From positions 248,001-312,000 of the forward strand of contig CAMAFY010000001.1 of NCBI GenBank assembly GCA_945833885.1: a stretch of 64,000 nt of DNA, written 5' to 3'. The notes under the pieces are model-generated. The model worked only from the letters and a program-made list of their open reading frames with translations, searched no databases and was not told the DNA's origin. Origin of the DNA: an uncultured Bacteroidales bacterium. Its GTDB lineage: Bacteria > Bacteroidota > Bacteroidia > Bacteroidales > Bacteroidaceae. This document shows positions 1 through 64,000 of the stretch, in pieces (position 1 is the stretch's first letter; each line of letters opens with the position of its first letter). Made by a program: the position numbers and the translations under genes.

Positions 1-2
1 CC

Positions 3-260
<258 letters not shown>

Positions 261-303
261 TGCAAAAACAACGATTGTTGGTTTAGCAACATAAAGAACT
301 CAT

Positions 304-347
304 ACACACCCATTTTGGCATGTTTCTTGTCGGATGGGTGTGTTTTT
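304..347 (+). terminator. Rho-independent terminator after the phosphofructokinase gene
   Basis: ACACACCCAT (304-313) pairs perfectly with ATGGGTGTGT (334-343), a 10-bp stem with a 20-base loop, followed by a T run. It lies between the phosphofructokinase stop and the GH25 gene, so it should end the first transcript. Confidence 0.8.
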
Positions 348-424
348 AAGTTTTCAATACAAACTTTTTGGGGAACCATATTCGTCATCCTTTCCAGATA
401 CTCCCCTGTCTCTAAAAGGCAACA

Positions 425-1309
425 ATGGCAAAAACCACAAATGTCACCCACCATAAAAAGCAACGCCGCCGTTCCAGTAAGAAACAACAGGGATGGTTTC
501 GTCGTTTCCGTCACATGCTTTTCGGAAGCCGTGCCAAACGCATCTTCTGGATAGCCGTGGTGTGTGTGGTCTTTTTCTACGTTTTCCTTTTCTACATGTT
601 CCTCATTATCCCATCCTCAGTGCGTAGCCGTTGGCGGGCACTATATGGAGATATGGTCTATCCTGAGGGATATAGCATACATGGCATCGACATCAGTCAT
701 CACCAAGGTCCGATAGATTGGCAGAAAGTTTCGGAAGCGAAAATTGACGGAGCGCCCATTGTGTTCGTAATTATAAAGGCTACAGAGGGAAAGAGCCTGT
801 TTGACGAAAATTTCAACGAGAATTTCCACCAAGCAGGTGAGTATGGTTTGATACGAGGTGCTTACCATTTCTTTACACCTTCCGTAAAAGGTCGTTCGCA
901 AGCGGAATATTATATGCGTCAAGTTCATCTGACTGAAGGTGATCTTCCGCCAGTACTCGACATTGAGGAACGTGGAAACCTGACTGTTGAGCAACTTCAG
1001 CATGAGGCTTTGCAATGGTTAAGGATGCTTGAGGCAGAATATCATGTCCCGCCAATCATCTATACGGGCCTGAAATTCAAAGAGGCCAACCTTTCGGCAC
1101 CGGAGTTCGACCGCTATCCTTTCTGGATAGCCCATTATTACGTCAAGCAGTTGGGCTACAAAGGTCCCTGGCGTTTCTGGCAACATACGGACCTCGGACA
1201 GATAGATGGCATAAGGGGGCCTGTAGACCTCAATATTTATAATGGGTCGATGTACGATCTCAGACACCTGACTATTGGACACAACGAAGAGCCGATGCCG
1301 GAGGAATAA
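425..1309 (+). CDS. Membrane-anchored GH25 lysozyme (N-acetylmuramidase)
   Basis: 294 aa. A very basic N terminus (residues 1-39, KKQRRRSSKK) is followed by one transmembrane helix at about 40-62, so the catalytic domain should face the periplasm. The GH25 domain runs from about residue 84 to the end: HGIDISHHQG with Asp89, then PPVLDIEERG with Asp179 and Glu181. These match the known GH25 active-site positions (an Asp on strand 1 and a D-x-E pair on a central strand). The family cleaves the beta-1,4 MurNAc-GlcNAc bond of peptidoglycan. Single gene between a terminator and a convergent neighbour. The last eight codons and the stop lie inside a strong hairpin. A role in cell-wall remodelling is inferred. 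Confidence 0.9.
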   Translation: MAKTTNVTHHKKQRRRSSKKQQGWFRRFRHMLFGSRAKRIFWIAVVCVVFFYVFLFYMFLIIPSSVRSRWRALYGDMVYPEGYSIHGIDISHHQGPIDWQKVSEAKIDGAPIVFVIIKATEGKSLFDENFNENFHQAGEYGLIRGAYHFFTPSVKGRSQAEYYMRQVHLTEGDLPPVLDIEERGNLTVEQLQHEALQWLRMLEAEYHVPPIIYTGLKFKEANLSAPEFDRYPFWIAHYYVKQLGYKGPWRFWQHTDLGQIDGIRGPVDLNIYNGSMYDLRHLTIGHNEEPMPEE

Positions 1310-1344
1310 TGGATGTTTCCTCAGGAGCATCGGCTCTTCGTTGT
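1281..1344. terminator. Long hairpin between convergent genes, overlapping the GH25 stop codon
   Basis: An 18-base arm (1281-1298) is a perfect inverted copy of 1327-1344; inside it GAGGAA (1301-1306) can pair with TTCCTC (1317-1322). The left arm encodes the final residues of the GH25 protein and the stop codon sits in the loop. The next gene (nrnA) ends at 1374 from the other side. Neither strand has a clean T run, so this could be a bidirectional terminator or an mRNA-end stabilising hairpin. Confidence 0.6.
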
Positions 1345-1373
1345 ATTTCTATACCTGTTCAGGCGGAGGTGTT

Positions 1374-2426
1374 TTACAAAACATCCCCATATTTTTCGAT
1401 AGCAGTCTCTGCAATCCTTACCGCTTCTTGGAGGGAACATTTCAATTCTCCACCTGAAGCATTAAGATGCCCGCCACCATTGAAGTATTCTTTCGCGATA
1501 ATGTTGCATGGAATGTCGTCGACAGAACGCAGACTGACGTGTATGACATTCTGTTGCACGGTATCCTCACGAAGAGATATCGAAAGACGACATCCGCGAA
1601 CCTTCAAAGGTTCGTTGACAAATCCTTCGCCATCGCCACGCTTGAACTTGTATTTGGCCATGTCTTCACCGCTATATGCTATGATGGCAGCCTTGCCTCC
1701 TTGCTTGAAAGTGACGCGTTCGTTGAGAAGGAATCCCCAGAATTTCAGTCGGTTTTGCGAAAAACTGTAGAAGACATTGCGATAAATTTTTTCCTTATCA
1801 ATCCCCTTTTTTAGCAGAAGACTAATGATAAGATATATCTCAGGATCGTTGCTGTTATAGGCAAAAGAGCCTGTATCCGTCATCATACCGCAGTAGAGAT
1901 TACATGCTCCGGAGCGTGAAAGTTTGTCGTATCCCCCAAGTTGGTAGATGAGACGAAAGACCAATTCACATGTACTTGACGCTTTCGGACGGCTGATGAC
2001 CAAATCCGCGTTGTGTATATCAGGGTCAAGATGGTGGTCGATGATGATTCGTTTGGCTTTTGATTTCTGCAAAATGTCAATGAGAGTACTGTCTTCCACG
2101 CGTTTTAACTGGCTGAAATCGAGGAAGCAAAGCAAGTCTGCAGTGGCAATAGCCTTGCGGATAACAGGTTTCTCATCATCGTTACAGTAGTGTTTTACGT
2201 ACTGGATATTTGGCAACCATTTGATGAAATCCGGTTCCATATCCGGCATGACAATGGTCACTTGCTTGCCCAAATGCCGCAAATATTCTGCCCATCCCAG
2301 GTTGGAGCCCAAAGCATCACCGTCAGGACCACGATGTCCGAACATGACAATCCTTTTGCAACCTTTAAGCAGAGTCAATGTCTTCAGCATTTCATCCGGC
2401 TGCAATATGGGTGTAAGTTCAAGCAT
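1374..2426 (-). CDS. nrnA: DHH/DHHA1 phosphoesterase, NrnA-like (nanoRNase / pAp phosphatase)
   Basis: 350 aa, the usual length of the family. DHH-domain motifs are intact: GHRGPDGDALGS (His31, Asp35, Asp37), LDFSQ (Asp103) and DHH at 130-132, which bind two divalent metals. The DHHA1 C-terminal domain has its GGGH motif at 317-320. Family members degrade 2- to 5-nt RNAs and dephosphorylate 3'-phosphoadenosine 5'-phosphate in the cytoplasm. It lies 41 bases downstream of rpe on the same strand, so the two are probably co-transcribed. Assignment to NrnA rather than another DHH phosphoesterase rests on length and motif spacing. Confidence 0.85.
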   Translation of the reverse strand: MLELTPILQPDEMLKTLTLLKGCKRIVMFGHRGPDGDALGSNLGWAEYLRHLGKQVTIVMPDMEPDFIKWLPNIQYVKHYCNDDEKPVIRKAIATADLLCFLDFSQLKRVEDSTLIDILQKSKAKRIIIDHHLDPDIHNADLVISRPKASSTCELVFRLIYQLGGYDKLSRSGACNLYCGMMTDTGSFAYNSNDPEIYLIISLLLKKGIDKEKIYRNVFYSFSQNRLKFWGFLLNERVTFKQGGKAAIIAYSGEDMAKYKFKRGDGEGFVNEPLKVRGCRLSISLREDTVQQNVIHVSLRSVDDIPCNIIAKEYFNGGGHLNASGGELKCSLQEAVRIAETAIEKYGDVL

Positions 2427-2467
2427 TTTCGTTTTATTTTAAAAAGAGATAAGGGAAAAAGTAGGGA

Positions 2468-3115
2468 TTACAGATTTTTTAATGCGACAATTTCTGCTGC
2501 AGGATTCTCGGCTTTAAATACCGCAGTTCCGGCCACCAATGCATCGGCACCGGCTTCGATGAGCAGTTTACCCGTTTCTCGGTTGACACCACCGTCAACT
2601 TCGATAAGCGTATTCGTACCTTCTCGGCGAATCATCTCTTTTAGGCGACGGATTTTTTCGATGGAACGGGGAATGAATTTCTGACCTCCGAATCCAGGAT
2701 TGACACTCATGATGAGTACAACATCCACATCCTCTAAAATATCTTCGAGAACACAGACTGGAGTAGCGGGATTGATGGCAACACCGGCTTTCATACCTTT
2801 AGCGTGAATGCTCTGAAGCACGCGGTGGAGATGATTGCAGGTTTCATAGTGCACACACACTAAATCGGCACCGATTTCTGCCAGGCGGTCAATGAACTTC
2901 TCCGGATGAACTATCATCAAGTGAAGGTCAAGTGGTTTCTTTGCACGGCGAGCCACGGCTTCAACAGCAGGAAGACCGAAGGTGATGTTGGGCACGAAGA
3001 CGCCATCCATTACGTCGATGTGAATCCAATCGCACTGACTGTTGTTGAGCATTTCGGTAGATTCATAAAGTTTTCCGAAGTCGGCACTCAGCATAGAGGG
3101 GGAGACAATAACCAT
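2468..3115 (-). CDS. rpe: Ribulose-phosphate 3-epimerase
   Basis: 215 aa TIM-barrel enzyme that interconverts ribulose 5-phosphate and xylulose 5-phosphate in the pentose phosphate pathway. Signatures seen: VSPSMLSADF at the N terminus, HIDVMDGVFVPNI, DLHLMIVHPE, MSVNPGFGGQKFIP and IEVDGGVN. The metal-binding His/Asp residues in the DVMDG and HLMI motifs and the Asp of EVDGGVN are all present. It is the first gene of a probable rpe-nrnA pair. Confidence 0.95.
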   Translation of the reverse strand: MVIVSPSMLSADFGKLYESTEMLNNSQCDWIHIDVMDGVFVPNITFGLPAVEAVARRAKKPLDLHLMIVHPEKFIDRLAEIGADLVCVHYETCNHLHRVLQSIHAKGMKAGVAINPATPVCVLEDILEDVDVVLIMSVNPGFGGQKFIPRSIEKIRRLKEMIRREGTNTLIEVDGGVNRETGKLLIEAGADALVAGTAVFKAENPAAEIVALKNL

Positions 3116-3215
3116 TTCTTAAAGGAATATATTTGTATTGTTTATTTCTTTTATAGCGAGGAAAGAATAATATTAGTATGAAAAAGCATAGGATAGAAAA
3201 GATGTACAATGGAAT

Positions 3216-5006
3216 TTAAATATCAAAGTTTAGAGCATCGTCATCCTCTTCTTCGCAAAGCCTGTTATAAAGTTCCTCCCATTTCTTACGGATTTCCTCC
3301 GAGTTGTCATCGTTTTTTCCGATTTTTGTTTTGAGATAATCTGTTAGTTTTTCCAAAATCGGGTTATCATGACCTTCGTAGTGCAGGGCTTCTGCCCAGC
3401 GCATAGCGTTGTCGAAATCACCTTCATCAGCAAAGACTCTGACATGCATCATCATTAGAAAGTGTTTGTAGCGTATTAGAGGATGCGGAGGTTCCTTCTC
3501 TTTTCTTTTTTGTAGGAGGTCTTGAAGTTCTCCATACTTCTTATTGATGTAAGAAAGCAGTCTCGGATCATGAAGCATCCGCATATTTCGTGCACGGACA
3601 AGGACATACCCGAAACTTTGTTCGTCAGTAATGAAGTCAAGGTAGTATTGTGCCTTTTCAAGCATTCTGAGATTCATGTATGAAATGCCAATGAAAAGGC
3701 AGATATCTAAGAACACTCGGTGTTCCTGTTCCGAGAGACTAATGCCTTTCTTATGGAGGAAAAAGAATGCGTTTTCCAAATGTCGAATAGCATTTGGATA
3801 GTCTTTCCGGACAAGACATCGGTATCCACGGAATACGTTGTACTGCACATCGGCTTCGTTACATCGTAGCAGTAGTAACTGCTCTTTGCTCAAACTACCA
3901 CCTTGTTCTTGAATATTTTTGGCTTCCTGTAAACGGTATTCAAACTCTTGGTGCTGTTGTTCGCATGTTTTTGTTGGCAATGAGATGAGGAAACTATAAT
4001 TTTTCGGTTCACGTTCAGCGCGATTGTCAAGACTATATTCTGGAGATATCGCCTTTTCAGGGCAGACAATGGTCAGTCGAATGTAGAGTTCATCGGACGT
4101 TTCTCTCTCTGCAGAAAGGTGAAGTACAACACTTTGCGTGCCTCGGTCCGAACTGCTGACATGAACGATGGCTGTGGCTTCGCTGCGAACAAATCGCATA
4201 GGTTTGTCCGAATCCGCTTCCAATGCCGTTTGAGGGTCTATGAAATCGATACGTGTCAACAGGCTTACAATCCTGAAATTGCGGATTTTTTCGGCCGTAT
4301 TGATGTGGTCGAGTCTTTCTGTGACAATGGAAAGTTCCTGAAAACCAACATCCTCCATCGAATCAGCCTGCAGAATTTGACAGATAACACTTCCGATGGT
4401 ATATCTTTCTGTGTCGTTTAACGGATTTTTTAAAGAGAATTCACTGCCGATGGCCGTTTCTTCGAGCATTAGCATCAAAGCGTTCTCAGCATTCTTGCTG
4501 ATGTTTTCTTCCTCATTATCCTCATTGTTACCATTTTCAATCTCATCCAGTTGGTAGCGTAACTTGTGCAGGTCGCGGAAACATACGCTAAGAATACCCT
4601 CAAAGTCCCGTTGAAGTTCCTCGGTGTAGTGTGAAAGGCGTATGGAAGATTCGAGATGCAAGGCTAAAAGTTCCGGATTGTCTTCTGTTTGAACATATAA
4701 AACTTTCGTAAACCGCGTAGTATAGTTGTAATTGTTGCAGATTTGACGAAGAGTATGCAGATGTTCTATGCTAAGAGTTGCGATAAAAGGAAAGGCGATG
4801 TGCACAAGCATTGAGTCATCTGAAATCGATCCCTTGAAATATCCTCCTTGAAATTTGAACGTATAGCAGCATCCACCCTCAAAATCATCTATCTCCCATG
4901 TTGTCTGTATCCCTCTTAGTAGTTGCTCGAACACATCTTTTGGGGCGGGCTCATGGCAGTTTTCATTTCTTTTGCTAAACCATTTTATAGGATTCTTCAT
5001 ACTCAT
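3216..5006 (-). CDS. TPR-type protein of unknown function
   Basis: About 596 aa, no signal peptide and no membrane segment. I do not recognise a named family. The N-terminal ~130 residues form an alpha/beta-looking block that vaguely resembles YbjN/type III chaperone-like folds (low confidence). An acidic N/E-rich linker is followed by a middle region of no clear family. The C-terminal ~200 residues look helical and TPR-like (GYRCLVRKDYPNAIRHLENA, then ISYMNLRMLEKAQYYLDF). The open frame begins upstream at 5036, but a -7 box TACATTTG sits at 5034-5041, so transcription should start near 5028. I therefore place the start at the ATG ending at 5006; the ATG ending at 5000 is also possible. Stand-alone gene, divergent from the S9 peptidase. 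Confidence 0.7.
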   Translation of the reverse strand: MSMKNPIKWFSKRNENCHEPAPKDVFEQLLRGIQTTWEIDDFEGGCCYTFKFQGGYFKGSISDDSMLVHIAFPFIATLSIEHLHTLRQICNNYNYTTRFTKVLYVQTEDNPELLALHLESSIRLSHYTEELQRDFEGILSVCFRDLHKLRYQLDEIENGNNEDNEEENISKNAENALMLMLEETAIGSEFSLKNPLNDTERYTIGSVICQILQADSMEDVGFQELSIVTERLDHINTAEKIRNFRIVSLLTRIDFIDPQTALEADSDKPMRFVRSEATAIVHVSSSDRGTQSVVLHLSAERETSDELYIRLTIVCPEKAISPEYSLDNRAEREPKNYSFLISLPTKTCEQQHQEFEYRLQEAKNIQEQGGSLSKEQLLLLRCNEADVQYNVFRGYRCLVRKDYPNAIRHLENAFFFLHKKGISLSEQEHRVFLDICLFIGISYMNLRMLEKAQYYLDFITDEQSFGYVLVRARNMRMLHDPRLLSYINKKYGELQDLLQKRKEKEPPHPLIRYKHFLMMMHVRVFADEGDFDNAMRWAEALHYEGHDNPILEKLTDYLKTKIGKNDDNSEEIRKKWEELYNRLCEEEDDDALNFDI

Positions 5007-5033
5007 CGATTGGAAATTAGTACTGATATTATG

Positions 5034-5041
5034 CAAATGTA
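5034..5041 (-). promoter_or_regulatory. Bacteroidetes -7 box for the TPR-type gene
   Basis: TACATTTG on the minus strand matches TAnnTTTG. It would start RNA about 20 bases before the ATG at 5006, which decides the start codon chosen for that gene. I see no clear -33 TTTG. Confidence 0.55.
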
Positions 5042-5085
5042 CGATTTTTTCGTGTAATTCACCCTTTTATCTCCACGTTTTTCCG

Positions 5086-5093
5086 TAATTTTG
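5086..5093 (+). promoter_or_regulatory. Bacteroidetes -7 box for the S9 peptidase
   Basis: TAATTTTG matches TAnnTTTG and lies 28 bases before the ATG at 5122. It forms a divergent pair with the minus-strand box at 5034-5041. No convincing -33 element. Confidence 0.55.
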
Positions 5094-5121
5094 ACCACGA
5101 AGACCTGTATATTTTCTTGTT

Positions 5122-6975
5122 ATGCTTTCACTTGAAGACTATTTTCGCAATCATAAGGAAACAAGTTTCTCGATTTCTCCCGATGGAAATCACATCGCTT
5201 TTATGGCACCATACCATAATCGAATGAATGTATTCGTGCAATCTGTTCAAACAAAATCGGATGGTTCTGTAAGTTTGGGCAAGCCAAAACAATTAACGTT
5301 CGAAACCGAACGTAGTATTTCCGGGTATTTGTGGAAAGGAGAATCCCGCATTATTTTTTGCCGTGACAATGGCGGAGATGAGAATTATCAACTATTTGGT
5401 GTAAAGGTTGACGGTGGTGATATTAAGGCCTACACACCTTTCTCTGGTGTAAAAACGCAACTTCTCAACTCATTAGAACTATGTCCTAATGAAATTCTAA
5501 TAGGTTTAAATAAAAGAAATCCTGAGTGTTTTGATCCCTATCGTCTTAATCTCGAAAGCGGAGAACTGACGATGCTGTTTGAAAATCCCGGCAATTTACA
5601 GGGATGGACGACTGATTACGAGGGAAAACTCCGTGCCGTCTATGCAATGCTCGATGGTGGTAAGTCTACACTCTTGTATCGTGATGATGAAGAACAGGAT
5701 TTTGAGTCTGTAATCACTTTAGATTTTGAAGATGATCTCGCTCTTCATTTCTTTTCATCCGACAATAAAGAGGTCTATGCTACGACAAATATCAATCGGG
5801 ATCGGACGGCAATCGTCAAAATAAACCCTCGAACGTGCGAGGAATTGGAGGTTATTTATGAAGATGACCGCTATGATGTTTCTGCTGTAGCGTATAGTCG
5901 TTTACGTAAACGTCTGCTTGCCGTATTCTGTTCCGGACATCAATCGCCTGTCAGGTATTGGCTTAATGAGGAAGAACGCTTGTTCCGCGAACATCTAGAT
6001 TCCCGTTTTCCCAACATGCGCGTCAGTGTTATTGACAACAACAATTCTGAACAGCGTTTCCTTTTACTGGTGTGGAACGACCGTACTCCCGGAAGTTACT
6101 GGATCTATGATAAGCCTACTGATGCCTTTTTATTCATAGGTGACAAGGCTCCATGGATAACTTCCGAAGATACAGTGCAGATGAAGCCTGTCAGTTATAC
6201 TACCCGTGACGGACTGACTATTGAGGCATACGTAAGCATGCCCCGTAATGCAAAGGCACCGGTTCCTATGGTTATCAACCCTCATGGCGGTCCATATTCA
6301 CGCGATTATTGGGGTTATTCACCATTGGTTCAGTTCCTTTGTTCACGGGGCTATGGTGTCTTTCAGTTGAATTTTCGTGGTTCAACCGGCTATGGCCGTA
6401 GTTTTTTACAGGCAGGTTACAAGCAATGGGGATTAAAGATGCAGGATGATATTACAGATGCAGTGCATTGGCTTGTCCAAGAAGGGTATGCCGACCCAAA
6501 ACGTGTTGCTATTTATGGCGCTTCGTATGGTGGTTACGCCGCATTGGCGGGCATTTGCTTCACACCAGACCTGTATTGTTGTGCTGTAGACTTCGTCGGC
6601 GTGTCCAATCTGCTGACCTTGTTAGGCAATGTTCCTCCATATTGGCGTATGGCCTTGGAACTGATGTACAGGCAAATCGGACATCCTGTACACGACCGTG
6701 AGCAACTCGAAGCCACTTCTCCCGCACTTCATGCTGATACCATCCGTTGTCCTTTGTTCATAGCACAGGGAGCCAACGATCCGCGTGTTCGAAAATCTGA
6801 AAGCGACCAGATGGTTGAGGCTCTTAGAAAACGGGGGATTTCGGTAGAGTATATGGTAAAAGAAAATGAAGGACATGGTTTCAGTAACCAAGAAAACCGC
6901 TTTGATTTTTATCGTGCCATGATATCTTTCCTCAACAAGCACATGAAGCCGGATAGTGTTGTTTTGGAATCATAG
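5122..6975 (+). CDS. S9 family (prolyl oligopeptidase-type) serine peptidase
   Basis: 617 aa. The N-terminal ~370 residues look like a beta-propeller, with repeated strands such as FSISPDGNHIAFMAP at the start. The C-terminal ~240 residues are an alpha/beta hydrolase. The catalytic triad is visible: Ser468 in GASYGGYA, Asp553 in GANDPRV and His585 in EGHGF. NPHGGPYSRDYWGY is the usual oxyanion-region motif. S9 enzymes hydrolyse short peptides, often after proline or as acylaminoacyl-peptidases. There is no signal peptide, so it is probably cytoplasmic, unlike the exported DPP-IV-type S9 enzymes common in this phylum. Exact specificity cannot be read from the sequence. Confidence 0.9.
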   Translation: MLSLEDYFRNHKETSFSISPDGNHIAFMAPYHNRMNVFVQSVQTKSDGSVSLGKPKQLTFETERSISGYLWKGESRIIFCRDNGGDENYQLFGVKVDGGDIKAYTPFSGVKTQLLNSLELCPNEILIGLNKRNPECFDPYRLNLESGELTMLFENPGNLQGWTTDYEGKLRAVYAMLDGGKSTLLYRDDEEQDFESVITLDFEDDLALHFFSSDNKEVYATTNINRDRTAIVKINPRTCEELEVIYEDDRYDVSAVAYSRLRKRLLAVFCSGHQSPVRYWLNEEERLFREHLDSRFPNMRVSVIDNNNSEQRFLLLVWNDRTPGSYWIYDKPTDAFLFIGDKAPWITSEDTVQMKPVSYTTRDGLTIEAYVSMPRNAKAPVPMVINPHGGPYSRDYWGYSPLVQFLCSRGYGVFQLNFRGSTGYGRSFLQAGYKQWGLKMQDDITDAVHWLVQEGYADPKRVAIYGASYGGYAALAGICFTPDLYCCAVDFVGVSNLLTLLGNVPPYWRMALELMYRQIGHPVHDREQLEATSPALHADTIRCPLFIAQGANDPRVRKSESDQMVEALRKRGISVEYMVKENEGHGFSNQENRFDFYRAMISFLNKHMKPDSVVLES

Positions 6976-7035
6976 CGATAAAGAGTACGCTTATAGTTAC
7001 TGTCTTATAGTTCGTACTTCCTTATAATGCAGAAA

Positions 7036-7077
7036 ACAGCGATTGCCTCTTCTTCAAATAAGAACGACAACCGCTGT
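7036..7077. terminator. Hairpin between convergent genes
   Basis: ACAGCGATTG (7036-7045) pairs with CAACCGCTGT (7068-7077) with one mismatch. It lies between the convergent S9 peptidase and HD-domain genes and could end both transcripts. Confidence 0.45.
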
Positions 7078-7099
7078 CATATTTATTATATATATAGAC

Positions 7100-7747
7100 T
7101 TATATGTCCCCACCCGGCGAGAATGTCTGTTCAAACCAATGACTTGATGCCATATCTGCCATCTGCATCAGTACTACCAATGGCGTAATTTCCATAGCGG
7201 AATAGAACGAAAACCGATTGGCACTTCCGGATTCTCCGACATCGAACATTCCCATGTGCCAGCGAATGGCCAAAAGTTCATCCCGTTTCAATCGGAGATA
7301 GTAATTTACCATGTGGCAGGACTTTTCTCCATGTCCAAAAGGAAACTCATCATTCACTTCATAGCCTTTATACGTTTCCCACTTTCCTGCATCGTTCTTC
7401 CGCCACCGGTCAACCTCTTTGTAGATGTTGCATTTGCAAACATCGTGAAATAAGGCTACAATGGCTATGCTTTCTGTAGACAACGGCTGCGGGAAAATAC
7501 TTTCTTCCCTCTGTTGGCGGGGCAATAGTATGTGCTCGTTAATCTGCATTGCCGTTTCAAAAACGTTGATGCAGTGCTTACACAATCCTCCAGGCGTGTT
7601 CAAATGGAACTTTGTGCTGGAAGGGGCTGTGAAGAAATCCGTACTTTCAATATATGTGAGCAGTTTTTCCAAGCCATCACGTTGGATGTATTTCCTACAA
7701 TAATCAAGGAAAATCTCTCGGTTTTTTTGTATTTCAAGCGGTGTCAT
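7100..7747 (-). CDS. HD-domain phosphohydrolase-like protein
   Basis: 215 aa from the ATG ending at 7747 (the open frame extends upstream, but the conserved part begins at MTPLEIQKNR). HD-superfamily metal ligands are spaced as expected: LCKHCINV (His), ALFHDVCK (HD pair), FGHGEKSC (His) and IRWHMGMFD (His), ending with LMQMADMAS (Asp). HD proteins hydrolyse phosphoesters, commonly of nucleotides. The substrate is unknown here. It lies 56 bases downstream of ispE on the same strand and may be co-transcribed with it. Confidence 0.75.
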   Translation of the reverse strand: MTPLEIQKNREIFLDYCRKYIQRDGLEKLLTYIESTDFFTAPSSTKFHLNTPGGLCKHCINVFETAMQINEHILLPRQQREESIFPQPLSTESIAIVALFHDVCKCNIYKEVDRWRKNDAGKWETYKGYEVNDEFPFGHGEKSCHMVNYYLRLKRDELLAIRWHMGMFDVGESGSANRFSFYSAMEITPLVVLMQMADMASSHWFEQTFSPGGDI

Positions 7748-7803
7748 GGTTAAAGATATGCTAAGGTTTATTTGATGTTGAACTCGTTTTGGCAATGGGA
7801 TTC

Positions 7804-8640
7804 TTATGGAAGAATGCGCAAACGTGTTTCATGGACAAAGCAATCGGCGAAGATTTCACGGACTTCCGGTTGACGATCATGGAAGAAAGCGTAGACGCAA
7901 GATCCGCTTCCGCTCATGGAGGCATACACGGCTCCCATGTCGTAAAGTGTTGATTTGATGGCAGCAATCTCGGGATGGTGTATGAAAACGCTCTTTTCAA
8001 AGTCGTTGAACACCGTTTCGCGCCACGTCTCAATCGGTCGATTGAGGCTTTCGAGAAGTGATTTCTCAGGACGATGAGGGGATATCATCGAAAAAGCCTC
8101 GCGGGTGGATACATGGATGTTTGGCTTTACGAGTACAAGATTCCAACCGGCCAACGTAAGATTGATGGGCATCAATTGATCACCGATGCCTGTTGCGAAT
8201 GCAGGAACGCACTTATTGAAGAATGCACAGTCGGCTCCTATACGGCTAAGACGGTATTCCATATCCTCGTCATTCATACCAAGATTATACTGGGTGTTGA
8301 GCAAACGCATCATAAACGCAGCATCACTGCTGCCACCACCAAGGCCCGCACCCGCAGGGATTCGTTTGTGAAGCCATATTTCTACGGGAGGAATTTGGGG
8401 ATATGTCTCACGAAGTGACTCTAACACCCGCACAACAAGATTGTTGTCTCCACTTCCTTCAAGGCGGATACCCGTTTCGTGAAGGAGATAGGTGGAGGTG
8501 AGGTGGGAAGCGGTCAGCACTTCAAGATTGTCGTTCAAAGGAACAGGATAAAAAACCGTCTCAAGATTGTGATATCCATCCGGACGTCGTTCTACAACAT
8601 TCAGTCCAAGATTAATCTTGCAACAGGGGAATACTACCAT
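7804..8640 (-). CDS. ispE: 4-(cytidine 5'-diphospho)-2-C-methyl-D-erythritol kinase
   Basis: 278 aa GHMP kinase of the MEP isoprenoid pathway, phosphorylating CDP-methylerythritol at the 2-hydroxyl. The ATP-binding loop PAGAGLGGGSSDAA is intact. CCKINLGLNVVERRPDGYHN is the N-terminal substrate-binding signature, and MSGSGSCVYAFF is the C-terminal GHMP motif. The frame is open 25 codons further upstream, but family members begin just before the K-I-N-L-G motif, so I start at the ATG ending at 8640. Followed closely by the HD-domain gene. Confidence 0.93.
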   Translation of the reverse strand: MVVFPCCKINLGLNVVERRPDGYHNLETVFYPVPLNDNLEVLTASHLTSTYLLHETGIRLEGSGDNNLVVRVLESLRETYPQIPPVEIWLHKRIPAGAGLGGGSSDAAFMMRLLNTQYNLGMNDEDMEYRLSRIGADCAFFNKCVPAFATGIGDQLMPINLTLAGWNLVLVKPNIHVSTREAFSMISPHRPEKSLLESLNRPIETWRETVFNDFEKSVFIHHPEIAAIKSTLYDMGAVYASMSGSGSCVYAFFHDRQPEVREIFADCFVHETRLRILP

Positions 8641-8788
8641 AGGGGGAGAGATATTGTGGGAAGAAATCGGCTGAAGCCACCAAACCGAGTGGCAGAATGT
8701 TGGCCCTAATACCATTATCTGAACAATAATTCCTTCTATTCTTAAGTGGGGAAGGGCAATTCCTACAGGGTGTTTATCTGTCTGTGGA

Positions 8789-10537
8789 TTATCCTTCTAC
8801 AGGAATATTGTAGCAGACTGCGCCTCGCGCTGGCACCTTTACTTGTGTATAACTGTCGGGATGCAGGCTCAGTGTCGTGCTTTTGCCGGATAATAAATCG
8901 GTTGAGCGGAATGCTCCTTGTGGAATGGTAAGGTATTCGAAAGCATGCTCGGGAATACGCACGCCCATTTCCGCCTCATCGTCGGAGAAATTACAAATGA
9001 TAAGAAGAATTTGAGCCTCGCTTCTACGCAGGAATGCATAATGTTTTGCAGGATCAAACTTCTGCGAGTGGTCGTGATTGACGTACATCAAGTCATAGAA
9101 CAATCCGAAGACGAGGGCACTTTCACTCTCACGAAGAGAAATGACGCGGCGGTAATCATTGTAAAGTGCTTTCTCTTCTGCTGTCAGTGCAAGTTCCTTA
9201 CCTGCGTAGTCCGTATGTTCAAAAGACTTCAAAGCGGCTTTGCGCACCTTTCCGTCAGCACCGAGAGCGAAAAGTTTTTGAAGTTTTTTCGGCGACCAGT
9301 AATCAAATATCGTAGTTCGTCCGTCTCGTCCAGAAAAACCTTCGGCATCGTCTGCGGGTTCCCCAATCTCCTGGCCTGCATATACCATCAATGGATTTGT
9401 ACTCATGAAGGCTTCTGTCACGAATGCGGGGAAAGCCTTATGGGCATCACCGCAGAAATCGGGTGATGCGATGCGCTGTTCGTCGTGGTTTTCCAGAAAA
9501 TAGAGCATGTGGTTGCGGATGTCGTCTACACATTGCCACTTTTCCGTAATGGCAGAGGCTGGTGCTTCGCTACGGATTACAGCGCGGAGCGTGTCGTAAA
9601 GGCCGACCTTATCATAAAGATAGTCAAATCCGCCTTTGTGGATGTATTCACGATAAAGGGCAGGATTATAGACTTCAGCAATAAATTTTACGGAAGGATA
9701 TGCCTTGCGTACGCGATTGATGGCCCATTCCCAGAATGCTACGGGTACCATTTCTGCCATGTCGCAACGGAAAGCATCAACACCTTTGCCACACCAGAAC
9801 AGAAGAATATCGAGCATTTTGTTCCACGTTGAGGGGATAGGGTCAAAATGTTCGCTACGTCCAGCAGCGTTACAATAGTCCACACCATAGTTGAGTTTCA
9901 CGGTCTCATACCAATCATTCTTTGATGGCCATGCGTCAAAATGGTCGTTACCTGTGGCTTTTGCAGGCTGTTCAATATAGGGGTATTCATCCGCATCGCG
10001 GCGAAGGGCAAAGTCTGTATGCAAAGGTTCGCCCCAACAATAATAGAAATTGTTGGAGGTAGAGAAGTGCCAGGATGTATTATCTTTGGCACCAAGCGAC
10101 TCAACTCCTTGTGGTGCGGCATCAGAATGATACTCTCTGCAAACATGGTTTGGCACGAAATCGATAACCAACTTCAGCCCCGCCTTGTGTGTACGCTTGA
10201 CAAGTTCTTCAAACTCTTTCATTCGTTTGGGAACATCAACCGCTAAATCAGGGTCGATATCATAGTAATCCTTGATTGCATAAGGGCTTCCTGCACGTCC
10301 TTTTACGATAGCCGGATGGTTGCGGGCAATGCCAAATTTCGAATAATCTGTTTGGGTTGCATGCTCAATCAATCCAGTAAACCATACGTGAGTATAGCCA
10401 TCAGATTTGATTCTACGGAGCACGGCATCGGAAAAACCGTTGAGTTTAGCACAGCCGTTTTGTTCTATGGTGCCATCTGTGACGTTGTTGGAGCAAGGAT
10501 TTCCGTACAGACGTGTAAATATTTGATATATCGTCAT
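8789..10537 (-). CDS. Cytoplasmic GH13 alpha-amylase family enzyme
   Basis: 582 aa, no signal peptide, so probably intracellular. The GH13 motifs are complete: LVIDFVPNHV (region I), GVDAFRCDMAEM with nucleophile Asp259, KFIAEVYNP with acid/base Glu288, and FLENHDEQR with Asp352. A C-terminal beta domain follows. A plausible role is processing malto-oligosaccharides imported by a Sus-type system such as the one at 32.5-44.6 kb in this window, but the exact bond specificity (amylase, cyclomaltodextrinase or glucosyltransferase) cannot be decided from sequence. It stands alone between ispE and the fabD terminator. Confidence 0.85.
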   Translation of the reverse strand: MTIYQIFTRLYGNPCSNNVTDGTIEQNGCAKLNGFSDAVLRRIKSDGYTHVWFTGLIEHATQTDYSKFGIARNHPAIVKGRAGSPYAIKDYYDIDPDLAVDVPKRMKEFEELVKRTHKAGLKLVIDFVPNHVCREYHSDAAPQGVESLGAKDNTSWHFSTSNNFYYCWGEPLHTDFALRRDADEYPYIEQPAKATGNDHFDAWPSKNDWYETVKLNYGVDYCNAAGRSEHFDPIPSTWNKMLDILLFWCGKGVDAFRCDMAEMVPVAFWEWAINRVRKAYPSVKFIAEVYNPALYREYIHKGGFDYLYDKVGLYDTLRAVIRSEAPASAITEKWQCVDDIRNHMLYFLENHDEQRIASPDFCGDAHKAFPAFVTEAFMSTNPLMVYAGQEIGEPADDAEGFSGRDGRTTIFDYWSPKKLQKLFALGADGKVRKAALKSFEHTDYAGKELALTAEEKALYNDYRRVISLRESESALVFGLFYDLMYVNHDHSQKFDPAKHYAFLRRSEAQILLIICNFSDDEAEMGVRIPEHAFEYLTIPQGAFRSTDLLSGKSTTLSLHPDSYTQVKVPARGAVCYNIPVEG

Positions 10538-10625
10538 TTATAAGGCGGAATAATGTAGTGTGGTATACCTGTTTTTTGTAGCCTTCTACGGGTGGATTAT
10601 ATTGAAGGAATTTGCAAAACACGTG

Positions 10626-10677
10626 AAAAGTAAAAAATAAGAGGAGAGGAAGACAGGCAAATTGTCAACCCCTTCTC
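10626..10677 (-). terminator. Terminator after fabD
   Basis: Read on the minus strand, GAGAAGG ... GACA / TGTC ... CCTCTC forms an interrupted stem (10644-10677) followed by a T-rich run (10640-10626). It lies just after the fabD stop. Confidence 0.55.
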
Positions 10678-10709
10678 TATTTTATTTTCGGGGGGCCTCC
10701 CCTTTTGAA

Positions 10710-11612
10710 TTAGAATGTTACACCTTTCACGGTAACATCAGCGTTTCCACGGCTGATTTTTGCAATCATTCCCTGTAACGCTTTGCCGGGTCCACACTCA
10801 ATGAATTCGGTGGCACCGGCAGCAATCATAGCATTTACCTCCTTTGTCCACTTCACACTCGCAGTGAGTTGTGCGATCAGATTGGCCTTGATCTCTTCGG
10901 GATTGGAATGGACAGCGCCGTCAACATTTTGGTAAACGGGGCATTTGGGAGTGTGGAATTCGGTTGCTGCTATGGCAGCCTCAAGTTCTTCCTTTGCAGG
11001 CTGCATGAGTGGGCTGTGGAAAGCGCCGCCAACAGGCAGAACAAGTGCACGTTTTGCACCGGCTTCTTTTAAGCGTTCGCACGCAATTTCAACGCCTTCG
11101 CGTTCACCGGAGATGACAAGTTGGCCTGGACAGTTGAAGTTTGCGCCAACCACAACTTTGCCGGTTTCTTCAGTCACTGCGGAGCAAATTGCTTCAATCT
11201 TCTCATCTTCGAGGCCAATGATGGCGGCCATGGTTCCAGGGCATGCCTCGCAAGCCTTCTGCATTGCCATAGCACGGGCATAGACAAGGCGAAGCGCGTC
11301 CTCAAAAGCAACGCATCCTACGGCAGCAAGTGCCGACATTTCACCCAAACTGTGGCCGGCTACCATTTCAGGCTTAAAGTCATCGCCAAGACAAACAGCG
11401 CTGATTACACTGTGAAGGAAGACTGCGGGCTGTGTAACACGGGTCTGTTTGAGTTCCTCATCCGTACCATTAAACATGATATCAGTGATACGGAAGCCAA
11501 GGATTTCGTTGGCTTTCTCGAAAAGTTCCTTAGCAATGGGATGGTTTTCATAGAGGTCCTTGCCCATTCCTACGAATTGGGCACCCTGACCAGGGAATAC
11601 ATAGGCTTTCAT
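10710..11612 (-). CDS. fabD: Malonyl-CoA:ACP transacylase
   Basis: 300 aa, standard length. It moves malonyl from CoA to acyl carrier protein for fatty-acid elongation. Signatures: FPGQGAQFVGMGKDLY at the N terminus, AGHSLGEMSALAAVG with nucleophile Ser88, the arginine of YARAMAMQKA, and PVGGAFHSPLM with His199. All active-site residues are present. It is not in a fab cluster here; the upstream neighbour is an M6 metalloprotease 164 bases away, and a terminator follows. Confidence 0.95.
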   Translation of the reverse strand: MKAYVFPGQGAQFVGMGKDLYENHPIAKELFEKANEILGFRITDIMFNGTDEELKQTRVTQPAVFLHSVISAVCLGDDFKPEMVAGHSLGEMSALAAVGCVAFEDALRLVYARAMAMQKACEACPGTMAAIIGLEDEKIEAICSAVTEETGKVVVGANFNCPGQLVISGEREGVEIACERLKEAGAKRALVLPVGGAFHSPLMQPAKEELEAAIAATEFHTPKCPVYQNVDGAVHSNPEEIKANLIAQLTASVKWTKEVNAMIAAGATEFIECGPGKALQGMIAKISRGNADVTVKGVTF

Positions 11613-11776
11613 TGTTGATAATCTTGTTGGTTTCTTAGGGTAGAGTCATGCTTTTATATGGCATTTTTAATCTCTGCTCCTTTATAAATAATATTGAATA
11701 TGTGTGTGCGATATCAGAAAATAATGAGATATTTCAAGAGGACTTCGTGCAGGAGCATATCGCTCTGCCGCACTTT

Positions 11777-13438
11777 TTATTTGGAGTACCAAAGGTTTCC
11801 ATCCAAAATGTACAGACCATTTTGGGGAATCTCCGGAAGTTTCCGTCCATCGATGCCGAAGATGGAGTGGTCTTTAGCGGTGTTTTCGAAAAGATTGTTG
11901 ACGCCTGTGGTCGAGGAAAAACGGAAAGAAACTCTGCCGTCATCCAAAACCGTGATGTTGGAAAGAACGTCTTTGAAACTGTCCTTATGGAATTTTGCAA
12001 TGAGACCATCAAAGGTTGTCACATCTTCGTATCCCGGAAAAATGTCGCCGGTATAGGTATATCGGATGCCATTCTCGTCAGTTAGATTCAAATCCTTTAC
12101 GCTTTGCCATTGTCCGTCGGCAGGAATCACTTGTACACATTGGAAATCGCTTTGTGTATTGACGGTGTTCTGATTCCAACGCGCAGGATAATAGTCCACA
12201 TGCCAGGCGAGCATTCCCTCTCCAAGATAGGAAGCAGCATAGAAATTGCTCTTTCTGCGATTCTCGAAGATGAAATATTCCGAAGGGTTTTGTGGATTTT
12301 GGATACGGAAAGCCTGCACCTCACCATCCGAAACATTGTCGTCAAGGGGCGAAAGCACGTATTCCCCATCTGTTGTTAAGGTTGTAATTTGCAACCATCC
12401 CAACATGGAACGCTCGTAAGCGCTGTATGTTGTGGGCCGATACCCGTCGTACATGAACTGATAGTCCATGATATCCCAATATCCTGGGGTGTTTGCCTTA
12501 CCATCGACCTCACCATTGGTGTCATACATGTCAGGAAGTCCGAGCGCATGTCCGAATTCATGACAGAATGTACCGATACCTGTCAGAAATTCTTCCGTAA
12601 CGACATTGTCCTTAAAGAAGCGAAGCGTTTCGTTATTGATGATATATGATGCAAAATCAACGTCACCGGCGGATACTGTCATCGGACGGAAATGTGCCCA
12701 AACATAGTCATCGCAGTCGTCACCGTAGTCTTCGTGCTCACCAGGTCCGGCATGTATGATACTTACAATGGGGGCTTTACCGTCAGAGGCATAGGCTTTA
12801 AAGTCAACACCTTGCTTAATTGCCAGGTCAACAGCCTCTCTGACAAGATCTGTCACGTGTGCATCGTTCAACGAACCTTGGTGTTCACCATAATACTTGT
12901 AGCCTTGTGATAGGGTAACCTTCGCGACAACATCAAACTGAGGTTGGAAAAGGCCGTAACTGCAAGTATGGAAATAATCTGCCACACTGCCTTTAGCCAG
13001 TTGTTCATCGTTGTATCCTTCTTCGTTGAGAAAGCGTGAAAGTTTATCCCGGTCGTTGTCCTTTTGGAAATCAAGGTCTGCATAAGCCACCATGATGACA
13101 GGAATTCGGCATTGACCTATGGAAGAAACAACACCCAACCCAGAAGTTCCAAGGCTACCCAGTCCGTCATTGCTGGAAGCACTGTATGCTTTTTCCGCAC
13201 TTCTTTCCGAGATTCGCGTGCCTGAGGCCAACCTTTTTGTTTGGGTATTGAGGTTCCAGCATTGACCGTCTGCCGTTTCGTACCATGAATGTTCGGCGTT
13301 TCCCACCTTCCACACCTCTACTTTTTCCGCGTTTTCGGTAGTAAAAGTGCGGACTCTTCGAAGCGGCTGTGAGGCTTGGACGTCAAAAACGCCCAACAAT
13401 GCCATCAATGTCAATAGGCTCTTGGAGTATCTTGTCAT
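11777..13438 (-). CDS. Secreted M6 family metalloprotease
   Basis: 553 aa from the ATG ending at 13438; this start gives a clean signal peptide (MTRYSKSLLTLMALLGVFDV, cut after about residue 22). The longer open frame upstream has no signal sequence. The zinc site is FCHEFGHALGLPDMYD with HEFGH at 293-297, characteristic of immune-inhibitor-A-like M6 peptidases. The protein ends in a short tail, FGIDGRKL ... NGLYILDGNLWYSK, shared with two other exported proteins in this window. The family degrades extracellular proteins. Substrate unknown. Confidence 0.88.
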   Translation of the reverse strand: MTRYSKSLLTLMALLGVFDVQASQPLRRVRTFTTENAEKVEVWKVGNAEHSWYETADGQCWNLNTQTKRLASGTRISERSAEKAYSASSNDGLGSLGTSGLGVVSSIGQCRIPVIMVAYADLDFQKDNDRDKLSRFLNEEGYNDEQLAKGSVADYFHTCSYGLFQPQFDVVAKVTLSQGYKYYGEHQGSLNDAHVTDLVREAVDLAIKQGVDFKAYASDGKAPIVSIIHAGPGEHEDYGDDCDDYVWAHFRPMTVSAGDVDFASYIINNETLRFFKDNVVTEEFLTGIGTFCHEFGHALGLPDMYDTNGEVDGKANTPGYWDIMDYQFMYDGYRPTTYSAYERSMLGWLQITTLTTDGEYVLSPLDDNVSDGEVQAFRIQNPQNPSEYFIFENRRKSNFYAASYLGEGMLAWHVDYYPARWNQNTVNTQSDFQCVQVIPADGQWQSVKDLNLTDENGIRYTYTGDIFPGYEDVTTFDGLIAKFHKDSFKDVLSNITVLDDGRVSFRFSSTTGVNNLFENTAKDHSIFGIDGRKLPEIPQNGLYILDGNLWYSK

Positions 13439-13509
13439 CGTCTTGTCTAAATTGCTGTCAAAATAGTCTGTAAAAGAATGGGATGCAATGCGAGATCTTG
13501 CATACTTTT

Positions 13510-14163
13510 TCAAGGATTTCCGAATGTTTGTCCTCCATGTTCAATACCATTCACAGCCTGATTTGGCTCTTCTTGAACGGCAGTCTTCACAGGATTCAGT
13601 TCGTAGAAACAGGCCCGTATAAAAGTAAATATTACCAGAAGTATCGTGGCTGCTATGGTAGAGACGATAAAAACGGATGCCCAGGGCCACCATGGAGAAT
13701 GGATTTCATCGAGCAATATGCTGCAACGGTTGGCGGAAAGCGCACTGAGCCACAAGGTAAGGACGGGGAGCGAAAGGGCCATCAGGACGAGAAGCACCAT
13801 GAAAACCAATTCCACAAGCAGTACATTCCGACGCTGGCGGGTGAGATTTGTTTTAGGGAAATCCAACAGGACTTTACGCATAGCCTTGTGCGCCTTGATG
13901 GCAAATGCGACAGAAAGGGCTAAGGATGCCAAACCCGCCAATACGGCAACAATGAGCACGGGCGACACCTGCACCAATGTTTCGCCAACGACGAACGAGA
14001 GCATGGCATCGTCAGATGCGGCGATGGGCATGAGAATGGCGAACACTACCGTTGACAAAGCACCAAGTGTCAGCGCCGTCAGTAGGTAAGGTTTCCATAG
14101 TCTTTTCGTCCAATTTCTGTAATGAGGGACAATACCAACTATCGTTTGTTTCAGGTCTTTCAT
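13510..14163 (-). CDS. Four-helix membrane protein of unknown function
   Basis: 217 aa from the ATG ending at 14163; the frame is open further upstream, but a -7 box at 14188-14195 puts the RNA start close to this ATG. Four hydrophobic helices at roughly 24-48, 65-92, 110-140 and 155-182, with a basic loop (AHKAMRKVLLDFPKTNLTRQRR) between helices 2 and 3, and a polar C-terminal tail. I do not recognise a family. It lies 71 bases upstream of the M6 protease on the same strand, so the two may share a transcript. Confidence 0.65.
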   Translation of the reverse strand: MKDLKQTIVGIVPHYRNWTKRLWKPYLLTALTLGALSTVVFAILMPIAASDDAMLSFVVGETLVQVSPVLIVAVLAGLASLALSVAFAIKAHKAMRKVLLDFPKTNLTRQRRNVLLVELVFMVLLVLMALSLPVLTLWLSALSANRCSILLDEIHSPWWPWASVFIVSTIAATILLVIFTFIRACFYELNPVKTAVQEEPNQAVNGIEHGGQTFGNP

Positions 14164-14187
14164 GAAATTATAGTCCTTGTTTCGCTG

Positions 14188-14195
14188 CAAATTTA
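14188..14195 (-). promoter_or_regulatory. -7 box for the four-helix membrane protein
   Basis: TAAATTTG on the minus strand, 24 bases before the ATG. Together with the plus-strand box at 14208-14215 it forms a compact divergent promoter pair. Confidence 0.55.
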
Positions 14196-14207
14196 CAAAA
14201 AAAATCG

Positions 14208-14215
14208 TACTTTTG
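14208..14215 (+). promoter_or_regulatory. -7 box for the Gfo/Idh/MocA oxidoreductase
   Basis: TACTTTTG matches TAnnTTTG. The ATG at 14357 is about 140 bases downstream, giving a leader of roughly 135 bases. No clear -33 element. Confidence 0.5.
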
Positions 14216-14356
14216 CGCGTCATCGACGGAAAAACATCCCACATCTCTTTTCGAAACCCTTGTTTCTGCTTTCCCTGATGTGGGTTCAACAAGTGTCGTT
14301 CTCCCCAAAGAGATATGGTAAATACCATTGTTTTCTTTGCAACATTATCTTGTGAT

Positions 14357-15346
14357 ATGGAAAAAACACCTACAATAAAATGGGGCTTTATCGGATGTGG
14401 CGAGGCCACAGAGCGCCATGCCATCCCGGCTTTCTCGAAACTCCATGACGCAGAAATCGTCGCTGTAATGAGCCGGACATCCGCACGTGCCAAGGCGTAT
14501 GCCCATCGTCACGGTATCCGACGTTGGTATGACGATGCCCAAAATCTGGTGACCGACCCCGATATTAATGCTGTTTATATCGCAACTCCCCCTTCCACGC
14601 ACGCCACTTACGCCATTTCCGCACTCATGGCCGGGAAGGTTGTGTACGTCGAGAAGCCTTTGGCGACCCATTACGACGACTGTCTGCGTATCAACCGTGT
14701 GTCAGCGCGGTACAACATTCCGTGCTTTGTGGCTTATTATCGGCGTTATCTTCCTTATTTCCAACGGGTCAAATCCCTTATTCAAGCGGGGGCTGTGGGA
14801 AATGTGTTGACAGCCCAAATCCGTTTTGCCGCACCTCCGCGCGAACTTGACTATAACCGGCAGAATCTTCCTTGGAGACTTCAGCCAGACATCGCCGGTG
14901 GTGGATATTTCTACGACCTTGCTCCTCACCAACTTGATTTGCTGCAACATCTGTTCGGACCGATAGTTGAAGCCAAAGGTTACACGGCAAACCGTGGCGG
15001 ACTGTATACCACTGAGGACACTCTTGCCGCAACAATGCAGTTCCACAGCGGTATGCCGGCATCCGGAACCTGGTGTTTTGTGGCACATGACAGCGCTCGG
15101 GAAGACCGTATTCTCATTATCGGAGACGGTGGACAACTTTCATTTTCTGTCTTTAACTATTCACCTATACACCTTATAAACGAGCAGGGCGAGGAACATA
15201 TCAGCGTAGAAAATCCCAAATGTGTCCAATATCCCATCTTGAGGGCCATAATGGACCATCTCCAAGGTCGGTCCATTTGCACTTGCGACAGCGTTAGTGC
15301 CACACCTACAAATTGGGTTATGGACAGGGTTCTCAACAAAATATGA
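14357..15346 (+). CDS. Gfo/Idh/MocA family NAD(P)-dependent oxidoreductase
   Basis: 329 aa from MEKTPTIKWGFIGCGEA; the upstream in-frame start would add 14 residues that do not fit the family. The N-terminal Rossmann fold has WGFIGCGEATE. VYIATPPSTH and YVEKPLATHYDD hold the catalytic lysine of the EKP motif. The C-terminal domain has GGYFYDLAPHQLDLLQHLFG, with the usual D-x-x-x-H arrangement. Such enzymes oxidise or reduce sugars, inositols or related compounds; the substrate is not predictable. Single gene ending toward a bidirectional terminator. Confidence 0.88.
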   Translation: MEKTPTIKWGFIGCGEATERHAIPAFSKLHDAEIVAVMSRTSARAKAYAHRHGIRRWYDDAQNLVTDPDINAVYIATPPSTHATYAISALMAGKVVYVEKPLATHYDDCLRINRVSARYNIPCFVAYYRRYLPYFQRVKSLIQAGAVGNVLTAQIRFAAPPRELDYNRQNLPWRLQPDIAGGGYFYDLAPHQLDLLQHLFGPIVEAKGYTANRGGLYTTEDTLAATMQFHSGMPASGTWCFVAHDSAREDRILIIGDGGQLSFSVFNYSPIHLINEQGEEHISVENPKCVQYPILRAIMDHLQGRSICTCDSVSATPTNWVMDRVLNKI

Positions 15347-15371
15347 TTTGACTTACAATTCCTGTATGGAG

Positions 15372-15452
15372 AATGTGCCGCGTTTTTCCACAAAAACTTC
15401 CGCACTTTGCGCGTTGAAGTTCCGATGTTTTCGATGTAAAGTCCAAATGTTT
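15372..15452. repeat. 22-bp-period intergenic array D (four 15-bp cores)
   Basis: Cores at 15372-15386 (AATGTGCCGCGTTTT), 15394-15408 (AAACTTCCGCACTTT), 15416-15430 (GAAGTTCCGATGTTT) and 15438-15452 (AAAGTCCAAATGTTT). Starts are exactly 22 bases apart with unrelated 7-base spacers. Same design as the arrays near 23.0, 31.8 and 46.3 kb. It lies between two convergent genes, before their shared terminator. Confidence 0.8.
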
Positions 15453-15607
15453 TTGAAGAGGGACTACAGACCTGTTTCAAATTCTTTTGAACAACCAGGA
15501 AACACCTATGGGTGACGCATACGACAGCAACGATAAAAGGCTGACATTTTCGCGATAAATGCAATTCGTATACAGATGCTTATCTGACACTCTCTGAAGA
15601 AAAAAAC

Positions 15608-15648
15608 AAAATCCTCCGACATCGTTATTGGGAATGTCGGAGGATTTT
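15608..15648. terminator. Bidirectional terminator
   Basis: AAAATCCTCCGACAT (15608-15622) is a perfect inverted copy of 15634-15648, with an 11-base loop and A/T runs on both sides. It separates the oxidoreductase from the convergent GH25-MORN gene and can end both transcripts. Confidence 0.85.
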
Positions 15649-15713
15649 ACATTATATGCCTGATAGGGATGTTCGTGAGAGCGGCTTATGGAGGGTAGAA
15701 CCACAGAATAGCG

Positions 15714-17447
15714 TCATTGGTTTAGCCATTTATGGAAATCCTCCTTCGTGCCGTTGAACACATTGATGTCCACATCTCCGTAAATGCCTTCAACTCTTCC
15801 ATAGGGTGAAAGTTGCCAAAAGAGCAGTTTTACATAAGGGCGGTATTCGCTGTAACGCGCTATCCAGACGTCATAGGCCAACAATTCGGGAGGAGCATTC
15901 CGCAGATGTCGGTCGATGAACGCCTGACTGACGTAAAGAATGGGGCGCCGATTGGCACTTTTCTCCACCTTTCGCAGCCACGTCAGCAATTCTCTGTGCA
16001 GCACAGCATCGCCTCCCATTTTACGGATTTCGGCTTCCGAAGGCTCAACATCAAGCATTGGTGGCATGGTTGCTTGGGAAAGTCGGGCATGACGTATGAA
16101 CCATTTTGCCTGGTCTTCCCCTTTTCTGTTTGTAGAAAAGAAGTGATAAGGGGCGACAGGTATGCCAACACGGCGGGCTGATGCCAGATCCGAAGCATAA
16201 TAATTGCTGCGAATGGTGGTGCCTTGTGTGCACTTGATGAAGACGAACGACACATTGTAGTCAATCTTTCCTTGCGCATGTTGTTGCGCTTTTCCGCCAA
16301 GTCGGGTAATGCGCAGCCTGTTCCAATCGATGTTTACGCGCTTTGTACGTCTTGCTTTCTTGATCCATCTACCACGTTTATCCTTGACCCGAATGTATTG
16401 TGTGACAGAATTGTGCGCTTCGTGTTGATATCGGCTGATGTCAATGCCATATATTCGTTGTGGGGTATAAAGCATTGTCTCGCCATGGAACCGGCCATTG
16501 ACCCAGCGACCATACTTTACAAGGTCTTCATCTATCAGGAAACCTGTTCCATGCCGCTGTAAAGAATCATTGAATGTTCCGGAATAGAAACTGCCGTCGT
16601 CAGACAGAAGTGTGCCTTTATACAATGTATCTGAAGCGAGGATATGGAAGCGATTACCGAAACCGTCAACACCACACACCGGAATCGTTGGTTGATTCCA
16701 TGGACACATTGCCGACCAAAGGAAATCGGCATCAGCAACAGGCGGAATGTCATTCGGACTTACAGGACGAAGATATACATACACACCCTGCTGATATTCC
16801 ATTTCCATCGGTCTGCCGTTCACTTTGAATTGCACATCTTTCAGCGCTATCGCCGTGTTTTTTACCGCATGTTCAAGCAGAGTTTTAGTGCGGAGTACGG
16901 TTTCAAGCCTCCTATGGTGACATTCAGAATACTGCATTATCTGGTTGTAACCATCGTCAATGGCAGTATGGGTACGGGCATAATAGGCCAGTTCTCCCGA
17001 TTGACGTTGTAGCCGTTCTGCCTCAGCGCTTTTATCCTTGAGCGCTTTTTCCAGCATTATCCTCAGGGCATCTCCCTGTAAAGTATCGCTGACAGACGAA
17101 AAAGGAACCATCACGCGGGAGAATTCATCCACGCAGAGACCTTTGATTTCTTGTTGAAAAACTATGCTGTCGCGGCAACTGCTGTAGTGCCAGTCCACAA
17201 GCAGTGTGTCGCGCTTGGTGATAGTGTCAGAAATGAATTGTGCTTGCCGGCAGTGACAGGCGATAAAAAGAGTGTCATCGCCCACCTTAAGCGAGTAAAC
17301 ACTCTGTGCCTCCACACGGACAATGCTCTGCAAAGGGCTGCCGAAACGGTTTCTCCAGAGTCCGATTGACGCAGAAACGGCCGTCACCACAAGAATGATG
17401 ACAGCCCATTGCAATGCTTTTTTCGTATGTTGTACGTATGGATGCAT
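15714..17447 (-). CDS. Membrane-anchored MORN-GH25 fusion (lysozyme-like)
   Basis: 577 aa. One N-terminal transmembrane helix (about 12-30), then a Cys-containing region and a helical, coiled-coil-like stretch (about 125-205). Two MORN-like repeats follow at about 285-325 (GSFYSGTFNDSLQRHGTGF, YGRWVNGRFHGET). The C-terminal GH25 domain is at about 330-577: YGIDISRYQ with Asp336 and PPMLDVEPS with Asp466 and Glu468, so the muramidase residues are kept. A basic insertion (KDKRGRWIKKARRTKR, about 355-370) interrupts the start of the barrel. The start lies 9 bases after the YeiH-type stop, suggesting co-transcription. Probable periplasmic peptidoglycan hydrolase; what the MORN and coiled-coil parts bind is unknown. 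Confidence 0.85.
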   Translation of the reverse strand: MHPYVQHTKKALQWAVIILVVTAVSASIGLWRNRFGSPLQSIVRVEAQSVYSLKVGDDTLFIACHCRQAQFISDTITKRDTLLVDWHYSSCRDSIVFQQEIKGLCVDEFSRVMVPFSSVSDTLQGDALRIMLEKALKDKSAEAERLQRQSGELAYYARTHTAIDDGYNQIMQYSECHHRRLETVLRTKTLLEHAVKNTAIALKDVQFKVNGRPMEMEYQQGVYVYLRPVSPNDIPPVADADFLWSAMCPWNQPTIPVCGVDGFGNRFHILASDTLYKGTLLSDDGSFYSGTFNDSLQRHGTGFLIDEDLVKYGRWVNGRFHGETMLYTPQRIYGIDISRYQHEAHNSVTQYIRVKDKRGRWIKKARRTKRVNIDWNRLRITRLGGKAQQHAQGKIDYNVSFVFIKCTQGTTIRSNYYASDLASARRVGIPVAPYHFFSTNRKGEDQAKWFIRHARLSQATMPPMLDVEPSEAEIRKMGGDAVLHRELLTWLRKVEKSANRRPILYVSQAFIDRHLRNAPPELLAYDVWIARYSEYRPYVKLLFWQLSPYGRVEGIYGDVDINVFNGTKEDFHKWLNQ

Positions 17448-17456
17448 GAAACAGTG

Positions 17457-18515
17457 TTATGCGATGATTTTAACTAAGGCATAACCACCGAAGACGAGCC
17501 ATAGATAGATGCCGAAAGCGAGGTAGAAAGGCTTGGCACCTGCCTTTTTAAACTTGTCTGTGCTCGTGTCAGCACCGAGAGCAGTCATGGCCATTGTGAG
17601 GAGGAAAGTATCGAACTTTTCCATCCATGCTCCCTTGCCATAGATGATGGAGGACAGGATGTCCTGGGGGAGGAAGTCAAGGGATTGCAGTAATGTGTTG
17701 AGAAGAATGACAAGGATAAATCCGAATGCAAACCAAGGAACTGTGATTTTTGCTTTCTGACCTTCGGTATTTGAACCGCGAAGACAGAAGGCCATTACTA
17801 TGAGAACCGGGGCAAGCATGATGACACGAATCATCTTTGTGATGGTGGCAGGTCCGGCGATTCCAAAGGCATCTGTGGGGTCCATGGCGTTTCCTGCTCC
17901 AGCAACGTGAGCCACTTCATGGAGGGTTCCACCGGTATAGATGGCAACCTGTGTGGGAGTGAGCGAATCAAGAATGCCGCTACGATAGAGCATTGGATAA
18001 AGGAACATGGAAAGCGTGCCGAAAATGACAACGGTACTGACGGCAATAGCCGTCTTATGAGTCTCGCTACGCACCACAGGCTCTGCACCAAGTACGGCAG
18101 CCGCACCGCAAATGGCGCTTCCCGTGGAAGTAAGTAGGGTAGTGTCGCGGTCAAGTTTCAGTGCTTTGCCTAAAAGAAGGCCAAGTCCGAGCGTGCCACA
18201 AATGATGATTGTATCGTAAATGATAGCACTTGGACCGATATCCATCACCTGTGAGAAGGTAAGACGGAAGCCATACAGGACAATACCTGTGCGAAGAATT
18301 TGTTTTGTACAGAACTTGAAGCCGGGAACCCAGGTTTCGGGAATCTTGTTGCGCAGACTGTTGGCATAGAGCATACCGAGGATAATACCTACAATAAGCG
18401 GACTAAGTGAAAGACTCTTCACCCATTGAAAATCGGCAATGTAGAAAGCCGATAGTGAAAACAGTACAATGAGAAGTATACCATGCAGCACTTCTCCACG
18501 ATTTTCTTTGAACAT
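17457..18515 (-). CDS. YeiH/UPF0324 family membrane transporter (putative sulfate exporter)
   Basis: 352 aa with about ten hydrophobic helices. Family signatures: SPLIVGIILGMLYAN, TGSAICGAAAVLGAEPVVRS, TGGTLHEVAHVAGAGNAM and GADTSTDKFKKAGAKPFYLA. The family is annotated as putative sulfate or anion exporters; the substrate is not firmly established. First gene of a probable two-gene unit with the MORN-GH25 protein 9 bases downstream. Confidence 0.85.
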   Translation of the reverse strand: MFKENRGEVLHGILLIVLFSLSAFYIADFQWVKSLSLSPLIVGIILGMLYANSLRNKIPETWVPGFKFCTKQILRTGIVLYGFRLTFSQVMDIGPSAIIYDTIIICGTLGLGLLLGKALKLDRDTTLLTSTGSAICGAAAVLGAEPVVRSETHKTAIAVSTVVIFGTLSMFLYPMLYRSGILDSLTPTQVAIYTGGTLHEVAHVAGAGNAMDPTDAFGIAGPATITKMIRVIMLAPVLIVMAFCLRGSNTEGQKAKITVPWFAFGFILVILLNTLLQSLDFLPQDILSSIIYGKGAWMEKFDTFLLTMAMTALGADTSTDKFKKAGAKPFYLAFGIYLWLVFGGYALVKIIA

Positions 18516-18764
18516 TTGGCTTTTAGTATTTAAAGATATGTACTGATAATTCCATTAAAAGAAGATAACAGAGGGCAGTATCCCAGCGGTAGCATCCGAT
18601 GATTCCGGGCATTTCCTGTGGACTAAGTATGGAATCGTCGGGAATTAGTTGCTGCAACGCCCTGTATATGGCATGAAAACAATATGTTGCATCTGGAATA
18701 AAGTGCAGATTTCTTTTTGCAGAAGTTTGGGGATAAATAACGTCGAAAATCTTTCCCCAATAAC

Positions 18765-18801
18765 AAAAATATCCCTTTTGGCTACAAGAATTGTCCCTTT
18801 T
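18765..18801. repeat. Possible degenerate two-unit relative of the 22-bp arrays
   Basis: AAAAATATCCCTTTT (18765-18779) and AGAATTGTCCCTTTT (18787-18801) start 22 bases apart with a 7-base gap and share the CCCTTTT end. The spacing fits the arrays elsewhere, but the cores are not palindromic. The 359-base gap between the YeiH-type gene and GH20 otherwise holds only the GH20 terminator. Confidence 0.3.
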
Positions 18802-18807
18802 GATTTT

Positions 18808-18839
18808 AAGGCGAGCCCCATCGTGATAGGGCCCGCCTT
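18808..18839 (-). terminator. Terminator after the GH20 gene
   Basis: On the minus strand AAGGCG-GGCCC pairs with GGGGC-TCGCCTT around a short loop, then a T-rich stretch. It lies about 35 bases after the GH20 stop. Confidence 0.7.
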
Positions 18840-18874
18840 TGTTATTTGCTGCGTCTCATTCGCAGATCAAGATC

Positions 18875-21502
18875 CTATTTCTTGCACTTGCCATCCTTGC
18901 AACAGTCCTTTTTGCCGTCATCCTTCGGACACTTGCCATCCTTGCAACCGCCTTTCTTGCCGTCAGCCTTCGGACATTTGCCCATCTGAGGGGCATTTCC
19001 ACAAGCATGTTGAGGCTTATGCTGGGGCATTACGCTGCACTGCTCGGGTTTGATGTCGGTGAATTCCATCACACCCTGCTTACGATAGCGTACGTTTGCA
19101 GCGTCCCAATAAGAAGGCCATCCGCTAAAAATACCTCCGACAAAGAGAATTTTAAGGTGATGCTTGCCGGCTTTGAGGGCGATTTGGGTGCCGTTGTAAC
19201 TGTTTCGAGGGATAAAGAGGTCACGATTGTCAACGAGCATCTCTCCATTAAGCCATAATGCGGAATTGAGAGTGAAGAATTCATAGATGCCATCCTCGGG
19301 GATGTCTACCAAACACTCGGCGGTTGCGGCATAGTTTTTCACGTTACGTACGCTGGAAGGTACCTTTTCTACCGTGCGGACACTCTCAAGTCGTGGTGCG
19401 ATACTGTCGATGGTCCAAGCGCAAGCAGGGATGTTTCCGTTGAAAGCATAGTTACCATAAGCCACTCGCATCCGTACTCCCTGAACAGGTTGCGGCATTG
19501 CAGGTGCCTCACATTCCTGAGTTGCAGCGCATTTTTTCTTGCTGTCCTTACCCTTCTTCGCTTGTTTGCCTTCCTTCTTGCAATCCTGAGGCTGACATTT
19601 CGGTGCCATATTTTGCTGGCATGCCAATGCTTTGTGCCAAACATCCTTCTTGATATTGAAAGTACGAACGGCACCCATAGCACCGCTGGGCAAGATGCAA
19701 CGAGCCTTGACTACGGTAGATGTTGTGAACGTCAACGGACCTGTATATTCTGCAGAAGCGGCAGTAGGATCGGCAGTATCGGTAGTATAGACAATGCGTA
19801 CCGGACGTGTGGTGGTGAGTTCCAAAGTGTAACTATCGAGGAAAGCGATATTATTGCACTGGGCTCCCTTCTGTTCAGGTACAGGAATGTGGAAGTTCAT
19901 GTCGTGAGCCTCAAGACGAAGGGCTCCGTCACCGTCGCATCGACGCTGGAAATCTGCGAAGTCGCGACCTTCAAGCGGGCTCCATGCCACCTCGGAGAGC
20001 GCGAGCGCACGAGGATAAAGACGGTATTCAAGGACGCTGGCATTGTGGATGTATTCACTCCAGTTGTTGGCTTGTACGCCAAGAACATAACTATCTTTGC
20101 CCTGTTCACGGAGTTCTGCAGGCACAGGATCGTAACTGTAGACCTTTTCAAGTGTGGAATATCCACCGATAGCATTCGGTTCTGTAATAGGATCGCCCTG
20201 GTAGTGGTCGAAATAAAGACCGTGGCTTCCGGGAGTCATCAGCACGTGATGATTCTTTTTCGCAGCGGTAATACCGCCTTCTTCACCGCGCCAACTCATG
20301 ACGATGGCCGAAGGATCGAGGTTACCTCCTTCGAGGATTTCGTCCCAACCAATGATGGTCTTGCCCTTTGATGCCAGATACTTGGCCATACGTTCAATGA
20401 TGTAGTCCTGAAGTTGAGCCTCTTTTGTCAGTCCAAGATCTTTCATTCTTTTCTGGCAATTAGGGCAGTTCGCCCATTCCTCACGGGGACTTTCGTCACC
20501 ACCAATGTGGAAATACTTGCTGGGGAACAGTTCTACGAACTCATCAATCTCGTCTTCAAGGAAGCGGAACATGTCCTCTTTACCCGGACACATCACGATG
20601 TCTTCCACTCCCCAAATGATACGTGGAGTGATTTTTTCCCCACGACATGAGAGGTTTGGATAGGTTGCTATGGCAGCAAGTTCGTGACCAGGCATCTCAA
20701 GTTCCGGAATAATCTCGATATGACGTTCCTTGGCATAGGCGACAAGATCGCGTATTTCATCCTTGGTATAGTAGCCTCCATAGGTAGAACCATCGCCTTC
20801 TGTACGTACGGAACCAAGTTTGTTGAGTTCTGGATGCTTAGTACTTTCTACGCGCCATCCTTGGTCTTCGGTAAGATGCCAGTGTAAACGGTTGAACTTC
20901 AACGTAGCAAGCATGTCAATTTGACGCTTGACTTCTTCAGCAGGAAGCCAATGTCGGCATGGATCGAGCATGATTCCACGATAGGAGAATCGGGGAGCGT
21001 CATCGATGTCTACCGCAGGAATCTGCCAGGCTGCTACGCCCTTTGCGGCACCGGTCTTCTCAATTTCGGGTGGAAGAAGTTGGAAAAGGGTCTGCATACC
21101 ACGGAAAAGGCCATCAGCAGTGGCGGCAGTAAGTGTGACACCTTCGCGGGCAACTACAAGACGATAGGCCTCGTTGTTGCTGTCGGGATTGGATGTTGAA
21201 GTCACTTTGCTCTTGAATTTGGGGTCAAGAACAAAGTTTACAGCACCCGATTTTACCTTCTTTGTACTTACGGCAAGTTGCCATCCTGTAGAAGAATTCA
21301 CTTTGTTTACGAAGAATTGTGCAACTTCCTGAGCATCCTTGCCTTGTACAGTGACTGCGCTTGATTGGCCGAAAGCAAAGGTTCCTGTGCCCTCAACGTG
21401 GGTTGCGGGACGCGGGATAAGGTTGAAATCTGTGGCAAAACCCTGCATTGAAGACAGACTCATAGCCAGCATCATTCCAACAAAAAGTCGGTTTAATTTC
21501 AT
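18875..21502 (-). CDS. GH20 beta-N-acetylhexosaminidase with Cys/Lys-rich C-terminal tail
   Basis: 875 aa. Signal peptide at about 1-23. GH20b-like N-terminal domain (about 25-165), then the GH20 barrel from RFSYRGIMLDPCRHW; LHWHLTEDQGWR and HIGGDESPREEW carry the catalytic Asp336-Glu337 pair. The enzyme removes terminal GlcNAc or GalNAc from glycans by substrate-assisted catalysis. A chitobiase C-terminal-like domain follows (TDTADPTAASAEYTGPL). Two low-complexity Lys/Cys-rich segments are unusual: one near 625-665 (DCKKEGKQAKKGKDSKKKC), and the final ~33 residues, which repeat a 15-residue CPK-x-DGKK-x-x-CKDGK unit. Between them lies a domain that could bind carbohydrate. Exported to the periplasm or surface; works upstream of nagA-type metabolism. 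Confidence 0.9.
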   Translation of the reverse strand: MKLNRLFVGMMLAMSLSSMQGFATDFNLIPRPATHVEGTGTFAFGQSSAVTVQGKDAQEVAQFFVNKVNSSTGWQLAVSTKKVKSGAVNFVLDPKFKSKVTSTSNPDSNNEAYRLVVAREGVTLTAATADGLFRGMQTLFQLLPPEIEKTGAAKGVAAWQIPAVDIDDAPRFSYRGIMLDPCRHWLPAEEVKRQIDMLATLKFNRLHWHLTEDQGWRVESTKHPELNKLGSVRTEGDGSTYGGYYTKDEIRDLVAYAKERHIEIIPELEMPGHELAAIATYPNLSCRGEKITPRIIWGVEDIVMCPGKEDMFRFLEDEIDEFVELFPSKYFHIGGDESPREEWANCPNCQKRMKDLGLTKEAQLQDYIIERMAKYLASKGKTIIGWDEILEGGNLDPSAIVMSWRGEEGGITAAKKNHHVLMTPGSHGLYFDHYQGDPITEPNAIGGYSTLEKVYSYDPVPAELREQGKDSYVLGVQANNWSEYIHNASVLEYRLYPRALALSEVAWSPLEGRDFADFQRRCDGDGALRLEAHDMNFHIPVPEQKGAQCNNIAFLDSYTLELTTTRPVRIVYTTDTADPTAASAEYTGPLTFTTSTVVKARCILPSGAMGAVRTFNIKKDVWHKALACQQNMAPKCQPQDCKKEGKQAKKGKDSKKKCAATQECEAPAMPQPVQGVRMRVAYGNYAFNGNIPACAWTIDSIAPRLESVRTVEKVPSSVRNVKNYAATAECLVDIPEDGIYEFFTLNSALWLNGEMLVDNRDLFIPRNSYNGTQIALKAGKHHLKILFVGGIFSGWPSYWDAANVRYRKQGVMEFTDIKPEQCSVMPQHKPQHACGNAPQMGKCPKADGKKGGCKDGKCPKDDGKKDCCKDGKCKK
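18888..18977 (-). repeat. Two 45-bp tandem repeats encoding the GH20 tail
   Basis: Unit 18888-18932 is repeated at 18933-18977 with few changes. Each encodes 15 residues with three or four Cys and several Lys (CPKADGKKGGCKDGK and CPKDDGKKDCCKDGK). The in-frame length could allow expansion or contraction of the tail. Confidence 0.85.
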
Positions 21503-21779
21503 GATAATAGATATAATTTAGGTGTTATTTTTATTGTTCCCCTGTATTGTGAAGAATTATCTTTCAGACTTCGATATGTGATTATACCATGGTCTTTACC
21601 TGTAATTTAGGCATATCCAGTTGATTATGAAAAGCATTCGGAATTAAAATAAGAGTGCTTACATATAAAAGGCATTCGGTTTCTTTCCTGAATATATGGC
21701 GGATTTTGTCTGAATTCCGAGGAAGTTCCCCAGAAATGATTAATCGATGGTACTCAAAAGATTGACTAAGGGCAGTATA

Positions 21780-22463
21780 TCATTCGTTGCTTTCAAGCAA
21801 ATCAGGCCTTAAACGTGCTGTACGTTCCAAGGCTTGCTCCATTTCCCATTGGGCAATTTTTGCATCATGTCCGGAAAGAAGGATATCGGGAACGCGCCAA
21901 CCTTTATAGTCGGCAGGGCGTGTGTATACAGGCGGTTCAAGGAGATTGTCCTGAAAAGAGTCGGAAAGTGCGCTTTGTTCATCGCCAATAACCCCAGGAA
22001 CAATGCGGACAATAGCATCAGTTATACATGCCGCGGCCAATTCACCACCGGTAAGTACGTAGTCGCCCACCGATATTTCGCGGGTAATAAGGTGTTCCCG
22101 GATACGGTAATCAATGCCTTTGTAGTGTCCGCAAAGGATGATTATGTTCTCACGGAGCGAAAGTTCATTTGCAAGAGGTTGGTCAAAACGCTCTCCATCC
22201 GGAGCGGTAAAGATAATCTCATCGTAGTCACGTTCGGCCTTAAGCGCGGCTATACAATCGTCTATCGGCTGACATTGGATGACCATTCCCGCGGCACCTC
22301 CATAAGGATAATCGTCAACACGACGATGTTTGTCCGTAGTGTAGTCGCGAAGATTGTGGACATGAATCTCCACCAAGCCCTTCTTTTGCGCACGGGCCAA
22401 TATGGATGTGTTGACAAAACTATCGAGCATCTCTGGCACGACGGATATGATGTCTATACGCAT
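21780..22463 (-). CDS. trmD: tRNA (guanine-N1-)-methyltransferase TrmD
   Basis: 227 aa. Methylates G37 of tRNAs with S-adenosylmethionine, preventing frameshifts. SPOUT-knot motifs: [14 protein letters not shown] at the N terminus, [23 protein letters not shown] and [15 protein letters not shown]. The frame opens 7 codons earlier, but family members start with M-R-I-D-I, and a -7 box at 22482-22489 would put the RNA start just 12 or so bases before the ATG ending at 22463. Confidence 0.95.
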
Positions 22464-22481
22464 ATTTTGGATTTTTGTCTG

Positions 22482-22489
22482 CAAAAATA
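22482..22489 (-). promoter_or_regulatory. -7 box for trmD
   Basis: TATTTTTG on the minus strand, 18 bases before the trmD ATG; implies a very short leader and excludes the longer start. Confidence 0.55.
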
Positions 22490-22848
22490 CGATATTTTTC
22501 GGGAAAACCCTTTCATTTCCTTTTCTTTTTGGCTCTTTTTCTTCTTTTTTTCAGGCTTTTCGCAGAAGCGGATAGCCAGGATATGGAATTAAGCCCTTTG
22601 ATAAAAAGCACGTAAATGTTTGGAATACGTGTATAAACTATTCAACGTACAATCCTTTTTCGTCATCAAAACAAGAAGATCTTTTCATCTATTTTGCTCT
22701 CATTTTCAAACTCCTTTCTTTGAGTCATTAAGGACTTCCCGCTAAACATCCTATTGTTTTTCAAGAAAATATATATGTCTTTTTCCGTGTGCTTTGCACA
22801 GTTGAATAAGTTTTCCTGATAAAGGGCAGAGTATATCTATATGAATGT

Positions 22849-22887
22849 AAAAAAAGTCCGGTAGAACCAATTTGTTCGTACCGGACT
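22849..22887 (-). terminator. Terminator-like hairpin in the trmD-DUF4468 gap
   Basis: AGTCCGGTA (22855-22863) pairs with TACCGGACT (22879-22887), extended by GAAC/GTTC inside; seven Ts follow on the minus strand. The nearest minus-strand gene upstream (DUF4468) already has its own terminator at 23202-23235, so the transcript ended here is not obvious. The 794-base gap (22464-23257) otherwise holds array C and the DUF4468 terminator. Confidence 0.75.
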
Positions 22888-23007
22888 CTTATGGGGAGAG
22901 GAATGAATGAGGGAAATATGTAATACGAAGATAAAGATGGAAGTATTCAATGAGATTTATACGTTACATACAAGGATGAAAAAAACGTCTTCAGAAGTAT
23001 CTTCGGA

Positions 23008-23088
23008 AAAGTACGGCATTTTCGCTTTGAAAGTGCGGAAGTTTATGCTAAAAAGTGCTGTTGTTTACAAGGAAAACATCCGCACTTT
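23008..23088. repeat. 22-bp-period intergenic array C (four 15-bp cores)
   Basis: Cores at 23008-23022 (AAAGTACGGCATTTT), 23030-23044 (AAAGTGCGGAAGTTT), 23052-23066 (AAAGTGCTGTTGTTT) and 23074-23088 (AAACATCCGCACTTT). Exact 22-base period; spacers CGCTTTG, ATGCTAA and ACAAGGA are unrelated. Member of the same family as arrays A, B and D. Confidence 0.85.
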
Positions 23089-23201
23089 TCACCCCTTTGT
23101 ATTAATACCGCAGAATGAAGTTGTCGTAGAGGGAGTTATCATATAGAGGGTAGTGTAAGTTTTCCTTTTGTTTTATAAGTAAAATTTACTTGCTTTTACA
23201 C

Positions 23202-23235
23202 AAAAAAAGCCCATATAATTCGAGGTTATATGGGC
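23202..23235 (-). terminator. Terminator after the DUF4468 gene
   Basis: GCCCATATAA (23209-23218) is a perfect inverted copy of TTATATGGGC (23226-23235), 7-base loop, and seven Ts on the minus strand. It lies 22 bases after the DUF4468 stop. Confidence 0.9.
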
Positions 23236-23257
23236 GAAAATCTAATGTGACAAGACT

Positions 23258-23854
23258 TCATTTTCCGGCTTTTGCTGCCATTAACGCTTGTGCGAAGATT
23301 TCATCTTTTCTGTTAATGGTGGCGAAACGGAATTTCTTTCCTCCGACCTTATTGAGTTTTCCTTTGCGGTTCAGGGCTTCTTTGTCGGTAATCCAATCTT
23401 CGGCTGTCATGGTGTTATCGATTCCGGTCATGTCCATTGGGCTGTAAAGATAGCGTATACGGCGTAGCGTTGCTGTGTAGGCGCCATCTTCAATCTCAAA
23501 GACAATCTGGTAAAAGAAACGTGCGTAGTCATGAACCCAATTGTTGCGACGGAAGGTAAGTTCCTCTTCGATGCTCGCAGCAATGATACCTTGCTCTGGA
23601 GTCAGTTCGGTTATTCGGCATTGAGTTCCGCTAACCTCGCTGTCAAGCAGGGATTTCGTGTAGTTTTCCAGGGCGGAAAATATCTCGGAACGCGAACGTC
23701 CGGGAACCTCAGCACGCTCTGAAAAAACGACAAATCCGTTGGTCGTGGGGACGGCACCAGCAAGATATTTGGGCGAATTGTAGTCCTGAGCATGGCAAGG
23801 AAGGGCTGAAAGGCTGGCAATCAGCGAGAAAAGTGCGAACAGAATGTGTTTCAT
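23258..23854 (-). CDS. DUF4468 domain protein, exported
   Basis: 198 aa. Signal peptide (MKHILFALFSLIASLSALPCHA). The rest matches the Bacteroidales DUF4468 pattern: GFVVFSERAEVPGRSRSEIF near the start, ARFFYQIVFEIEDGAYTATLRRIRY in the middle and a conserved TAEDWITDKEAL near the end. The domain is thought to have a TBP-like fold; its function is unknown. It lies 75 bases after the PorE-like gene on the same strand with no terminator between them, so the two may be co-transcribed. Confidence 0.75.
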   Translation of the reverse strand: MKHILFALFSLIASLSALPCHAQDYNSPKYLAGAVPTTNGFVVFSERAEVPGRSRSEIFSALENYTKSLLDSEVSGTQCRITELTPEQGIIAASIEEELTFRRNNWVHDYARFFYQIVFEIEDGAYTATLRRIRYLYSPMDMTGIDNTMTAEDWITDKEALNRKGKLNKVGGKKFRFATINRKDEIFAQALMAAKAGK

Positions 23855-23929
23855 TTTACAAAAGATATGTATGTTTCGGTTTATGTATTATTTGTGGCAG
23901 ATGATGAAAATGTTGTATGTCGGCACGGA

Positions 23930-26203
23930 TTATTCGACATATTCGTACTCTTCATCCTCGGTTTCGTCACGGCGGTTGCCGTTGCCATCATCTTCAAAGT
24001 CCTCAAGATCTTCGGGGGAGATGGGCTTGGACGGGATGATAGCATCGGGACGGAGGTTGCCTTCTTCGTCAAAAAGGCCGTAAGTTGTGCGTAAAACGCG
24101 GAACTCCGTGCGGCGGTTCAAAGCGTTGCAGATTTCCTTTTCTTCATCATTGAACCGTGGTTTTTGTGTAATAGAGTCCAAGGCGGTAATGAAAGTTTCG
24201 GTCAATGTGTCGCCTTCATGAAGGAATGCGAAGGTAGATGCCAATTTGGCCGTTACCACTTTGGGTTGCGTCTCGCCATAACCTTTTGCGGTAAGTCGCT
24301 GAGGAGCAATGTTTTTGCCCGTAAGATATGAAGTTACGCTTTCGGCTCTTCGTTGTGAGAGTGAGAGATTATAGTCGTCTCTTCCGCGATAGTCGCAATG
24401 CGCAGCAAGTTCTATGGTGATATTAGGATTTTCCTCCAACAGTCGTGCAAGTTTATCCAATGCTGTCGAAGATTCTGGCGTAATCTCTGCCGAATCAAAT
24501 GCATAGAACACGTTCTTGACAAGCACAGGAATGGATACAGAAGGCAAGGGAAAATCGAGTTCATAAGTGTACTCTGCTTCAAGGGAATCGACATGGAGCG
24601 ATGCCGGAACGTTGAGATATCCCTTACAAGTGGCAAGAAACAGATAGTCGACTCCGGGGGTTACAGGCCAGTCAAACGTTCCATCGCTGCGCATTGTCAA
24701 TTTTTGGTTGGTACCATCACTGCCAATCATGTAGACCATTGCCTCAGGTAGTTCATAACCATCCTGTTCATAGACATAACCTTTAACGGTCAAAAGGATT
24801 TCAGGATACGAGAATTCGTAGATTTTGTCCCATCCACGTCCCTTTGTAGAGCGTGAAGAGGAGAAGAAACCACGGTTATGAAGGCCATCAAATGTGATAC
24901 CGAAGTCGTCAGCAAAGGAGTTCATAGGGGCGGGAAGGTGCTGAACGCTCCAGGAATGCGTGATAGTATCCTCTAAAGCATGGTATAAGTCAAGCCCTCC
25001 CATGCCGCCTCGACCGTCAGAAGAGAAGTAAAGTTCACCTGTAGGTCGGAATGCGGGGAAGCATTCGTCGCCAGCCGTATTGATATCTGGGCCGAGATTT
25101 TCCACAAACCTCACCTTTCCACCAGCCAAAGCCGCCCGCCAAATATCTTTTCCGCCATATCCTCCCGGCATATCTGACGTAAAATAAAGCCAATCACCAT
25201 CAGGGGAGAGGGCAGGGTGTGCGTAGGATGATAGGGTATCGCCCGTGATTTTTAAGGTTTCAGCCTTACCCCATGACGCGTCGTTACGGCTTGAAGAACG
25301 GATTTCCGCCATTCGTGGATACTCAGGGTCAACGGGACAGGCGGTAAAATACATGGTTTTACCGTCACTACTGAAGCATGGTGCGCCTTCATCAAGGTCA
25401 CTATTCGGCCCGTTTTCAATGGATTCTACTGTTTTCCATTTGCCTTTTTCATCTTTTTTCGCAACGAAGATGTCACCGTTTTTCTGTCCAGTAATGCCCG
25501 AAATGTCTTTTCCAATAGCGGCATTGCGGGTGGAAGAAATGAAGAGTTGCACGTCCTTATCCTCAAGATTTCCAAGCAACATGGGACAATAGTCGGAACG
25601 GTTGGAATTGAAAGGTGCGGCCATCTTGACTGTATAAAGCGATGAGGCGGCCTTCATTGTCGGTCCTTTATCGCAACTGACAATACCGTTTTCTGCCATT
25701 GACCGCAGGCTTTCGGTACTCTTGTCTTGGGAAATGGAGGAACAAGTGTCAAGAACTGTCAGGAAATTCTGAAAAGCATCGCGGGCCTGTTTGTAGTCGC
25801 CTTGCAGCAAGAGCATCTGACCTTTACGTAAAAGAGTTGTGGTATCGGTATAGCGGTAGCGCTCTGCGGCTTTATATGCACCGAGTGCTCGTGAGGAATA
25901 GCCGTAGTGCCGATAACATTCACCCATAAGGAATGACAGTTTTCCACGTTGAATCTTTTCCGCTACCGGTGTCCGGCTATATGCTCGTTTGTATTGTGTG
26001 GCGGCAACTTCGTATTCTCCGATAGCCCATGCCGCTTCAGCACGTCGGATATACTTCTCCGGCGTGCTACATGCTTCGGAACATAAGATGAAAATAACGA
26101 AGCATAATGGTATGAAAAAGTTGCACAGCGCAAAAGAAATTGTGCATGAACGGACAATTTTTGTTGCGCAAATGTACAAAATACGGGTATTTTTTACAGA
26201 CAT
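23930..26203 (-). CDS. porE: PorE-like OmpA-family lipoprotein (TPR, beta-propeller, CRD, OmpA)
   Basis: About 757 aa from the ATG ending at 26203. A hydrophobic segment (about 22-40) ends in LCSEACSTPEKY, a possible though imperfect lipobox with Cys45. Then TPR-like repeats (about 50-160: AAWAIGEYEVAATQYKRAYS), PD40-type beta-propeller strands (HPALSPDGDWLYFTSDMPGG, CFPAFRPTGELYFSSDGRGG), a carboxypeptidase-regulatory-like domain (LTVKGYVYEQDGYELPEAMV) and a C-terminal OmpA peptidoglycan-binding domain (AAHCDYRGRDDYNLSLSQRR). This four-part order is that of PorE, which tethers the type IX secretion system to peptidoglycan in Porphyromonas. A PorE role is inferred from architecture. Start uncertain: no in-frame ATG lies closer to the lipobox. 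Confidence 0.8.
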   Translation of the reverse strand: MSVKNTRILYICATKIVRSCTISFALCNFFIPLCFVIFILCSEACSTPEKYIRRAEAAWAIGEYEVAATQYKRAYSRTPVAEKIQRGKLSFLMGECYRHYGYSSRALGAYKAAERYRYTDTTTLLRKGQMLLLQGDYKQARDAFQNFLTVLDTCSSISQDKSTESLRSMAENGIVSCDKGPTMKAASSLYTVKMAAPFNSNRSDYCPMLLGNLEDKDVQLFISSTRNAAIGKDISGITGQKNGDIFVAKKDEKGKWKTVESIENGPNSDLDEGAPCFSSDGKTMYFTACPVDPEYPRMAEIRSSSRNDASWGKAETLKITGDTLSSYAHPALSPDGDWLYFTSDMPGGYGGKDIWRAALAGGKVRFVENLGPDINTAGDECFPAFRPTGELYFSSDGRGGMGGLDLYHALEDTITHSWSVQHLPAPMNSFADDFGITFDGLHNRGFFSSSRSTKGRGWDKIYEFSYPEILLTVKGYVYEQDGYELPEAMVYMIGSDGTNQKLTMRSDGTFDWPVTPGVDYLFLATCKGYLNVPASLHVDSLEAEYTYELDFPLPSVSIPVLVKNVFYAFDSAEITPESSTALDKLARLLEENPNITIELAAHCDYRGRDDYNLSLSQRRAESVTSYLTGKNIAPQRLTAKGYGETQPKVVTAKLASTFAFLHEGDTLTETFITALDSITQKPRFNDEEKEICNALNRRTEFRVLRTTYGLFDEEGNLRPDAIIPSKPISPEDLEDFEDDGNGNRRDETEDEEYEYVE

Positions 26204-26271
26204 GTCGACTATAAAACTAAAAAAAAGTCGTTTTATTGCATTGAATATGGAGAAAACTCGAAAAAATATCG

Positions 26272-26279
26272 TATTTTTG
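26272..26279 (+). promoter_or_regulatory. Possible -7 box upstream of nagA
   Basis: TATTTTTG matches TAnnTTTG, about 315 bases before the nagA ATG. The 390-base gap 26204-26593 shows no other clear signal, so this is the best but weak candidate. Confidence 0.3.
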
Positions 26280-26593
26280 CTGCGAAATGAAGCGGATGTT
26301 TGACGATATATGCTTTCTTCTTTTTCTCTCCGCCATCCAATCCTTCGTTCATAGCCGTTAAGAGTTTCAACAATACAAACAATGGCTTGGATATGTAAAA
26401 ACGGAAACATCATTCTATTGAAGCAAAACACGTCGTACATAACGTCAGGTACAATAGTATGTGAAGTAAGATACAATAGACAGATGTTTATCGCTGGACT
26501 TCCCTCATTTCCTGCTTTTTACATCTGTATGAGCAGAAACGAGCAATTCGTTGTTCCGAGAATTTTCCATTAAATAAAAACTTCTAATACAAT

Positions 26594-27754
26594 ATGAAAC
26601 AGATTGTTAATGGCCGTATACTCACACCTGGTGGCTGGGTAGAAGGTGGTAGCGTCGTTGTTGACGGCGGAAAGATTCTTGAAGTTGCAAATACCGCATA
26701 CCCCATTGTCGGAGCGGAAATCATCGATGCACACGGATGTTATGTTGTTCCTGGCGGAATAGAACTCCATTCACATGGTGCTGGTGGCCGCGATTTTATG
26801 GAGGATGACGAGGAAGCATTCCGTACTGCCGTACGCACACATATGCAATATGGTACAACAGCCATCTATCCTACGCTCAGTACATCCACAATACCCATGT
26901 ATGAGGCCGCCATTCGTATAGCGACAAAAATGATGGCAGAGGAGGGAAGTCCTGTGATGGGCCTGCACTTTGAGGGACCTTACTTCTCCACAAAGATGGC
27001 CGGAGCGCAGAATCCTGAGCGCATTACCGCACCTATTCCCGAAGATTACAACCGTTTGCTTGCCAGCGGAGTTATAAAGCGTTGGGACGTCGCTCCCGAA
27101 CTTCCTGGTGCGCAGGAATTTATCAAGGCTTGCCGTGAACAAGGTTGCACACCTTGTATCGGACATACCGCAGGTAGTCCTGAGGATGTGGAGATGGCCT
27201 ATGCCGCTGGAGCGCGTCATGCCACACATTTTACCAATGCTATGAGCAGCCTGCACAAGAACCGTGAGTATAAAGTTGCAGGTGTTGTCGAGGCTGTTTA
27301 TGCAATTCCTGACTTTACTGTTGAGGTAATTGCCGATGGAATCCATGTGCCCCCAGTTGTAATGCGTCAGATTTACAACTCCAAAGGTGTTGAGCATATG
27401 TGTCTTTGCACCGACTCTCTTGCAGTAGCAGGTAGCAACGCCACACGCACTTTCAATGACAATGAGATTATTGAAGACGGTGTTTGCAAACTTGCTGATC
27501 GCAGTGCTTTGGCAGGAAGTATCGCCACCATGGACCGTCTCGTCCGTACTGCTGTGCAGATGGCCGGTTTCCCCATGGATGTTGCTTGCCGCATGATTAG
27601 TGAAACTCCCGCAAAAATTATGGGTATCTACGACCGTAAAGGTTCACTCGAACGCGGTAAAGATGCTGATATCATCATGTTCGATGCAGAGCAGCAACTG
27701 AAGTTCGTGATGCAGAATGGCAACATTGTTCGCTGTGACTTCTGTGAAGCATAG
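26594..27754 (+). CDS. nagA: N-acetylglucosamine-6-phosphate deacetylase
   Basis: 386 aa amidohydrolase that converts GlcNAc-6-phosphate to glucosamine-6-phosphate and acetate in the cytoplasm. Metal and substrate residues: ELHSHGAGG (His59, His61), HFEGPY (Glu127), GHTAGS (His191), HATHFTNAMS (His212), ADGIHV (His251) and the catalytic Asp274 in CTDSLAVAG. It processes amino sugar released by enzymes such as the GH20 hexosaminidase. No nagB is adjacent; the etf genes follow after 124 bases. Confidence 0.95.
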   Translation: MKQIVNGRILTPGGWVEGGSVVVDGGKILEVANTAYPIVGAEIIDAHGCYVVPGGIELHSHGAGGRDFMEDDEEAFRTAVRTHMQYGTTAIYPTLSTSTIPMYEAAIRIATKMMAEEGSPVMGLHFEGPYFSTKMAGAQNPERITAPIPEDYNRLLASGVIKRWDVAPELPGAQEFIKACREQGCTPCIGHTAGSPEDVEMAYAAGARHATHFTNAMSSLHKNREYKVAGVVEAVYAIPDFTVEVIADGIHVPPVVMRQIYNSKGVEHMCLCTDSLAVAGSNATRTFNDNEIIEDGVCKLADRSALAGSIATMDRLVRTAVQMAGFPMDVACRMISETPAKIMGIYDRKGSLERGKDADIIMFDAEQQLKFVMQNGNIVRCDFCEA

Positions 27755-27878
27755 GAAAGGAACAGACGATGCTCGTATGATTTTCATGACTTAACTGAGA
27801 AAATGTCCGCAGCCAAGGCGCTTTTTATGAAGGTGTCTTGGCTTCGGCATGAAATATAATACACATTATTTATTAAAT

Positions 27879-28724
27879 ATGACATTGAAAATTGTTGTGC
27901 TTGCCAAGCAAGTACCCGACACTCGTAATGTGGGTCCTGACGCCATGACACCGGAAGGAACCGTCAATCGTAGTGCTTTGCCCGCCATCTTCAATCCGGA
28001 AGATCTCAATGCTCTTGAACAGGCCCTTCGCCTAAAGGATCAATTCCCCGGTACTACAATTACCGTTGTTACAATGGGTCTGCCCAAGGCTTCCGATGTT
28101 TTACGCGACGCCCTCTATCGTGGCGCCGATGATGCCGTGCTTCTAACAGACAGGGCTTTGGGAGGAGCGGATACATTAGCCACAAGTTATGCCCTTTCCA
28201 TGGCGATCCGTAAGATTGGAGTACCAGATCTTATTATTGGAGGTCGCCAGGCTATTGATGGTGATACCGCACAGGTTGGTCCTCAAGTTGCGCAAAAACT
28301 TGGTCTTGACCAGGTAACTTACGTGGAAAGTATTGAGGACATCTGTGAAAAGAGCCGTAAGTTGACAGTCATTCGCCGCATTGATGGCGGTATAGAGAAG
28401 GTTGAAACACCTATGCCTTGCCTCCTTACCATTACTGGAAGTGCGCCTGCATGCCGTCCTCAAAACGCAAAGCGCGTGATGAAATACAAGAAAGCCGCAG
28501 CACCTGCGGAGAACAATCCTAAAGCCACCATTGAAATCAAGCAATGGGGTGCCGCGGATATTGATGCAGGCCTCGAACAATGCGGTCTCGCAGGTTCGCC
28601 AACCAAGGTGAAAGCCGTGCAGAACATTGTGTTCAAAGCAAAGGAAAGCAAACAACTTTCCGGCAGTGATGCAGATGTAGAAGAACTTATTGTCGAACTC
28701 CTCAACAGCCATACCATCGGCTAA
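27879..28724 (+). CDS. etfB: Electron transfer flavoprotein beta subunit
   Basis: 281 aa from MTLKIVVLAKQVPDTRNVG; the upstream in-frame start would add 10 residues outside the family pattern. Signatures: FNPEDLNALEQALRLKD, VVTMGLPKASDVLRDALYRGADDAVLL and LIIGGRQAIDGDTAQVGPQV. EtfB pairs with EtfA, binding AMP and part of the FAD. It accepts electrons from the acyl-CoA dehydrogenase encoded two genes downstream. Gene order etfB-etfA-acd with 10- and 27-base gaps indicates one operon. Confidence 0.95.
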   Translation: MTLKIVVLAKQVPDTRNVGPDAMTPEGTVNRSALPAIFNPEDLNALEQALRLKDQFPGTTITVVTMGLPKASDVLRDALYRGADDAVLLTDRALGGADTLATSYALSMAIRKIGVPDLIIGGRQAIDGDTAQVGPQVAQKLGLDQVTYVESIEDICEKSRKLTVIRRIDGGIEKVETPMPCLLTITGSAPACRPQNAKRVMKYKKAAAPAENNPKATIEIKQWGAADIDAGLEQCGLAGSPTKVKAVQNIVFKAKESKQLSGSDADVEELIVELLNSHTIG

Positions 28725-28734
28725 TTCCCAACTT

Positions 28735-29757
28735 ATGAACAACGTATTTGTATATTGCGAAATAGATAAGACGACAGTTGAGGAAGTAAGTTTTGAACTC
28801 CTCACCAAAGGTCGCAAACTTGCCAACGAACTTGGCGTCCAACTTGAGGCGGTTGTCGCAGGAACGGGTATTAAAGGTCAGGTGGAATCGCAGATTCTTC
28901 CCTACGGCGTAGACAAACTACACGTGTTTGACGCAGAAGGTCTTTATCCCTACACATCAAAGCCCCATACAAGCATCCTTGTAAAACTCTTTGAGGAAGA
29001 GAAACCTCAGATCTGTCTTATGGGTGCTACCGTGATTGGTCGTGATCTTGGCCCACGTGTCAGTTCAGCACACATGAGTGGTCTTACTGCAGACTGCACG
29101 GCTCTCGAGATAGGTTCGTATGAAGATAAGCGGAGTGGTAAGGTTTTCGATAACCTTTTATACCAAATCCGTCCCGCTTTTGGAGGAAATATTGTTGCGA
29201 CCATTGTAAATCCTGAGCATCGTCCCCAAATGGCAACTGTACGATCTGGCGTTATGAAAGCCGAAATTCTCGATGTTGATTATAAGGGAGATGTGGTTTA
29301 TGAGGATGTCTGCCAATATGTTGACGAAACAGACTTTGTTGTCAAGGTGCTTGAGCGCCATGTTGAAAAGGCAAAGAACAACCTTAAAGGTGCTCCTATC
29401 GTTGTAGCCGGAGGCTATGGTGTTGGTTCAAAGGAAGGTTTTGACCTTCTTCGCAAACTCGCAAAGGAACTTCATGGCGAGGTAGGTGCCAGCCGTGCGG
29501 CTGTAGATGCCGGATTCTGTGAACACGATCTTCAGATTGGCCAGACGGGTGTCACTGTACGCCCAAAGGTTTACATTGCATGTGGTATCAGCGGAGCCAT
29601 CCAACATGTGGCAGGTATGAAGGAAAGTGGTATCATCATTTCCATCAATACCGATCCGAATGCCCCCATCAACCAACTTGCCGACTATGTTATCACAGGC
29701 AGTGTTGAGGAAGTTGTGCCCAAAATGATTAAGTATTATAAGGCCAATTCCAAGTAA
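28735..29757 (+). CDS. etfA: Electron transfer flavoprotein alpha subunit
   Basis: 340 aa from MNNVFVYCEID, 10 bases after etfB; the longer frame overlaps etfB and is not used. The C-terminal FAD-binding domain is clear: VVAGGYGVGSKEGF, GASRAAVDAGF, QIGQTGVTVRPKVYIACGIS and GAIQHVAGMKESGIIISINTD. Forms the ETF heterodimer with EtfB and passes electrons from acyl-CoA dehydrogenase. Some ETF pairs bifurcate electrons; I cannot tell from sequence alone whether this one does. Confidence 0.95.
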   Translation: MNNVFVYCEIDKTTVEEVSFELLTKGRKLANELGVQLEAVVAGTGIKGQVESQILPYGVDKLHVFDAEGLYPYTSKPHTSILVKLFEEEKPQICLMGATVIGRDLGPRVSSAHMSGLTADCTALEIGSYEDKRSGKVFDNLLYQIRPAFGGNIVATIVNPEHRPQMATVRSGVMKAEILDVDYKGDVVYEDVCQYVDETDFVVKVLERHVEKAKNNLKGAPIVVAGGYGVGSKEGFDLLRKLAKELHGEVGASRAAVDAGFCEHDLQIGQTGVTVRPKVYIACGISGAIQHVAGMKESGIIISINTDPNAPINQLADYVITGSVEEVVPKMIKYYKANSK

Positions 29758-29784
29758 TCTTATCCTAACAATCCAAGCAAAATT

Positions 29785-31506
29785 ATGGCTAATTGCTATT
29801 CAGATAGACCAGAGCTCCGTTTTGAGCTCAACCATCCCCTTATGCAACGTATCGTTGAACTCAAGGAACGCAACTTCCGCGACAAGGGGAAATACGACTA
29901 TGCTCCCGATGATTTTGAGGACGCTATGGATTCTTATGACCGCGTTCTCGACATTGTCGGTGACATTACAGCAAACATTATCGGTGAGAATGCTGAAGGA
30001 GTAGACCAGGAAGGCCCTCATCATGAAGGACATCGCGTACGTTATGCCAGTGGAACCGAACGAAATCTTGACGCAATGGTGAAGGCTGGCATGAATGGTA
30101 TGACAATGCCCCGCCGATATGACGGACTTAACTTCCCGATTACCCCATATACCATGTGTGCAGAGATTGTTGCCCACAAGGATGCTGGCTTTGGAAATAT
30201 CTGGAGTCTCCAAGACTGTGTCGAGACTCTCTATGAATTTGGTAGCGAAGACCAGCATAAGCGCTTCATTCCTCGGATATGCAAGGGTGAAACCATGAGT
30301 ATGGACCTCACAGAACCCGATGCTGGCTCCGATCTTCAGCGCGTAATGCTCAAGGCGACCTACTCTGAGGAAGAGGGATGCTGGCTTCTTAATGGTGTAA
30401 AGCGGTTCATCACTAACGGAGATGCAGACCAACACCTCGTTCTTGCCCGTTCTGAGGAAGGAACAAAAGACGGTCGAGGACTCTCGATGTTCATTTATGA
30501 CAAGCGTCAAGGCGGTGTTGACGTACGCCGTATTGAAAATAAACTCGGAATTCACGGAAGTCCAACCTGTGAACTTACGTATAAGAATGCCCGTGCCGAG
30601 TTGGTTGGTTCCACACGTATGGGACTTATAAAGTATGTGATGGCGCTTATGAATGGCGCACGATTGGGCATCGCCGCTCAAAGTGTAGGAATCAGCCAGG
30701 CATGTTACGACGAAGCCATCGCTTACGCCCGTGATCGTGAGCAGTTTGGCAAGGCCATCATCAACTTCCCCGCCGTCTATGACATGCTCAGTCTCATTAA
30801 AGCCAAACTCGATGCCGGCCGTGCGCTTCTCTATCAGACCGCACGTTACGTTGACATCTACAAAGCCCTCGATGACATTGAGCGTGAGCGCAAGGCAGCA
30901 GGTGAGAAACTTACTGCTGAGGAACGCGAGGAACAGAAGAAATATGCCAAACTTGCCGATTCCCTCACTCCGCTTGCCAAGGGTATGAACTCGGAGTTCT
31001 GCAACCAAAATGCCTATGATTGTATCCAAATTCATGGCGGTAGCGGTTTCATGATGGAGTATGCTTGCCAGCGCTATTACCGCGATGCCCGCATCACAAG
31101 TATCTATGAAGGAACCACCCAACTTCAGGTTGTTGCAGGTATTCGTTACGTCACCAATGGCTCTTACCTCGCACAATGCCGTGAATTTGAAGCGCAGGAA
31201 GTAAGTGAAAGTATGAAGCCTCTGCAACTTCGTAGCGTGCTTATGGCCAACATGCTTGAAGAAGCCACAGCACACGCCAAAGATGCCGGTGACCAAGACT
31301 TCCTTGATTTGTGCGCTCGTCACCTTTATGAGATGGCGGCATACAGCATCATGAGCCACTTGATTCAGTACAATGCGACCCAGCAGCCTGAACTCTTTGA
31401 GAGAAGTGCCCGTGTATTCATGAACTACGCCGAGGCTGAGGTGACCAAACATCACCATTTTGTGATGAACCTTACGCCTGCAGCGGTTGAAGATTACCGC
31501 AAATAA
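29785..31506 (+). CDS. Acyl-CoA dehydrogenase
   Basis: 573 aa, longer than the ~380-aa short-chain type. FAD and substrate motifs: SMDLTEPDAGSDLQ, RFITNGDADQHL, KLGIHGSPTCELTY, QIHGGSGFMMEYACQRYYRDARI and SIYEGTTQLQ with the probable catalytic base Glu442. The extra C-terminal ~110 residues fit an acyl-CoA dehydrogenase C-terminal extension. Third gene of the etfBA-acd operon, so it should reduce ETF while introducing a double bond into an acyl-CoA, or work in the reverse direction in an anaerobe. A structured 3' region and a terminator (31664-31710) follow. Confidence 0.92.
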   Translation: MANCYSDRPELRFELNHPLMQRIVELKERNFRDKGKYDYAPDDFEDAMDSYDRVLDIVGDITANIIGENAEGVDQEGPHHEGHRVRYASGTERNLDAMVKAGMNGMTMPRRYDGLNFPITPYTMCAEIVAHKDAGFGNIWSLQDCVETLYEFGSEDQHKRFIPRICKGETMSMDLTEPDAGSDLQRVMLKATYSEEEGCWLLNGVKRFITNGDADQHLVLARSEEGTKDGRGLSMFIYDKRQGGVDVRRIENKLGIHGSPTCELTYKNARAELVGSTRMGLIKYVMALMNGARLGIAAQSVGISQACYDEAIAYARDREQFGKAIINFPAVYDMLSLIKAKLDAGRALLYQTARYVDIYKALDDIERERKAAGEKLTAEEREEQKKYAKLADSLTPLAKGMNSEFCNQNAYDCIQIHGGSGFMMEYACQRYYRDARITSIYEGTTQLQVVAGIRYVTNGSYLAQCREFEAQEVSESMKPLQLRSVLMANMLEEATAHAKDAGDQDFLDLCARHLYEMAAYSIMSHLIQYNATQQPELFERSARVFMNYAEAEVTKHHHFVMNLTPAAVEDYRK

Positions 31507-31663
31507 ACTGTTAAAATTGCGGTATTGTCCAGTCTATGTTATCTGCACTATTTGTCGAAATCACCACCAGAAGGCGGCAATGTTTTCCTGTTTGGGAAGC
31601 GATAAACCGTTGAGGATTTCTAAAAACAGTACCGCATTTTAATAATATCATTGCTCTATTTAT

Positions 31664-31710
31664 TTCCTCCGGTAGACAGTTATTGCTGTTTTCCGGAGGG
31701 ATTTTTTTTT
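31664..31710 (+). terminator. Terminator after the etfBA-acd operon
   Basis: CCTCCGG (31666-31672) pairs with CCGGAGG (31693-31699), with ACAG/CTGT inside the stem, then nine Ts. It lies about 160 bases after the acyl-CoA dehydrogenase stop. Confidence 0.85.
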
Positions 31711-31757
31711 GCTTATCTGGCATGAATATAATTTAAAAGCCAGTGTTTTTTAGAAAA

Positions 31758-31838
31758 AAAACAACGTTCTTTCCCACGTAAAGTGCCGTATTTTATGATA
31801 AAAACATCCGATGTTTTTCAATCAAAGTGCAACATTTT
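31758..31838. repeat. 22-bp-period intergenic array B (four 15-bp cores, degenerate fifth)
   Basis: Cores at 31758-31772 (AAAACAACGTTCTTT, diverged), 31780-31794 (AAAGTGCCGTATTTT), 31802-31816 (AAACATCCGATGTTT, a perfect palindrome around its centre) and 31824-31838 (AAAGTGCAACATTTT); a fifth, decayed unit may begin at 31846. Exact 22-base period. It lies in the 1057-base gap between the etf operon and susB; the remainder, up to the promoter boxes, is A/T-rich and I see nothing else in it. Confidence 0.8.
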
Positions 31839-32336
31839 CATCAAACAACATCTGATAAACATGACAAGAGACACTTTTTCGGGATATAAGAAAAGTCACT
31901 TTTGCTTAGTCAAGACCTTGCATATTTCCAATAAGGAATAAGAATATTCACATGTTTTGTGCTGATATTAAAAAACAATATACAAAAAGTCGGTAATCTT
32001 CTGTAAAACAATCAGTTTGCAAAAGTTAAATAAACCTTTTGTTCAAGATTTATGTCTTTTAATCAAAAGAATCCCGCTAAAAGAAACAAAACAAAGGATT
32101 TTCTCTTTGATTTCAGCAATAATTTCGCTTTATATCCCTATGATTATTGTTGAGATATGCCGGAACGTATCATTTACTTATCATATCCTATCAATAAAAA
32201 GACTGGAAAATGATTTATTTGTTTCCCCAACATTCAGTTAATATTTCTTGTCTTTACACTCTTAAGAATGGATAAAAAGTATGTTTTTCATCGAATTTTG
32301 TCATTTCAACCTCACAAACAATTTTGATAAAAATTA

Positions 32337-32344
32337 TATTTTTG
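32337..32344 (+). promoter_or_regulatory. Candidate -7 box upstream of susB (distal)
   Basis: TATTTTTG matches TAnnTTTG, 220 bases before the susB ATG. First of three such boxes in this leader. Confidence 0.35.
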
Positions 32345-32413
32345 CCTTTAAGACAAACTTATAACACATTGATTAACAGCAGAATGTATAAAATATCACA
32401 AGAAAAACATCTA

Positions 32414-32421
32414 TATTTTTG
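32414..32421 (+). promoter_or_regulatory. Candidate -7 box upstream of susB (middle)
   Basis: TATTTTTG matches TAnnTTTG, about 143 bases before the susB ATG. Second of three candidates. Confidence 0.4.
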
Positions 32422-32454
32422 CGTTTTTGCTATATTAATATTGTAATTATGTTG

Positions 32455-32462
32455 TAAATTTG
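32455..32462 (+). promoter_or_regulatory. Candidate -7 box upstream of susB (proximal)
   Basis: TAAATTTG followed by CGG, about 102 bases before the susB ATG. A TTTTTGC at 32424-32430 is a possible -33 element but is a few bases too far. Best candidate for the sus transcript start. Confidence 0.5.
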
Positions 32463-32551
32463 CGGTCGGAAAAGGCTAAAATATGGCCATGCGTTAAGAT
32501 GCGTTATGCCAATATGTGACAGGAGACACACCACATTTAGCGTTTTCCTAA

Positions 32552-34735
<2,184 letters not shown>

Positions 34736-34889
34736 AGGGTTTGAATTTCCGCAGTTAGGAATCTGTAGACGTGTTTTCTCAGGACATTCCACAGATACAT
34801 TCGCATAATTCTGTGGAGAATTTGCTATCATTGCTCCACACAATATTATATAAATAAAGGAAACAAAATTTTTCAAAAGAAATAACGAT

Positions 34890-37800
34890 ATGCTAAAACG
34901 TTTCAAATCAGTCAGTCTGATGCTGCTTTTGATGGGCCTTCCTACAGGCTTTGCAATGGCAGAAACTGCACCGGTGGAAACCTATGCAGTGACACAGCAG
35001 AGCAGTCCCTGTAAAGGTACTGTCGTTGATGCCAACGGCGACCCCCTTACTGGAGCCTCTGTAGTAGTAAAGGGCACAACAAACGGTGCAATGGTCGATA
35101 ATGACGGTAATTTTGTCATTACCGGAGTGAAGCCCGGTGCCGTTCTTCGCATCACATTCATCGGTTATGATCCTCAGGAAATCCGTTGGGATGGCCAACC
35201 TGTGGCTGTAACACTTGAGGAAATGGCGAACAATCTCGGTGAGGCTGTTGTCATTGGTTATGGTGTTGCCAAGAAAAACGACCTCTCAGGTTCTGTCGTT
35301 GCCATTAAACCCGATGAGAAGAACCATGGTCTTATTACCAATGCCCAGGATATGATCCAGGGTAAGATTGCCGGTGTCAGCGTAATCAGCAATAGTGGTG
35401 CACCTGGTGAAGGTGCAACTATCCGCGTGCGCGGTGGTTCATCCCTCAACGCATCGAACGATCCCCTTATTGTTATCGATGGTCTTGCAATGGATAACGA
35501 CTCCCGAAAGGGAAGTTCAAACATCCTCAGTTCAATCAATCCTCAGGATATTGAGAGTTTTACAGTGCTGAAGGACGCTTCTGCAACCGCCATTTATGGT
35601 AGCCGTGGTTCAAATGGTGTCATCATCATCACCACCAAGAAGGGACGCAAGGACCAGAAACCCCATGTAAGTTACAATGGAACCTTTGGTCTCAGCATGA
35701 ACCTCGACCAACTTGATGTATTGAATGCTGCGGAATATCGCAACTTCATCAAGAACTATTATGGTGAGAATTCCACAGCATACTCCCTCCTTGGTACGTC
35801 TGACACCAACTGGCAGGACGAGATTTACCAGACTGCCATCAACCATGAACATGGCATAACACTGGCTGGAGGCCTCGCAAATATGCCTTATCGTGTCAGC
35901 CTTGGCTACCTTGGTCAGGAAGGTGTGCTCAAGACTTCGGACTTCGAACGCTATACTGCCAGCATCAGTTTGACTCCCAGTTTGCTCGATGACCACCTCA
36001 ATTTTAACTTTAACGGTCGCGTGATGCACAGCAATATCCGCTGGGCCAACACGGAAGCCATCAGTGCTGCCACCCGCATGGACCCCACACAGCCAGTGTA
36101 TGCCCGCAACGATGGCAAGTATGCTGCAACGGCAAGCCGTTGGGATAATCTTGGCGGTTATTTTGAATGGCTTCAGGACGGCGGTTCATACAACGACCCG
36201 AGATGGCCCGACGCTTTCGACTCCAATACTACAGGAAACCCCGTTAGCCTGCTTTACAACAAGGAGAATACCGGTAAAAACAATACCTTTATCGGTAATG
36301 CCGAGATGGACTATAAGATTCATGGTTTGGAAGACCTTCGTTTCCATGTTAATGGTTCGGTGGAATATAACAAGGGACGCATTGAAAACTGGAGCAACCC
36401 TTACAGCTATGCCGGATTCTATTATGGATGGAACGAGTGGGAAAAGGAAACCCGCTACAATCTCAGCTACTCTGCATACCTGCAGTATTACAAGGACTTC
36501 AACGACAAGCACCACTTCGATATCATGGGCGGTTATGAGTGGAGCCGTAAGCACTATAAGGGCGACGGTTTCGGCTATGGCCAGCAACCCGTATATGGCA
36601 ATGATGGTAGCGTGACCGACTACCTGCAGGTGAACACCAAGGGTAAACCCTGGGAAGGCGAAAGCTTCCTCGCATCCGTTTTCGGACGTGCCAACTACAT
36701 CCTTCTTGACCGTTATATTTTCACTGCAACAGTGCGTTACGACGGTTCCAGCCGTTTCTCCAAGGGCAACAAGTGGGGCCTTTTCCCCTCCTTCGCTTTC
36801 GCATGGCGTATCAAGGATGAGAAGTTCCTCAAGAATGTCGATTGGGTAAGCGAACTCAAGTTGCGCCTTGGCTATGGTCAGACCGGTCAGCAGGACGGTA
36901 TCGGCAATTACAGCTATTTTGCTTCGTACAACGTCAACAGCGTAGCCGACTCCTACTATCCTGCTATGGGCAATGGTATACTTTACCGTCCCGATGCCTA
37001 CAACAAGAACCTTACGTGGGAAACCACCACTACCTACAACGTGGGTCTTGACTTTGGTATCATCAACAACAAGCTCTTCGGTAGCGTTGATGCATATCTC
37101 CGCAAGACGACCGACCTCATCAATACCGTATATGTGGCTGCCCTTTCGAATTTCCGCAACCAGGTGACCGGAAATGTCGGTGACATGGAGAACAAGGGTG
37201 TGGAAGTGGCACTTACCTACCGTCCTATTCAGAAGAACGGATGGTTCTGGGAAATCAGTGCCAACGCTACCTATAATCACAACGAAATCACCAAGACTGC
37301 CGGTGGACAGAAGATCAAGACCGGCGGCATCAGTGCCGGAACCGGAAACACCGTACAGGCCCATGCCGAGGGACATCCCAAGAGCAGTTTCTATGTGTAC
37401 CAGCAGGTTTATGACGAGAACGGACATGCACTCGAAGGCGTATACGTAGACCGTAACTCCGACGGACAGATTACCGAAGCTGACCGGTACTTCTACAAGA
37501 GTCCCGACGCTCCCTGGCAGGCAGGTCTCAGCACCCGTCTGCAGTATAAGAAATGGGACCTCGGTCTCGGTTTCCGCGGCAGTTGGGGCAATTACGTATA
37601 TAATGATGTGGAGGCAGGTTTCTGCAACGTTTCCAAGACCTATGACAGTTCGTTTGCATATGCCGGTTACAACCACAACATTCTCATGAGTTCTGCACAG
37701 CTCAACTGGGCAACCTACGACAATGTGGTCAGCGACTACTTTGTACAGAACGGAAGTTTCGTGAAACTCGACAACATCACACTCGGATACAGTTTCGAGA

Positions 37801-37976
37801 ATTTCCTCGCTTCCGGCAAATACAAGGGTATGAGTGGACGTATCTATGCCGCCGCCACCAACGTGGCTACCTTCACCAACTACAAGGGCCTCGACCCCGA
37901 AGTTTCCGGTGGTATCGACAACAACCTCTATCCCCGCCCCTTCACCATCCAGCTTGGTCTGAATGTCAATTTCTAA
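34890..37976 (+). CDS. susC: SusC-like TonB-dependent outer-membrane transporter
   Basis: 1028 aa. Signal peptide (about 1-24, LLLMGLPTGFAMA). A carboxypeptidase-regulatory-like domain (CKGTVVDANGDPLTGASVVV), a TonB box-like VVIGYG, then the plug with the SusC signature LKDASATAIYGSRGSNGVII and a long beta-barrel ending in TIQLGLNVNF with the terminal Phe typical of outer-membrane barrels. It forms the import channel for starch oligosaccharides, capped by SusD. Codon use is strongly biased toward C-ending codons, like the other sus genes and unlike most neighbours, suggesting high expression. Confidence 0.96.
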   Translation: MLKRFKSVSLMLLLMGLPTGFAMAETAPVETYAVTQQSSPCKGTVVDANGDPLTGASVVVKGTTNGAMVDNDGNFVITGVKPGAVLRITFIGYDPQEIRWDGQPVAVTLEEMANNLGEAVVIGYGVAKKNDLSGSVVAIKPDEKNHGLITNAQDMIQGKIAGVSVISNSGAPGEGATIRVRGGSSLNASNDPLIVIDGLAMDNDSRKGSSNILSSINPQDIESFTVLKDASATAIYGSRGSNGVIIITTKKGRKDQKPHVSYNGTFGLSMNLDQLDVLNAAEYRNFIKNYYGENSTAYSLLGTSDTNWQDEIYQTAINHEHGITLAGGLANMPYRVSLGYLGQEGVLKTSDFERYTASISLTPSLLDDHLNFNFNGRVMHSNIRWANTEAISAATRMDPTQPVYARNDGKYAATASRWDNLGGYFEWLQDGGSYNDPRWPDAFDSNTTGNPVSLLYNKENTGKNNTFIGNAEMDYKIHGLEDLRFHVNGSVEYNKGRIENWSNPYSYAGFYYGWNEWEKETRYNLSYSAYLQYYKDFNDKHHFDIMGGYEWSRKHYKGDGFGYGQQPVYGNDGSVTDYLQVNTKGKPWEGESFLASVFGRANYILLDRYIFTATVRYDGSSRFSKGNKWGLFPSFAFAWRIKDEKFLKNVDWVSELKLRLGYGQTGQQDGIGNYSYFASYNVNSVADSYYPAMGNGILYRPDAYNKNLTWETTTTYNVGLDFGIINNKLFGSVDAYLRKTTDLINTVYVAALSNFRNQVTGNVGDMENKGVEVALTYRPIQKNGWFWEISANATYNHNEITKTAGGQKIKTGGISAGTGNTVQAHAEGHPKSSFYVYQQVYDENGHALEGVYVDRNSDGQITEADRYFYKSPDAPWQAGLSTRLQYKKWDLGLGFRGSWGNYVYNDVEAGFCNVSKTYDSSFAYAGYNHNILMSSAQLNWATYDNVVSDYFVQNGSFVKLDNITLGYSFENFLASGKYKGMSGRIYAAATNVATFTNYKGLDPEVSGGIDNNLYPRPFTIQLGLNVNF

Positions 37977-38004
37977 TTTCTAACGCCTAATTCTGATTCA
38001 CAAT

Positions 38005-39603
38005 ATGAAACTTAAACATATGCTCCCTTGTGCAGTTGCGATGCTGTCAATGGGACTCACTTCGTGCATAGGCGATCTTGACGTTACCCCTATCGACCCC
38101 TCTACCGTGATGGAGGTTGACCCCGTAGGACTCTTCAACAAGTGTTATGCCAATATGGCCCTTGCCGGACAGGGTGGTGCCAATGGCGACTGCGACATTG
38201 ACGGTCTTGATGGTGGTACCACAGGTTTCGTGCGCCAACTTTTCAATGCCAACGAACTCACGACGGACGAGGCCATCTGCTGCTGGGGCGACGAAGGTAT
38301 TCCTGCCTTCAACTATAACCAGTACGATGCCAGCCACCCCATGACGCGTGGCTTCTACTATCGTCTTTGCGCAGGCATCACCTATTGCAACCACTATCTC
38401 GATCCTGATGTGGCTGGCAATTACGACAAGACTATGACTGCCGAAGTGCGTTTCCTCCGTGCACTTTATTATTATCACCTCATGGACTGCTTCGGCAATG
38501 TTCCTTTCCTTACAGAACTCAGTGCTGACAATGCTCCCCAAGCCAGCCGTAAGCAGGTGTACAAGTTCATTGAGAGCGAACTTCTTGCCGTTCGTGAAGA
38601 CATGCTTGAGCCCGCAGCCCGTAAGTCGAGCGACGAAACTTATGGCCGTGCCGACCGCAATGCCGCCGACCTCCTTCTTGCACGTCTTTACTTGAATGCA
38701 GAAGTATATGCTGGTGAGGCACAGTGGGAGAACGCCAAGAAGTATGCCAAACTCGTTATGGACGGTCCCCACAAGCTCAACACGCAGGGCATGAACGGCT
38801 ACAGTGCATACCAGATGCTCTTCATGGGCGACAATGGCGAAACATCGGCTGCAGCCGAGGCTGTACTCCCTGTTCTGCAGGACGGTACCACCACCAGCAG
38901 CTGGGGTACTACGCTCTTCCTCCTTGCCTCCACCACGAAGGCTGATATGGGTGTCTTCGGAACGTCGGAATATTGGGCCGGAAACCGTTGCCGTCCCGAT
39001 TTCGTCGAGAAGTTCCTCGGTGAGGGTAATGCTACTGCTGCCGAAGGTCTCAACACGAGGGAAATCATTGCTGCTGCCGGCGACGACCGTGCACTCCTCT
39101 TTGGTGTAGACCGTACGGCAAGTGTAGAAACCCCGGGTGAATTCACCAGCGGCATCAGCTGCGCAAAGTTCAGCAACAATTATGCAGGCGGAGGTACGCC
39201 CCACAACAGCAAGTATGTCGACGCCGACTTCTTCCTTATGCGTAGTGCCGAGGCTTATCTCATCTTTGCCGAAGCTGATGCCCGCCTGAACGGAGGCCAG
39301 ACTTCTGCCAAAGGTACCAAAGCCGTCGATGCCATCCGTCAGCGTGCCAATACCAACACCCTTGGCACTTACTCCCTCAGTTTCATCCTTGATGAACTTT
39401 CCCGCGAATTCTTCTTCGAAGGACACCGTCGTACCGACCTCGTCCGCTTCGGACAGTTCGGAGGTGAATCCGCCACCTATAAGTGGCAGTGGAAGGGTGG
39501 TGCCAAGAATGGTATCCGTTTCGACAGCCATCTCAATGTCTTCGCCATTCCCAGCGATGACCTTGAGTCAAATCCCAATCTTACCCAGAATGCGGGATAC
39601 TAA
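38005..39603 (+). CDS. susD: SusD-like starch-binding outer-membrane lipoprotein
   Basis: 532 aa. Lipoprotein signal with lipobox GLTSC (Cys21), so anchored at the outer membrane. SusD/RagB features: an N-terminal helical TPR region (TAEVRFLRALYYYHLMDCFG) and the C-terminal RagB part (DELSREFFFEGHRRTDLVRF). It binds starch and acts as the lid of the SusC channel. 28 bases after susC; same operon. Confidence 0.95.
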   Translation: MKLKHMLPCAVAMLSMGLTSCIGDLDVTPIDPSTVMEVDPVGLFNKCYANMALAGQGGANGDCDIDGLDGGTTGFVRQLFNANELTTDEAICCWGDEGIPAFNYNQYDASHPMTRGFYYRLCAGITYCNHYLDPDVAGNYDKTMTAEVRFLRALYYYHLMDCFGNVPFLTELSADNAPQASRKQVYKFIESELLAVREDMLEPAARKSSDETYGRADRNAADLLLARLYLNAEVYAGEAQWENAKKYAKLVMDGPHKLNTQGMNGYSAYQMLFMGDNGETSAAAEAVLPVLQDGTTTSSWGTTLFLLASTTKADMGVFGTSEYWAGNRCRPDFVEKFLGEGNATAAEGLNTREIIAAAGDDRALLFGVDRTASVETPGEFTSGISCAKFSNNYAGGGTPHNSKYVDADFFLMRSAEAYLIFAEADARLNGGQTSAKGTKAVDAIRQRANTNTLGTYSLSFILDELSREFFFEGHRRTDLVRFGQFGGESATYKWQWKGGAKNGIRFDSHLNVFAIPSDDLESNPNLTQNAGY

Positions 39604-39633
39604 AAAAAATATTTCCAAAAGAATATTGATAAT

Positions 39634-40881
39634 ATGAAAAAGATACTTTCAATGGCTGCTCTTGCCCTCACTGCTGTGGTAATGTTTACCGCCTGTGAAG
39701 ACGACCGTGACAGCAATCCCACGCTCACCCAGCCAACTTCTTTCGTCCTTAACAAGCCAGCCGTAGGCGAAGGCGTTGTCGACCTTGCGCAGTCCAAGGG
39801 CATTGCCCTTTCCTGGTCGCAGCCCGAGGGCTATACTGACATGGAAGCGCCCGTTGTGGCCACCTACAGCATCCAGCTTTCCACCAAGGGCTCGTTCGAA
39901 ACGGCCTATGACGCTGAATCCGACGACAATAGTGCGGCCGACTTCATCGCACTCGACGAGACAACCACTTCGTGCACCTTCACTCTTTCGGCTTCCGATG
40001 TTGCCACCATGCTCCAAAAGCTCAACCGTTGGCCTGAGAGCGAGGTCCCTGCAGTTTCTGAACTCTTTGTCCGTGTGAAGTCCGTCATTCTCGACGCTTC
40101 TTCCAACGTGTACTTCCCCATCTTCTCGAATCCTGTAAGCCTCAAAGTGGCTCCCTACTACGTTGAACTCAAGAATGCAACCCCTGTCATGTGGTACCTT
40201 GTTGGTAACATGTTCGGTGGAAAGTGGGGTTCTGTCATCGGTGAGTCGGCACTTCCCATGTTCCTCGTTCCCGGTTACGAATACGATAAGAAGACCGGTG
40301 AAGGCACCATCCAGTACCTCAACTATTTCCTTACCGATGACTATAAGGACAACAATGAGTCGGACCTTGCCGGATGGAAAATCCAGCCTGCCGACTTTAA
40401 CTGGAACTATGGTATGACCGGTAACCGTGGTAAGAAGGGTGAAATCATTTACCGTGACAATGGAGGCGACGGAGGCCACATCCTCGCACCTGAGAACGGT
40501 TATTATCTTGTGACGATGGACACCAAGACTCTCAAGGCCAAGATGGAGAAGCAGGACATCACTCCCAAGGTGCTCGACAAGATGGGTATCTCCGGTGCCT
40601 TCAACGGCTGGGAATTCGAAGATATGCTTCCCTACAACAAGGAAGGTGTGGAGAACCATGCATGGTACTATGTCCTCGAAGTGACCGAAGATGTCTGCAC
40701 CGATGGTGTGTGCGGCTTCAAGTTCCGTCCCAACGAAGAGTGGAAGGGCTTCGGCAGCGTGAAGAACGCAGTAAACTATGTAGGTGTGGCAGGTGACGGT
40801 GAAGACATGGGGCTTCCCGTTGGCAAATACTGCATCTCTTATAATGATATCACCGGCGAGTTCAGTATCGTCGCATTGTAA
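39634..40881 (+). CDS. susE: SusE-like surface starch-binding lipoprotein
   Basis: 415 aa. Lipobox MFTAC (Cys21). The first ~130 residues fit the SusE N-terminal Ig-like domain (GIALSWSQPEGYTD). The C-terminal part carries starch-binding-type modules, including ISGAFNGWEFEDMLPY near residue 315, a motif shared with the SusF-like protein. It should hold starch at the cell surface without hydrolysing it. Third of the susC-D-E-F genes; 30 bases after susD. Confidence 0.85.
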   Translation: MKKILSMAALALTAVVMFTACEDDRDSNPTLTQPTSFVLNKPAVGEGVVDLAQSKGIALSWSQPEGYTDMEAPVVATYSIQLSTKGSFETAYDAESDDNSAADFIALDETTTSCTFTLSASDVATMLQKLNRWPESEVPAVSELFVRVKSVILDASSNVYFPIFSNPVSLKVAPYYVELKNATPVMWYLVGNMFGGKWGSVIGESALPMFLVPGYEYDKKTGEGTIQYLNYFLTDDYKDNNESDLAGWKIQPADFNWNYGMTGNRGKKGEIIYRDNGGDGGHILAPENGYYLVTMDTKTLKAKMEKQDITPKVLDKMGISGAFNGWEFEDMLPYNKEGVENHAWYYVLEVTEDVCTDGVCGFKFRPNEEWKGFGSVKNAVNYVGVAGDGEDMGLPVGKYCISYNDITGEFSIVAL

Positions 40882-41000
40882 AACCCCTGCAGCGGACATT
40901 CCGGCGGCGTTTACTCCTCCGCCATTGCCGTCATGGTGACGGACGGCGTAGGGGGTAGCCCCCGCAATCTTCATTCCCCTGCATACAAACCATACGCATT

Positions 41001-42428
41001 ATGTTCAAGAAACTTATATTGGGCATCACACTGGTAACTGCAATGGTGGCATGTACTGACGACTATACCGACTGGTCAGCTCCCCAGCAGAACCCTCAGC
41101 CCGAAACTGCCACTTTCGGCAATGGTAGTGTAGCCGCAGTCAACCTCATTGACTTTGCAAAACTACTTGAAGAAGATCTCGACTCTGTCCAGGTCTGCAC
41201 CATTCAGGCTCCTACCTCCTCCGATGCAGCCTATGCATCGCCCTACTATCTCCTCCACCTTGGAGAGAGCGTCTATGAAATCGGTGCTTCCGGCAAGATG
41301 GCTGTCGCCGACCTCAAATACTACATAGAGGCAAATTATGGAAAAGCTCCTTATGAACGCGAAATCAAGGCTACCGTCGAGCAGTGGATTTCCAATGGTA
41401 CCACCAGCGTAAAGACCGCCACCTCCGCTCCTTTCGTCATCAAGGCCAAACTCCTTGCCCCCGAGCTCTATCCCAACCTCTATCTCATCGGTGCTCCCTC
41501 TGAATGGAATCCCACCTGCACTGCCATGCCTTTCGCTCACAGCGACAAGAACGTCTATGACGATCCCGTCTTCACCATCACCTTCCCCGTCACCGATGGC
41601 GACTGCTGGTTTGCCTTTGCCGACGACAAGACGGTCGAAACTGCCGATTGGAATAATGTCTTCGGAGCCCTTGAAGGCAACGGCATGAATCTTGTCGGTG
41701 AGACCGGACACTTCGACCGTCGTTCCGCACTCACCGACGAAGGTTCCTTCAAGGTCAGCGTAGCCGGCGATGCCAAGTATGTGAAGTTCACTGTCGACGT
41801 CCTTAACTCCACCTATCTCATCGAAAAGATCAGTTACGGCGAGTACATCTATTTCATCGGTGCCACCGATGGTTGGAGCCAGGCAGCCCAGAAACTTCAG
41901 TCGCCTGCCAACGACGGAGTTTACACCGGCTTTGTATACTGTGCTGACCCCAATGGATGGGGCAACCAGTTCAAGTTCCAGACCGTTCAGGGTTCCTGGG
42001 ACGGTGAAATCAACTCGGGTCGCTTTACCGCCTTCAACGATGCCGCTGTAGACTGCGGTGGCAACATCGGTGTGAGCGGTGGCGAGAGTGTATATTATTT
42101 CGTGGTTGACCTTCCCGGAAAGAGCATTACCGCCACTGAGGTGAAGACCATGGGTATCATCGGCGACTTCAACGGATGGGGCGGCGATGTGGTTATGACC
42201 TGGAATGCCGAAGAGTATTGCTACGAGGCCACCAACGCCGGTCTTACCGCCAATGGTTGGAAGTTCCGCATCAACAACGACTGGGCTATCAACCTCGGAG
42301 CCAACGGCGACGGTGCCAACATCGGCGACCTTTGCGCCAACGGTGCCAACATCTCCGTTGCCGGCAACACCGTGAAACTCTATCCCACCCGCAAGACCAG
42401 CGACAAGATTTTCTGCACGGTAGAATAA
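41001..42428 (+). CDS. susF: SusF-like surface starch-binding lipoprotein
   Basis: 475 aa. Lipobox AMVAC (Cys18). N-terminal SusE/SusF-type domain, then three starch-binding-like modules: YLIGAPSEWNPTCTA near 155, IYFIGATDGWSQAAQ near 285 and MGIIGDFNGWGGDVV near 385, each with a G-x-x-x-x-W core. Non-catalytic surface glycan-binding protein by analogy with SusF. It lies 119 bases after susE; the gap is GC-rich and shows no terminator with a T run. Confidence 0.85.
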   Translation: MFKKLILGITLVTAMVACTDDYTDWSAPQQNPQPETATFGNGSVAAVNLIDFAKLLEEDLDSVQVCTIQAPTSSDAAYASPYYLLHLGESVYEIGASGKMAVADLKYYIEANYGKAPYEREIKATVEQWISNGTTSVKTATSAPFVIKAKLLAPELYPNLYLIGAPSEWNPTCTAMPFAHSDKNVYDDPVFTITFPVTDGDCWFAFADDKTVETADWNNVFGALEGNGMNLVGETGHFDRRSALTDEGSFKVSVAGDAKYVKFTVDVLNSTYLIEKISYGEYIYFIGATDGWSQAAQKLQSPANDGVYTGFVYCADPNGWGNQFKFQTVQGSWDGEINSGRFTAFNDAAVDCGGNIGVSGGESVYYFVVDLPGKSITATEVKTMGIIGDFNGWGGDVVMTWNAEEYCYEATNAGLTANGWKFRINNDWAINLGANGDGANIGDLCANGANISVAGNTVKLYPTRKTSDKIFCTVE

Positions 42429-42588
42429 TCCGGTCCTCTTTTATTGCCTGCGTTCCGCTTTATGTCATCCGTATCGGCTTTGACTCGGAACGCAGGCCCT
42501 CCCCTTTTCCGTGATACGAAGCCGGGGGTAGCAGGTTCTTGCTCTCTGTTCTGCCGCAATCCTGGTTCCTCCCCTTAAAAGTTTTATC

Positions 42589-44607
42589 ATGAGACATACG
42601 CTTTTCCCTTGGCTGCTCCTTGCTGCAGTACAGTTCCTTCCTCAGCAAGTTTCTGCACAAGGTTGGCCGTCGCAATACGACGGTGTCATGCTTCAGGGCT
42701 TCTACTGGAACAGTTATGGCGATTCCCAGTGGAGTTATCTTGAACAGCAGAGTGATGAACTCTCCAAGTATTTCAGCCTTATCTGGGTTCCGCAGTCCGG
42801 AAACTGCAATACCACCTACAACGTGATGGGATACATGCCCGTCTACTATTACGACCATAACAGCAGTTTTGGCTCCGAAAGCCAGTTGCGCTCCATGATT
42901 TCCACATACCGTGAAAAGGGAACCGGCATCATTGCCGATGTGGTCATCAACCACCGCAACAATCTTGGTTTCGGAGGTTCGTGGGTCGACTTCCCCGAAG
43001 AGAGCTATAATGGTGAAACGTTCCAAATGCTCCCCACAGACATTTGTGCGAACGATGACAACGGACAGACGCGCGCATGGGCCGACAAGCAGGGTATCAG
43101 CATTTCTGCGGACAACGATACCGGCGAAGGTTGGGACGGATGTCGCGACATAGACCATAAGTCCGCAAACGTCAATCGTTGCATCAAATCGTACCTTGAT
43201 TTCCTGCTTAACGACCTCGGCTACGAAGGTTTCCGTTACGATATGGTGAAAGGATACAGTGCATCCTACACAGGCGAATACAATTCGTCCGCCAATCCTC
43301 GCTTCTCAGTAGGAGAATATTGGGATGGAACCCAAGCCATTCAGAATTGGATTTCCGGAACATCTGTCAATGGTGCTCCCACCAGCGCGGCTTTCGATTT
43401 CCAATTCCGTTACAGAGTGCGCGATGCTATCAACAACAATGATTGGAGCAAGTTGGGTTCTACCGACATGGTTATCAACAAACAAGACTACAGACGCTAT
43501 GCTGTAACCTTCGTTGAAAATCATGATATGGAGAAGCGTTCGGAAACCGAAGTTCAGGATCCCATCTTACGTGATACGCTTGCTGCCAATGCGTATCTGC
43601 TGATGATGCCGGGAACACCCTGCGTCTTCTACAAGCATTGGCTCGCCTATAAGCCTGAAATCAAATCGATGATTGAGGCCCGTCGTTTGGCAGGAATCCA
43701 CAACGAATCCGAATATCTTACACTTGCCAGCAATGCCCGCTACTATGCTCGCTATGCTGAGGGCAAAAGATGTCGGCTGCTTTGTGAACTTGGTGCAACA
43801 GATGAGATTAAACTTGCCGGTGCAAACGCTACAAAATATGTGGAAATTTTCTCTGGATACCACTACAAATACCTCCTCTCACGTGAGGCGGAATGCGCTT
43901 GGTTATCCGCAGGTGAGGGAGAATACTACGAGCCTGTGAAAACCCGTCTTGTAGCGGTAAGCCAGAATGATAACGCAGAAATTGTTTATACCCTCGATGG
44001 TTCTGAACCCACGGCATCGAATGGTACACGCGCATCTTCCGGTACAGTCTTGACCATCGATGCCACAACGACAGTAAAAGCCGGTCTTTTGGTTGATGGT
44101 AATGTCACTGATGTCTGCACACGTCGCTATGTCGTACATACCTTTGAGCCGTATGATGTCACTGTACATGTAAAGGCTGACTGGACGCCTGTCTATTTCT
44201 ATGCCTGGGACCTCGACGGCAAGCCGCTTAACGGGTCATGGCCTGGAAAACTGATGCCTGAAAGTAGCATTCAGACCTTTGACGGAGAGGAATGGTATTG
44301 CCAGACATTCTCCATCACATCTCCGGGATATTACTTTAATATCATTTTTAATGCAGGCAATGGTAAGCCCCAGACAGGTGACATTACCCGCATCACAACC
44401 GACAAGTACTACATTGCACATAACAATGGTACGAAAATCACCTATGAAGATGTAACGGATGCCCACGCCACAGGCATATCTTCAATACAGCAAGATGTGT
44501 CGACCCCGCAAGGAATCTTCGACCTTCAGGGCCGTCGGCTCCACACTCCGCCATCACAAGGCATGTACATCCGTGACGGACGTCTCTATTATAAACGTGG
44601 GTTTTAA
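42589..44607 (+). CDS. Secreted GH13 alpha-amylase (position of susG)
   Basis: 672 aa. Signal peptide (LLLAAVQFLPQQVSA) with no lipobox Cys, so not a lipoprotein like the known SusG. GH13 motifs: GIIADVVINHR, GFRYDMVKGYS (nucleophile Asp218), SVGEYWD (acid/base Glu243) and FVENHDMEK (Asp313). After the barrel come a chitobiase-C-like domain (AEIVYTLDGSEPTASNG), a CBM26-like starch module (DWTPVYFYAWDLDG, LNGSWPGKLM) and a short C-terminal tail (IFDLQGRRLHT ... GMYIRDGRLYYKRGF). Cuts starch for uptake by SusCD. Last gene of the sus locus; 160 bases after susF. Confidence 0.9.
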   Translation: MRHTLFPWLLLAAVQFLPQQVSAQGWPSQYDGVMLQGFYWNSYGDSQWSYLEQQSDELSKYFSLIWVPQSGNCNTTYNVMGYMPVYYYDHNSSFGSESQLRSMISTYREKGTGIIADVVINHRNNLGFGGSWVDFPEESYNGETFQMLPTDICANDDNGQTRAWADKQGISISADNDTGEGWDGCRDIDHKSANVNRCIKSYLDFLLNDLGYEGFRYDMVKGYSASYTGEYNSSANPRFSVGEYWDGTQAIQNWISGTSVNGAPTSAAFDFQFRYRVRDAINNNDWSKLGSTDMVINKQDYRRYAVTFVENHDMEKRSETEVQDPILRDTLAANAYLLMMPGTPCVFYKHWLAYKPEIKSMIEARRLAGIHNESEYLTLASNARYYARYAEGKRCRLLCELGATDEIKLAGANATKYVEIFSGYHYKYLLSREAECAWLSAGEGEYYEPVKTRLVAVSQNDNAEIVYTLDGSEPTASNGTRASSGTVLTIDATTTVKAGLLVDGNVTDVCTRRYVVHTFEPYDVTVHVKADWTPVYFYAWDLDGKPLNGSWPGKLMPESSIQTFDGEEWYCQTFSITSPGYYFNIIFNAGNGKPQTGDITRITTDKYYIAHNNGTKITYEDVTDAHATGISSIQQDVSTPQGIFDLQGRRLHTPPSQGMYIRDGRLYYKRGF

Positions 44608-44820
44608 GATTTTCCTCCGTTTAATATGATATTTTATAGCCCCTTATTCCGTAGATGTCAGGTCTGAAATGGGAGTAAGTGATGTAAAATAAAAACGAAT
44701 GTTTTCGCACAACATTGTCCTTTACATCCATTTCTCCCCAGAAAGGTCTAAATTACATTTTACGATTCTATATAAGGAACCCATTACATTCGAAAAAAAA
44801 TAAATCAAAATAACAAATTT

Positions 44821-45999
44821 ATGAAACTCAAGTCATTCATCGTTTCCGCATTGGCCCTCTTTGCCTTCGGACTTCAGGCCAATGCAGAGGAAATAACCAA
44901 GACCTATCCCTACGGATTTATTGGTCTTCAGGGCGGTGCTCAAATGGTCACCAACGGCTATGCCCGCGAGTGGAGTTTTGGTGATGTCCTCACCGGCACC
45001 GGCTCCGTTTACGGAGGAGTACAATGGACTCCCGTCCTTGGCACCCGTCTTCACCTCAACGCATGGAAGGGTCGCGAAGGATATAAGGCCGTGGGAACCT
45101 ACTATGATTTCAATTACGGCACCCTTACGGCCGACCTCATGGTCAACCTTGTCTCCATGTTTAACCATCGCGACAACAATGTTTTCAACCTTTACCTCAT
45201 TGGTGGTTTCGGCGGAAACAAAGTTTGGGGTGATGAATGGAACGAAGTTACCGTTCTTGGAACCAATGGTAAGACTGTAAATGCATATCAGGAAAACCTT
45301 CGACTCACGGAATATCAGACCTCATCCATGGCTATTCCCGAGGGACACATGGCTCCGGAGGCCAACCGTATCGCACACACCGAGAAACTGGGTCTGATGC
45401 TCGACTTCGCACTTTCCGATCATTGGAACATCAACCTCGAAGCAGATGCCCTTCATCATGGACATCATGACTATCTTCCCGAGGTGAATATGACCAAGGA
45501 TTGGCAGGTAACCTGTCAACTCGGTCTGACCTATCGTTTCGGAAAAACCAAGAAAGTTGTTCCCGCTACCGTGGTAGAGCCTGCCCGTACTCCTGAGCCT
45601 GTGGCAGAACCCACTCCCGCGCCTGCTCCCGAACCTGCGCCTGCTCCTGTCGTAGTTGACGAGGTTAAGCCCTGCATTCAGAATGTTTTCTTCCTCATCA
45701 ATCGTTATGACATCCGTCCTGAAGAGATGCTTAAGGTTGAAGAATGCGTAGCATTCCTTAACAAGTATCCTGAAGCTAAGATTGACATCACCGGTTATGC
45801 TGACAAGAACACCGGTAATGCCACCATCAACCTCCGTCTCTCCAAGCAGCGTGTAAATGCTGTTTACGATGCACTCATCCAAAGAGGCATTGCCGCAGAG
45901 CGCATCAATAAGGACTTTAAGGGCGATACTGTACAGCCTTTCGGCAACGACGAGGCCAACTATCGCAAGAACCGTTGTACCATCTGTGTGGCTGAATAA
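44821..45999 (+). CDS. OmpA family outer-membrane protein
   Basis: 392 aa. Signal peptide (FIVSALALFAFGLQANA). An N-terminal beta-barrel-like region (about 25-235: YPYGFIGLQGGAQMVTNGY ... VTCQLGLTYRF) is joined by a Pro/Glu/Ala-rich linker (about 250-280) to a C-terminal OmpA domain (NVFFLINRYDIRPEEM, DITGYADKNTGNATINLRLS). It should link the outer membrane to peptidoglycan. C-biased codons suggest a highly expressed protein. Followed by a terminator (46066-46110). Confidence 0.9.
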   Translation: MKLKSFIVSALALFAFGLQANAEEITKTYPYGFIGLQGGAQMVTNGYAREWSFGDVLTGTGSVYGGVQWTPVLGTRLHLNAWKGREGYKAVGTYYDFNYGTLTADLMVNLVSMFNHRDNNVFNLYLIGGFGGNKVWGDEWNEVTVLGTNGKTVNAYQENLRLTEYQTSSMAIPEGHMAPEANRIAHTEKLGLMLDFALSDHWNINLEADALHHGHHDYLPEVNMTKDWQVTCQLGLTYRFGKTKKVVPATVVEPARTPEPVAEPTPAPAPEPAPAPVVVDEVKPCIQNVFFLINRYDIRPEEMLKVEECVAFLNKYPEAKIDITGYADKNTGNATINLRLSKQRVNAVYDALIQRGIAAERINKDFKGDTVQPFGNDEANYRKNRCTICVAE

Positions 46000-46065
46000 T
46001 CGTTCTTCCACGGCTGTCGGATAGAAATACATCCATTTCCGATAACCGAATACAAAGACAGAATT

Positions 46066-46110
46066 ATCCTCATCTTCAAGTCTTATAGACCTGTTGATGA
46101 GGATTTTTTT
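46066..46110 (+). terminator. Terminator after the OmpA family gene
   Basis: ATCCTCATC (46066-46074) is a perfect inverted copy of GATGAGGAT (46096-46104), followed by seven Ts. 66 bases after the OmpA gene stop. Confidence 0.85.
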
Positions 46111-46312
46111 CTGCAATTTCGTATCTTTCCATGTTTTTATGGTGGCATTTTTTTTACCCTCTGTAGGTTTATTTTTCGTTTCAATCTGTTAGTTTTTCAA
46201 CTACATTACGAGAAGTGTTATCGTTTTTGTTGAAATTGAACAGAAAAAATGTCAGATCTTTGATTATTAACATGTTACGACTGATGATTGATGTTGCTTG
46301 AATAGGATGAAA

Positions 46313-46393
46313 AAACAACGGAACTTTGTGAGGTAAACATCGGCACTTTCCAGCATAAAGTGCGGCACTTTTTGAAGCAAACATCGGCACTTT
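46313..46393. repeat. 22-bp-period intergenic array A (four 15-bp cores)
   Basis: Cores at 46313-46327 (AAACAACGGAACTTT), 46335-46349 (AAACATCGGCACTTT), 46357-46371 (AAAGTGCGGCACTTT) and 46379-46393 (AAACATCGGCACTTT). Exact 22-base period; spacers GTGAGGT, CCAGCAT and TTGAAGC share nothing. The third core is a perfect palindrome about its central base. The 875-base gap 46000-46874 also holds the OmpA terminator and the nanA promoter box; elsewhere it shows nothing recognisable. Confidence 0.9.
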
Positions 46394-46800
46394 TTGACAA
46401 CATCTTTCGTGCATTGAAAAACATAGCAAAATGTATTGGAAACTATTTTCCGATTACTTCAAAAGATACTGTTGATGACTTACTCATGGGTTCCTTTATG
46501 GAATTCACCAATGACGGATTCTTGCTAATGGATTTCTGGATGTTGGTCAGCAGATATTCATGAATACGCTTTTGATTTTCTGTATTCTTTGACAGGAATA
46601 TTCTCTTGATATTTCTCCAATAACAGGGAGTATGTTAGCGCATTATACGTTTTTTCCGACAGAAAAAAACAATAATCGCGTGCTCGGGGTACGTACTTTC
46701 TGATGAATTCAATGATGCAATGGAAAGGCAAAAGTGCTTCAAAACACTAATGTTTATGCAAAAAAGGCAGACAAATGTTCTATGTATACAAGAAAAGTAG

Positions 46801-46808
46801 TATCTTTG
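46801..46808 (+). promoter_or_regulatory. -7 box for nanA
   Basis: TATCTTTG matches TAnnTTTG, 67 bases before the nanA ATG. Confidence 0.55.
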
Positions 46809-46874
46809 CGCAGTGATTTTTCGGAATCATCTCATATAAAAACATAAATTTTCACCCTCAAAAAACAATAGTTT

Positions 46875-47810
46875 ATGGAAAAGATACAAGGTCTCATTGA
46901 TGCCCCCTTCACTCCTTTTCATGCCGATGGCAGTTTGAATCTCGATCCAATTCCCGCCTACGCAGCCCTTCTTGCCCGTAATGGTCTTCAGGGAGTCTTT
47001 ATCAATGGTTCGTCTGGTGAAGGATATATGCTCACGGAAGACGAGCGTCGTCAACTTGCAGAATGCTGGATAAAGGCAGCAAATGCCGTCCAGACGCGCG
47101 AGGGAAAGCCCTTTAAGGTTATTGTTCATGTGGGCAGTACCAGTGTTGCCACAAGCCATCGTCTTGCACAACACGCTCAGGAAATCGGAGCGTGGGGAAT
47201 TGGTGCCATGGCAACCCCGTTCCCCAAGATAGGAAGTGTGGAGCAACTCTGCCAATACTGCGAGGCCATTGCTTCCGGAGCACCCGAACTTCCGTTCTAT
47301 TACTACCATATCCCAGCCTTCAATGGCGCATTTCTCTCGATGTATGATTTCCTTCAGGCTGCCGATGGTCGCATTCCTAACCTCGCAGGTATCAAATATA
47401 CCTTCGAAAGTCTCTATGAATACAATCGTTGCCGCCGTTATAAGGACGGAAAATTCGATATGCTCCATGGACAGGATGAGACCATTCTCCCTTGTCTTGC
47501 CATGGGTGGCGCTCAAGGTGGCATAGGTGGCACAACAAACTACAATGGTCGCGCACTCGTTGGTATCATTGATGCCTGGAAAGAAGGCGACCTTGAGCGT
47601 GCAAGAGAACTGCAGAATTTCAGTCAGGATGTAATTGATGTCATCTGCCGTTTCCGTGGAAACATCGTGGGCGGCAAGCGTATCATGAAACTTATCGGCC
47701 TTGACCTGGGTCCTAATCGTGTACCGTTTATGACAGTTACCGATGCTGAGGAAGAGGAAATGCGCCGACAACTTGATGCCATCGGCTTCTTCGAGCGCTG
47801 CAACCGGTAG
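46875..47810 (+). CDS. nanA: N-acetylneuraminate lyase
   Basis: 311 aa DHDPS/NAL-family TIM barrel. Schiff-base Lys174 in LAGIKYT, the catalytic Tyr in FYYYHIP (about 143), and the substrate-binding GSSGEG loop at 45-50 are present. LDAPFTPF-type start (LIDAPFTPFHADGS) is typical of sialic-acid lyases. Cleaves sialic acid to N-acetylmannosamine and pyruvate in the cytoplasm. No nanE or sialic acid transporter is adjacent; nagA 20 kb away would serve the later steps. Confidence 0.9.
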   Translation: MEKIQGLIDAPFTPFHADGSLNLDPIPAYAALLARNGLQGVFINGSSGEGYMLTEDERRQLAECWIKAANAVQTREGKPFKVIVHVGSTSVATSHRLAQHAQEIGAWGIGAMATPFPKIGSVEQLCQYCEAIASGAPELPFYYYHIPAFNGAFLSMYDFLQAADGRIPNLAGIKYTFESLYEYNRCRRYKDGKFDMLHGQDETILPCLAMGGAQGGIGGTTNYNGRALVGIIDAWKEGDLERARELQNFSQDVIDVICRFRGNIVGGKRIMKLIGLDLGPNRVPFMTVTDAEEEEMRRQLDAIGFFERCNR

Positions 47811-48123
47811 TTTTCCCCGCCTTATGGCATTGAATACTGAGGATTTGCCGATCTTATTCTGCATTACTCTCCCCAGTTTCAAGTAGATAAGCAGGTATTC
47901 AAAACATTTTTCTTCGCACCCTTTTCCATTACCACACGTAATGTCTCTCTCAACATTGAGTGTCTGGACCCTTCATTGATGTTGGTAGGATTGGTAAAAT
48001 CCGTAAGGAATGCTTCTAAACCATTTTGAGTACCTGTTTATTGTCAACGGAATTTCAACAAGACCTTTGACAGTGGGCATATTGCCCTCCGACCTTGTTC
48101 CAAGTCTTTCCCATAATCTCATT

Positions 48124-49659
48124 ATGCGTATCCCACATCGTCAATCCATTCTCCTCCTTTTCCTTTTCGTTTTGCTGCCAGGTTTTGCTGCTGCAGCCGA
48201 AGATGATTGTGAAATGGCACGACGGGCTGTTGTTTTTGCAGCCCGTGGCGAGGTGGTTCCTTGCAGAGTTCTTTACGATTCCCTCCAAAGTCTCAGTCCC
48301 GAAGTCCGCGACAGCGTGTTTCCACCGCAACAATCTCTCTTCTGTCGGCTTGCATTTGCACGTTCTGAAGGCAATGCCCGAAAGATATCATGTTTGATAG
48401 ATACTTTGGAACACACCTACGAAAGAAAGTTCGATGTCCGCGGATTGTTGGCGCTTGCAGATGTTCGTCTTGAGGCTCTTCGCGGTGAAGGACTCTGGTT
48501 AGACATGCAGGATTATTGTCAGGAACGGCTGAAATGGTGTGCGCGACGCACAATCAAGGCCTCGCGTCGCAAAACATTTCAACAGCATCTGGCGTTGGCA
48601 AAGCATTATGCCGCAAAACCTCCGGTCAGTATGCATTGGCGTTCAGAATCCTTTACGCTTCCCGTCAGTCGCGATTGGCCGGTATTGCTCCCGGTCAGTG
48701 CCGATGATGAACACCGATTGCCCTTTATGATACATAGCGGACAGTCCGCCAGTGTCATCAGCGAGGCCGACCTTAAAGAATGGGGCATCCGGCAGCCAGC
48801 CACCGAACCTCTGAACATTGATGTTCATGGACGCACGGTGCAGGCGCGTCCGGTGGTGATTGACAGCCTGCACATTGGCGACTTAACCATTTCCGATATG
48901 GTAATGTATGTCGTAGGTGCTGAAGTAGAGCCCCCTTATAACCGTGTACTTGGTACTGACATCCTCCGACGTTTACCCTATATTTTGCTCGGCGATGACC
49001 AAGCATTGTTCCGGCGTTCCGCACCATCAGACGGAAGTTCTGTCACGTTTACCGAAGGACTCTTAGGGAATTTGGCGGGAACACGGTCTCAAATGGTAGA
49101 ATATCCATTGATGTTGTCCCCCTCCGGTGCCATGACTTTCTCACACCCTGAGGGAACTGTCAACATGAATACGGCGGAAATGACGGCTTCAGAGCAGCCA
49201 GATACTGCCAACATACGCATTTGGAATCTGTATGATATAAAGAAATATGCCTTATGTTCCATTGATTTCCAGCATCACAGCATCATTTTTGCCGGACAAC
49301 GTGACTATTCTCCCCTCGGCATTAACGACTATATTTTGCAGGGCGATCTCTTTGGATTGTTGCGGAATGAGGCCTCGCTTTTGGTAAAAGCCACACCTGA
49401 AGAGGCCGCTGTGATGGATAAGGCATTGGACACCGCCCTCACACCTCCTGAGGCCGAATGTCTTGAAGTGCCATTCCGTCAGGCCCTTATCTCTGCGGAA
49501 GATGCTTCATTACTCGACATAAAACCCTCTTTGCTTATGTATTCACAACGGGGATTTCTTTACGAGGAAACGGTCGGAATGCAAGTGCTTACCCGCGTTC
49601 TCGACGCTGAACACATAGGCAATCATCGTATCGACCTTGAGAATATGCTTCTTTATTAA
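48124..49659 (+). CDS. Exported aspartic-protease-like protein lacking the catalytic Asp
   Basis: 511 aa from the ATG at 48124, which gives a signal peptide (LLLFLFVLLPGFAAAA); the upstream start would bury it. A helical region (about 25-170) is followed by a retropepsin-like segment: PFMIHSGQSASVIS near 201-214 and NRVLGTDILRRLPYILLGDD near 275-295. The first matches the D-T-G loop of aspartic proteases, but reads H-S-G with His204 in place of the nucleophilic Asp. The C-terminal half may be a second such lobe; no D-T/S-G is seen there. Probably a binding rather than cleaving protein. Followed by rlmD after 110 bases. Confidence 0.7.
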   Translation: MRIPHRQSILLLFLFVLLPGFAAAAEDDCEMARRAVVFAARGEVVPCRVLYDSLQSLSPEVRDSVFPPQQSLFCRLAFARSEGNARKISCLIDTLEHTYERKFDVRGLLALADVRLEALRGEGLWLDMQDYCQERLKWCARRTIKASRRKTFQQHLALAKHYAAKPPVSMHWRSESFTLPVSRDWPVLLPVSADDEHRLPFMIHSGQSASVISEADLKEWGIRQPATEPLNIDVHGRTVQARPVVIDSLHIGDLTISDMVMYVVGAEVEPPYNRVLGTDILRRLPYILLGDDQALFRRSAPSDGSSVTFTEGLLGNLAGTRSQMVEYPLMLSPSGAMTFSHPEGTVNMNTAEMTASEQPDTANIRIWNLYDIKKYALCSIDFQHHSIIFAGQRDYSPLGINDYILQGDLFGLLRNEASLLVKATPEEAAVMDKALDTALTPPEAECLEVPFRQALISAEDASLLDIKPSLLMYSQRGFLYEETVGMQVLTRVLDAEHIGNHRIDLENMLLY

Positions 49660-49769
49660 GCACATTCTACAGTCGTATCTGTCCCGTATTGCCGAATTAT
49701 CCGGCATCTTTCCTGAACCCAGATGCGCCTTCCCCGGCATTTGGAATCCAAACTATCACCATTCTGTTT

Positions 49770-51215
49770 ATGGCAAGAAAAAAGAAACCATTACCGATTC
49801 TTGAAAATATCCTTATTACGGACGTTGCCGCTGAAGGCAAAGCCCTGGCAAAAGTCGATGGCATGGCCGTCTTCGTACCATATGTTGTGCCAGGTGATGT
49901 CGTAGACATCCAAATTCGACGAAAAAAACACAGTTTTGCCGAGGGTGAAGCCGTAAAGTTCCACACCTACAGTCCGCAACGTACCGAGCCGTTCTGCCCA
50001 CATTACGGTGTGTGCGGCGGATGTAAATGGCAAATTCTTCCTTATGAAGAGCAACTTCGATGGAAACAAAAGCAGGTGATGGACCATCTGCAACGTATTG
50101 GAAAAGTGGAACTTCCGGAATGTATGCCCATTCTTGGAAGCAAACATATCCGTGAGTATCGCAACAAACTTGAATTCGGTTTCTCCAATAAGAAGTGGCT
50201 TACCCTTGAGCAAGTCAAGAGTGGTGAGGTTTTTGACCAGATGAACGCTTTGGGATTTCACATTTCCGGAGCCTTCGATAAGATACTTGACATTGAGGAG
50301 TGCCGTCTGATGGACGATATAAACAACCGTATCCGCAATGGACTACGCAATTATGCACTCGAACATTCACTATCGTTCTATGATATTCGTGCGAACAAAG
50401 GATTGCTTCGAGGCGTCATGATACGCACATCCAACAGTCCTGTTGAGAAGGGTAGTGCGGAAACAGAACTCATGGTTCTCGTACAATTCTGTATCATAAA
50501 CGATGCTGACCGTGAGGAAGCCATGGGTGTGATGCGGTATCTTCGCGATGCTTTCCCCTGTATCACCTCACTTCTTTATGTCAATAACACGAAGTGTAAC
50601 GATACCATTTCCGATCTTGATGTCGTCACTTTCGCTGGAACCGACTACATTTTTGAGTGCATGGAGGGACTGCGTTTCAAGGTCGGTCCGAAAAGTTTCT
50701 ACCAGACGAATACCGAACAGGCGTACGAACTCTATAAGGTTGCCCGCAATTTCGCCGCTTTAACCGGTGATGAACTGGTATACGACCTGTATACAGGAAC
50801 GGGAACCATCGCCAATTTCGTTGCAAGTGCTGCACGTAAGGTCATAGGTATTGAATATGTTCCGGAAGCCATTGAGGATGCAAAGGAAAATGCCCGTCTT
50901 AATGGTCTTGATGATAAGACCCTTTTCTATGCGGGTGACATGAAAGACATCCTTACGGACGAATTCGTGGCAGAGCATGGCCGACCCGATGTCATCATCA
51001 CCGACCCTCCTCGTGCCGGAATGCACGCCGATGTCGTACAAGTTATTCTGAACGCTGCCCCCAAACGTGTGGTATATGTCAGTTGTAATCCCGCCACTCA
51101 GGCGCGCGACCTTCAGATGCTTGACCCGCTTTATCGCGTAGAAGCCGTTCAGCCGGTCGATATGTTCCCCCATACACACCATGTAGAAAATGTCGTACTC
51201 CTCACGCTACGCTAA
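49770..51215 (+). CDS. rlmD: 23S rRNA (uracil-C5)-methyltransferase RlmD-like
   Basis: 481 aa from MARKKKPLPILEN; the frame opens earlier, but the family starts here with a TRAM domain (ITDVAAEGKALAKVDGMAVFV). A 4Fe-4S site is intact: CPHYGVCGGCKW (Cys76, Cys82, Cys85) plus Cys178. SAM-binding VYDLYTGTGTIANFVA, ITDPPRAGMHADV and nucleophile Cys439 in VYVSCNPATQARDL. Methylates a uridine in 23S rRNA; the exact site (U1939 or U747) is not certain, since Bacteroidetes often have several paralogues. It overlaps the start of the next gene. Confidence 0.9.
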   Translation: MARKKKPLPILENILITDVAAEGKALAKVDGMAVFVPYVVPGDVVDIQIRRKKHSFAEGEAVKFHTYSPQRTEPFCPHYGVCGGCKWQILPYEEQLRWKQKQVMDHLQRIGKVELPECMPILGSKHIREYRNKLEFGFSNKKWLTLEQVKSGEVFDQMNALGFHISGAFDKILDIEECRLMDDINNRIRNGLRNYALEHSLSFYDIRANKGLLRGVMIRTSNSPVEKGSAETELMVLVQFCIINDADREEAMGVMRYLRDAFPCITSLLYVNNTKCNDTISDLDVVTFAGTDYIFECMEGLRFKVGPKSFYQTNTEQAYELYKVARNFAALTGDELVYDLYTGTGTIANFVASAARKVIGIEYVPEAIEDAKENARLNGLDDKTLFYAGDMKDILTDEFVAEHGRPDVIITDPPRAGMHADVVQVILNAAPKRVVYVSCNPATQARDLQMLDPLYRVEAVQPVDMFPHTHHVENVVLLTLR

Positions 51216-51885
51216 CTTACGTGTCATGGTTGTTCATGCCGATGTCGAATCGTTATGGACAATCGTGACACATTTGCGCACAACGGATTACCGACAAGTA
51301 TGTGGCATGATGCGCGATTTCCCATTTTGGGAGCCGCTCCCCGATGAGGAAACATTCTGGAAATTTGCCACTTATTTTGTCAATCGCAATAGCAAAGCCT
51401 TTCTCGGAACGTTCCTGAAAGCCATGGTCAGCATCCACACCCACCGGCCAATGAACTTCTCTTCACCGGCATTTGAGGAATTTACCGCTGTTTGTATCAC
51501 GGATATCGACTGTAGAAAGGTCATCGAAGCCGTCGCACCTCTCCTCTCAACTCCGGAGTCACTTGCTCGTTTTCTTACGCTTCTACCACCGATTAAGCAA
51601 AATCACACCCTGCTTGTCAACACGTTGTTTCACATTTCTACGGATGTTGCGCGCTTCCTTTTCTTCAAAGAACTCAAACAACACGATGATGATACAGCCA
51701 TGTTGCGGCGTTACGCCGTAGAACTTATCCGTCGTGGTGACCGCCGTTCCTTTAATCTTGCCTGCATTCTGCAAAGATATTTCGCTTTAGAAGGCGTACC
51801 CGGAACCTTTGCATTGGAAATCCCGGAATACGAACTGTCACGGCTTGACCAATATTCCGCCTTCTTGAAAATCCTTTCAAGATAG
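51190..51885 (+). CDS. Unknown protein encoded downstream of rlmD
   Basis: 231 aa if it starts at the ATG at 51190 (26-base overlap with rlmD); an alternative ATG at 51226 starts 10 bases after the rlmD stop and would give 219 aa. No signal peptide or membrane helix; mostly helical, with Leu- and Phe-rich stretches (FWKFATYFVNRNSKAFLG, ALEIPEYELSRLDQYSAFLK). I recognise no family. The tight coupling to rlmD suggests co-translation, but does not tell a function. The 312 bases after it (51886-52197) show no gene or signal I can support. Confidence 0.65.
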   Translation: MSYSSRYANLRVMVVHADVESLWTIVTHLRTTDYRQVCGMMRDFPFWEPLPDEETFWKFATYFVNRNSKAFLGTFLKAMVSIHTHRPMNFSSPAFEEFTAVCITDIDCRKVIEAVAPLLSTPESLARFLTLLPPIKQNHTLLVNTLFHISTDVARFLFFKELKQHDDDTAMLRRYAVELIRRGDRRSFNLACILQRYFALEGVPGTFALEIPEYELSRLDQYSAFLKILSR

Positions 51886-52197
51886 ATCTTTTCTTGTAAC
51901 AGCTCCATCGTTAACAGCAAACAACAAGACGAAAGGTAGCGAATGTCTACTCCTTAATACTCAGTGAAGGGCATTCCCTTTAGATTTCCTTGATAAAAGT
52001 TAGGAAAGTTTTCGTTAAGCCAGACGAGCAGAACGGAAGCATTTGAAATCTGTATAGGTTGTGCCATGGCGAAAAAACGAAGGATGAAATCCAAGACTTA
52101 AAGTTTTTCAATTCAAAGTAATTGATTATACATAAGAAATCCCCAAAAAATACAAGGTAAATTCATTGAACATCCTTATCTATCCCCCCAATTTTCT

Positions 52198-52623
52198 ATG
52201 GAACCTATCTTTTATAGCAAAATCGATATTCAAATACGTTTCAATGACCTTGACGCATATCGTCATGTCAACAACAATAGTTATTTCTCCTATTACGACC
52301 TTGGCAAGGACGAATACTTCCGTGAAGTTTTCCCTCCTGACTTCCGTCTTCAGACCGTTGTCCCCATCATCGCAAATATCAAGGCCGATTTTCTTTCGCC
52401 CATATTCTATGGTGATAAGATTGTAATGGAGACACGTTGTAGCCGACTTGGCAACAAAAGTTTCACTCTTCAGCAGCGTGCTGTCAATGTTTCCACGAGG
52501 CAAGTGGTATGCGAAAGCGAAACTGTGATGGTATTTTTCGATATTACAACGCAGAAATCATCGCCCATTCCACCACTTTATCGCCAGAACATCATTGCTT
52601 TCGAACGTGGTCAGGTCTCCTGA
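52198..52623 (+). CDS. Hotdog-fold acyl-CoA thioesterase
   Basis: 141 aa, 4HBT family. The active-site helix region reads IQIRFNDLDAYRHVNNNSYFSYYDLGKDEYF, where the R-x-x-D-x-D-x-x-x-H-V-N pattern carries the catalytic Asp. Hydrolyses short- or medium-chain acyl-CoA or acyl-ACP; substrate unknown. It lies 33 bases upstream of aroB and is probably co-transcribed with it. Confidence 0.88.
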   Translation: MEPIFYSKIDIQIRFNDLDAYRHVNNNSYFSYYDLGKDEYFREVFPPDFRLQTVVPIIANIKADFLSPIFYGDKIVMETRCSRLGNKSFTLQQRAVNVSTRQVVCESETVMVFFDITTQKSSPIPPLYRQNIIAFERGQVS

Positions 52624-52656
52624 TGTCAAAGTTCTCTCCCGAATATCTCAAACAAT

Positions 52657-53727
52657 ATGCAAGAAATCAACTATACAGACCATCCTTCAGAAACGCTTTC
52701 TGAAATAATCAATGCCATAAAACCCGACAAGGTCTTCTATCTTGCCGATAGCAATACTGCGCACCATTGCCTGCCGCACATTGTCGGTCCTGACGCTTTA
52801 TGTCATGTAATTCGTGCCGGGGAAGCGTCAAAAGTGTGGGAAACCCTTGTTGATGTATTGCAATGGCTCTCAGTTTCGGGATGTACACGTCATTCTTTGC
52901 TTGTCAATGTTGGAGGTGGAGTCGTCACCGATCTCGGAGGATTCGCCGCAGGTATCTTCAAGCGTGGCATTCGTTTCGTGAACATTCCCACATCGTTGCT
53001 CGCTATGGTCGACGCTTCCGTGGGTGGAAAAACAGGAATTGATTTCAACGGCTGCAAGAATGAGGTTGGTTGTTTTGTCTCAGCATCCCGTGTTATTATA
53101 GCCCCAGTCTTACTTCGTACACTTGATGTTCAGAATTTTCTCAGTGGATATGCCGAGATGTTGAAGCATTCTCTCTTGATTGGCGCAAAAAACTGGGAAC
53201 TTCACATTAAATTTCTTGAAGATTTCCATTCTGCATCCCCCTTTTCTGAAGATTTTATGCAGGAAATGCTTCAGACATTACAGCCACTTATCCAGGAAAG
53301 TATTGCCTTCAAACAGAGAATAGTAACAGAAGACCCTACAGAGCGTGGACTACGGAAATGTTTGAATCTTGGACACACGCTTGGACATGCTCTTGAAAGT
53401 CTTCTGTTGACCAAAGGAACTCCGGTGCTTCATGGCTATGCCGTGGCTTGGGGACTTGTGGCATGTCTCTTCATCAGTGCTTCTTCCTATGGATTTTCTT
53501 CGGACATCCTTCGAATTACGGCGCGGAACGTCATGGAAAATTATGGTCGACCGGCTATAACCTGCGATGATTATGACGCCATACGTCGTCTTCTCCTTCA
53601 TGATAAGAAGAATATTTCCGGACAAATACGCTTTACGCTTCTTGAAGAGCCTGGAAAAATGATCTTAGATGCAGAACCTTCTGTAAATCTTATCAACGAT
53701 GCTCTTGATTTTCTCCGAGAAGCCTGA
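52657..53727 (+). CDS. aroB: 3-dehydroquinate synthase
   Basis: 356 aa. Converts DAHP to 3-dehydroquinate in the shikimate pathway, using NAD and a divalent metal. Signatures: VNVGGGVVTDLGGFAAGIFKRG, FVNIPTSLLAMVDASVGGKTGID, SGYAEMLKHSLL, LNLGHTLGHALES and LHGYAVAWGL, which contain the metal ligands (Glu of YAEM, His of GHTLGHA, His of LHGYAV). No other aro gene is in the window. Confidence 0.95.
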   Translation: MQEINYTDHPSETLSEIINAIKPDKVFYLADSNTAHHCLPHIVGPDALCHVIRAGEASKVWETLVDVLQWLSVSGCTRHSLLVNVGGGVVTDLGGFAAGIFKRGIRFVNIPTSLLAMVDASVGGKTGIDFNGCKNEVGCFVSASRVIIAPVLLRTLDVQNFLSGYAEMLKHSLLIGAKNWELHIKFLEDFHSASPFSEDFMQEMLQTLQPLIQESIAFKQRIVTEDPTERGLRKCLNLGHTLGHALESLLLTKGTPVLHGYAVAWGLVACLFISASSYGFSSDILRITARNVMENYGRPAITCDDYDAIRRLLLHDKKNISGQIRFTLLEEPGKMILDAEPSVNLINDALDFLREA

Positions 53728-53875
53728 CACACTTATATGATATGTTCAACCGAATGTCATAAATCTCCTCATTCTTTTTTCAAAGTAATCATCAACACAA
53801 TACTATAATGCTAACGGGCGATATTTGATGTTTCAGTTCTCTATTTCGCACCGTCACGAAAAACACACCGTATTT

Positions 53876-55066
53876 ATGAAAAATATCCGCACGTATATTC
53901 CAAAAGGCTTACCATGTCTTCTATTGGTAATTATCTTCTTTGGTTATCTGGCTAACACGATGGGCCTTGCCAATATGCTGAACACTATTATGCATACGGC
54001 CCACGACCTTTTATTGAATACCGTATTTTATCTCATGGGTATTTGTGTTATTACCGGAGCACTTGGCAAAGTCTTTGTAGAATTTGGAGTAGTTGACATG
54101 ATTCAGCGTCTTCTTCGTCCTGTGATGTCTCCGCTCTTCAACCTTCCCGGTGTTGCATCTTTGGGAGCGGTTCTCACATTCCTTAGTGACAATCCTGCCA
54201 TCATATCCCTTTCGAAGGACCGTAAATTCAGCAAATACTTCAAGAAATACCAACTCATTTCCCTTACCAATTTCGGTACAGCCTTTGGTATGGGACTCAT
54301 TGTTATTGTCTTTATGATCGGACAAGGCTATTTTGCCGCTCCGTTTATCGGACTTCTTGGCGCGTTTGCCGGTTGTATTATATCCACTCGTTTGATGCAG
54401 CATTTCATTTGCAAGGACTATCCTGCCTATCGCGAGGAACCTGCCAATGAGGAGTGTGTGGATGAATCGCTGGATGATTCGGAATTCGAACAAGAGGGTC
54501 CCAAACATAAGGATTCCACTTTCATAAGAACTTTGAACGCTCTTCTCGATGGTGGAAAGAGTGGTGTGGAGATTGGTCTTGCCATCATCCCCGGTGTTCT
54601 CATCATTTCTACAATGGTGATGATGCTGACTTTTGGAGGACAGGTTGTTGGCTCGGATGTTTCTGGCGTAGAAAACGTCGTTTATACCGGCGGAGCCTAT
54701 GAAGGAACACGGCTTTTACCCTGGTTGGCAGGTCATATCAACATCGTTTTCGAATGGTTATTCGGTTTCACCGCCCCTGAACTCATTGCTTTTCCCATTA
54801 CAGCCTTAGGTGCTGTGGGTGCAGCATTGAGCCTTATCCCGGAATTTGCAAAACAAGGGATACTCGATGGCAACGCTATTGCTGTCTGCACCGCGATGGG
54901 TATGTGCTGGAGTGGATATCTTTCCACCCATACAGCCATGCTCGATTCTCTCGGATTCCGCAATCTTTTGTCGCGAGCCTTTGTCGCTCACTTCTTCGGA
55001 GGCATAGGTGCTGGTATCGTTGCTCATATCTTCTACCTGCTTTTATCCTTAGCAGGAGCGGTATAG
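53876..55066 (+). CDS. Gate-domain (nucleoside recognition) membrane protein
   Basis: 396 aa from MKNIRTYIPKG; the earlier in-frame ATG at 53825 would add a hydrophilic His-rich leader. About eight to ten helices. The N-terminal half carries the Gate/nucleoside-recognition pattern (GICVITGALGKVFVEFGV, LTFLSDNPAIISLSKDRKF), and the C-terminal half repeats it (SGVEIGLAIIPGVLIIS, GLNGNAIAVCTA-like ILDGNAIAVCTAMGM), with a polar acidic loop between them. Related proteins occur in spore maturation and nucleoside transport contexts. Substrate unknown. Stand-alone gene. Confidence 0.75.
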   Translation: MKNIRTYIPKGLPCLLLVIIFFGYLANTMGLANMLNTIMHTAHDLLLNTVFYLMGICVITGALGKVFVEFGVVDMIQRLLRPVMSPLFNLPGVASLGAVLTFLSDNPAIISLSKDRKFSKYFKKYQLISLTNFGTAFGMGLIVIVFMIGQGYFAAPFIGLLGAFAGCIISTRLMQHFICKDYPAYREEPANEECVDESLDDSEFEQEGPKHKDSTFIRTLNALLDGGKSGVEIGLAIIPGVLIISTMVMMLTFGGQVVGSDVSGVENVVYTGGAYEGTRLLPWLAGHINIVFEWLFGFTAPELIAFPITALGAVGAALSLIPEFAKQGILDGNAIAVCTAMGMCWSGYLSTHTAMLDSLGFRNLLSRAFVAHFFGGIGAGIVAHIFYLLLSLAGAV

Positions 55067-55417
55067 ATCAAATTCCTCTAATAGGATGTAAATGATTTTC
55101 CAAACGAAACCTTTGTGACAGCAAACAACTTGTCAAAACAATTGATAAGATTCTGTTGCTTAATTTGAAATAGATTTCAGAGTCTTTATCACAGAAGACG
55201 TTTATTCATGACATGCTTAATTGCAGGTTTATAGCACTGATATCCGAAAAAACAACTTTTGCATAAACGACTTTTCAAGATCTAAATTGGTTGTTTGTGC
55301 CTAAAAGTCCAACTTTCCGGAATCCGACAACAAGAATAGTTCTTAAAATATATTGGATTTAAGAACCTGCAAATCTGAAGTTTATTTCGAAAACTCAGAT
55401 ATATATTGCAATAAAAT

Positions 55418-55466
55418 CGGCAGACTATCGATTAAACTTTGAAAAAAGGTATTCGAAAGTCTGCCG
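55418..55466 (-). terminator. Terminator after the PAS-domain gene
   Basis: CGGCAGACT (55418-55426) is a perfect inverted copy of AGTCTGCCG (55458-55466); on the minus strand it is followed by ATTTTATT. It lies 25 bases after the PAS gene stop. The 424-base gap 55067-55490 otherwise holds only A/T-rich sequence and a vague core-like stretch near 55250-55315. Confidence 0.75.
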
Positions 55467-55490
55467 AAAATTCTTATAATAACTGTTATT

Positions 55491-55832
55491 TCAGTTTTTA
55501 TCGCGGTTATAGGTCGGACATTCATCGGGAAGAGTGATGGAAAGTTCTATTAGTCCGGCGACATATCCATCGTCTGTTTCATACCATGGAGCCTGATGTA
55601 TCAGTCGTTTTTGCCCCTGTTTGATGATTTTGTATGTGTTGCTTTCGCCTGTTTCTATAAGATGTTTGATGATTTCCTTTGATTTTTCGTTGTGACAATT
55701 AAACAGATTCATACCCAAAACATTGCCGTCGCGGCTAATTGCAAGGCTGTTTTGATAAATGACCACGCCATCTCGGTTGCAAACGGTGGCGGCATAAGCG
55801 ACATGTTGTAAATAATCAAATACCTGTTTCAT
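55491..55832 (-). CDS. Small single PAS-domain protein
   Basis: 113 aa with only a PAS-like fold and nothing else. VCNRDGVVIYQN gives the first strand-turn-strand; LGMNLFNCHNEKSKEIIKHL resembles the C-H-x-x-K-S segment of PAS domains in DUF438-type proteins; TYKIIKQGQKRLIHQAPWY and GYVAGLIELSITL form the later strands. PAS folds sense ligands, redox state or bind cofactors. No output domain is attached, and no signalling gene lies next to it. Function unknown. Confidence 0.6.
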   Translation of the reverse strand: MKQVFDYLQHVAYAATVCNRDGVVIYQNSLAISRDGNVLGMNLFNCHNEKSKEIIKHLIETGESNTYKIIKQGQKRLIHQAPWYETDDGYVAGLIELSITLPDECPTYNRDKN

Positions 55833-56037
55833 ATTACATTGAGTTGAAAGTATTGTAAAAGATTGTTGTTGTTCGGATGATTAACGGAGAAAGTTATGTT
55901 CATTCATATTTCTAAAAGAAGACCTTCCCATTGAATGCTATGAAAGACAGAAAGCGGATATTGCAATGGATGGTTCCGATGGTGAGAAAAGCAAAGGTTA
56001 TTTTCGGAAATGTTGTTGTTATTCTGTTGAAAGTAGG

Positions 56038-56045
56038 TAAATTTG
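56038..56045 (+). promoter_or_regulatory. Promoter for the metallophosphoesterase (-7 and -33)
   Basis: TAAATTTG matches TAnnTTTG. A GTTG at 56015-56018 lies 19 bases upstream, the right spacing for the Bacteroidetes -33 box. Best promoter in the window; leader of about 80 bases. Confidence 0.65.
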
Positions 56046-56130
56046 CGCAATAAGAGAATTAGACGGATGGGGAATACCCAGGCACAGATTCCATAACATT
56101 CGTCTGACAATAAAACAAAAATTAGAACAA

Positions 56131-57174
56131 ATGATGCGATATGTCTTCCTTTTTGCCATCATTTTAATCGTGTTGGTAGTATGTCTTCTCCCTTTTGCCC
56201 TATGTCGGGCAATGGCGTTCTTGTGCCGAACGTCTCCTTTTTGGCATCTTTTCTGGCGTTCACTTGGTATATTAAGCAGTCTATGTGTGGCATTTGCGCT
56301 CTGCTACGGCTATATTTGGGGGTCGGAACGTCTTGTAACGACTCAATATACTTATGCCCATCCACAAATACCACAGGCTTTTGATGGCTATCGCATTGTA
56401 CAAATCTCCGATTGGCATCTCGGAACTTTTGCTAATCGTCGTGATATTGTGGAGAATGTCGTGGAGCATATAAATGCCCTTAATCCCGATTTAATTGTCT
56501 TTACTGGCGATTTAGTGAACTTTAAGGCGGAAGAAGCAGAGCATTTTGAGGCCATTTTGGCACGTCTTCATGCACAGGACGGCATCATAAGTATAATGGG
56601 CAATCACGATTACATGATGTATCGGAACGACATTTTCCCAAAGGACCGCTACAAGGAAGTTAAACGTTTACAGGACCTTCAACAACGAATAGGTTGGCGT
56701 TTGCTGCTCAATGAGCATTATATGTTAGAACGCGGAAACGAAAGAATAGCCATTGTAGGGCTTGAAAACAATGGTGATGGCATCCATGTGCCAGAGTATG
56801 ACCGCTATCTAAACGACGCTTTTGATGGTGTTCCGCGCAATAATTTCAGTATTCTTCTCAGTCATAATCCCGCATATTGGCGCAGTCATGTACTTCCAAA
56901 CTCGCCGGCTCAACTTCAATTAGCAGGTCATACCCATGCCATGCAACTGCAAATTTTCGGTTGGAGTCCGTCATCCTGGATATATAAGAATTGGTATGGG
57001 CGCTACGATGATTGGGGAAATGTGCCTGCTTCGGCAGATGGAATGAGCGGCGCTACAGCGAAAAACAACAAACTACGTTCGATATTTGTGAGCCGGGGAA
57101 TTGGCTCTGTTGGTATTCCCTTCCGACTTGGAGCGTGGCCCGAATTGGTGGAAATCACATTAAAGCGCATTTAA
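56131..57174 (+). CDS. Membrane-anchored metallophosphoesterase
   Basis: 347 aa. Two or three N-terminal transmembrane helices (about 3-70, including VFLFAIILIVLVVCLLPFAL), then a calcineurin-like domain with the full metal motif set: QISDWHLGTFA, FTGDLVNF, MGNHDYMM, LSHNPAYW and LAGHTHAMQL. The C-terminal SRGIGSVGIPFRLGAWPE is typical of YkuE-like enzymes, which are related to lipid-type substrates. Substrate not predictable here. The catalytic part should face the periplasm or cytoplasm next to the inner membrane. Confidence 0.9.
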   Translation: MMRYVFLFAIILIVLVVCLLPFALCRAMAFLCRTSPFWHLFWRSLGILSSLCVAFALCYGYIWGSERLVTTQYTYAHPQIPQAFDGYRIVQISDWHLGTFANRRDIVENVVEHINALNPDLIVFTGDLVNFKAEEAEHFEAILARLHAQDGIISIMGNHDYMMYRNDIFPKDRYKEVKRLQDLQQRIGWRLLLNEHYMLERGNERIAIVGLENNGDGIHVPEYDRYLNDAFDGVPRNNFSILLSHNPAYWRSHVLPNSPAQLQLAGHTHAMQLQIFGWSPSSWIYKNWYGRYDDWGNVPASADGMSGATAKNNKLRSIFVSRGIGSVGIPFRLGAWPELVEITLKRI

Positions 57175-57360
57175 AGCCTTAGGAAATACGGCAGCAGTCA
57201 TCGATAAAGAGGAGGAGATGTATGGTTTAATCCAACGTCTTTTATCTAAAAAGTAAGAATCCTAAAAAGGTATTTACCGACTGCATTCTCTAAATTTTCA
57301 CAGAATCCCCTTTACATTTCTGACGACTTCCCCATATTCTTCCGTAAAAATGAAAATAAG

Positions 57361-57397
57361 AGACATCGGAACAGATGTATTGCTCCGATGTCTTTTT
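57361..57397. terminator. Bidirectional terminator between convergent genes
   Basis: AGACATCGGA (57361-57370) is a perfect inverted copy of TCCGATGTCT (57384-57393), followed by TTTTT on the plus strand and a T-rich stretch on the minus strand. It separates the metallophosphoesterase from the convergent lipoprotein. Confidence 0.8.
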
Positions 57398-57447
57398 GTG
57401 AGACTTCACTTTTCACTATGGAAAAGTTTGAATCCGTCTTCTAAGGT

Positions 57448-58041
57448 TTACTGTCCAAGAAGTTTTTGTGCAGCCTTTTTGGTGGCGTTGTTCACGGCTT
57501 CATTTGCCTTTTGTGCAGCCTTTTCAGCGGTTTCGTTCACCTTGTTCTCCACTTCTTGCTTGGCATCTTGCTTCACTTCTTCCGCTTTTTGCTTGGCAGC
57601 ATCCTTTACAGCCTCAGCATCAGCCTTGACAGCGTCAGCAGCAGCATTGGCATTATCCTCAACAGTAGTAGGAAGATTTGAGATAGTGTTCACAAGTTGA
57701 CCGATAGTAGCACCGTTCTTTGCAACCTCTTCTACCTTCTGCTTGTTTTCCTCATACCACTTTTGGATTTGGAGAACTTGGGCTTTTGCGGCTTCCACAT
57801 CGCCACCTTCCACGAATTTCTCCACTTTTTCCTGAAGTTTCTTCAAACCATCCTCTACGGCTTCAGCGTCTCCGCTTTCAAGGGCTTTGGAAACATCCTC
57901 GAGATTAGTGACGACAGACTCGTCAACAATGGTATCAATCGCTTCGGTGACGACTTCTGCGGGCTCAGGCTTCGTGGAATTACCACAAGAAACCATGCTT
58001 AAGGCAACTACGCCCATGGCAAACATGATAATTTTTTTCAT
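57448..58041 (-). CDS. Helical lipoprotein of unknown function
   Basis: 197 aa. Signal with lipobox SMVSC (Cys19) ending MKKIIMFAMGVVALSMVSC, so it is a lipoprotein. The mature part is Ala/Lys/Glu-rich and predicted almost entirely helical, with coiled-coil-like heptads (about 45-115) and long runs of A/K/E/V repeats (about 130-195), resembling LEA-like low-complexity helices. No catalytic motif. Probably envelope-located structural or stress-related protein; this is inference from composition. Confidence 0.65.
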   Translation of the reverse strand: MKKIIMFAMGVVALSMVSCGNSTKPEPAEVVTEAIDTIVDESVVTNLEDVSKALESGDAEAVEDGLKKLQEKVEKFVEGGDVEAAKAQVLQIQKWYEENKQKVEEVAKNGATIGQLVNTISNLPTTVEDNANAAADAVKADAEAVKDAAKQKAEEVKQDAKQEVENKVNETAEKAAQKANEAVNNATKKAAQKLLGQ

Positions 58042-58121
58042 AAGATTCTGATAAATTGTTAATTGTTTTATAGGTGGGGAATGGAATCCCTTGTCATTTT
58101 TTTTGATAAAATATAGTATTT

Positions 58122-59039
58122 ATGTGGTTCTTAATGGCCTTGTGTTCAGCACTTTTTCTTGGATTTTACGACGTTGCAAAGAAATCAAGCCTGCGGGAGA
58201 ACGCCGTTATACCTGTGCTTTTTCTCAACACCTTTGTATCATCTTTGCTTTTCCTCCCTGTTATTATTGGAAGTAGTCAAGGTTATATCAGTTTTGACAG
58301 CCTATTCTATGTTCCCAAGGGGGAGATTTCATGGCACGGATGGGTGGTACTGAAGGCTTTGCTTGTTTTGAGTTCGTGGATATGTGGCTATTTCGCCATA
58401 AAGCATCTGCCATTGACGCTGGCGGGGCCCATTAATGCTACACGACCTGTGATGGTTGTTGTGGGAGCGCTCCTGATTTTCGGTGAACGACTCAACGCCT
58501 GGCAGTGGGCGGGTGTTGTGATTGCCGTTATTGCTTTCTGGCTTTTAAGTCGAAGCGGCAAGCGCGAAGGCATCGATTTCAAGCATAATCTATGGATTCT
58601 TCTCCTTGTGTGTGCAGCAATCCTGGGAGCCTGTAGCGGTTTGTATGACAAGTTTCTGATGGGAAGTATCGGTTTACCGGCATTCTTTGTCCAAAGTTGG
58701 TTTAATATTTATCAGACAATAGTAATGCTTTTATTGTTGTGTATATGGCGATGGTGGCAAAGTCGCTCTGACATTTCGCGCCGTGAGATCTTCAAATGGC
58801 GGTGGTCGATATTGTGCATCTCCCTATTTCTCTGTATAGCAGATGCCTGTTATTTCCACGCTTTGGCGTATAATGATGCGCTCATAGCGGTAGTTTCAAT
58901 GACTCGCCGCGGCAGTGTGCTGGTAAGTTTCGCCTTTGGGGCACTCTTCCTGCATGAAAAAGGCATCGGAAACAAGGCTTTCGACCTTCTTCTTGTCCTG
59001 CTCAGTATGCTCTGTCTCTGCATAGGTGCAGTCGCGTAG
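58122..59039 (+). CDS. EamA/DMT-family transporter
   Basis: 305 aa with ten hydrophobic helices in two EamA repeats: the first at about 1-145 (PLTLAGPINATRPVMVVVGALLIFGE ends the repeat) and the second at about 160-300 (AYNDALIAVVSMTRRGSVLVSFAFGALFLHE). The conserved Pro/Gly-rich helix ends fit drug/metabolite exporters. Substrate not predictable. Followed by a strong terminator. Confidence 0.88.
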   Translation: MWFLMALCSALFLGFYDVAKKSSLRENAVIPVLFLNTFVSSLLFLPVIIGSSQGYISFDSLFYVPKGEISWHGWVVLKALLVLSSWICGYFAIKHLPLTLAGPINATRPVMVVVGALLIFGERLNAWQWAGVVIAVIAFWLLSRSGKREGIDFKHNLWILLLVCAAILGACSGLYDKFLMGSIGLPAFFVQSWFNIYQTIVMLLLLCIWRWWQSRSDISRREIFKWRWSILCISLFLCIADACYFHALAYNDALIAVVSMTRRGSVLVSFAFGALFLHEKGIGNKAFDLLLVLLSMLCLCIGAVA

Positions 59040-59081
59040 TACAAGCCTTTTCCTGCTGATGAGCAGGTAAATATAATAGAA

Positions 59082-59149
59082 AGACGGACTTTATGTCGGA
59101 AAGTTTCCCTTTATTTAGTTACAGGGCTCCGATAAAGTCCGTCTTTTTT
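59082..59149 (+). terminator. Terminator after the EamA transporter
   Basis: AGACGGACTTTA (59082-59093) pairs with TAAAGTCCGTCT (59133-59144), extended inward by TCGGA/TCCGA, then TTTTT. The 309-base gap 59040-59348 otherwise contains only weak inverted repeats near 59280-59340. Confidence 0.85.
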
Positions 59150-59348
59150 GTTTGTTGTATTGTGTTTTCACCACATATTTCCCAACTGAATAGAATTGAT
59201 GCGTATGGAAGGCATGGCTACATTCAATATAAATGTTGGAACAATATGTTTGGAGAATTGTGAAACAGAGCGGATAAATCCATTCACTTGACACTCTTGC
59301 ATCAATCCGTTGAGTGGATTTAACCGGGCTTTTCAAAGTGTCAGGACC

Positions 59349-61802
59349 TTATTGGACAGTCAATTTACCATTGACAATATATAGTCCACGTCGAGTTGCT
59401 TTGGTGATGCGTCGGCCCTGAAGGTCGTAGATAGCGTCGGATTGGTGGGATTCAACGACAGTCTTGTCAATGTTTGTCGACATATTTCCAAAAACAAGCG
59501 TCTTCGGTTCGCTCCAATCACTGGTATTTCCTTCTACATCCACTGCTTGAACCTGGTAACTGCATAGGCAGTCGTCGGGAAGTCCTGTGACTTCGTAGCG
59601 TGTTTCCTTGAGGCCCTTGATGGTTTTCTTCTCAACACGCTGCACACGACAAGGGGCGGAAGCGCTGTTTTCTTCGGAGTTGAAGATGTCCTCTGCAATG
59701 AAATCGCCATCATAGAATGCAAGGCTGTAGAGGTAGAAACGTGAATTCTTCACATCCGATGCCTCGGAGGAAATCTTGATGCGATACTCACCATCGGGAA
59801 GATCTCTCAACGTTATCACACCTGTTCCATTGTTCAAAGTGGTGGAAACCGTCCGATCCTCATCGTCAACAACGGTAAGGACAAGATCTACATCCGCACC
59901 TTTATCATCATAAGGTTTGCCGTTGTATGCAAGTGTAAGGGCGCCACTTACAACCTTCATCTGGGGAGAAATCAGGTAGCCACGCGTTCCTGTACTGCCA
60001 ATCTTCAGACGTCCATTCTCAAAATACACCTTAACGCCTTCCCAACCCTTGTTGCTCATGTAGTCGTTCAACACTGATCCTTTGTCAGTGTACGAACCAT
60101 TCTCAAAGTCCTTGAAGTCTTCTGCAAGGATTTTCGCCTCTTCCGGATCAAAGAATTCCTTTTCGATGGTGGTTGTAAGCAACAGATTGTAGGTGGCATC
60201 GGCGTCAGCAATGGGAGACCATACGGCGGTAAAACCATTGGATGTCACGTCTTCCACTTCTAATGTAGGCGGAACTTCCACGAAAACTTTTTCTCCACCC
60301 ATGAATTTGAACGAAATCTTGCCCTTGCCCTTGCCGGGATAATCCTCGCTGATATCCGTGATCGGCTTGTGCATGAGCCGTTCATTGTCGATGTTCATAT
60401 TGTAGAGCGTTGCGCTGGGCGTGGACTTATCGGTGAATTCTGTCACATTCATGAGCCCGGGGAACGGGTCTCCCTGTAATCCGCTGTCTTTTTCATTAGA
60501 GTTATTGTCCGCATGGAAGATGGTGATACGTTGGCGCGACCCATTGACATTTACCTGATTGTTATTCCAAATCTGGTAGTCATAGTCGACGTGCATAATG
60601 AGCATTCCGTGCCCGGGAGCGTATGCGTCCCATCCTGTCTGCTGAACATTGTAAAGCATATAATACTCTGATGGAACAGCATCATTGTATACAATATAAG
60701 CCACAGGCTCGTCGTCAATGGCAGGCATATCCTTGATTGTGGCCCCTTCGCTCAGCACTGTGGGTTCAAGCCATCCGCAAAACTTGCGTTCGTAGGCAGT
60801 ATATCCGCAGGGAATGCTTCCGTTGGCATTGTAACAACCACGGTCCATAATACTCCAAACATTCATGCCAAAGTTCACATAGTTGATATCATAGACGTCA
60901 GGAAGGTCGAGACTATGACCGAATTCATGGCAGAAAGTTCCGATACCATCTATTTCTTTTCCATAAGAACCGTTGAGTTCGTTAAGGACAAGATACTTGT
61001 TTACCCGGGTATCGTCCAAATCGAGGGCACCGGGACCATCGTTGAAGTTATAATCGTGAGCGTCTGACAGGAACCACTGATGCGGCCAAATGTTCTGGGA
61101 ATTGCTGCTCTGTGCCTCACCATATCCGGCATAGATGACAGTCACCATTTCGGCTTCTCCATCGCCATCCCAGTCATAGTCTGCGAAATTGATGCCTTGT
61201 TCATGTGCTGCTTGGCATGCATCCGCCACCATTTCTCCGGCGTGAGCGTCTTGACCTGTGGAATTGTTCTTGCCATAATAACTCATGCTGTTAGGCATAG
61301 TGATTGGACCCACAACGTCAAAGTCCACTTCAAACTGGCCGTATGACTGGGCAAGGAAGTAGTCTTTTACGGAACCGATGTGTCCGTTTTCAGAAAATCC
61401 CTTCTTGTTCATCTGGTCATCCATACGCTCACGTGAGGCAGTATAACTGAGATCGCTGAAGTCTACAAGCAGAACAAGCGACTTTTTCTTACCTTTCAGG
61501 TCGAGTGTCGTGCCGTCTTGTGTTGGCAAACGTTGCATGACAGCCCTGCGACTGTTCGACAGACTGCGGCGTTGTGTGAATTCTTCCTCGGACATGGGAC
61601 GGAAATTCATGTTCTCATCGGCAAGCAGACGCTCGCCAGTCTCTACATTGATGAAGAAATGGAACCATTCGTCTCCGACCTGTCTGACGGAAATGGTCGT
61701 TCCGTCAGGTTGTGTTACCGTAAATACCGTAGATTTTGCCGGGACTGCCCAGAGGGATGCCATTGAAATCATTCCGGCGAGGAATGTGAATAGACGTTTC
61801 AT
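59349..61802 (-). CDS. Secreted M6 family metalloprotease
   Basis: 817 aa from the ATG ending at 61802, which gives a signal peptide (LFTFLAGMISMASLWAVPA); the longer upstream start would hide it. Zinc site FCHEFGHSLDLPDVYD with HEFGH at 292-296. After the protease come Ig-like or fibronectin-type regions (about 515-780: VTSNGFTAVWSPIADADATY, LPDDCLCSYQVQAVDVEG). It ends in the short tail IYDLQGRRITKATRRGLYI, shared with the other M6 protease and the sus amylase. Secreted protease, substrate unknown. Confidence 0.9.
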   Translation of the reverse strand: MKRLFTFLAGMISMASLWAVPAKSTVFTVTQPDGTTISVRQVGDEWFHFFINVETGERLLADENMNFRPMSEEEFTQRRSLSNSRRAVMQRLPTQDGTTLDLKGKKKSLVLLVDFSDLSYTASRERMDDQMNKKGFSENGHIGSVKDYFLAQSYGQFEVDFDVVGPITMPNSMSYYGKNNSTGQDAHAGEMVADACQAAHEQGINFADYDWDGDGEAEMVTVIYAGYGEAQSSNSQNIWPHQWFLSDAHDYNFNDGPGALDLDDTRVNKYLVLNELNGSYGKEIDGIGTFCHEFGHSLDLPDVYDINYVNFGMNVWSIMDRGCYNANGSIPCGYTAYERKFCGWLEPTVLSEGATIKDMPAIDDEPVAYIVYNDAVPSEYYMLYNVQQTGWDAYAPGHGMLIMHVDYDYQIWNNNQVNVNGSRQRITIFHADNNSNEKDSGLQGDPFPGLMNVTEFTDKSTPSATLYNMNIDNERLMHKPITDISEDYPGKGKGKISFKFMGGEKVFVEVPPTLEVEDVTSNGFTAVWSPIADADATYNLLLTTTIEKEFFDPEEAKILAEDFKDFENGSYTDKGSVLNDYMSNKGWEGVKVYFENGRLKIGSTGTRGYLISPQMKVVSGALTLAYNGKPYDDKGADVDLVLTVVDDEDRTVSTTLNNGTGVITLRDLPDGEYRIKISSEASDVKNSRFYLYSLAFYDGDFIAEDIFNSEENSASAPCRVQRVEKKTIKGLKETRYEVTGLPDDCLCSYQVQAVDVEGNTSDWSEPKTLVFGNMSTNIDKTVVESHQSDAIYDLQGRRITKATRRGLYIVNGKLTVQ

Positions 61803-62016
61803 CTTCTGTTTGTCGTTATGGATTAAGTTGTGGATAAATAAGAAAAGTGTTGTCATTTTTGAAGTATATCACGGGAAAGACGCACTTTTCCTATTGTTTG
61901 ATGATAAATTTGCTTTTCTGTTAAAGAGGGCATCAAGAATTCTTCCATATAGGAAAGCCAAAGAAAACACAACTTGAACATTGTCCGGCGTAATTGTCGA
62001 TGCCTACTTTTTATAT

Positions 62017-62664
62017 TTATTTTTTTGAAGCCTTTTCTGGAATATCCTTAGGAAAATTCACAATAATGGTGTCATATCCTAAAGCCTTAAAGAGAACTTT
62101 CATCTGTTTTTCCGCTCCTAACTGTGCTGTCTTCAGGTTTTGCACTGTCAAAGCACGGGCTTTCATGGCCTTTTGCGCTTCTTCGTAGAGTTCCTGCTTG
62201 GTCTCCGCGTTGAAAGTCCCCTCCTCATAGAACGTCTTTGTACGGGCTTCGTCGATGAAATGTTCGTCAAGAATCTTCACGTTTGGCAGGTTCAAACGGA
62301 CAGTCTTTCCGTGTGAAACAAACCAGTCGTCTCCGAATTCCTCGGTATCCAATCCTATGCGTATGGTGCCATAATATATGCGTACCAGATGGCGATCACC
62401 AAGCATTCGGCTCTCATGACGCTCCGCCATCTCTTCACAATTCACACTGAGCAATTCCCATTGTCCAATGTTTTTGATGGCAATGATCTCCTCCGGCGTT
62501 TCTTCGATGGCGACATTCTGTTCCACGGCCACCATAGGTCCGAACACATTAAGTTTGTGTAACAATGCCAGAGTTCCCCATGCCATAAGCACCACCGCAA
62601 TGAAAATGGCGGTGAAACGCAGGTGTCTGAATGGCCAAATAAGGATTCTGAAAAGAATGTTCAT
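62017..62664 (-). CDS. DUF4230 protein, membrane-anchored
   Basis: 215 aa with one N-terminal transmembrane helix (about 12-38) and a DUF4230 domain: NIGQWELLSVNCEEM, VRLNLPNVKILDEHFIDEARTKTF and a C-terminal Ala-rich helix ending near LGYDTIIVNFP. The function of DUF4230 is unknown. It begins 18 bases after the second DUF4230 gene, so the two form an operon. The pair may form a hetero-complex in the envelope (inference). Confidence 0.75.
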   Translation of the reverse strand: MNILFRILIWPFRHLRFTAIFIAVVLMAWGTLALLHKLNVFGPMVAVEQNVAIEETPEEIIAIKNIGQWELLSVNCEEMAERHESRMLGDRHLVRIYYGTIRIGLDTEEFGDDWFVSHGKTVRLNLPNVKILDEHFIDEARTKTFYEEGTFNAETKQELYEEAQKAMKARALTVQNLKTAQLGAEKQMKVLFKALGYDTIIVNFPKDIPEKASKK

Positions 62665-62682
62665 GGGAGAATCTGGGAAAAA

Positions 62683-63393
62683 TCATTTCAAAGGCTGGCG
62701 TTCGATATGGTCAAAGTGGGTCAAATGACGGATATCTTCTTCGCTGTAGTCCTTGCGATAGCGTATCATTATGTTGTGAGCGTCGAAACCCATCTTCATC
62801 ATTATCGGCACAAGTATGCGTGCGCAGTCCTTCCGACTTTGTTCAATGATACCAAAATTGTTGATATGCTTGACAATGGAGTCCTCGCCCTGTGCGGTAA
62901 GTTCCGAAATCTCTTCTTCACTGAATTTTGTGCGCGTCATGGAGATATACTGGCGAGTCTTGCTGTGATCAACCTTGGAGGCTGTGACATCCACCTTAGG
63001 GTCGGGTAGGGTGATGATGCACATTGAATCAGCAATAAGGACGTTCCTTTCGGAAAATTCAGAGAAATCTACATAAGCCTTCAAAGTTACATCGATTGGA
63101 ATCGCCACCTTTCGTGTTCCGGGAACGGGGATATCAAGAAGTTTTCCGCCGAAACGGGTATTGTCACTATAGAGGATTATCTTGTGAATTTCGTATTCTG
63201 TGGTGTAGAGTTTGCTCTGTTGGCGAACTGCTGTTACAAGTGTTTTCTGCCGTTCGACCATGGACATTTGCTGTGAACTGTCAGCAGCCTCACTCACTGC
63301 AATCTCTTCTGTATTGTTGGATTTGCGGGTGTCACAGGCATTTGTCATAAGCAGGATGAACAGCCAAAAGACGATATAAAACAGTCGTACCAT
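62683..63393 (-). CDS. DUF4230 lipoprotein
   Basis: 236 aa from the ATG ending at 63393; lipobox MTNAC near residue 20 (LFILLMTNAC). A -7 box at 63408-63415 places the RNA start about 9 bases before this ATG and excludes the longer start at 63420. The DUF4230 part is recognisable (YTTEYEIHKIILYSDNT, ITLPDPKVDVTASKVDHSKT). First gene of the DUF4230 pair; paralogue of the downstream gene but anchored by lipid instead of a helix. Confidence 0.7.
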   Translation of the reverse strand: MVRLFYIVFWLFILLMTNACDTRKSNNTEEIAVSEAADSSQQMSMVERQKTLVTAVRQQSKLYTTEYEIHKIILYSDNTRFGGKLLDIPVPGTRKVAIPIDVTLKAYVDFSEFSERNVLIADSMCIITLPDPKVDVTASKVDHSKTRQYISMTRTKFSEEEISELTAQGEDSIVKHINNFGIIEQSRKDCARILVPIMMKMGFDAHNIMIRYRKDYSEEDIRHLTHFDHIERQPLK

Positions 63394-63407
63394 GCTTGAT
63401 TTTCTTG

Positions 63408-63415
63408 CAAAATTA
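63408..63415 (-). promoter_or_regulatory. -7 box for the DUF4230 pair
   Basis: TAATTTTG on the minus strand, 15 bases before the ATG. Divergent partner of the box at 63439-63446. Confidence 0.55.
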
Positions 63416-63438
63416 GTCATTACGTTTGAAACTTTGCT

Positions 63439-63446
63439 TATCTTTG
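63439..63446 (+). promoter_or_regulatory. -7 box for the DUF4738-type lipoprotein
   Basis: TATCTTTG matches TAnnTTTG, 26 bases before the ATG at 63472. Divergent from the DUF4230 box. Confidence 0.55.
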
Positions 63447-63471
63447 CACATATTTTTCGACAAAAACGCTT

Positions 63472-64000
63472 ATGAAAAGGTCCAATATTGTTTTTTCGAC
63501 ATCGAGTATTCTATTTTTTTCTTCCGTTCTTTTTACAGCATGTGGCAACAAGACGGATGGAAATCCCAGTACTCTTGACACTACGCTCTACGAACTTGCA
63601 CAGGAAGAGGGGCCTGGGCATGATGACCCACGCACACTTCCGGCAGTGAACGTTGACTTCGGAGGTAAACACTACGTCACAACCGTCAGCATTAGCCCCA
63701 GCGACTCATTGCCAATGGTCAAGGATTCCTACGACGACCCTTACAAAGACAATGAGGCAAAGGTGAAAGTGACCGTTGATGGTGCCGTACTTATTGATAA
63801 GGTTTGGGGCAAAGTCGATTTTTTGTCGGCGGTTGGTAGCGATGTAGATTTGAAAAATCAAATCTTTTGTGGCATTGCCTTCGACAAGATTTCCAATAAC
63901 GGCATTGTTTTCCGCGCACAGTTGGCCGCCCCGGGTGACGTGGAAGGTGGAACATCCTTCTATGTTATTTATCCTTTAGACGGAAGTACGCCCGTCATTG
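63472..64000 (+). CDS. DUF4738-type lipoprotein (3' end outside window)
   Basis: First 176 codons only; the gene runs off the window. Lipoprotein signal with lipobox LFTAC (about Cys24). The mature part (HYVTTVSISPSDSLPMVKD, then VKVTVDGAVLIDKVWGKVDF and GIVFRAQLAAPGDVEGGTSF) looks like the Bacteroidales DUF4738 family, whose function is unknown. Divergently transcribed from the DUF4230 pair, which is a similar class of envelope protein. Confidence 0.6.
   Translation, partial: MKRSNIVFSTSSILFFSSVLFTACGNKTDGNPSTLDTTLYELAQEEGPGHDDPRTLPAVNVDFGGKHYVTTVSISPSDSLPMVKDSYDDPYKDNEAKVKVTVDGAVLIDKVWGKVDFLSAVGSDVDLKNQIFCGIAFDKISNNGIVFRAQLAAPGDVEGGTSFYVIYPLDGSTPVI

Follow-up and report, generated by a model that had tools for sequence, protein, structure and literature searches.

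Results

Palindrome arrays in the window

The window, that is, the whole 64-kb stretch of DNA analysed here, corresponds to bases 248,001-312,000 of contig C1 of genome G000 (3.11 Mb in 89 contigs, 87% complete). Between an OmpA-family gene (44821..45999, + strand), a neighbour and not part of the array, and a DHDPS-family gene (46875..47810, + strand), whose called start is 481 bp away, lies array A (46313..46393, no strand assigned, as for all arrays). It consists of four 15-bp cores starting at 46313, 46335, 46357 and 46379. As the initial annotation had reported, one of them (46357..46371) is the perfect 15-bp palindrome AAAGTGCGGCACTTT, and two others are identical to each other (AAACATCGGCACTTT). 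The other three arrays that had been described for the window were also found. The array at 15372..15452 (cores at 15372, 15394, 15416 and 15438, the outermost two being the most degenerate) lies between convergent genes of the GFO_IDH_MocA and Glyco_hydro_25 families, and that at 23008..23088 (cores at 23008, 23030, 23052 and 23074) is flanked by genes of the tRNA_m1G_MT and DUF4468 families. The array at 31758..31838 (cores at 31758, 31780, 31802 and 31824) has a possible weaker fifth core starting at 31736. The cores at 15438 and 31824 are degenerate in that the G of the C.G centre is lost. With up to two mismatches, the two-core search pattern AAANNNCNGNNNTTT-N7-AAANNNCNGNNNTTT had 12 matches in the window, whereas 100 shuffles that preserved the dinucleotide composition gave 0.10 matches on average and never more than 1. 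The Pasteurellaceae uptake sequence AAGTGCGGT had no match within the window. A perfect 15-bp inverted repeat at 15608-15648, whose arms are 11 bp apart and which ends in a run of T, is probably an ordinary terminator.

Array anatomy in the genome

The exact two-core pattern had 289 matches in the whole of G000, and the reversed pattern had 2. A position weight matrix, trained on stricter arrays from the same sequence that was searched, detected 100 arrays in 1,190,909 bases, with one match for the reversed control. Four cores per array, as claimed from the window, is the mode of this set before merging (59 of 100 arrays), followed by five and three units (13 each), six (7), two (6) and eight (2). 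The exact 22-bp period holds genome-wide as well: strong cores are paired at a distance of 22 bp in 279 cases, at 23 bp in 2, and at 21 and 24 bp in one each.

Within the core, the AAA and TTT arms are conserved at 83-98%, C7 and G9 at 98-99%, and the central C or G at 96%, and the inner triplets are drawn from a small set (GTG, GTT, CAT, GTA, ATG, CCT, CTT and CTG). The description of the core as near-palindromic therefore stands for the frame AAA...C.G...TTT but not for the inner triplets, which in four-unit G000 arrays pair within a core only at chance level. The spacers, described as unrelated, are indeed near random, except that they show a weak genome-wide lean to palindromic YYRNYRR, which amounts to no more than 0.19 bit at any position (up to 1.90 in the core), and that adjacent units occasionally carry the same spacer (e.g. 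C1:41857), a sign of tandem duplication. Array scores are bimodal: among 99 four-unit windows of at least 8 bits, 88 reach 48 bits and 11 lie between (control, 1), which indicates that decayed arrays are scarce. Weak outer half-units continue the pattern on either side of the arrays. The A/T content of arrays is periodic at about 11 bp, and their predicted curvature, calculated from wedge values, is 60.5 degrees, compared with 31.5 degrees in mononucleotide shuffles.

Among the matches listed, G000 arrays are about 71-89% alike over 37-105 bp, the likeness being confined to the array, and no shared flanks were seen at G000 arrays. The pairs with 100% identity in the same set are an assembly duplicate between contigs C19 and C20 and one split array. 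There the two contigs, which were probably duplicated in the assembly or derive from strain variants, agree completely over 681 bp around one array (at about 5.9 kb). Near some arrays on C6, C15, C17 and C21 there is another, distinct repeat, whose copies match over 84-247 bp at 73-85% identity.

Placement along the chromosome

After dropping the duplicate contig C19 and merging splits less than 200 bp apart, 97 arrays remained in 1.17 Mb. The claim that none lies inside a gene is correct for the window and nearly so for the genome, where 4 of the 97 overlap a called ORF, three of these being very weak calls. The 77 within-contig gaps between arrays have a mean of 10,985 bp, a coefficient of variation (CV) of 0.41 and a minimum of 3,003 bp. 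When arrays were placed at random, one per intergenic region and weighted by length, the CV was 0.84+-0.09, none of 5,000 trials was as even as G000, and 15.8% of gaps were shorter than 3 kb, a class that is empty among the 77 observed. By extrapolation, the whole chromosome would carry about 260 sites, 3-24 kb apart, most of them well inside large intergenic regions.

Arrays avoid gene starts: only 2 of 76 neighbouring starts are within 100 bp of an array, as compared with 25.6% under the null; these distances are approximate because genes were called with a purpose-written script. Of 100 neighbouring gene 3' ends, 17 are within 100 bp (null 26.4%), and the median distance is 252 bp. With five arrays at contig ends and the four overlapping ORFs left out, 54 of the other 88 lie between tandem, 23 between convergent and 11 between divergent genes (null 68, 14 and 18%, respectively). 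The avoidance of gene starts speaks against the suggestion that the arrays are ordinary regulatory operators, and hundreds of dispersed copies are not what is expected of replication iterons. Nor does any particular gene recur next to the arrays: 165 of the 187 genes that flank G000 arrays qualified for a Pfam scan, and among the 120 proteins scanned no family was found in more than two, with no transposase family among the 25 commonest. Arrays placed at the start of a gene for a DNA-binding protein were looked for as well, but only two arrays are within 100 bp of a called start, and by our own reading these adjoin genes for GAF-like and glycosyltransferase-like proteins.

Distribution and letters in relatives

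Exact matches were found in 6 of 58 genomes of the genus of G000, and G000 itself (289) was followed by G076 with only 6 (control, 3). In a search of the genome collection with a three-core pattern, 66 of the 70 stretches among the matches listed were in records labelled Bacteroidota. Three-core matches in L057, L067, L073 and L029 come from records that carry the labels Parabeggiatoa, Eisenbergiella, Phormidesmis and Bacillota, and the units of L067 and L073 are nearly identical, resembling simple minisatellites. Copy number was very uneven among genomes: Prevotella sp. RGIG9954 (G082) had 147 matches and none for the reversed control, G090 had 53 and 0, and G086 had 43 and 0. Each of the other 30 genomes had 2-21 matches; the reversed control reached 6 in G087 (19/6) and G099 (5/6). 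In a sample of 120 genomes from the genus of G090, eight matched including G090, among them G192 (38/3). A mirrored frame, TTTNNNGNCNNNAAA, again at a 22-bp pitch, was found in G211 (116/0) and G146 (16/0), and Bacteroides rodentium (G099) carries both frames (six mirrored, five direct); in its cultured strain JCM 16496, arrays were seen in L054, L056 and L272. G211 (L273), which belongs to the genus of G090, has many near-identical mirrored-frame TTTCCTGCCGAGAAA arrays, several of them near contig starts, implying that the repeat may break assemblies.

The words of the arrays are lineage-specific on a common frame (G076, G082, G086, G090 and G192), and the 22-bp pitch, which might have varied freely in related species, is constant in these five as in the mirrored-frame genomes. 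Lag self-similarity in G090 gave 242 windows at lag 22, 3 at lag 23 and none at other lags from 17 to 28. Of the genus members compared by their Lrp proteins, G076 is the nearest to G000 (89% and 73% identity, the next being 72% and 61%), a ranking that does not amount to a phylogeny. When 178 kb of G076 were searched without regard to letters, 13 intergenic peaks appeared at lag 22, as compared with 7 at lag 21 and 0-1 at other lags. Ten of the 13 are arrays built from the palindrome AARTGNNCAYTT, as a rule with four copies when counted by eye, and have 10-bp G- or C-rich spacers; one of the others has different letters, one has the AAANNNCNGNNNTTT frame, and one is apparently unrelated. With at most one mismatch, the AARTGNNCAYTT-type pattern had 43 matches in G076 and none in any of the 57 other members of the genus, among them G000. 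Thus, two relatives have the same geometry with different letters. Synteny at array loci was not found in the stretches compared (G086 with G090, G076 with G000), which were not syntenic or were too diverged. Contig C16 of G086 and contig C4 of G090 have dispersed repeats of about 80-130 bp in common, of which one pair overlaps arrays and the others do not. The viral contig collection, which may omit records very near G000, gave a single match, with three cores at a 22-bp pitch (L235:1027-1085, IMGVR_UViG_3300036943_000304), and a phage origin of the arrays was therefore rejected.

Four-unit arrays also predominate elsewhere (18 of 22 arrays in G086, 18 of 24 in G090, 13 of 16 in G192 and 9 of 13 in G082). 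Spacing as even as observed was reached in 22 of 2,000 trials for G192, which is significant, and in 214, 350 and 783 trials for G090, G082 and G086, respectively. Of the 57 gene 3' ends next to arrays in G086, G090, G082 and G192, 37 are no more than 100 bp away (nulls 0.20-0.48), unlike in G000, and hence the siting rule differs.

Candidate binding proteins

A conserved DNA-binding protein whose presence tracks with the arrays, as proposed by the initial annotation, was sought in the Lrp/AsnC, HU-HIG and ParB families, and none of them tracks. The copy number of HU-HIG does not follow the arrays (4 in G000 and 3 in G192, but 30 each in the array-less G080 and G117), and HU-HIG was rejected as the binder. 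It was encoded by 3 of 60 scanned neighbours of low-copy arrays (68 flanking genes), two of which were placed in L068 and L032, where the gene lies about 120 bp from the array; G107 and G091 have 50 and 39 HU-HIG matches, respectively. ParB/Noc was rejected likewise: 22 of 26 genomes, including G000, G082, G086, G090 and G192, have one PF02195 match, and second, weak matches occur in G179 and G085 but also in the array-less G117 and G006, so that the extras do not follow the arrays.

Discussion

The original proposal of palindromic sites that recur on the same DNA face, in the manner of operators or of targets for a nucleoid-organising protein, is supported in this part, and so are the enrichment over controls and the constant pitch. 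We consider it about an even chance that the arrays are docking sites of a putative oligomeric DNA-wrapping protein, whose likely role would be in chromosome organisation. One array would be one docking site, on which four dimers would sit next to each other along the same DNA face. Each dimer would read one 15-bp palindrome of the form AAA NNN C N G NNN TTT, and the oligomer would bend or wrap the roughly 80-90 bp of array DNA. Its likely role would be to mark, anchor or constrain topological segments rather than to control single genes. It is the constraint on the cores without constraint on the spacers, together with the two-turn pitch, the four-unit mode, the avoidance of gene starts and the even spread in G000, that leads us to read each array as a site for four dimers. 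There is a precedent for such a mechanism in Lrp-type octamers, for which two reports describe four to five 15-bp semipalindromes at regular intervals of two helical turns, with the DNA wrapped (PMC10201364, PMC2995911).

Several observations count against a docking site. None of the three protein families tracks the arrays, evenness is significant in only one of the four other genomes, and arrays in those four sit close to gene 3' ends, unlike in G000. In the Prevotella clade, the inverted doublets and strong hairpins described below are superfluous for a simple protein-site model. Moreover, since 52 of the 58 genus genomes have no exact match, any role must be dispensable. More tentatively, and with somewhat less than an even chance in our estimate, the arrays may belong to a chromosome-wide addressing or architecture system of Bacteroidota, in which palindrome tetrads on a two-turn ruler, away from promoters, are read by a fast-evolving oligomeric protein and the letters are recoded between close relatives. 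If this is true, the ruler would be conserved and each species would label its whole chromosome with a private word.

The main rival, strongest in the Prevotella clade, is a mobile repeat family (REPIN/BIME- or MITE-like) of non-autonomous elements copied by a transposase. We hold this to be a serious possibility but distinctly the less probable one. The initial annotation had mentioned the remains of an element, which may be correct in view of G192 and G118. In these two genomes, arrays sit in a longer repeat with inverted-looking ends TGTAAYRC..YTGATANYCAACGC (by eye), and near-identical copies occur as three pairs: 97% over 121 bp (L222, 8285/14834), 89% over 122 bp (L220, 5554/9508) and 92% over 109 bp (L224, 8627/14677). 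The arrays of G076 also seem, by eye, to have flanks in common, and the distribution among genomes is patchy. In addition, units 1-2 and 3-4 of G086 and G090 are inverted copies of each other (L1=R2, z 3.1; L3=R4, z 4.2), as in the REPIN doublets described in PMC3116915. PF01797, the Y1/RAYT transposase profile, was matched in seven array-bearing genomes (G000 with one partial-profile match, G086, G103, G109, G110, G118 and G179), but not in the array-bearing G090, G192, G102, G087 and G085 or in the low-copy G104; in G082 and G076, no match passed the cut-off. With matches in seven array genomes and none in five others, RAYT does not track the arrays and was rejected as their partner. Also against mobility, the likeness among listed G000 arrays is only about 71-89% and ends with the array, decayed copies are few, transposases are missing from the 25 commonest flanking families, and the viral contigs gave only one match. 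Under mobility, the divergence outside cores, the intact cores and the even spacing of G000 would all need explaining, the last perhaps by target immunity or by loss of close copies. If the arrays are mobile, they would be an unusual repeat family whose copies stay several kilobases apart. Docking sites and mobile elements are compatible, however, if a mobile repeat has been co-opted.

Another explanation is that the arrays act at the RNA level, as tandem hairpins serving as bidirectional terminators or mRNA 3'-end structures. Arrays of G192/G118 are predicted to fold strongly (mean z -7.8, n=20), and this agrees with such a role, as do the proximity to gene 3' ends in the four other genomes and the convergent placement of 12 of the 30 low-copy arrays with both neighbours called. 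In G000, on the other hand, the fold bias is weaker (z -2.4 and -2.1 for 40 four-unit arrays, mononucleotide shuffles), as it is in G082 (z -2.7, n=8), the inner triplets show no pairing and the median distance to a 3' end is 252 bp. Many arrays, moreover, have divergent neighbours and thus no gene 3' end beside them (11 of 24 in G090, 6 of 22 in G086, 5 of 12 in G082 and 11 of 88 in G000). RNA-level elements thus appear improbable.

We judge it very unlikely that the arrays are strong DNA gyrase sites comparable to E. coli BIME-2. The gyrase motif (PMC6379681) is flanked by 10.75-bp periodic GC content within about 130 bp, which is reminiscent of the A/T periodicity, the raised predicted curvature and the weak outer units of our arrays. 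Fixed C7 and G9 and letters that switch between relatives would, however, be unexpected for degenerate indirect readout.

Least probable of all is that the arrays are operators of Lrp/AsnC (feast/famine) octamers, with four dimers on four sites: the published geometry fits, but PF01037 was unmatched in the array-bearing G085 and G087 (metagenome-assembled genomes that may be incomplete), was matched one to three times in each of the other 18 genomes, array-rich and array-poor alike, and the recognition-helix residues of both Lrp paralogs are identical in G000 and G076 despite the different letters, one paralog being nearly invariant across the set and the other varying mildly and not with the letters, while the arrays keep away from gene starts.

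Putative docking sites for an oligomeric protein thus remain our preferred reading, and their place among known systems can be stated as follows. Like REP/BIME and REPIN with RAYT, the arrays are many short, clustered extragenic palindromes, and in the Prevotella clade they apparently form inverted doublets, by statistics in G086 and G090 and by inspection and folding in G192/G118. Unlike REP and REPIN, they have a fixed 22-bp pitch, a four-unit mode and, in G000, even spacing. The units of G000 and G082 are direct rather than inverted: in G000 the unit words correlate as direct repeats (e.g. L2=L3, z 3.7), and in G082 nearly all units of an array are in one orientation. A RAYT gene, expected of a REPIN system in genomes with the repeats, was not matched in five array genomes. 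The BrickBuilt MITE of Porphyromonas gingivalis resembles the arrays in its Bacteroidales host, its intergenic location, its tandem units of nearly the same length and, in some lineages, the presence of flanking segments. According to PMC4596501, however, BrickBuilt has 23-nt units without spacers, a variable and often long copy number, 19 loci and IS5-family-like terminal repeats; 22-nt tandem repeats of P. gingivalis W83 are cited there as well. Our arrays have a 22-nt pitch, 7-bp spacers and a four-unit mode, with no shared flanks seen in G000, and the segments beside the arrays of G192/G118 and G076 do not look like the published ends of BrickBuilt.

The likeness to Lrp/AsnC operators, about four 15-bp semipalindromes at two helical turns, is real. 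The published operators control particular promoters, whereas the arrays number in the hundreds, lie off gene starts and are untracked by Lrp/AsnC, which is neither matched in every array genome nor altered in its recognition helix between G000 and G076, whose letters differ. Noc/ParB, SlmA and MatP also have dispersed chromosomal palindromes, but as single sites and not as tetrads, and an extra ParB-family paralog does not characterize the array genomes. In open PubMed Central titles and abstract openings, none among the matches listed describes 22-bp four-palindrome arrays. The nearest known systems are BrickBuilt, the 22-nt repeats of P. gingivalis W83, REP/BIME and REPINs, and since the arrays differ from BrickBuilt and the REP and REPIN elements in the defining features that were compared, we class them as new within the dispersed extragenic palindromic repeats. 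To our knowledge, the chromosome organisation of Bacteroidota, a dominant phylum of the gut, is poorly understood, and the arrays provide ready-made bait for the putative binding protein and thus a concrete handle on it. Compared with the known systems, a few hundred arrays of typically four palindromes two helix turns apart look like a previously undescribed means of marking or organising a chromosome.
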